Shown one piece after another: positions 1-23,165 of a stretch of 23,165 bases of DNA; positions within the stretch are counted from its first letter, which is position 1; the number at the start of each line of letters is the position of its first letter. The notes beneath the pieces were generated by a model that worked only from the letters and a program-made list of their open reading frames with translations, had not been told where the DNA came from and searched no databases. Both the position numbers and the translations under genes were made by a program. Where the stretch lies: positions 1 through 23,165 of the forward strand of contig CAAFWX010000049.1 of the NCBI GenBank assembly GCA_900766795.1. The letters run 5' to 3'. This stretch comes from Oscillospiraceae bacterium. GTDB lineage: Bacteria; Bacillota_A; Clostridia; Oscillospirales; Ruminococcaceae.

Positions 1-17
1 GTGTGCTCTTCCGATCT
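1..17 (+). other. Illumina adapter remnant (artefact)
   Basis: The first 17 bases, GTGTGCTCTTCCGATCT, are identical to the 3' end of the Illumina TruSeq read-2 adapter. Genuine genomic sequence therefore starts at about base 18, and the window start is a contig end with untrimmed adapter. Confidence 0.93.
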
Positions 18-54
18 CCCGAAGGACAAGTTTGAAATGAAGATTGAGGAATAA
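18..54 (+). CDS. C-terminal tail of an upstream gene (partial)
   Basis: An open frame enters from the contig start and ends at TAA (52-54), giving the tail PKDKFEMKIEE. It lies 28 bases before purM in the same direction. It is probably the end of another purine gene, since purF or purC often precede purM in Clostridia. Eleven residues are too few to identify it, and the part under bases 1-17 is adapter. Confidence 0.45.
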
Positions 55-82
55 GTAATAATCACTCACAAGGAGAAGCACA

Positions 83-1117
83 ATGAAAAGTTACAGCGAA
101 AGCTACGCAGCGGCAGGCGTTGACGTAACCGCGGGTTACGAATCCGTTCGTCTTATGAAGGAGCACGTTGCCAGAACCAATATCCCCGGCTGCATTTCGG
201 GAATCGGCGGCTTCGGCGGTCTGTTCGCGCCGGACCTTACCGGAATGACGGAGCCTGTTCTCGTCAGCGGAACTGACGGCGTAGGCACCAAGCTCAAGAT
301 TGCAATGCTCATGAACAAGCACGACACCATCGGTATCGACTGCGTTGCCATGTGCGTGAACGACGTAATCTGCGTCGGCGCAAAGCCCCTGTTCTTCCTC
401 GATTACATCGCTATCGGAAAGAACGTTCCCACTAAGGTTGCAGAGATAGTAAAGGGCGTTGCGGAGGGCTGCGTACAGGCAGGCTGCGCGCTCATAGGCG
501 GCGAAACCGCAGAGCACCCCGGCATGATGGCAGAGGACGACTACGACATTGCGGGCTACACCACGGGCATTGTTGACAAGTCGAAGATTCTCGACAGCAG
601 CAGCGTAAAGCCCGGCGACGCAATCATCGGAATCGCTTCCACAGGCGTTCACTCCAACGGCTTCTCGCTTGTGAGAAAGGTGTTCAACGTAAACGAGCAG
701 AACCTCAAGATGTTCTACCCCGAGCTTGGCATGTCGCTGGGCGACGCGCTGCTCACTCCCACAAAGATTTATGTGAAGTCCGTGCTCGACCTCATCAGCA
801 AGCTTCCCGTAAAGTCCATCTCCCACATCACAGGCGGCGGCTTCTACGAGAACATTCCGCGTGCGCTTCCCGATGGAGTTTCCGCGAAAATCAGCAAGGC
901 AAGCTACGAGGTTCCCGCGATATTCAAGCTCCTCCGGAAAGAGGGCAACATCTCCGAGCACGACATGTACAACACCTTCAACATGGGTATCGGCATGATG
1001 CTTGTTGTTGACAAGGCTGACGCTGAAAAGGCTGTTGAAATCCTGAAAGCAAACGGCGAGAACGCATTCATAATCGGCGAAACCATCGCTTCCGACGAGG
1101 GAGTTATCATAGAGTAA
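83..1117 (+). CDS. purM: Phosphoribosylformylglycinamidine cyclo-ligase (AIR synthetase)
   Basis: PurM closes the imidazole ring, converting FGAM plus ATP to AIR, the fifth step of de novo purine synthesis in the cytoplasm. The 344-residue protein has the usual family length. It shows the signature GTDGVGTKL, the block [16 protein letters not shown], the FFLDYIA segment and the [11 protein letters not shown] loop, all typical of the PurM/PurL ATP-grasp-like superfamily. The ATG at 83 is preceded by AGGAG (71-75) at seven bases. Its stop codon shares one base with the start of the next gene (TAATG), so translational coupling is likely. It belongs to a plus-strand purine operon running to the terminator at 5519-5548. 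Any operon promoter lies outside the window. Confidence 0.97.
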
Positions 1118-1668
1118 TGGGAAAGCTTGCCGATTGGTGGGCAAGGGTTTTCGGCGGGAAGAAAGCGTCCGTTTCGGAGATTAACTACACCGAGAACAAG
1201 CTTATTATCGACGGCAAAGAGCTTATGTTCCCTCTGCACGTTGATATCCTTATCGAGATTCTCGGAAAGCCCCGCGCCACTGAGTTTGAAACAGACGCCG
1301 AAACGCGCGCTTTCCTTGAGAGAAGCGCAGGCGTTGGCATGGTGACAAGGCGCGTGAACTACGCATGGGACAACCTCGGGCTGCTTGCGTATACCTACAA
1401 CGGCGCGGTGGTGAACTGTTTGAGCGTTCTTCTGAAGCCGTCAGACCTGAAATACGCGCCGCGAAACGTGTTCGGCGGAAAGATACTCATTAACGGGACG
1501 GATTGGTTTTTTGCCATGAAGAGCGCCCAAAACGGCGATTTTATCGTGGAGTATATTCTCGGCGATTACAAGATAACAGCCGAGAAATCCGATTTTAAAA
1601 AGGATATTTCGGAATGCTCGGGCGATGACTTTAATTGCGTTGACATTCAGATTAATCGCAGAGGCTGA
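1117..1668 (+). CDS. Small uncharacterised protein in purine operon (DUF7738-like?)
   Basis: This 183-residue soluble protein has no signal peptide or membrane segment. Its ATG overlaps the purM stop by one base, so it is co-transcribed and probably translationally coupled. The N-terminal half reads like a small beta domain: a strand with IIDGKELMFPL, then ILGKPRATEFE, then YAWDNLGLLAYTYNG. This order of motifs resembles hypothetical proteins annotated as DUF7738, but the match is from memory and tentative. The C-terminal half is mixed and ends with an acidic stretch. It is not a known purine enzyme. The gene continues to within 50 bases of purN. Confidence 0.8.
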   Translation: MGKLADWWARVFGGKKASVSEINYTENKLIIDGKELMFPLHVDILIEILGKPRATEFETDAETRAFLERSAGVGMVTRRVNYAWDNLGLLAYTYNGAVVNCLSVLLKPSDLKYAPRNVFGGKILINGTDWFFAMKSAQNGDFIVEYILGDYKITAEKSDFKKDISECSGDDFNCVDIQINRRG

Positions 1669-1717
1669 CAAGCGGCAGGCTGCGGTTCGATTCGGGACAT
1701 AAATGTTCGGAGGATAC

Positions 1718-2341
1718 ATGAAGAATATCGTTGTACTTGTGTCGGGCGGCGGCACTAATTTACAGGCGCTAATCGACGCTCAGAAGCGCGGCGAAATAAA
1801 GGGCGGAAAGATAACCTGCGTTATCGCCAGCAAAGCGGACGCCTACGCGCTTGAGCGCGCGAAGAACAACGGGATAAAGACCCGCGTTCTTGTGAGAAAG
1901 GATTACCCGGACGTTGCCGCTTACAGCGCGGCAATGCGCGACGCGCTTGTTGAGGAGAAGGCTGACCTTGTGGTATACGCAGGGTTCATGACGATACTTG
2001 ACGAGCAGGTCTGCGACGCTTTTAAGTATAAGATGATTAACATTCACCCCGCGCTGATTCCGTCTTTTTGCGGAAAGGGCTTCTACGGGCTTCACGTCCA
2101 CGAAGCGGCGCTGGCAAAGGGCGTAAAGGTTTCGGGCGCAACGGTGCATTTCGTCACCGCAGACTGCGACGCGGGACCCATCATTCTGCAAAAGGCGGTT
2201 GAGGTGCAAAACGGCGACACTCCCGAAACGCTCCAGCGCAGAATTATGGAGCAGGCGGAGTGGAAGCTTCTCCCGCAGGCGGTTTCGCTGTTCTGCGAGG
2301 ACAGGATAACCGTTGAGAACGGAATAGCGGTGATAAAATGA
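1718..2341 (+). CDS. purN: Phosphoribosylglycinamide formyltransferase (GAR transformylase)
   Basis: PurN transfers a formyl group from 10-formyl-tetrahydrofolate to GAR, the third step of purine synthesis. The 207-residue product starts KNIVVLVSGGGTNLQALI, the nucleotide-binding N-terminus of the family. It contains NIHPALIPSF (Asn108, His110) and TADCDAGPII (Asp151), which correspond to the catalytic Asn-His-Asp of E. coli PurN (N106, H108, D144). An upstream in-frame ATG exists at 1703, but CGGAGGA (1708-1714) is correctly placed only for the ATG at 1718. The stop overlaps the next start (ATGA at 2338-2341), indicating coupling to the downstream gene. Confidence 0.96.
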   Translation: MKNIVVLVSGGGTNLQALIDAQKRGEIKGGKITCVIASKADAYALERAKNNGIKTRVLVRKDYPDVAAYSAAMRDALVEEKADLVVYAGFMTILDEQVCDAFKYKMINIHPALIPSFCGKGFYGLHVHEAALAKGVKVSGATVHFVTADCDAGPIILQKAVEVQNGDTPETLQRRIMEQAEWKLLPQAVSLFCEDRITVENGIAVIK

Positions 2342-2835
2342 GTCAAATCAAACTCACATACAGCGGGTATTACAACTCGTCGGCAGGAGTGCTTTATTCC
2401 GACAGATACCGCTGCGAGGTGGAGCTTGTCGGAAAGAAGGTGGGGGATAGCTACCTCACCCGCTGCGCGGAGTATTTCGAGCAGCTGCCCGAGGGCATTC
2501 TGGACGAGCTGAAAGCCGCTTCGGCGGAGTACCTGAACGACTTTCTCGAGGAGAACGAGGGAAGCCTTGATGACGCTTGCCCCGAAACGGTCACAGCGGA
2601 GAATGTCATGACATTTCTGGAGCCTGTTCTTCTGAGCGCCGTTCCTCACGAGCTTCTGACGGAGGATGACGCGCCCCCCGCGTTCGCCGTGAAGCTTATG
2701 TTCAAGCCTGTTCCCGACCTGCTTGCAGAGTGGGCGGTAAGCGACAAGGCGGTTTATGTCGGAGAATTTCGCGATGTAAACCCGTGGAACGAAAAGCTTC
2801 TTTTGAAAAAGTGGAACTATCTCGGCGGGAAATGA
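2338..2835 (+). CDS. Small acidic uncharacterised protein in purine operon
   Basis: This 165-residue acidic soluble protein starts inside the purN stop codon (ATGA) and ends inside the next start (ATGA at 2832-2835), so it is locked into the operon. It begins with predicted beta strands (IKLTYSGYY, RCEVELVGKKV). A helical, Glu-rich middle follows (about residues 40-75). The C-terminus has beta segments, including LLAEWAVSDKAVYVGEF, and ends in KWNYLGGK. The layout is reminiscent of DUF6985-type proteins, but I do not recognise it securely. No catalytic motif is visible. Function unknown. Confidence 0.8.
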   Translation: MSQIKLTYSGYYNSSAGVLYSDRYRCEVELVGKKVGDSYLTRCAEYFEQLPEGILDELKAASAEYLNDFLEENEGSLDDACPETVTAENVMTFLEPVLLSAVPHELLTEDDAPPAFAVKLMFKPVPDLLAEWAVSDKAVYVGEFRDVNPWNEKLLLKKWNYLGGK

Positions 2836-3575
2836 ACGAGGAGAAATTCAGCGGCAAAGCCGACAATTACGACAAATACCGCCCGTCCTATCCGAGCGAG
2901 CTTACAGATTGGCTGTATTCGCTCACCCGCGCGCAGGCTGTCGCCGACATCGGCGCAGGCACGGGCAAGTTCACCGAAAAGCTGCTCGAAAAGCCGTGGC
3001 GGGTGACGGCGGTGGAGCCGAACGACGATATGCTCGAGAAGCTTCGCGGGAATTTTCCCGGTTTGAGGACGGTTCGCGCGTCTGCTGAGGACACGGGGCT
3101 GCCGTCGCAAAGCTTCGGGCTTGTCACCGCGGCGCAGGCGTTCCATTGGTTTGACGAGGTGAGGTTCCGCGAGGAATGCAGGCGGCTGCTGACAGACGGC
3201 GGCAGGCTTGCCATCGTGTTCAACAGCCGTTCTTCCGAAGGGATTTCCGCCGCCCGCGATAGGGTTTGCGAGGAGTATTGCCCCGCGTTTGCGAACCGAA
3301 ACGGTCACATGGGCAAGCGTTCAGCCGAAGAGGGCGACCGATTTCTTCGGGAGGAATACTTCACGAGCGTTGAGGTGTTCGCGCAGGAAAATCGGGCTGC
3401 TTTGACGCGGGAGCAGTTTCTCGGAGATACGCTTTCGCGCTCCTACGCGCCGCGTGAAAACGACGAGTGCTATGCGGCTTTTGTCGAGGAAATCGGCGCG
3501 GTGTTTGACGAATATCAACAAAACGGATTGGCGTCCGTGTGCTATACAACGACCTGCTATGCAGGCAGATTCTGA
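2832..3575 (+). CDS. Class I SAM-dependent methyltransferase
   Basis: This 247-residue Rossmann-fold methyltransferase shows motif I VADIGAGTGKFTEKLL (residues about 37-52) for S-adenosylmethionine binding. Acidic motif II follows as TAVEPND, then ASAEDTGLP, and a post-motif SFGLVTAAQAFHWFD, as in the Methyltransf_11/25 group. The N-terminus FSGKADNYDKYRPSYP is typical of this group, in which the substrate varies widely. The frame is open upstream to 2730, but the ATG at 2832 overlaps the preceding stop (ATGA) and puts the conserved N-terminus at the start. It ends 11 bases before the IMP cyclohydrolase gene. Its substrate cannot be read from sequence, and it is not a standard purine-pathway enzyme. 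Confidence 0.9.
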   Translation: MNEEKFSGKADNYDKYRPSYPSELTDWLYSLTRAQAVADIGAGTGKFTEKLLEKPWRVTAVEPNDDMLEKLRGNFPGLRTVRASAEDTGLPSQSFGLVTAAQAFHWFDEVRFREECRRLLTDGGRLAIVFNSRSSEGISAARDRVCEEYCPAFANRNGHMGKRSAEEGDRFLREEYFTSVEVFAQENRAALTREQFLGDTLSRSYAPRENDECYAAFVEEIGAVFDEYQQNGLASVCYTTTCYAGRF

Positions 3576-3586
3576 AAGGAGAAAGC

Positions 3587-4321
3587 ATGAACTCCATTAC
3601 ACTTGACAAGGAACTGAACTCCCTTGCCTATCACGGCAGAGGAATCATCATCGGCAAGAGCGCTGACGGCAAAAAGGCTGTCACCGCCTACTTCATCATG
3701 GGCAGAAGCGAGAACAGCCGCAACCGCATTTTCATCGAGGACGGCGAGGGAATCCGCACCGAGGCGTTCGACCCCGGCAAGATGGTTGACCCCCACCTCA
3801 TCATCTATGCGCCCGTGCGCGTTCTCGGCAACAAGACGATTGTGACCAACGGCGACCAGACCGACACAATTTTCCTGAACATGAACAAGGGCATGACCTT
3901 TGAGCAGTCGCTGCGCGAGCGCGAGTTTGAGGACGACGCTCCCAACTTCACCCCCAGAATCAGCGGAATAATCGAGCTTGACGGCGGCAAAATGAGCTAC
4001 GCGATGTCCATTCTGAAATCCGCAGAGGGCGACGGCTCCTCCTGCCGCAGATTCACCTACACCTACGAAAATCCGCAAAGCGGCATGGGCAGCTTCATTC
4101 ACACCTATGCGGGGGACGAGTGCGAGATGAACGGCGTGCGCAGGCTCCCGACCTTTGAGGGCGAGCCGAAGAACGTTGTTATCCCCGACATGGACATTGA
4201 CGCATTCACCGAGTTTATCTGGAAGAATCTGAACGCAGACAACGGCGTTTCGCTGTTCACAAGATACATCGACATTGCAACAGGCAAGTACGAGAGCAGA
4301 ATCGTCAACAAGAATAAGTAA
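3587..4321 (+). CDS. purO: IMP cyclohydrolase, PurO-type
   Basis: This 244-residue protein belongs to the stand-alone IMP_cyclohyd family (PF07826), which closes FAICAR to IMP in the last step of purine synthesis. Supporting segments are the N-terminus LNSLAYHGRGIIIGKSADGK, YFIMGRSENSRNRIF, the DPHLIIYAPVRVLGN region and the GMTFEQSLREREFEDD stretch. The start at 3587 follows AAAGGAG (3575-3581). The next gene, 11 bases downstream, encodes AICAR formyltransferase. Together the pair covers the two activities that most bacteria fuse in PurH. This split is known in archaea and in some Clostridia and Bifidobacteria. Confidence 0.93.
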   Translation: MNSITLDKELNSLAYHGRGIIIGKSADGKKAVTAYFIMGRSENSRNRIFIEDGEGIRTEAFDPGKMVDPHLIIYAPVRVLGNKTIVTNGDQTDTIFLNMNKGMTFEQSLREREFEDDAPNFTPRISGIIELDGGKMSYAMSILKSAEGDGSSCRRFTYTYENPQSGMGSFIHTYAGDECEMNGVRRLPTFEGEPKNVVIPDMDIDAFTEFIWKNLNADNGVSLFTRYIDIATGKYESRIVNKNK

Positions 4322-4332
4322 GGAGCAGGAAC

Positions 4333-5511
4333 ATGACAGAATTAGAACTGAAGTACGGCTGCAACCCCAACCAGAAGCCCTCGAGAATTTATATGGAGAG
4401 CGGCTCAGAGCTTCCCATTGAGGTGCTTAACGGCAAGCCCGGCTACATCAACTTCCTTGACGCTTTCAACGGCTGGCAGCTTGTAAAGGAGCTTAAGGCG
4501 GCGACAGGCTACCCTGCCGCAACCAGCTTCAAGCACGTTTCCCCCGCAGGCGCGGCAATCGGTCTGCCCCTTTCCGAAACGCTTGCTAAGATTTACTGGG
4601 TGGACGACCTCGGCGAGCTTTCTCCTCTCGCGTGCGCATACGCAAGAGCGCGCGGCGCAGACAGAATGAGCAGCTACGGCGACTTTATTGCGCTGTCCGA
4701 TGTGTGCGACGTTTCCACCGCGAAGATAATCCACCGCGAGGTTTCCGACGGAGTGATTGCTCCCGGCTACGAGCCTGAGGCGCTGGAGATTCTGAAATCC
4801 AAGCGCAAGGGCACCTACAACATCATCAAGATTGACCCCGATTACACTCCCGACCCCATCGAGCGCAAGCAGGTTTACGGCATAACCTTTGAGCAGGGAA
4901 GAAACGAGCTTGTGATTAACGACGAGCTTTTTGCAAACCGTCCCACCAAGAACAAGGACATTCCCCGGAGTGCCATTAACGACCTTGCAATAGCAATGAT
5001 TACGCTGAAGTACACCCAGTCCAACTCCGTAGCATATGCCTGCGGCGGACAGGCAATCGGAATCGGCGCGGGACAGCAGTCGAGAATCCACTGCACGCGT
5101 CTTGCAGGCACCAAGGCAGACAACTGGTGGCTGCGCCAGTGCCCCAAGGTAATGGAGCTTCAGTTCGTGGACAATATCCGCCGCGCCGACCGCGACAACA
5201 CGATTGACCTGTACATCGGCGAGGATTACATGGACGTGCTTGCAGAGGGCGAGTGGCAGAAGTTCTTCAAGGTTAAGCCCGAGGTGTTCACCCGCGAGGA
5301 AAAGCGCGCATGGCTTGACAAGATGACGGGAGTAGCGCTCGGCTCTGACGCATTCTTCCCGTTCGGCGACAATATCGAGCGCGCCCACAAGAGCGGCGTT
5401 GCATATATCGCACAGCCCGGCGGCTCTATCCGCGACGACAACGTTATCGAAACCTGTGACAAGTACGGAATCGCGATGGCGTTCACAGGCATTCGTCTGT
5501 TCCACCACTAA
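4333..5511 (+). CDS. purH: AICAR formyltransferase, stand-alone (PurH C-terminal type)
   Basis: The enzyme formylates AICAR to FAICAR using 10-formyl-THF. The 392-residue protein corresponds to the AICARFT domain alone. It lacks the about 200-residue N-terminal IMP cyclohydrolase domain of bifunctional PurH. It begins LKYGCNPNQKPS (the family's RYG.NPHQ), and SFKHVSPAGAA holds the Lys67-His68 pair equivalent to the catalytic KH of ATIC/PurH. Further conserved blocks are DGVIAPGYEPEAL, the TQSNSVAY/GGQAIGIGAGQQSR region and the C-terminal PGGSIRDD. An AAGGAGCAGG ribosome site precedes the ATG. It is the last gene of the purine operon, with a terminator 8 bases after the stop. Confidence 0.96.
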   Translation: MTELELKYGCNPNQKPSRIYMESGSELPIEVLNGKPGYINFLDAFNGWQLVKELKAATGYPAATSFKHVSPAGAAIGLPLSETLAKIYWVDDLGELSPLACAYARARGADRMSSYGDFIALSDVCDVSTAKIIHREVSDGVIAPGYEPEALEILKSKRKGTYNIIKIDPDYTPDPIERKQVYGITFEQGRNELVINDELFANRPTKNKDIPRSAINDLAIAMITLKYTQSNSVAYACGGQAIGIGAGQQSRIHCTRLAGTKADNWWLRQCPKVMELQFVDNIRRADRDNTIDLYIGEDYMDVLAEGEWQKFFKVKPEVFTREEKRAWLDKMTGVALGSDAFFPFGDNIERAHKSGVAYIAQPGGSIRDDNVIETCDKYGIAMAFTGIRLFHH

Positions 5512-5518
5512 TAACCGG

Positions 5519-5548
5519 AAATGGGCGGCATTTACCGCCCATTTTTTT
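5519..5548 (+). terminator. Terminator of the purine operon
   Basis: AAATGGGCGG (5519-5528) pairs perfectly with CCGCCCATTT (5535-5544) around a six-base loop and is followed by a run of T to 5548. It sits directly behind the AICAR formyltransferase stop. It also shows that the in-frame ATG at 5521 is part of a hairpin and not a start. Confidence 0.9.
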
Positions 5549-5559
5549 GGGAGAAACCT

Positions 5560-5913
5560 ATGCAGATAACCTACATTCACGAACCCACCGACCTGCAATG
5601 CGGGCAGGCGGTGCTTGCAATGCTTCTCGGCACAACAGCCGAGGAGATATGCGAGCGGCTTTCCAACCACCGCGAAACGACCCTCGCCGAGATGAAGCGC
5701 GTTCTCGCCGACAGCGGGATACGCTTTGACGCGCAGCGCAGGGAAGCGCAAACGACAGCAGACCTGCCGCGCGCCGCACTGCTCAGCCTTGAAACGCCGC
5801 GCTGCTGGCACTGGTCGCTGTATGTTGACGGGACATTCTACGACCCCGAGCACGGCGTTATGAGCGATTTCCCCGAATCGAAGCGCAAATTCTTCTGGGA
5901 GCTGTATATATGA
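5560..5913 (+). CDS. Small C39-like cysteine peptidase-fold protein
   Basis: This compact 117-residue protein has the order of a papain-like/C39 peptidase core. Cys14 lies in DLQCGQAVLAMLLG (compare DCG.A.L.M in C39 domains), His84 in CWHWSLYVDG, and an acidic partner Asp95 in TFYDPEHGV. There is no signal peptide, membrane segment or ABC-transporter partner, so it is not a bacteriocin-exporter C39 domain as such. Because of its size it could be a minimal cytoplasmic peptidase or an inactive relative. The ATG at 5560 follows GGGAG (5549-5553), right after the purine terminator. No separate promoter is evident, so it may be expressed by read-through. Confidence 0.75.
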   Translation: MQITYIHEPTDLQCGQAVLAMLLGTTAEEICERLSNHRETTLAEMKRVLADSGIRFDAQRREAQTTADLPRAALLSLETPRCWHWSLYVDGTFYDPEHGVMSDFPESKRKFFWELYI

Positions 5914-5918
5914 GAAAT

Positions 5919-5950
5919 CCCCCTCCGGTGGCTGCCGAGGGGGAGTTTTT
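5919..5950 (+). terminator. Terminator between convergent genes
   Basis: CCCCCTC (5919-5925) pairs with GAGGGGG (5937-5943) and is followed by AGTTTTT. It lies 6 bases after the peptidase stop and 15 bases from the end of the minus-strand nucleotidase gene. The T run serves the plus strand only. Confidence 0.85.
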
Positions 5951-5964
5951 GTGAAGATTTGTGA

Positions 5965-6516
5965 TTATGTGCTGCGGGAGAGCCGAGAAATGACCGCATA
6001 GATTTCCTCCCAGCTTCCCACGCGCGTCATGCCGTTTCCCTCTGCGTCGAAATCCTCGTTGTAGGGCGCGGACATCAGCAGCTTGTCGTACTCCCCGCCG
6101 ACAAGGTTATGTACCCCGTCGTCAATCAGCACGTCGCCCCTTATCAGCTGCTTGTTTGAGCATACGATAATATCCTTGCGCGAAAGAAAGGGAAAGTATC
6201 TGAAAATGACCCGCTCCAGCTTCTGCGAGATAACGCTGAAATGCGTTGAGGTGACGACATACACGCTGTGCCCATCGTCAATGAGCTGCTTAAGAAAGCG
6301 CGGCGCACCCTCAATCGGCACGAGCCTGTCTTAGAAATCAGGCTCCAGCTCCGCGCCGTAAACCTGCTCGCGCGAGAGCGACGGAAACGCTTTTGTCATG
6401 TCCCAGTCGCGCACCTCGTCATACTTTACACTGGTGCCGTATCTGTCGTTGAGATATTCCACCCACGCCTCCGAAAGATTTTCAAGCACGCCGTCCGCGT
6501 CAACGAGAATTGTCAT
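5965..6516 (-). pseudogene. 5'-nucleotidase (NT5C-like HAD hydrolase) with internal stop
   Basis: The gene reads in one frame from ATG 6516 (AAAGGAG just upstream) to TAA 5965-5967, 184 codons in all, but codon 62 is TAA (6331-6333). Both halves fit one HAD-fold 5'(3')-deoxyribonucleotidase of the NT5C group. The first has the nucleophile motif VDADGVLENL (Asp6, Asp8) and DWDMTKAFP. The second has VPIEGAPRFLKQL, the motif II-like VVTSTH, and VLIDDGVHNLVGG as the acidic motif. The stop falls where relatives carry the PxFF/PxFY of the substrate cap, so one base change from TAC or TAT would explain it. It is either a recent nonsense mutation or a sequence error. No frameshift is present, and the frame after the stop is well preserved. 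Confidence 0.8.
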
Positions 6517-6542
6517 TCGTTTTGCTCCTTTGCGTTTTTTCA

Positions 6543-6574
6543 GGAAAAAGCCGCCGTGCAGCTATCACGGCGGC
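6543..6574 (-). terminator. Terminator of the DUF1846 gene
   Basis: GCCGCCGTG (6550-6558) pairs with CACGGCGGC (6566-6574) around a seven-base loop. Read on the minus strand, the hairpin is followed by CTTTTTCC. It lies just after the stop of the DUF1846 gene and before the nucleotidase ribosome site, so nucleotidase expression would depend on read-through. Confidence 0.8.
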
Positions 6575-6580
6575 AAAAAA

Positions 6581-8050
6581 TCAGTTTTCGTACTTCGGCT
6601 CGCAGGTAACGTTTATGCCAAGACGTCTGAAAGTCCTCTCGTCAACCGCAGAGAGGATAACCGTGGAGTGCACCTCGCAGCCGCGAAGATTAGCAATCTG
6701 CTCCATTGCGCGCTTTGCATTGGGGTCGGTGGTAGCGCAGATGGACAGCGCGATAAGCGTTTCGTCCGTGTGCAGGCGCGGGTTGCTGCTGCCGAGGTGG
6801 TTGACCTTAAGGCTCTGGATAGGCTCAATAACCTCGGGCGCCATAAGCAGAACATCGTCGTCGATTCCCGCCAGCACCTTAAGCGCGTTAAGCAGCAGTG
6901 CGGAGGAGGCTCCGAGCAGGTTCGAGGTCTTGCCGGTGATGATTGTGCCGTCGGTAAGCTCCATTGCCGCCGCGGGAGCGCCCGTAGCGTTCTCCTTTTC
7001 GAGCGCGGGCGCAACAACGGCTCTGTCCTCCGCGCTTATTCCCACCTGCTTCAGCAGCAGCTCCAGCTTGTAGACCTCCTCGGCGGAAGCGCTGCCCTTT
7101 TTGTGCTCGCTTAATGCGGTATAATAACGGCGGATTATCTCAGCCTTTGAGGCTTCGCTTACAATGTCGTTGTCGGTTATGCAGTTTCCCGCCATGTTTA
7201 CGCCCATGTCCGTCGGGGATTTATAGGGGCTTTCGCCGAGAATTTTCTCGAACATCGCGTTCAGCACGGGGAAAATCTCAATGTCGCGGTTGTAGTTTAC
7301 GGTGGTTTTGCCGTATGCTTCGAGGTGGAAGGGGTCAATCATGTTGACGTCGTTCAGGTCGGCGGTTGCGGCTTCGTATGCGACGTTTACGGGGTGGCGC
7401 AGCGGAATGTTCCAAATCGGGAATGTTTCAAACTTCGCATAGCCCGCATTTACGCCCCGCTTGTGCTCGTGATACAGCTGGGAAAGGCAGGTTGCCATCT
7501 TGCCGCTTCCGGGACCGGGGGCAGTGACCACCACAAGGCGGCGGCTGGTTTCGATGTAGTCGTTTTTGCCGTAGCCCTCGTCGCTGATAATGTAGGAGAG
7601 ATTTGAGGGATAGCCCTTGATGTGATAGTGGTGATAAACCTTCACGCCGAGTGCTTCGAGGCGGCTTTTGAATGCGTCCGCCGAGGGCTGCCCCTCGTAT
7701 CTTGTCAGCACAACGCTTCCGACATAAAGCCCGATTTTCGTAAAGACGTTAATCAGACGGATAACGTCCTTGTCGTAGGTTATGCCAAGGTCGCCTCTGA
7801 TTTTGTTCTTCTCGATATCTCCCGCGTTGATGACGATGACGATTTCCGCCTCGTCCTTGAGCTGGAGAAGCATTTGAAGCTTACTGTCGGGCTTGAAGCC
7901 GGGGAGCACTCTTGACGCATGAAAGTCGTCGAAAAGCTTTCCGCCGAACTCAAGGTAGAGTTTGTCGCCGAACTGGGAAATCCTTTCGCGGATATGTTCG
8001 GACTGCATTTTAAGGTATTTATCGTTGTCAAAGCCTGTTCCTGCAAGCAT
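6581..8050 (-). CDS. DUF1846 family protein
   Basis: This soluble protein of 489 residues belongs to DUF1846 (PF08903), widespread in Firmicutes and of unproven function. Characteristic segments are [58 protein letters not shown] (a P-loop-like glycine motif near residues 177-185), [19 protein letters not shown], and [10 protein letters not shown]. An upstream in-frame ATG at 8080 exists. The start at 8050 is preferred because AAGGGAG lies 8 bases upstream of it and the conserved N-terminus begins there. In addition, the -10 box at 8088-8093 puts transcription start at about 8081, leaving no leader for the 8080 start. The gene is monocistronic, with its own promoter and terminator. Confidence 0.93.
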
Positions 8051-8087
8051 TCTGAAATCTCCCTTCAAAGAAAAATACATCTTTTTA

Positions 8088-8116
8088 ATTATATCTTATC
8101 TTGCGCAAAATTACAA
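8088..8116 (-). promoter_or_regulatory. Sigma-A promoter of the DUF1846 gene
   Basis: On the minus strand, TTGTAA (-35, 8111-8116) and a perfect TATAAT (-10, 8088-8093) are separated by exactly 17 bases. Transcription would start at about 8081, some 30 bases before the ATG at 8050. Confidence 0.8.
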
Positions 8117-8127
8117 GTGGGAAAATG

Positions 8128-8164
8128 AAAAAAAACGTATTTTGCCGAAAAATCGGAACGGCAA
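8128..8164 (-). terminator. Weak possible terminator of the LuxR-type regulator
   Basis: Downstream of the regulator stop, the minus strand carries TTGCCG (8159-8164) and CGGCAA (8142-8147), an 11-base-loop hairpin. A run of eight T (8128-8135) follows after a gap of six bases. The long gap makes this a poor intrinsic terminator, and the region also leads straight into the DUF1846 promoter. Confidence 0.3.
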
Positions 8165-8167
8165 GCG

Positions 8168-10729
8168 CTATTTTTCCACATATGGAAGAATGCTTCTGAG
8201 CTGTGCGCGCGAGCGCAGCCCGAGCTTTCTGAACGTGCGCTTAAGGCAGCTTTTCACGCTGTCGGGCGAGCAGCGCAGCATTTCGGCAATCTCGTTGTTA
8301 GAGAACCGCCCTGCCGCCATGATTGAGCAGAGAAATTCCCTGCGCGAAAGCCCAAGCTGCGTTCTTGCCGCGCTGTTGTGCTCGGCGAACGCTTCGAGGT
8401 AGGCAATGTCCGCCGAGGGCTTGCGGAACAGCTTGTTTGCGGCGGCGCTGCGGTAGGTCTGAATGACCTCAATGCCCCTGCGGCACTGCCCCGCAATCTC
8501 GGTGCAGCGGCTGATGTAGTGGGAGTGCCTTGCGCGCAGCGCGTCCTGCATGAAAGCGGAAAGCTTCGGGCAAATCAGCAGCATTTCCACCATCGGCATG
8601 AGTATCTCGGTGTTAGCAAGCTTGTCGGCGGCTTTGCCGCACCAAAGCGCCGCAGAATCGCTGTCGCCCGTTTCAAGCGCCGCAGCCGAAAACAGCAGAA
8701 GCAGCTTTATGCGAATAGTTTCGCTTCGCACGTCGTCCGCTGCCGCAAGGTATTTTTCGCGGTTCGCGAGAATGCGCTCATACTCCCCCTGAAAATAATC
8801 CATCACCGAAAGGAGAAAGAACGAGAACGGCGCCTGATGCCTGTTTATGGTGATGGTTCTTTCTGCAAGACAGCGCAGGAAAAAGCCGTTCTTTTCCGCC
8901 TCGCCCCAGTATGAGGAAACCTCGGTTATGCACATGGCGCTCATTACTCCGGTTTCGCCGGGGTTTTCCTTGTGCAGAGTGTCGCCCATCTCTTTTCCAA
9001 GCTTCGCAAAGCTTCGATAGTCGCCCGAAAACAGCGCGGCTTTCATTCCAAGCATGAGGAAGCTTATACGCGTGGGGAGGTTTACTTCCTCCACGCATTC
9101 GCGAAGCCCTTGCAGCGCAAGCTCCTGCGCTTTGCGTATGCTGCCTGTGTAGTAAAGCACCTCCGCGGAGTAAAGCTCGCAGATATGCTCTCCGTGGGAA
9201 ATCATGTCGCTGTACATTCTGTGGTATCTGAGGAACTGCTCGCTCTCCGCGGCGACAGGCATGGAGTAGCGGTGAATGAGCGAAAACACCGACGGCGTAT
9301 ACAAATTCCAAGAATAGAACGGCGCGGGCGCGGCAGGCTGCCCGTCGTACAGCTCGTAGGCGCGCTTGATGTGCGTGCCCATCTTTTCGATAAGGAAGAA
9401 GTCGTCATAGGTGCGCAGAATGTGGATATAGGAGCGCAGCGTGCGTTTTTCCCGCGCGGTGAAATTGCCCGAGGAGAGTATGTAAGCCTCGGCAGCGTCG
9501 AACCTGTCCTTTACCAGCTCCCGCTTGTCGGTCAGCAAAAGCAGCGCCACTATGCGAAGATACCGCGGGATAATCGCCTTGCAGCTTAATGGGCAGGAAT
9601 CCACAAACCAAAGCAGCGTATCGCACGAACGCAGAAGCAGCCGCAGCGAAACGCGCGTCTGGCTCGGGCAGGCGGCGGCAGCCTCATAATCGCCTCCGAA
9701 GTAGAACTGAACGAAGGCATAATAGGTGTTCCCCAGCCGCAGAAACTGCCGCGCCATCGCAAGGCGAAACTCCTTCTGCACTTCTTCGGGCAGGGTGTCG
9801 AAGTGTTTGACGGCGAACGTGAAAAGCTGCGGGTGGCAGTTGACGCGCAGGTTTTTTCGGTTTATTGAGATAAGCCCGGTAAGGCGGCTTATTCCGTCGA
9901 TTAAGCAAAGAATGTTTTCCTTAAGGAACATGCCCTCGCCGAAATAGTCCCGAAGTACCTTGTTCGAGGCAAGGTCGCGGCAGTATTCGTCCTCAAGATA
10001 TTGGAAAGAAACTGCGGTGAAAATCGCGCAGCGCTCATTTTTTGTGAGCACATTCTGTATGACGCTTTCGAGAAGCAGCTCGCCGCTTTCGGGCAGCGCA
10101 ATTCCCCTCCCGCAAAGCAAAAGCGCAAGACGAAGCCTCATCATCATGCCGCCGCTGATTGCGCAGATTTTTTCAAAAGCTTCGGAGTGTACGCCGCACA
10201 GGTCGAAGTATTCCCTCGCTTCATCGGGGGTGAGCCGAAGGCACTCCCCGTCAATGACCGAGAAGCCAAGCCGCCTGCAAACCTCGCGGCGCATATCGTC
10301 CGACTCGGTTGTGGTGATAACCAGCCGCACGGGAAGCACGTCCGCCAGCAGCGCAACCCGTATTCGGCTGAACAGCATTTCGTCCGCGTGAATGTCGTCG
10401 ATGATGACAACGGTGTCCTTGTCCATGCGCGCCTCGCGGAACTTATCGCGCAGAATGCGCTCCTCCTCGTCCGAAACGGGGATAGGCGGGGTGAAGCCGA
10501 GGACAATACTGCACAGCCTTGCAAAGCAGTCCTCCGAGCTTGCGCAGTTTCGGATAAACCTGCAGGAAACCCCGCTTTTCCTCGAGCGGAAAACAAACTC
10601 CGACAGAAAGGTTGAGCGCCCGCTTCCGTCGGGTGCGGCAACCACGGTAACTTTGCTTGTGTAGATTGTTTTGAGCCGGTTGTATATCCTTTTGGGAATG
10701 AAAATCCGTTCAACGCCCTTTTTCTCCAT
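8168..10729 (-). CDS. Large MalT/LuxR-type ATPase transcriptional regulator
   Basis: This 853-residue protein has the layout of MalT-like LuxR regulators. It has an N-terminal STAND-type ATPase, a long helical (TPR-like) middle from about 300 to 780, and a C-terminal LuxR helix-turn-helix in the last 62 residues. The LuxR domain includes LSRREFLCSIMAAGRFSNNE, then EIAEMLRCSPDSVKSCLKRT and KLGLRSRAQL. The Walker A region is VVAAPDGSGRSTFL (residues 29-42), with Arg38 in place of the usual Lys. Walker B is VVIIDDIH (107-114). Such proteins are cytoplasmic activators controlled by a ligand. The ATG at 10729 follows GGAG at 10734-10737. It is divergent from the GH43 gene across a 193-base spacer, so GH43 control is a reasonable inference but not shown. 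Confidence 0.9.
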   Translation of the reverse strand: MEKKGVERIFIPKRIYNRLKTIYTSKVTVVAAPDGSGRSTFLSEFVFRSRKSGVSCRFIRNCASSEDCFARLCSIVLGFTPPIPVSDEEERILRDKFREARMDKDTVVIIDDIHADEMLFSRIRVALLADVLPVRLVITTTESDDMRREVCRRLGFSVIDGECLRLTPDEAREYFDLCGVHSEAFEKICAISGGMMMRLRLALLLCGRGIALPESGELLLESVIQNVLTKNERCAIFTAVSFQYLEDEYCRDLASNKVLRDYFGEGMFLKENILCLIDGISRLTGLISINRKNLRVNCHPQLFTFAVKHFDTLPEEVQKEFRLAMARQFLRLGNTYYAFVQFYFGGDYEAAAACPSQTRVSLRLLLRSCDTLLWFVDSCPLSCKAIIPRYLRIVALLLLTDKRELVKDRFDAAEAYILSSGNFTAREKRTLRSYIHILRTYDDFFLIEKMGTHIKRAYELYDGQPAAPAPFYSWNLYTPSVFSLIHRYSMPVAAESEQFLRYHRMYSDMISHGEHICELYSAEVLYYTGSIRKAQELALQGLRECVEEVNLPTRISFLMLGMKAALFSGDYRSFAKLGKEMGDTLHKENPGETGVMSAMCITEVSSYWGEAEKNGFFLRCLAERTITINRHQAPFSFFLLSVMDYFQGEYERILANREKYLAAADDVRSETIRIKLLLLFSAAALETGDSDSAALWCGKAADKLANTEILMPMVEMLLICPKLSAFMQDALRARHSHYISRCTEIAGQCRRGIEVIQTYRSAAANKLFRKPSADIAYLEAFAEHNSAARTQLGLSRREFLCSIMAAGRFSNNEIAEMLRCSPDSVKSCLKRTFRKLGLRSRAQLRSILPYVEK

Positions 10730-10760
10730 GAAGCTCCACCGCCCTTTCCTCGCTTGTACT

Positions 10761-10789
10761 ATTGTACCTCATTTTCACCGATTTGTAAA
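10761..10789 (-). promoter_or_regulatory. Promoter of the LuxR-type regulator gene
   Basis: On the minus strand, TTTACA (10784-10789) and TACAAT (10761-10766) are 17 bases apart, each one base from consensus. Transcription start would be near 10754, with a leader of about 25 bases. Confidence 0.75.
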
Positions 10790-10840
10790 GCCCGCAGAAA
10801 ACCTCTGCAAAAAAACATACAAACTGCGCAAAAAATTATC

Positions 10841-10869
10841 TTGTATTGCGGGCGGGATTGTGATAAGAT
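10841..10869 (+). promoter_or_regulatory. Promoter of the GH43 gene with extended -10
   Basis: TTGTAT (10841-10846) and TAAGAT (10864-10869) are 17 bases apart. TGA directly before the -10 makes an extended -10 element (TGnTAAGAT). The weak -35 fits an activator-dependent promoter. In the divergent spacer lies a small inverted repeat, GCAGA/TCTGC (10794-10808), and two CTGC boxes, each followed by an A-run (10805 and 10824), that could be operator sites. Confidence 0.6.
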
Positions 10870-10922
10870 AAAGCTATCAAACGGAGCGAATGCCCGAAAA
10901 AAATGATTCGGAGGTATACAAT

Positions 10923-12230
10923 ATGGCTAACCCTTATCTTCCCCTTTGGGAATACATTCCCGACGGAGAGCCGCGCGTTTTCGGCGACAGGATATATGTC
11001 TACGGCTCGCATGACCGCAAGGACAGCATTGATTTCTGCGACTATAAGCTAAAGGTATGGAGCGCTCCCGTGGACAACCCGAACGAGTGGGTGTGCCATG
11101 GCGACGTGTTCCGCACCCGTGACGGCGAAACCCCCGCGGACGTTGACTGGACGGATAATCTGCTGTTCGCGCCCGACGTTGTGGAAAACAACGGGAAGTA
11201 CTACCTCTATGCCTACATTGTCGGCGCAAAGGGCTGCGTTGGCGTTGCCGACAGACCTGAGGGTCCCTTTAAGCTGCTTTCACAGTACAAGTACGATATC
11301 CCCAACCACTATGACGACGGTACTTTCATCGACCCCGGAGTGCTTGTTGACGATGACGGCAGGGTGTATGTATACTGCGGCTTTGAGGGCAGCTATATGT
11401 GCGAGCTTAAGTCCAATATGTACGAGGTGGTGGACGGAAGCTATAAGCTTGACATAATCCCGAAAGAGGAGCCGTTCCGCTTTTTTGAGGCAGCTTCTCC
11501 GCGCAAGGTCGGCGACACATATTACATGATTTACTCCCCGAAGCGAGGAAGCTGCCTTGACTATGCCACCGCGAAATCCCCCACAGGTCCGTTCGAGTAC
11601 CGCGGAACAATCGTTGACAACGGCATTGACTACCCCGGCGGCAACAACCACGGCTCGATTGTCAACATCAAGGGGCAGTGGTATGTGTTCTATCACCGCA
11701 TGACAAACGGCACGATTATGTCGCGGCGCGGCTGTGTTGAGCGCATTGAGATACTCCCCGACGGCACTATCCCGCAGGTTGAGATGACCTCTCTGGGCTT
11801 TGAGGAAGCGCTCAACCCCTACAAGATAACCCCCGCAGAAACCGCGTGCGTGCTGAAAGGCGGCTGCTTTGTCACCGAGAAAAACATCTTCGAGCGCCCC
11901 GTCACCAACATCACGGCGGGCTGCGTGATGGGCTGGAAGTATTTCGACTTCGGCGAGGACTTCTCCTCAAAGACAATGGGCGTTCGCATAAAGATTAAGG
12001 GCATGGGAAGCAGCGGAAAAATCCGCATTATGGCTGACGCCGAGGACGGTCAGGAGATAGGCTTTGTTGAGTTCGGCGAGGACGATTCCGTGCTCTGCGC
12101 AAAGGTTACGGCGCTTAACGGCAGGCACGCGATTTACCTCGTCGCCGAGGACGGCTATGTCGGCTGGTTTGCCGACAGCATGAAAGGCAGGCAGCTTTTC
12201 GCCCTTGAGCAGTTTGTGTTTGTGAAGTAA
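10923..12230 (+). CDS. GH43-family glycoside hydrolase, cytoplasmic
   Basis: This 435-residue five-bladed beta-propeller hydrolase of family GH43 (beta-xylosidase/alpha-L-arabinofuranosidase type) has no signal peptide, so it probably acts on imported oligosaccharides. Candidate catalytic residues are Asp14 (EYIPDGEPRVF, general base), Asp137 (FIDPGVLVDDDG, pKa modulator) and Glu189 (FFEAASPRKVGDTYYMIYS, general acid). APDV (Asp85) and GGNNHGS (His243) are also conserved in the family. The last about 120 residues are beta-rich and resemble the CBM6-like domain found after many GH43 catalytic domains. An in-frame ATG at 10890 exists, but GGAGG (10910-10914) supports 10923. It is monocistronic, divergent from a LuxR/MalT-type regulator, and ends at a strong terminator. 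The exact sugar is not determinable. Confidence 0.92.
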   Translation: MANPYLPLWEYIPDGEPRVFGDRIYVYGSHDRKDSIDFCDYKLKVWSAPVDNPNEWVCHGDVFRTRDGETPADVDWTDNLLFAPDVVENNGKYYLYAYIVGAKGCVGVADRPEGPFKLLSQYKYDIPNHYDDGTFIDPGVLVDDDGRVYVYCGFEGSYMCELKSNMYEVVDGSYKLDIIPKEEPFRFFEAASPRKVGDTYYMIYSPKRGSCLDYATAKSPTGPFEYRGTIVDNGIDYPGGNNHGSIVNIKGQWYVFYHRMTNGTIMSRRGCVERIEILPDGTIPQVEMTSLGFEEALNPYKITPAETACVLKGGCFVTEKNIFERPVTNITAGCVMGWKYFDFGEDFSSKTMGVRIKIKGMGSSGKIRIMADAEDGQEIGFVEFGEDDSVLCAKVTALNGRHAIYLVAEDGYVGWFADSMKGRQLFALEQFVFVK

Positions 12231-12242
12231 ATATTGCAGTCG

Positions 12243-12274
12243 GCGCTCCGAATACGCTTCGGAGCGCTTTTTTT
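12243..12274 (+). terminator. Terminator of the GH43 gene
   Basis: GCGCTCCGAA (12243-12252) pairs perfectly with TTCGGAGCGC (12258-12267) around a five-base loop and is followed by seven T. Confidence 0.92.
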
Positions 12275-12292
12275 CGCCTCATTCCGCAAATT

Positions 12293-12311
12293 ATTACAAA
12301 TGATTACAAAT
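12293..12311 (+). repeat. Direct repeat ATTACAAAT, period 10
   Basis: ATTACAAAT occurs at 12293-12301 and again at 12303-12311, one helical turn apart, immediately upstream of the promoter of the SGNH lipoprotein gene. It could be a binding site for a regulator, and no protein is known to me for this motif here. Confidence 0.5.
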
Positions 12312-12324
12312 TTCGACTACCCCC

Positions 12325-12358
12325 TTGAATTTGACAGAATTATGGTGTACAATATAGA
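12325..12358 (+). promoter_or_regulatory. Promoter region of the SGNH lipoprotein gene
   Basis: Two overlapping readings are possible. TTGAAT (12325-12330) and TACAAT (12348-12353) are 17 bases apart. A perfect TTGACA (12331-12336) lies 16 bases before TATAGA (12353-12358). Either gives a leader of about 35-40 bases before the ATG at 12399. Confidence 0.7.
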
Positions 12359-12398
12359 TGTGTTACAGCATATTATTCTGTTCAGAGGTTAGTTTTTG

Positions 12399-13382
12399 AT
12401 GAAAAAGTTTACATATATTCTGGCGCTGTGCGCAGCCCTTGCCCTTGTTGCAGGCTGTGCGAGCAATGACGTCCGCAATATTCAGTACTATCAGATTGTA
12501 AGAAACAACGAGCAAAAGGCGGAGGATTTGGCAAAGCCCGAGCAGACGGAAGCCACCGCTGCGGTTGAAGAACCGCTGAGCGAGGAATCCGCTTTGCTGC
12601 CGACAGAATCCGCAGAGCCTGCAGCAAACGAGGCGGCTCCCGAATCCGCCGAGCAGACCGAATTTGCACAGGAGGAAGTTCCCGCCGAGCAGACGCAAGC
12701 CGCGCAGGAGGAAGCTCCCACCGAGCAGCAGTCTGACGCGCAGCCCGCTCCCGAGGAGCTTGACGACTATTACAGCGAGAAATACGCCGCATATAAGCTT
12801 TCAGACGAGGAGCGCGCGTTTACAAAGGACTCGATTTTTGTCGGCGACAGCATTTGCCGCGGCTTTTCCGAATACAAGGTTGTCAGCCGAAGCAATGTCT
12901 TTGCGCGAGGGTCGCTGGCTGCAAGAAACTTCTTCGATTTTGTGCAGTACTACGGCGACGACGAGGTGGATTTTCTGACGGTGCTCCGGAGAACGCAGCC
13001 GAAGTTCATCTTCTTCTCCATGGGCATGAACGACGTCAACATGACCGACGAGGAGCAGTACTGCGAGAATTACAAGGCGCTTATCGACATGGCTCTCGAG
13101 AACTCCGACGCGGAGGTTTTTGTGGCGGCAATCACCCCCGTATGCAGCGAGTTCACCTCCAACTACCGCATTGACTGCTTCAACCTGCGCATGGAGAAGT
13201 TCCTCTCGGAAACCTATCCGCAGCGCGTTCACTATTACGATTTCGCGAAGCACCTCAAGGATTCCGACGGAAACCTGCGCGAGTGCTTTGACGGCGGCGA
13301 CGGCGTACACCTTGCGCCCTATGCCTATTACGTTGCGCTCTGGGAGATGAACAGGGTTCTCACAGCGTGCGGGCTTACTTGA
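12399..13382 (+). CDS. SGNH/GDSL-hydrolase lipoprotein
   Basis: This 327-residue predicted lipoprotein has a signal sequence MKKFTYILALCAALALVAGC, with lipidation at Cys20. A long stalk rich in Glu, Ala and Gln (about residues 38-120) follows, then an SGNH hydrolase domain. Block I is FVGDSICRG (nucleophile Ser151), block III is SMGMNDVN (Asn211), and block V is DGVHLAP (Asp301, His304), giving a complete Ser-Asp-His set. Such surface esterases often remove acetyl groups from cell-wall or dietary polysaccharides. The domain also resembles those found in O-acetyl transfer systems. The ATG at 12399 is used with AGAGG (12384-12388). A TTG one codon upstream is possible. It is monocistronic, and no terminator directly follows. 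The repeat array begins 15 bases after the stop. Confidence 0.88.
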   Translation: MKKFTYILALCAALALVAGCASNDVRNIQYYQIVRNNEQKAEDLAKPEQTEATAAVEEPLSEESALLPTESAEPAANEAAPESAEQTEFAQEEVPAEQTQAAQEEAPTEQQSDAQPAPEELDDYYSEKYAAYKLSDEERAFTKDSIFVGDSICRGFSEYKVVSRSNVFARGSLAARNFFDFVQYYGDDEVDFLTVLRRTQPKFIFFSMGMNDVNMTDEEQYCENYKALIDMALENSDAEVFVAAITPVCSEFTSNYRIDCFNLRMEKFLSETYPQRVHYYDFAKHLKDSDGNLRECFDGGDGVHLAPYAYYVALWEMNRVLTACGLT

Positions 13383-13396
13383 AAAGGCAGCCCCAC

Positions 13397-13602
13397 GCTG
13401 ACCGATTTGTGGGTTGTGCAGGGTTTGCAGGGTTATACTATACCTTTGTATAAAATTTTGGAAAGAAAAAATATATAAAATGTATGTAGTAACCCTGCAA
13501 ACCCTGCACACCTACCACCAAACGCTTTTTTCACAGCGGCGGGCTTAGCGGGGCGCGGATTACGGCGCGGCGCAAGCAAACACATGTTCGGCAGGCTTGC
13601 AA
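13397..13602 (+). repeat. Palindromic tandem repeat, unit 1
   Basis: The unit begins GCTGACCG. Its left arm GTGCAGGGTTTGCAGGGTTA (13416-13435) is perfectly complementary to the right arm (13490-13509), leaving an A/T-rich loop of 54 bases. A GC-rich module follows: AACGCTTTT, CAGCGGCGGGCTT, GGCGCAAGCAAACACA and GTTCGGCAGGCTT. The module lacks about 14 bases present in unit 2 (CCGCGTATCACA region), and its loop is also shorter. There is no credible gene in this DNA. Confidence 0.9.
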
Positions 13603-13826
13603 GCTGACGGGTGGAGGGGTGTGACGGGTTGTGACGGGTTTACGGGTTTTTTAAACCTTTTTCATAAGAAAAAAGAAAATAAAATATATAAAGAAGTCTT
13701 GAAAAATGGCGAAAACCCGTCACAACCCGTCACCAAACGCTTTTCTCCGCGTATCACACAGCGGCGGGCTTGCTTTGTGTGGATTACTGCGCGGCGCAAG
13801 CAAACACACGTTCGGCAGGCTTTCGA
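13603..13826 (+). repeat. Palindromic tandem repeat, unit 2
   Basis: The unit begins GCTGACGG. The left arm (13621-13641) is GTGACGGGTT twice plus T and pairs perfectly over 21 bases with 13713-13733. The 71-base loop contains TAAACCTTT, an A-rich stretch with ATATATA, then GAAGTCTTG and AAAATGGC. The downstream module (AACGCTTTT, GTATCACACAGCGGCGGGCTT region, GCGCAAGCAAACACA, GTTCGGCAGGC) matches unit 1. Open frames on both strands here are by-products of the repeat. Confidence 0.9.
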
Positions 13827-14007
13827 GCTGACCGATGGTGGGTTATGGTGGGTTTTTGGGTTATCTAAACCTTTCTTATAAAAAAATGAAAATAAAAATA
13901 TATATAGAAGTCTTGGAAAATGGCAAAAACCCACCACAACCCACCACACCCTCCCCAGAACGCTTTTGCCTGCGTATCACACAGCGGCGGGGCTTAGCGG
14001 GGTGCGA
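13827..14007 (+). repeat. Palindromic tandem repeat, unit 3 (3' truncated)
   Basis: The unit begins GCTGACCG. The left arm (13836-13857) holds TGGTGGGTT twice and pairs with 13925-13946 at 21 of 22 positions. The 67-base loop repeats the unit 2 landmarks TAAACCTTT, ATATATA, GAAGTCTTGG and AAAATGGC. The flank keeps AACGCTTTT and GTATCACACAGCGGCGGG, then diverges after about 14007, so the unit is incomplete. From there to 14140 I see no gene or clear repeat. Confidence 0.88.
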
Positions 14008-14140
14008 GTTTGGATTAAACGGCACCGCCCGTTTTTCAGCGCGCCGCTTTTCCGACGGGACATTCCCGCCTGACAGCGGGTGTGGGTTTTCTGCGGTTTT
14101 TTGCCTTTTTCGTGTTTTGGTTTTGAACATTTTGGAGAAT

Positions 14141-14177
14141 AATCGGTGTTCTTTTTGCGGAGAATGCCGATTTTTTT
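14141..14177 (+). terminator. Terminator after the repeat array
   Basis: AATCGGTGTTCT (14141-14152) pairs with AGAATGCCGATT (14161-14172) as a 12-bp stem with two G-U pairs and an eight-base loop. The stem is followed by T to 14177. It lies before the promoter of the von Willebrand gene, so it would end transcripts coming from the SGNH gene or from within the repeat array. Confidence 0.8.
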
Positions 14178-14195
14178 GTTTAATGCAAAAAAGTG

Positions 14196-14224
14196 TTGTA
14201 ATTGTATGTGAGAAATGATATAAT
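14196..14224 (+). promoter_or_regulatory. Promoter of the von Willebrand A gene
   Basis: TTGTAA (14196-14201) and a perfect TATAAT (14219-14224) are 17 bases apart. TGA just before the -10 makes it an extended -10 promoter. Transcription would start near 14231. Confidence 0.85.
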
Positions 14225-14303
14225 GATTTATATGGGACGCTGCGCTTTAATTCACAGGTGTTGCTTTTGCGGCGCGGCTTTCGGCTCCCGTTATCATATC
14301 ACA

Positions 14304-14318
14304 GACCGCAAGGCGGTC
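14304..14318 (+). promoter_or_regulatory. 5'UTR hairpin before the ribosome site
   Basis: GACCGC (14304-14309) pairs with GCGGTC (14313-14318) around AAG, six bases before the GGAGG ribosome site (14324-14328). The leader is about 100 bases. The hairpin could affect translation or mRNA stability. No known riboswitch class is recognisable. Confidence 0.4.
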
Positions 14319-14333
14319 ATTTCGGAGGCATGT

Positions 14334-16694
14334 ATGTATTACGACAGTTCCAGAAAAAGGCTTATCATTCTTTTGTCAATACTTGGTGCGCTCATTGTCG
14401 GCGTTATCGGATACAGCATTTTCTACGGTATCAACATGAGAAATGAGCAGCAGTACGCCAGAGAGCGCTCGGAGGCAGCGCAGTATATCGCGGACACCAA
14501 CAACTGGGTTGAGATTGAGAACAAGCTGAGCACCGGCTCGATGGAATATATCGAATCGCTCTATCTCAGCGCTAGCGACACCGCCGCTGACGCGGAGCGC
14601 ATATACAAGGACAGCGACGGCGACGGCTATCTTGACGAGTATGAGCACAGGGTCGAAACAGACCCCCTGAAGGCTGAAACTTTCACACAGGCAAACCCCG
14701 TCAAGTACGCCATAGAGTGCGAGGGCGCTTCGCTTTCCCTCACGGGAACTCCTGATATTGCCGCCGCGCACGTCACCGTCAACCAGTACAACAAGTCGCG
14801 CAACTCCGCTTTCGGAAGCAAGATTTACGAGCTTACCACTGCCGCAGACGAGGAATCCATCTTCTCGAGCGAGCTTACCATTGAGTTCAAGACCCCCGAG
14901 GGTCAGGACGCTTCCAAGGCTGTGATAAACGAGATTATGCCCAACGGCACGCTGTTTCCCATGCAGACAACGGTTGACGCGGCAAAGTGCACCGCTTCCT
15001 GCGAGCCTGAGATGTTCGCTTCGTATGTTGTCGTGTTTGACGAGCTGCTGGAGGACAAGATTAATTCCATTCCCGCGGTAGTGCTGTCGATTGACGACTC
15101 CGGCTCGATGTACTACTACAACGGCGACGAGGACTGCAACAACGACCCCGACCTGCTTCGCTATGATTTCTGCACAGACCTCATTTCCGCTGCGGGCAAG
15201 GAAGCCATCTTCGCCATGAACTATTTCGAGGGCACGGTGTATGATGGCTTTGGCTTTAACGAAAAGACAAAGAATATGAAGAACTTCATCAAGGCTCTCA
15301 AAAAGGTTCCCGAGTCTGAGAAGCAGTTCACGGGTACCTGCCTTGGAAGCGCGCTCGAAAAGAGCGTGAACGATGTTCTGAGTGTAAAGAACCCCAGCAG
15401 GTTCATCATCTGCCTTACCGACGGCGAATCCACCGAGGGCTATGACAAATGGGAGAGGGCGCTTCAAGAGTGCCGCGACGAGAACATTACCCTCATCATA
15501 ATCGGTCTTGGCGACCAGGTGGACAAGGAGCGGCTTTCTGCGGACGCGGTTTCCACGGGCGGCTATTACCTGAACGTCAAGGACGCCGATTGTATCGAAA
15601 CGATAAGCGAATCCATTCTTGCGGTTATCCAGAACAAGGGTATTCAGGTGCTGAAAATTAACGACAGCGCCGAGGAAAATACCATCATCAACACCTATCT
15701 GGTGTCTGACAGCGGCTTTGACAAGAACAAGCACGGCTTTGTCTACAACGACTATGACGTGGTTTCGCTGTATAACGGCTTCACCACCGAAACAGGCTGC
15801 CAGAGCGTGGGAATTGCCGAGCTTACAAGGCAGTGGTACATAGGCGATGTCAAAACCTCGATGGCTCCCGCTGTTACAAATCTTGCGGACAAATACAGCT
15901 CCGAGGTGGTTTCCGTGACGGATTCGAGCCAGTTTGTTATTCCCTTGACGGACTATAACCTGTCCAACATTCGCTCCGATGTCAACACAAACTTCACCGA
16001 TATCACCATTCCCTCCCTGAGGGCTGTCACCGACTACAACAGCATAATCAACGACTATGTAAACGCGGGCGTCAACATGCACGTTGAGGACGGCTGCCTT
16101 ATGGTAAACGACGACAAGGTGCCGCAGTACATCACCGACAACCCCGAGAGGTTCTTCAAGGCTGTCGTTGAGCTTGCCGACACGAAGTACTACACCGACA
16201 CCAAGCACAAGAAGCTTCAGTTCAACCGAATCTGCGTTTACTATCCGTATCTGAACTACTACATCGACCGCGAGGTCACAAACGACGACGATTACCTTAT
16301 CAGGGTCATCTACACGATATTCACCCAGCAGCTCACCCCGAATTTCGAGATGACATATTTCGTCACCCCCGACAGCGGAGTGCCCGAGAGCGTTGACAAC
16401 ACCGAGCTTCTCGACCACATCAACGAGCGGCTGCTTCACGGCGACCCCTGCGTTATCGCCTACGACACCACCGGCAGCAAGGACGCAGGCAGGGCAAACC
16501 ACGCGGTCAATGCCGTGGCGCTCTACCGCTCCTGCGAGGACGCGAGAATTTACTACCTCAAGTGCTATGACATTGACGTGCCCGACCAATACATCTACTT
16601 CAAGATAGACGCAACCGACATTCAAAACTATGTTATCACCGACCTCTGGCGCAATCAGCAGGTATATTTCTTCGGCACACAGACGCTCCACTAA
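14334..16694 (+). CDS. Membrane-anchored von Willebrand factor A surface protein
   Basis: This 786-residue protein has a short basic N-terminus and one membrane segment (about residues 10-33), with the remainder presumably outside. A calcium-loop motif follows (DSDGDGYLDEYE, 93-104), like EF-hand/thrombospondin-3 repeats. A vWA domain from about 245 to 435 has an intact metal site: DDSGS (254-258), Thr335 in FTGT, and Asp363 in LTDGES. The last about 200 residues end in a region like the second half of papain/C39 folds (NHAVNAVAL, His723; LKCYDID, Asp746), but I see no nucleophilic Cys in the expected place. The frame is open from 14202, but GGAGG (14324-14328) and the signal anchor support 14334. 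Likely role: adhesion or protein-protein scaffold at the cell surface. The specific partner is unknown. Confidence 0.85.
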   Translation: MYYDSSRKRLIILLSILGALIVGVIGYSIFYGINMRNEQQYARERSEAAQYIADTNNWVEIENKLSTGSMEYIESLYLSASDTAADAERIYKDSDGDGYLDEYEHRVETDPLKAETFTQANPVKYAIECEGASLSLTGTPDIAAAHVTVNQYNKSRNSAFGSKIYELTTAADEESIFSSELTIEFKTPEGQDASKAVINEIMPNGTLFPMQTTVDAAKCTASCEPEMFASYVVVFDELLEDKINSIPAVVLSIDDSGSMYYYNGDEDCNNDPDLLRYDFCTDLISAAGKEAIFAMNYFEGTVYDGFGFNEKTKNMKNFIKALKKVPESEKQFTGTCLGSALEKSVNDVLSVKNPSRFIICLTDGESTEGYDKWERALQECRDENITLIIIGLGDQVDKERLSADAVSTGGYYLNVKDADCIETISESILAVIQNKGIQVLKINDSAEENTIINTYLVSDSGFDKNKHGFVYNDYDVVSLYNGFTTETGCQSVGIAELTRQWYIGDVKTSMAPAVTNLADKYSSEVVSVTDSSQFVIPLTDYNLSNIRSDVNTNFTDITIPSLRAVTDYNSIINDYVNAGVNMHVEDGCLMVNDDKVPQYITDNPERFFKAVVELADTKYYTDTKHKKLQFNRICVYYPYLNYYIDREVTNDDDYLIRVIYTIFTQQLTPNFEMTYFVTPDSGVPESVDNTELLDHINERLLHGDPCVIAYDTTGSKDAGRANHAVNAVALYRSCEDARIYYLKCYDIDVPDQYIYFKIDATDIQNYVITDLWRNQQVYFFGTQTLH

Positions 16695-16738
16695 AAATCA
16701 TGGAAATCAATTTTGCTTTTTTCTTGCATATCGTTTGA

Positions 16739-16813
16739 TGTAGGGGCGACCTGTGGTCGCCCGCAGGTGCTGAAAATGCTGCGCAAATCGGGCGACCACA
16801 GGTCGCCCCTACA
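16739..16813 (+). repeat. REP-like intergenic palindrome
   Basis: A perfect 24-bp inverted repeat (16739-16762 with 16790-16813) flanks a 27-base loop. Each arm is itself a hairpin, GGGCGACC and GGTCGCCC separated by three bases, so the DNA can form one long stem or two small ones. The ends read TGTAGGGG and CCCCTACA. It looks like a dispersed REP/BIME-type or MITE-like element inserted between the von Willebrand gene and its terminator. Only one copy is in the window. Confidence 0.85.
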
Positions 16814-16861
16814 ATGATTTGTTATTCTTTAGAGAAAAATGATTTCTGTGCTAAAAATCAG

Positions 16862-16892
16862 AAGCGGCTTGATTCTTCGAGCCGCTTTTTTC
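16862..16892 (+). terminator. Terminator downstream of the von Willebrand gene
   Basis: AAGCGGCTTGA (16862-16872) pairs with TCGAGCCGCTT (16877-16887), with one G-U pair and a four-base loop, and is followed by a T run to about 16891. Confidence 0.85.
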
Positions 16893-16922
16893 TGTAAAAA
16901 AAATACCCCCTAAGAGCAAAAA

Positions 16923-16940
16923 TGCCCTTGCAAAAGGGCA
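16923..16940 (+). promoter_or_regulatory. Palindrome over the -35 box (possible operator)
   Basis: TGCCCTTGCAAAAGGGCA is a perfect 7-bp inverted repeat (TGCCCTT/AAGGGCA) around GCAA and covers the -35 element of the next promoter. It could be an operator. Alternatively it is a minus-strand terminator hairpin, as it is followed by TTTTTG on that strand, though no minus-strand gene lies nearby. Confidence 0.5.
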
Positions 16941-16956
16941 GGCTTAATGCTATAAT
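16928..16956 (+). promoter_or_regulatory. Promoter of the four-gene surface operon
   Basis: TTGCAA (16928-16933) and a perfect TATAAT (16951-16956) are 17 bases apart. TGC before the -10 gives an extended -10. A second overlapping TATAAT lies at 16956-16961. Predicted start of transcription is about 16963. Confidence 0.8.
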
Positions 16957-16985
16957 ATAATATGTCATATTATGTCATTAAGGGG

Positions 16986-18275
16986 ATGAAAATAATCAGA
17001 AAGAGAATATCGGCTGCACTTTGCGCTTTTCTGCTGCTGACCTGCGGGTGCGAGAAAATCGAAAACGAGCGCAGCTCTGCCGTGCCCACCGGGGAAGCTA
17101 CGGAGGAAGCGGTTGTTTCGCAGGAAGCGCAATCCACGCAGGCAGTTGAGCCTGTCTGCGCTACGGCAGAATCTTCGCAGGAAACGCTCGAAGCGCAGCC
17201 CCTTGAGCCGCAGCCCGCCGAGCCGCAGCCCGTCCCCGAGGAGTTTGCCGTGCGGCTTCGTGAAATACGCGACGAGTGCGGTATTGAGGGGATCAGCGTT
17301 GCGCTGTTTAAGGATAAGAGAATCATACATACCGCGAACCTCGGGCTTGCCGACAGGGAGCGCGAGATACCTGCCGACGACAACACCCGCTACCGCTGCG
17401 CAAGCGTATCAAAGCTTGTCACGGGAATGATTCTCATGCAGATGTACGACGAGGGGCTTATAACGCCCGACACGCTGCTTGAAGAAGCAACGGGGCTTCC
17501 TTTCGGCGAGGACGTCAGGCTGTGGAACATCATGACCCACACAGCGGGCTTCGTTGATTCCGCCGCTTACCTTGCCGCGCCGAAAAGCTATTACACCGCC
17601 GACTATGTGCTGGATAATTCCAAGAGCGGCTGGAAAGCGGGCGAGATTTACAGCTACACCAACTGCGGCGCAGGCATGATGGGCGCGGTGGTTGAGAAGC
17701 TGACGGGGGAGTTTTTCCACGACTACGCAAAAAGCTTTTTTGACCGCATTGGAATGGACGCGGGCTATGTCATTGACCGCATTGAGGACAGGGAAAGCGC
17801 CGCGAATATCTACGACTTTGACGGCGAGGTGCTGCGTGTTTCATCGTGGGGGCGCACCTCGGGGTATTACGAGCGCTTCGGGCTGGGCAATTCCTACCTC
17901 ACCGCCCAGTGCGAGCTTATCATAACGGCTTCGGATTTGGCGCGGCTCGGAATTGCGCTTTCGGGCGACGGCTCGTTTGACGGGAAGCAGGTGATTAGCC
18001 CCGAGGCGGTGCAGCTTATGAACATGGTCTGGTTTGAGGCGCCCGAATACTACATGGGGCTTGATGTGCGAATCTACGACAACATCATCGACGGCAGGGA
18101 GATTCACGGCCACCCGGGAAACGCGCTCGGCTCAATCTGCGGGCTTTATTTCGACCCCGCCGACGGCACGGGCGTGGCAATCCTCACTAACCGCTGCTCG
18201 CAGGCTGTCTGCGACAACGGGGTCTACCGTGTGATACAGGAAACTCTTGAAGCGGCATATGAATACTGCTTCTGA
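16986..18275 (+). CDS. Beta-lactamase-fold serine hydrolase lipoprotein
   Basis: This 429-residue protein belongs to the class C beta-lactamase/DD-peptidase-like family (PF00144). The signal sequence ends in LLLTCGC with Cys22 as the likely lipid site, a slightly atypical lipobox. A Pro/Glu/Gln-rich stalk runs to about residue 85. The catalytic motifs are ASVSKL (Ser140, Lys143; SxxK), YSYTN (Tyr224, Asn226; YxN) and HGHPG (His376-Gly378). Members include D-aminopeptidases, esterases and peptidoglycan-modifying enzymes, so resistance is not implied. The start is uncertain. ATG 16986 gives a normal signal peptide but touches AAGGGG with no spacer, while ATG 16962 would be almost leaderless. 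First gene of an operon, 18 bases before the next start. Confidence 0.85.
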   Translation: MKIIRKRISAALCAFLLLTCGCEKIENERSSAVPTGEATEEAVVSQEAQSTQAVEPVCATAESSQETLEAQPLEPQPAEPQPVPEEFAVRLREIRDECGIEGISVALFKDKRIIHTANLGLADREREIPADDNTRYRCASVSKLVTGMILMQMYDEGLITPDTLLEEATGLPFGEDVRLWNIMTHTAGFVDSAAYLAAPKSYYTADYVLDNSKSGWKAGEIYSYTNCGAGMMGAVVEKLTGEFFHDYAKSFFDRIGMDAGYVIDRIEDRESAANIYDFDGEVLRVSSWGRTSGYYERFGLGNSYLTAQCELIITASDLARLGIALSGDGSFDGKQVISPEAVQLMNMVWFEAPEYYMGLDVRIYDNIIDGREIHGHPGNALGSICGLYFDPADGTGVAILTNRCSQAVCDNGVYRVIQETLEAAYEYCF

Positions 18276-18293
18276 CAGAAAAGGAGAATTTAG

Positions 18294-19862
18294 TTGAGAG
18301 CAAAGGAAAAAAGAAAACGCTTCGGGCGGTTTTATGTGATTTATCTTGCGGCGCTTATTGTGCTGGCGATTGCTTTTCTGGTGTATGTGCGCGCAGTGTC
18401 GCAGGAATACGCCGACGCGCAGCCCGAGAATGTTGTCAGCGCCGAGATAGACAAGCTGATTGAGCGCGCGCAGACGGGCACTCTGGGCGAGGTTATTGAC
18501 TTTAACGCGCTGTGCCAAAGCCGCTATGAGGACAACGACCCCGAGAGCCTGCGCATGGAGTTTGAGGACAAGCTCATGCGCGGAGAAATCACGATTGAAG
18601 CGGTTAAGGGCGGCTCAAACGAGATGAACAGGCAGTTCAGCATTCTTTCGGACGGCTTACCGATAGGGCGCATGGCGCTTTCCGGAGAGAACAACCGCAC
18701 AAAGCTGTTTTTCTTCTCCATGGCGGACTGGAAAGCGACAGGCTTTGAGGCAATCCCGACAGGAACGGTCTACAACCTGCGAATCTGCCGCCCCGAGGGC
18801 ACTCGGCTTCTGATAAACGGCAGAGAGCCTGCCGCTGAGGATTTGGCGCAGTCCGAGCCTGTTCCCGAGTACGAGATAAGCGGGCTGCTTTCTGAGCCTG
18901 TCATCGAATACACCGACAGCAAGGGCGATTCCGTGCCCTACGCGATTTCGGGCGACAGGATAATCCCGCTGCTTTACAGCTGCCGCCTTACGCTGCCCGA
19001 AAGCATTTCCGTGACCCTGAACGGCGCTCCCGCAGCGGGCGAGAATGACGGCAGCGGTCAGACGGTGTACGATATCCGCGAGATGAACAAGCCCGAGATT
19101 GTGCTCACGGACGGCTGCGGCGGGACATTGTCCTTTGAAGTCACGGATAGCGTACCGCTCTACGATTACAGCATTTCCGTTCCCGAGGACGTTTCGGTTA
19201 CGGTAAACGGGGTTGCTGCGGACAGCTTCTGTAATGCACAGCCCACCGAAAACCCCGACGCGGCGCAGCTTATGAAGCAGGCGGGGATAGCGCTGCCTGC
19301 GCTTAAGCAGTACAGCTTCTCGCTGCTTTCGGATAACGCCGAGGCGGTGGTGTCTGACGGGGCGAAATCCCGCAGCTACACCCTCGACCACCGCGCGCTT
19401 ATCCTCAACGGCGTGAGCGGCACGGACGAAATCCCCGAGGATATCGCTTCGCAGATTGATGTGCTCGAAACCGCCAAGACATGGAGCAAATTCATGACCG
19501 CAGACCTTTCGGGCGCGCACTACGGACTTGACGAAATCAGGAAATACCTCATCGCAGGTTCGGACTACTACACCTACGCGGGGCAGTGGGCGACAGGCAA
19601 CGACATTACATTCACCTCGCCCCACACCATTGACGGCTTTACGGGAGAGAGCGTGAGCGACTTTATCCGTTACAGCGACGAGTGCTTCTCCTGCCATGTA
19701 TATTTCGAGAAGCAGATGACGATATATTCCGACGGGCGCTATGTTGGAACCCGCACGGATATTTTCAACAGCATCATGTACTTCGTGTATGTGGACGATA
19801 CCCCCGATAACGGCGCGGACGACCCGCACTGGGCTATCGCCGTTATGCACGACGTGGTTTGA
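18294..19862 (+). CDS. Membrane-anchored protein with tandem PE..NG modules (TcaA-like?)
   Basis: This 522-residue protein has a basic N-terminus, one membrane segment (about 13-32) and a large extracellular part. The first outer region (45-155) and the last (390-522, TAKTWSKFMTADLSGAHYGL and YVGTRTDIFNSIMYFVY) look like NTF2-like alpha/beta domains. Between them are repeated modules beginning at Tyr160, Tyr228 and Tyr290. These share the pattern Y....[IL]...PE........NG: RPEGTRLLING, LPESISVTLNG, VPEDVSVTVNG. A weaker fourth starts at Tyr340. This order recalls TcaA-type surface proteins of Firmicutes, but the assignment is tentative. The start is TTG at 18294, seven bases after AAGGAG, and no better ATG exists nearby. 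It sits in an operon with envelope enzymes, 11 bases before the next gene. Confidence 0.82.
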   Translation: MRAKEKRKRFGRFYVIYLAALIVLAIAFLVYVRAVSQEYADAQPENVVSAEIDKLIERAQTGTLGEVIDFNALCQSRYEDNDPESLRMEFEDKLMRGEITIEAVKGGSNEMNRQFSILSDGLPIGRMALSGENNRTKLFFFSMADWKATGFEAIPTGTVYNLRICRPEGTRLLINGREPAAEDLAQSEPVPEYEISGLLSEPVIEYTDSKGDSVPYAISGDRIIPLLYSCRLTLPESISVTLNGAPAAGENDGSGQTVYDIREMNKPEIVLTDGCGGTLSFEVTDSVPLYDYSISVPEDVSVTVNGVAADSFCNAQPTENPDAAQLMKQAGIALPALKQYSFSLLSDNAEAVVSDGAKSRSYTLDHRALILNGVSGTDEIPEDIASQIDVLETAKTWSKFMTADLSGAHYGLDEIRKYLIAGSDYYTYAGQWATGNDITFTSPHTIDGFTGESVSDFIRYSDECFSCHVYFEKQMTIYSDGRYVGTRTDIFNSIMYFVYVDDTPDNGADDPHWAIAVMHDVV

Positions 19863-19873
19863 GGAGGTGCGCG

Positions 19874-21001
19874 ATGAAAGAAAGAAGTGACGGCTTCATG
19901 CCGAGATATGTTGAGAAGAACACGGGCGCGGCAGTTGCGGGCGTTTGTGCAAAGGTGCTTGCCTGCGTGCTGACGTTTGCGGCGGTGCTTGTGCTGACGG
20001 TGTTTCTGATGGTGAAGATTATCTGCGCAACCTCCGAGGCTTCGAGAAACACCTTTGTCACCACCGTGCTTGAAACGGGGCAGATGAAGTTTCTTGCAAG
20101 CGCGTTTCTGCCCGACGACGTCATCAAGGCGGCGGTTGACAGCAACTCCATGAAAACCTTTGAGGAAAAGGAAGTAAACGAGGGGCTTATCACCGTGCCC
20201 GAGTTTGAGGGCGGTCAGAGCGTTGTCGGCTCGTCGGGCGAGGACTCGGACGAAATCGAAATCATCGACATACCGGGACTTACCTATAAGGCGACCATGA
20301 TGATAGTAAAGAACCCTGCCCGCGTAAGTCTTGCCACCATCTGCACAGGCAACGACACCTGGCCCGAAAAGGGAATCACCCTTGAGGAGATGGTTCAGAG
20401 AACAGGCGCACTCGCCGCAATAAACGGCGGCTTGTACAACTCCACCAACAACTCGGGCGGCTCGCCCTACGGCGTGGTGGTATCAAACGGCGAGATTGTC
20501 AGAAACCGCCCGCAAGACGCGGGAGGACTTGTGCTTATCGGTCTGTCCGACACAAATATCCTGCACATTGTCGATGTTGCGGGCATGAGCGCTTCGGAGT
20601 GCGAGGAGATGATAAAGGAGCGCGGAATACGCGACGCGGTTTGCTTTCAGGAGGAAGCGAGCGTTGACAACAACCACTTCGTCCAGCTTATCATCAACGG
20701 AAAATCCCGCGAGATAAGCGGCGCAGGCAGCGGTCTTAACCCGCGCACCGCCATCGGTCAGCGCGCAGACGGCGCACTGCTTCTGCTGGTTACCGACGGC
20801 AGAGGGTATAAGGGTCACACGGGCGCTTCGGCTGCCGACCTTATCGAGATAATGACAAACTACGGCGCGGTGAATGCCGCAAACCTTGACGGCGGAAGCT
20901 CCACCTGCATGTACTATGACGGAGAGTACCTCCAGAACAGCGTAACGTTCTATTACAGCCAGTCCTCGTGGCGGCTGCCCTGCGCGTTTATTGTAACTTG
21001 A
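19874..21001 (+). CDS. Phosphodiester glycosidase (NAGPA-domain) membrane protein
   Basis: This 375-residue protein has one N-terminal membrane segment (about 25-50) and an outside NAGPA-type domain (PF09992, alpha-N-acetylglucosaminyl phosphodiesterase family). Diagnostic segments are ALAAINGGLYN (184-186 NGG), SPYGVVVSNGEIV, LNPRTAIG (289-295), VTDGRGYKGHTGASAADLIE and ANLDGGSSTCMYYDG (337-343). Bacterial members are linked to exopolysaccharide or teichoic-acid-like polymer metabolism and cleave sugar-phosphodiester bonds. The substrate here is not known. The ATG at 19874 follows GAGGAGG (19861-19867). In-frame codons upstream to 19859 lie over this ribosome site. It ends 14 bases before the CapA-like gene. 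Confidence 0.9.
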   Translation: MKERSDGFMPRYVEKNTGAAVAGVCAKVLACVLTFAAVLVLTVFLMVKIICATSEASRNTFVTTVLETGQMKFLASAFLPDDVIKAAVDSNSMKTFEEKEVNEGLITVPEFEGGQSVVGSSGEDSDEIEIIDIPGLTYKATMMIVKNPARVSLATICTGNDTWPEKGITLEEMVQRTGALAAINGGLYNSTNNSGGSPYGVVVSNGEIVRNRPQDAGGLVLIGLSDTNILHIVDVAGMSASECEEMIKERGIRDAVCFQEEASVDNNHFVQLIINGKSREISGAGSGLNPRTAIGQRADGALLLLVTDGRGYKGHTGASAADLIEIMTNYGAVNAANLDGGSSTCMYYDGEYLQNSVTFYYSQSSWRLPCAFIVT

Positions 21002-21015
21002 ACAGGAGGGTTAAA

Positions 21016-22254
21016 ATGAAGAAAAGACTATTCGCTCTTGCTGCGGCACTGCTGCTTTTGAGCGGCTGCACTAAGGTAGAGCCAAGACCCGCAGAGTCCT
21101 CTGACGCAGAAAGCATGCCTGTTACAGAGAACTCCGCAGCGGAAAGCACTGTACAGACCCAGCCGCTGATTGATACCGCCGAGCCGACAGAGGAAAGCGC
21201 CGAGCCTCAAAAGCCGCATGAAACGGAGTATGTTTCGGTGAAGCTTCTCTGCGCGGGAGATAACCTGATTCACTCGCCGATATACAATCAGGCGGCTACC
21301 CGCGCGGGTGGAAACGGCTATGATTTCAGCTACGCATACGAGCACGTTGCCCCGCTTATCGAGGAAGCCGACCTTGCGATACTCAATCAGGAAACGATAA
21401 TCACCGACGAGTTTGAGCCGAGCACCTACCCCTGCTTCACCACTCCCACCGAGATGGCGGAGGAGATGGTCAAAATAGGCTTTGACGCGGTTTCTGTGTC
21501 CAACAACCATGTGCTTGACAGGGGCGAAAAGGGGCTTATTTCCACGCTTAGCTACTGGGCTGAAAACTACCCGCAGATTCCCGTATACGGCGCGTATCTT
21601 AACGACGAGGACATGAACAATATCCGCACCCTCACCGTGAACGGAATCACCTTTGCTTTTCTGGGCTACATGGAGCACACCAACGGGCTTAAGCTTCCCG
21701 CGGATTCGGATTGCCGTCTGGTTTACCTCTCCGAAATCGAGCTTATTGAGCAGCAGATTAAGGCGGCAAAGGAAATCGCCGACTGCGTTGTTGTCAGCGC
21801 GCATTTCGGCATTGAGGTGACGAACACTGTCATCGACCAGCAAAGAGAGCTGTCGCAGAAGTTCGCGGATTGGGGCGCGGACATTATCATCGGCACCCAG
21901 CCTCACACAATCCAGACCATGCAGTACATAGACCGCGCGGACGGCGGGAAGTCGTTTGTGTTCTACTGTCTTGGCAACTTCCTCTCCGCAATGAGCGACC
22001 CGCGCACCATGGTGGAATACCTCGGCAGAATAACCGTCACCAAAAACTGCGACACGGGCGAAATCGAGCTTAGCGGCGCGAACGCACTGCCGCTGATAAA
22101 CCACTACGACAGCAACTACGCGAACATACGCGTGTATCCTTTCTCGGAGTATACCCCCGAGCTTGCGGCGGCGCACGGCTGCTCGGGCACAAGCTATGAG
22201 TTTTTTGAGAACCTCATTTCGGAGAATATCCCCGAGGAGTTTCTCGCAGCATAA
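21016..22254 (+). CDS. CapA-like metallophosphatase-fold lipoprotein
   Basis: This 412-residue lipoprotein has signal MKKRLFALAAALLLLSGC with Cys18 lipidated. A Glu/Ser-rich stalk runs to about residue 70, then a PGA_cap domain (PF09587), as in poly-gamma-glutamate capsule protein CapA. Metal-site motifs in order are CAGDNLI (81-83), ILNQETII (124-126), VSNNHVLDRG (162-165), SAHFGIE (His263) and GTQPHTIQ (His297), with CLGNFL near the end. Many CapA homologues lie far from any pgsBC-type capsule synthesis genes, and none is seen here, so capsule synthesis is not implied. It may instead be a phosphoesterase of an envelope polymer. The ATG at 21016 follows AGGAGGG (21004-21010). Last gene of the operon, followed by a strong terminator. 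Confidence 0.93.
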   Translation: MKKRLFALAAALLLLSGCTKVEPRPAESSDAESMPVTENSAAESTVQTQPLIDTAEPTEESAEPQKPHETEYVSVKLLCAGDNLIHSPIYNQAATRAGGNGYDFSYAYEHVAPLIEEADLAILNQETIITDEFEPSTYPCFTTPTEMAEEMVKIGFDAVSVSNNHVLDRGEKGLISTLSYWAENYPQIPVYGAYLNDEDMNNIRTLTVNGITFAFLGYMEHTNGLKLPADSDCRLVYLSEIELIEQQIKAAKEIADCVVVSAHFGIEVTNTVIDQQRELSQKFADWGADIIIGTQPHTIQTMQYIDRADGGKSFVFYCLGNFLSAMSDPRTMVEYLGRITVTKNCDTGEIELSGANALPLINHYDSNYANIRVYPFSEYTPELAAAHGCSGTSYEFFENLISENIPEEFLAA

Positions 22255-22260
22255 CAAATT

Positions 22261-22288
22261 AGAGGACGATTTCGGTCGTCCTCTTTTT
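22261..22288 (+). terminator. Terminator of the surface operon (possibly bidirectional)
   Basis: AGAGGACGA (22261-22269) pairs perfectly with TCGTCCTCT (22276-22284) around a six-base loop and is followed by five T. It lies between convergent genes, two bases from the end of the minus-strand gene. The minus-strand side has only a weak T run. Confidence 0.9.
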
Positions 22289-22290
22289 GA

Positions 22291-22983
22291 TTATGGATTG
22301 CATATCGCGCAGGGGGAGTAGCCCTCGGAAACAGCGTAGTCCCTGTCGTCGGTATAAGCCTTGTTCTTGTCGCTCATTCGGTTGACGGAGGAGCAGTCGG
22401 CGAGATGGAACTTTTTCGTGTTGGTGTTGAGCACATAAGCCGCGCCGATGTCGGGCGGAGCCGCCTCGATGATTTCTTCGTCGGAAAGGGTTTCCGAATC
22501 GTCTGCGGCGGTTGTCGGCGGCACGGAATCGGGCTCGTGGTAATCCACGCTGTCTTGCGCAATGATGTCCGGGCTATCTGCGGTTATTGCCGCAGCGTAC
22601 TCGGCAATAACGCGGGAGGTTTTCTCAGTGATTGCTTCTGTGGCAGGCAGGGGAGCGGCAGTGTTTTCGGGGTATTCCACGATGGGAACAGGCTCTGCGG
22701 CAGGCATAATCGGCTCTGTCGGTGCGTCGGCTTCATCGGCTTCGGCAGGCAGGCTTTTCGCCGTCGGCTCCAATGCGTGGAGGTTCTCGCTAAGAACTGC
22801 TTCGCAGCTTTCCTGCGCAGCAGACGGGACTTCAATGTAGCTTACCCCGTCCGGAGTGTGCTGCTGTATAATGTTCGCCCCGAGAATAACCACACAGACA
22901 GCCGCAGTCACAGCAACAAGAGGGTGCATTTTGCTGTTGGGGTTGTCCTCCTGCAAAAGAGCGTCTTTTTCCTTTGTTTTCAA
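22291..22983 (-). CDS. Membrane-anchored protein with C-terminal Zn-knuckle domain
   Basis: This 230-residue protein has a short cytoplasmic N-terminus, one membrane segment (about 20-38) and a long Ala/Pro/Glu/Asp-rich outer stalk (about 50-178). A small C-terminal domain ends the protein: YVLNTNTKKFHLADCSSV, then DYAVSEGYSPCAICNP. His193, Cys197, Cys225 and Cys228 match the zinc-binding pattern of the Ada-type metal-binding domain that ends many secreted nucleases and ComEC-like proteins. Here it is alone, without a nuclease domain. The start is TTG at 22983, with GGAAG (22991-22995) seven bases upstream. The ATG at 22929 has no good ribosome site. It has a strong promoter and converges on the surface operon. 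Confidence 0.8.
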   Translation of the reverse strand: MKTKEKDALLQEDNPNSKMHPLVAVTAAVCVVILGANIIQQHTPDGVSYIEVPSAAQESCEAVLSENLHALEPTAKSLPAEADEADAPTEPIMPAAEPVPIVEYPENTAAPLPATEAITEKTSRVIAEYAAAITADSPDIIAQDSVDYHEPDSVPPTTAADDSETLSDEEIIEAAPPDIGAAYVLNTNTKKFHLADCSSVNRMSDKNKAYTDDRDYAVSEGYSPCAICNP

Positions 22984-23032
22984 AATAACACTTCCGATTC
23001 AACTTGTTTCAGCGGGACTATTTCCCAAATCA

Positions 23033-23062
23033 AGTATATCACACCGTGGCGAATTTTGTCAA
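23033..23062 (-). promoter_or_regulatory. Promoter of the Zn-knuckle protein gene
   Basis: On the minus strand, a perfect TTGACA (23057-23062) and TATACT (23033-23038) are 18 bases apart, and TGA before the -10 makes an extended -10. Transcription would start near 23026, about 43 bases before the TTG start. Confidence 0.85.
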
Positions 23063-23078
23063 GGGCAACACCGCACAA

Positions 23079-23165
23079 TTACCGGCTGTCGCCTTTGCCC
23101 AGCGACGGCTGCGCCTTTCGCTTTACGCTTGCTTGCATATTTTCCGCCAGCAGTTTCCCGCTTGA
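23079..23165 (-). CDS. Possible C-terminal end of a gene entering from the window edge
   Basis: On the minus strand a frame is open from the window end to TAA (23079-23081), 28 codons, ending KRKAQPSLGKGDSR. It has no terminator and stops 16 bases before the -35 box of the next gene. The stretch is short and could equally be a non-coding intergenic repeat. No family can be named. Confidence 0.25.
   Translation of the reverse strand, partial: SSGKLLAENMQASVKRKAQPSLGKGDSR

Follow-up and report, generated by a model that had tools for sequence, protein, structure and literature searches.

The window, by which we mean the whole 23,165-nucleotide stretch of DNA analysed here, carries between two host genes three tandem non-coding units which are, with high confidence, initiator-binding elements of the replication-origin type. 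The fullest explanation that we can offer for them, namely that they are copies of phage or satellite origins acting as protein-free decoy or competitor origins, stands in our judgement about evenly poised between right and wrong. Origins of this kind are already known in phages, satellites and plasmids; what is new here is the existence of orphan copies, and no description of orphan phage-origin arrays between housekeeping genes was found in the open-licence literature, a scope outside which most subscription journals fall.

The array lies between a GDSL-like lipase/acylhydrolase gene (12396-13382, forward strand) and a gene for a von Willebrand factor A domain (vWA) protein (14334-16694, forward strand). 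Read directly from the sequence, its units open with GCTGAC at 13397, 13603 and 13827, the three starting points already reported by an earlier, sequence-only reading of this DNA. What that reading overlooked is the composition of the arms: in all three units an arm consists of two head-to-tail iterons of 8-10 bp, inverted about an AT-rich core, and these iterons are identical inside each unit and different between units. The three arm 8-mers are confined to their units and absent from the rest of the 23 kb window on either strand. Unit 1 (13397-13590, forward strand), of iteron type TGCAGGGT, has a left arm at 13415-13435 (forward strand, 8-mers at 13417 and 13426), a core of 54 nt with 81% A+T at 13436-13489 and a right arm at 13490-13510 (reverse strand, inverted iterons at 13492 and 13501) pairing with the left one at 21/21 positions. 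Unit 2 (13603-13815, forward strand), of type TGACGGGT, has a left arm at 13621-13641 (forward strand, iterons at 13622 and 13632), a core of 71 nt with 76% A+T and an internal AGAAGTCTTG motif at 13642-13712, and a right arm at 13713-13733 (reverse strand, inverted iterons at 13715 and 13725); its inverted repeat also pairs 21/21, and an extra, fifth TGACGGGT iteron is present in the flank at 13605-13612 (forward strand), where units 1 and 3 have TGACCGAT. Unit 3 (13827-14007, forward strand), of type TGGTGGGT, has a left arm at 13836-13858 (forward strand, iterons at 13836 and 13846), an AT-rich core of 65 nt at 13859-13923 and a right arm at 13924-13946 (reverse strand, inverted iterons at 13929 and 13939), the inverted repeat reaching 96% over 23 nt. 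The inverted repeats first described as 20, 21 and 22 bp long are in this way refined to arms of 21, 21 and 23 nt. The R1 matches lie at 13415-13513, 13630-13727 and 13844-13941, with 79.6, 92.1 and 86.4 bits, respectively, each unit being itself in the model training set.

The arm pairing in the window is not due to chance, as exact 12-nt inverted seeds with a loop of 40-110 nt number 22 in 13380-14040, while any such seed occurred in 2 of 1000 dinucleotide shuffles of the same stretch. The common flanks noticed earlier are also borne out: a G+C-rich inter-unit flank at 13557-13602 is repeated at 13781-13826, and between the stretches belonging to units 2 and 3 the identity is 85% for 13557-13630 versus 13781-13854 and 82% for 13725-13768 versus 13948-13991. 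These two units have inner cores which are 88% identical despite their different iterons, whose two differing bases, AC versus GT, are the same in all four arm positions.

Short mechanical ORFs of 84-127 aa run across the units, and the two of them that were scanned match no Pfam family. In agreement with the first reading, according to which neither an rRNA nor a tRNA fits here, no Rfam family matched the window at its gathering score and no tRNA match was obtained. The 23 kb contain no primase or primase-helicase gene, the scanned neighbours in the window include no phage or island gene by Pfam, and none of 8 neighbouring proteins scanned is a PADLOC defence gene product. As DNA, 13380-14040 had no match in the phage and plasmid collections, and a viral scan with the AGAAGTCTTG-containing core gave no match either, and hence no phage sharing the core of the window. 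A first search for relatives through the vWA protein found none, and among 199 genomes this protein had only distant matches, in 8 of them and with 32% identity at best; consequently, neither an empty nor a filled site was found for the window locus. Two other features of the window may be recorded. A G+C-rich palindrome, TGTAGGGGCGACC...GGTCGCCCCTACA, located at 16739-16813 between the vWA gene and the next one, scores only about 15 bits with the element model and is probably another intergenic repeat family. At 3539-5511, two adjacent genes encode an IMP-cyclohydrolase-like protein (PF07826) and a 392-aa protein resembling, in our reading, a stand-alone AICAR formyltransferase, a pair which suggests a split purH function.

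Viral copies with the same architecture adjoin replication genes. A gene for an NrS-1/D5-type primase-helicase lies at most 600 bp from 82 of the 125 iteron-rich viral copies, compared with 11 of the 290 iteron-poor viral matches; a recognised primase is absent within this distance for the other 43 of the 125, behind which there may be contig ends or other initiators. In addition, 31 of 58 viral relatives lie within 200 bp of the 3' end of the primase-helicase. The viral copies came from patterns requiring matching arms, hence their arm pairing is no independent evidence. The Pfam HBD was found in 4 of the 8 phage proteins scanned, and in a structural comparison the best match of a phage protein was the SaPI5 primase-helicase. 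At six viral loci (L098, L105, L110, L125, L155 and L178), the cores have a lower A+T content and contain alternating GTGCGC/ACGCGC runs, perhaps an alternative aid to melting.

Comparing the initiators of these viral loci, we find that the wing of the C-terminal domain is likely the reader of the iteron site. The initiators of L118 (TGACGGGT) and L145 (TGCAGGGT, represented on its contig by the C-terminal part alone) are almost the same at their C-termini, beside cores that are 81% identical, and differ in the wing, KKTRDGWYY versus KKARDGLYY. A second pair with near-identical C-termini and different iterons, L237 versus L169, has AHKKTGWYY versus VKKANGLFY. The wing glycine is followed by L, I or M in 8/8 TGCAGGGT initiators and in 0/15 TGACGGGT initiators, counts which refer to a 90% nonredundant listing with 32 of 82 aligned and which set aside the sequences without the glycine (1 for TGCAGGGT, 5 for TGACGGGT). 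This rule was noticed on a first set of sequences and those added later obey it (1/1 for TGCAGGGT, 8/8 for TGACGGGT); the independent support that they may lend it is thin for TGCAGGGT. For the TGTAGGGT phages the rule is weak, since L, I or M follows the glycine in 6 of 15 iteron-rich loci (one further locus did not align), and the wing residue is therefore not a full code. The C-terminal alignment omitted L100, L106, L110 and L119, where the element is within a long ORF, and the seed profile omitted 12 loci. Such iteron/wing pairs provide an entry point for predicting initiator-origin matches from sequence alone.

Related genomes contain dozens of orphans, and the sampled ones sit between housekeeping genes, some of them in tandem. 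DNA searches gave matches in 2/21 and 8/200 genomes; L081, L082, L089, L090 and L095 (in G020, G017, G060 and G169) were rejected as AT-rich chance matches, which also account for 2 of the 8 genomes of the larger search, and six genomes with elements remained. Eight of their loci show the architecture; a prophage primase adjoins one of these, and the remaining seven have no primase. The candidate G090:C80 was discarded, no element being present there. A covariance model trained on 23 elements, among them the three units of the window, found matches in at least 25 of 297 relatives, a lower bound obtained at E <=0.01 with strict filters and at most 13 candidates scored per genome. About 60 distinct places were found, of which 42 were fetched, 8 were already in the set and 10 weaker ones were omitted at first, 3 of these being added later. 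In 4 of the 42 the stretch includes a primase, and the other 38 count as orphans, among which L590, L598 and L611 lie at contig ends, with one side only visible. The homologues do not contradict the sequence-only reading, which arms failing to pair elsewhere would have undermined: at least three copies of one iteron, in both orientations, are carried by 31 of the 38 orphans, against 5/760 shuffles and 17/760 random windows from the same loci, a count partly by construction because the finding model favours paired arms. The seven orphans failing this count are L589, L597, both of L603, L604, L609 and L610. The longest complementary run between an orphan's own arms has a median of 11; exchanging arms among the elements lowers it to 6, and 3.6% of the swaps attain a run of 11. 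The iteron types being common to many orphans, 18/38 beat 95% of their own swaps.

No ORF of at least 70 aa spans the orphan in the 21 examined. Pfam matches at 1e-8 were obtained for 16 of the 20 proteins that flank orphans at 11 loci, the families including phosphofructokinase, MurB, RapZ, homoserine dehydrogenase, carbamoyltransferase and beta-galactosidase; none of the 20 belongs to a phage structural or replication family, and one is a generic HTH_3 protein. Among 246 genomes, the TGGTGGGT pattern occurred in one, with a core that is not AT-rich, versus three for the backwards control, and the TGACGGGT pattern in three, as did its control, genuine TGACGGGT matches being set apart only by AT-rich cores and repeated iterons. 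Several orphans deserve a separate description. L189 and L190 (G117:C13 and G117:C9) are dispersed copies sharing 95% identity over 286 bp, and a search of their genome revealed no D5_N gene. At about 8540-8760 of L187 (G116:C1), GCTGACCG precedes TGGTGGAT iterons, as it does before the window units, and more TGGTGGAT copies lie alongside. Finally, the orphans L768 (G378) and L770, L772 and L774 (G307) seem to extend downstream past a spacer, behind which, judged by eye, their iteron forms another inverted pair of smaller size.

A D5_N gene is present in three of six orphan-bearing genomes searched (G057, G082 and G032) and absent in the other three, so some orphans could be relics, that is, origins left behind by decayed or excised prophages or satellites, locally duplicated and now functionless. 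In G057 the orphan core and the prophage core are 88% identical, the G090 orphan core is 88% identical to the core of viral contig L169, and G082 has a prophage origin together with three orphans. As a general account this appears unlikely, though far from negligible, because no recognised phage gene lies beside the window units or the sampled orphans and matching inverted iterons are found in 31/38 of the latter. Moreover, the flanks of units 2 and 3 have become 15-18% different while the arms still pair fully or nearly so, and at one orthologous site the arms have outlasted the core.

This site is that of an orphan shared by G378 and G393, in which the two arms are identical at 29/30 and 22/24 positions (51/54 bases), whereas the cores align over 73 columns with 45 identities and 20 gap columns (with a shuffled core, a mean of 35.6 identities and a maximum of 42 in 200 shuffles). 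In the coding DNA upstream, 180 of 237 aligned columns agree, as do 126 of 154 in the opening 150 nt of the following gene, whose first 38 nt are identical and just as well conserved as the arms. The iterons are thus better kept than the core and the whole adjacent coding stretches, a thin result coming from one pair, a member of which (L609) fails the three-iteron count; gene conversion by dispersed copies could also have homogenised the arms. Elsewhere, the element can be missing altogether: at a site between the stop codon of a gene, riboflavin-synthase-like in our reading, and the next ribosome-binding site, it is absent in G307 and G331, where the locus is about 127-139 bp shorter, so that two of the four genomes having both flanks show empty alleles. 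These empty sites fit well with selfish elements of about 100-200 bp made only of an origin, non-autonomous, copied by a phage initiator and reinserted, whose iterons switch toward new phages and which would relate to phage replicons as MITEs do to transposons; they also leave room for the mobile palindromic element named among the options of the sequence-only reading. The dispersed copies with similar cores within G307 and G378, the 95% identical pair of G117 and the tandem direct repeats, as an integrated concatemer would give, can be understood in the same manner. We consider this account unlikely, though a serious rival, as no integration mechanism, target duplication, partner enzyme or transposase was identified, and vertical conservation of the arms at one site is unexpected of a purely selfish insert.

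Similar cores can carry different iterons, even in the same genome. G310 has two tandem units with iterons TGCAGGGT and TGAAGGGT and cores identical in 62/74 columns, and in G082 a tandem pair of TGACGGGT units, whose cores have opposite orientations, is accompanied by a TGCAGGGT orphan with a related core (77-79%) and by the prophage origin. In G307 and G378, dispersed copies bear iterons as unlike as TGTATGATA, GGACAGATA and TGACGGATA on cores which, for the five copies compared, are identical in 46-53 of 59-66 columns, a likeness partly reflecting AT-rich base composition. A mixed element exists in G275. At a site common to G410 and G364, one genome has TGACGGAT iterons and the other TGGTGGAT, in a gapped alignment, a difference which could also have come about through independent insertion. 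The variation of iterons within single genomes (G385, G410, G355 and G307) bears on whether the elements might be host-regulatory sites, with the iterons as operators for a host protein having a similar winged helix. The intergenic location, which at one site is between a stop codon and the next ribosome-binding site, would suit this role; with iterons varying in this way, unrelated neighbour genes and the same iterons adjoining phage primase genes, it is very unlikely.

The observation that the arms vary together and keep pairing, made in the first reading, holds in a larger set. Over 23 aligned elements, 94.8% of the cells of the outer arm pair are standard pairs, with 32 cells changed two-sided and 6 one-sided (G-U type), mostly at the two variable iteron bases; about half of this set was found by patterns requiring matching arms, which makes the covariation partly a matter of construction. 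The covariation score over both arm pairs is 0.281, compared with a shuffled mean of 0.124, 0/500 shuffles reaching the observed value, and sliding the pairing by one to three columns leaves it no higher than 0.091. The covariation suspected earlier is recovered by this score and not by two of the five measures (two-sided-change pairs and further pair types), which do not exceed the shuffles. For 14 elements whose detection relied on sequence similarity only, 172 of the 196 cells in the best 14-nt arms are Watson-Crick pairs, 4 are G-T and 20 other, the row for L770 being noise as its arm window missed the real arms. RNA helices often pass through G-U pairs. Since such intermediates are not enriched in the set of 23 or in that of 14, the simplest constraint to suppose is a protein that recognises one double-stranded site in inverted copies; the selected feature is most likely not RNA base pairing, and the joint arm change comes most likely from one initiator reading all iterons. 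Between the causes first envisaged, selected RNA pairing thus gives way to a protein-recognised DNA site, the option favoured by the few G-U cells, the iterons and the linkage to primase-helicase genes. A structured RNA or transcription-terminator family under base-pairing selection, as long stems and co-varying arms could indicate, is barely credible given the scarcity of G-U intermediates, the lack of an Rfam match in the window, window loops of 54-71 nt, arms made of direct repeats that an RNA stem does not need, and the linkage to primase genes.

Returning to origins that bind an initiator, we propose that each unit is the copied replication origin of an NrS-1/D5-type phage or satellite. 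Judging from published work and from the wing comparisons, the iterons would be bound by the C-terminal winged helix of the phage primase-helicase, the helicase would melt the AT-rich core, and the primase would begin synthesis. A shift in initiator specificity would be followed by every iteron in both arms shifting together; the arms would differ between units and still pair because one protein reads every iteron of a unit. When the matching phage makes its initiator, a chromosomal orphan may bind it or fire in place of the phage origin, by which the phage would be slowed, and an array with different iterons could cover several phages. That the orphan units are decoy or competitor origins has, in our estimation, somewhat less than an even chance, and is ranked first because of the intact iterons, the several specificities per genome, the preservation of arms beside drifting cores, and the known action of phage origins in trans, described in the part of PMC8965321 used here. 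More tentatively, chromosomal arrays of decoy origins might form a heritable, protein-free and memory-like repertoire, whose units, built on a common scaffold, each present the iterons read by a different phage initiator, and whose specificities arise via duplication and concerted iteron switching. Against decoys, one to few chromosomal copies may be too few to titrate an amplifying phage, and the AT-rich cores are kept although a pure binding decoy has no need of them. If the units are decoys, they represent a protein-free layer of defence which is missed by gene-based defence surveys.

Several known systems resemble these elements. In MITEs, the terminal repeats are fixed by the transposase. 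Like MITEs and short intergenic palindromic repeats, elements of the window type are short, non-coding, dispersed, intergenic and built on inverted repeats; unlike those of MITEs, their arms vary from copy to copy. The sequence-only reading could name no element behaving in this way, but the architecture is that of stem-loop/iteron origins already published, as described in the portions of PMC4234260 and PMC6092414 relied on here. Plasmid pRN1 has as its origin a stem-loop whose roughly 100 bp comprise a stem of 21 nt and a loop of 58 nt and lie 3' of the primase/SF3-helicase/winged-helix gene; its structure is kept among relatives while its sequence is not, a similar element is reported for phage BIP-1, and the authors found no iterons, according to the sections of PMC4234260 consulted. 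The window inverted repeats likewise span about 100 bp, their stems measuring about 20 bp and their loops about 55-70 nt, and window-type stems persist through sequence change; unlike pRN1, the window copies bear iterons, have no replication gene, stand in tandem and have three specificities. Their architecture also resembles the iteron origins of SaPI/PICI, as far as presented in extracts of PMC6092414 and PMC7581432, whose origin lies in a mobile island with Rep, whereas the window copies are orphaned. The NrS-1 primase-polymerase has an 8-nt recognition site occurring twice, once per strand; the phage primase-helicases are of the same family by the Pfam HBD (4/8 scanned) and by fold, and, unlike for the window units, no iteron array is described in the passages of PMC7102993 cited here. 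In phage-encoded resistance (Per), a phage origin cloned in trans interferes with the phage, as reported in the excerpted text of PMC8965321; the window origins similarly sit apart from their phage, but they are natural and multi-specific, unlike the artificial clones in Lactococcus. Finally, PLE satellites, which also involve the Odn nuclease, have an initiator of the RepA_N family and origins that are not orphaned, and yet offer a parallel: within the part of PMC8263062 considered, their initiator DNA-binding domain and origin co-vary under mobile-element conflict, as iteron type and initiator wing do here.
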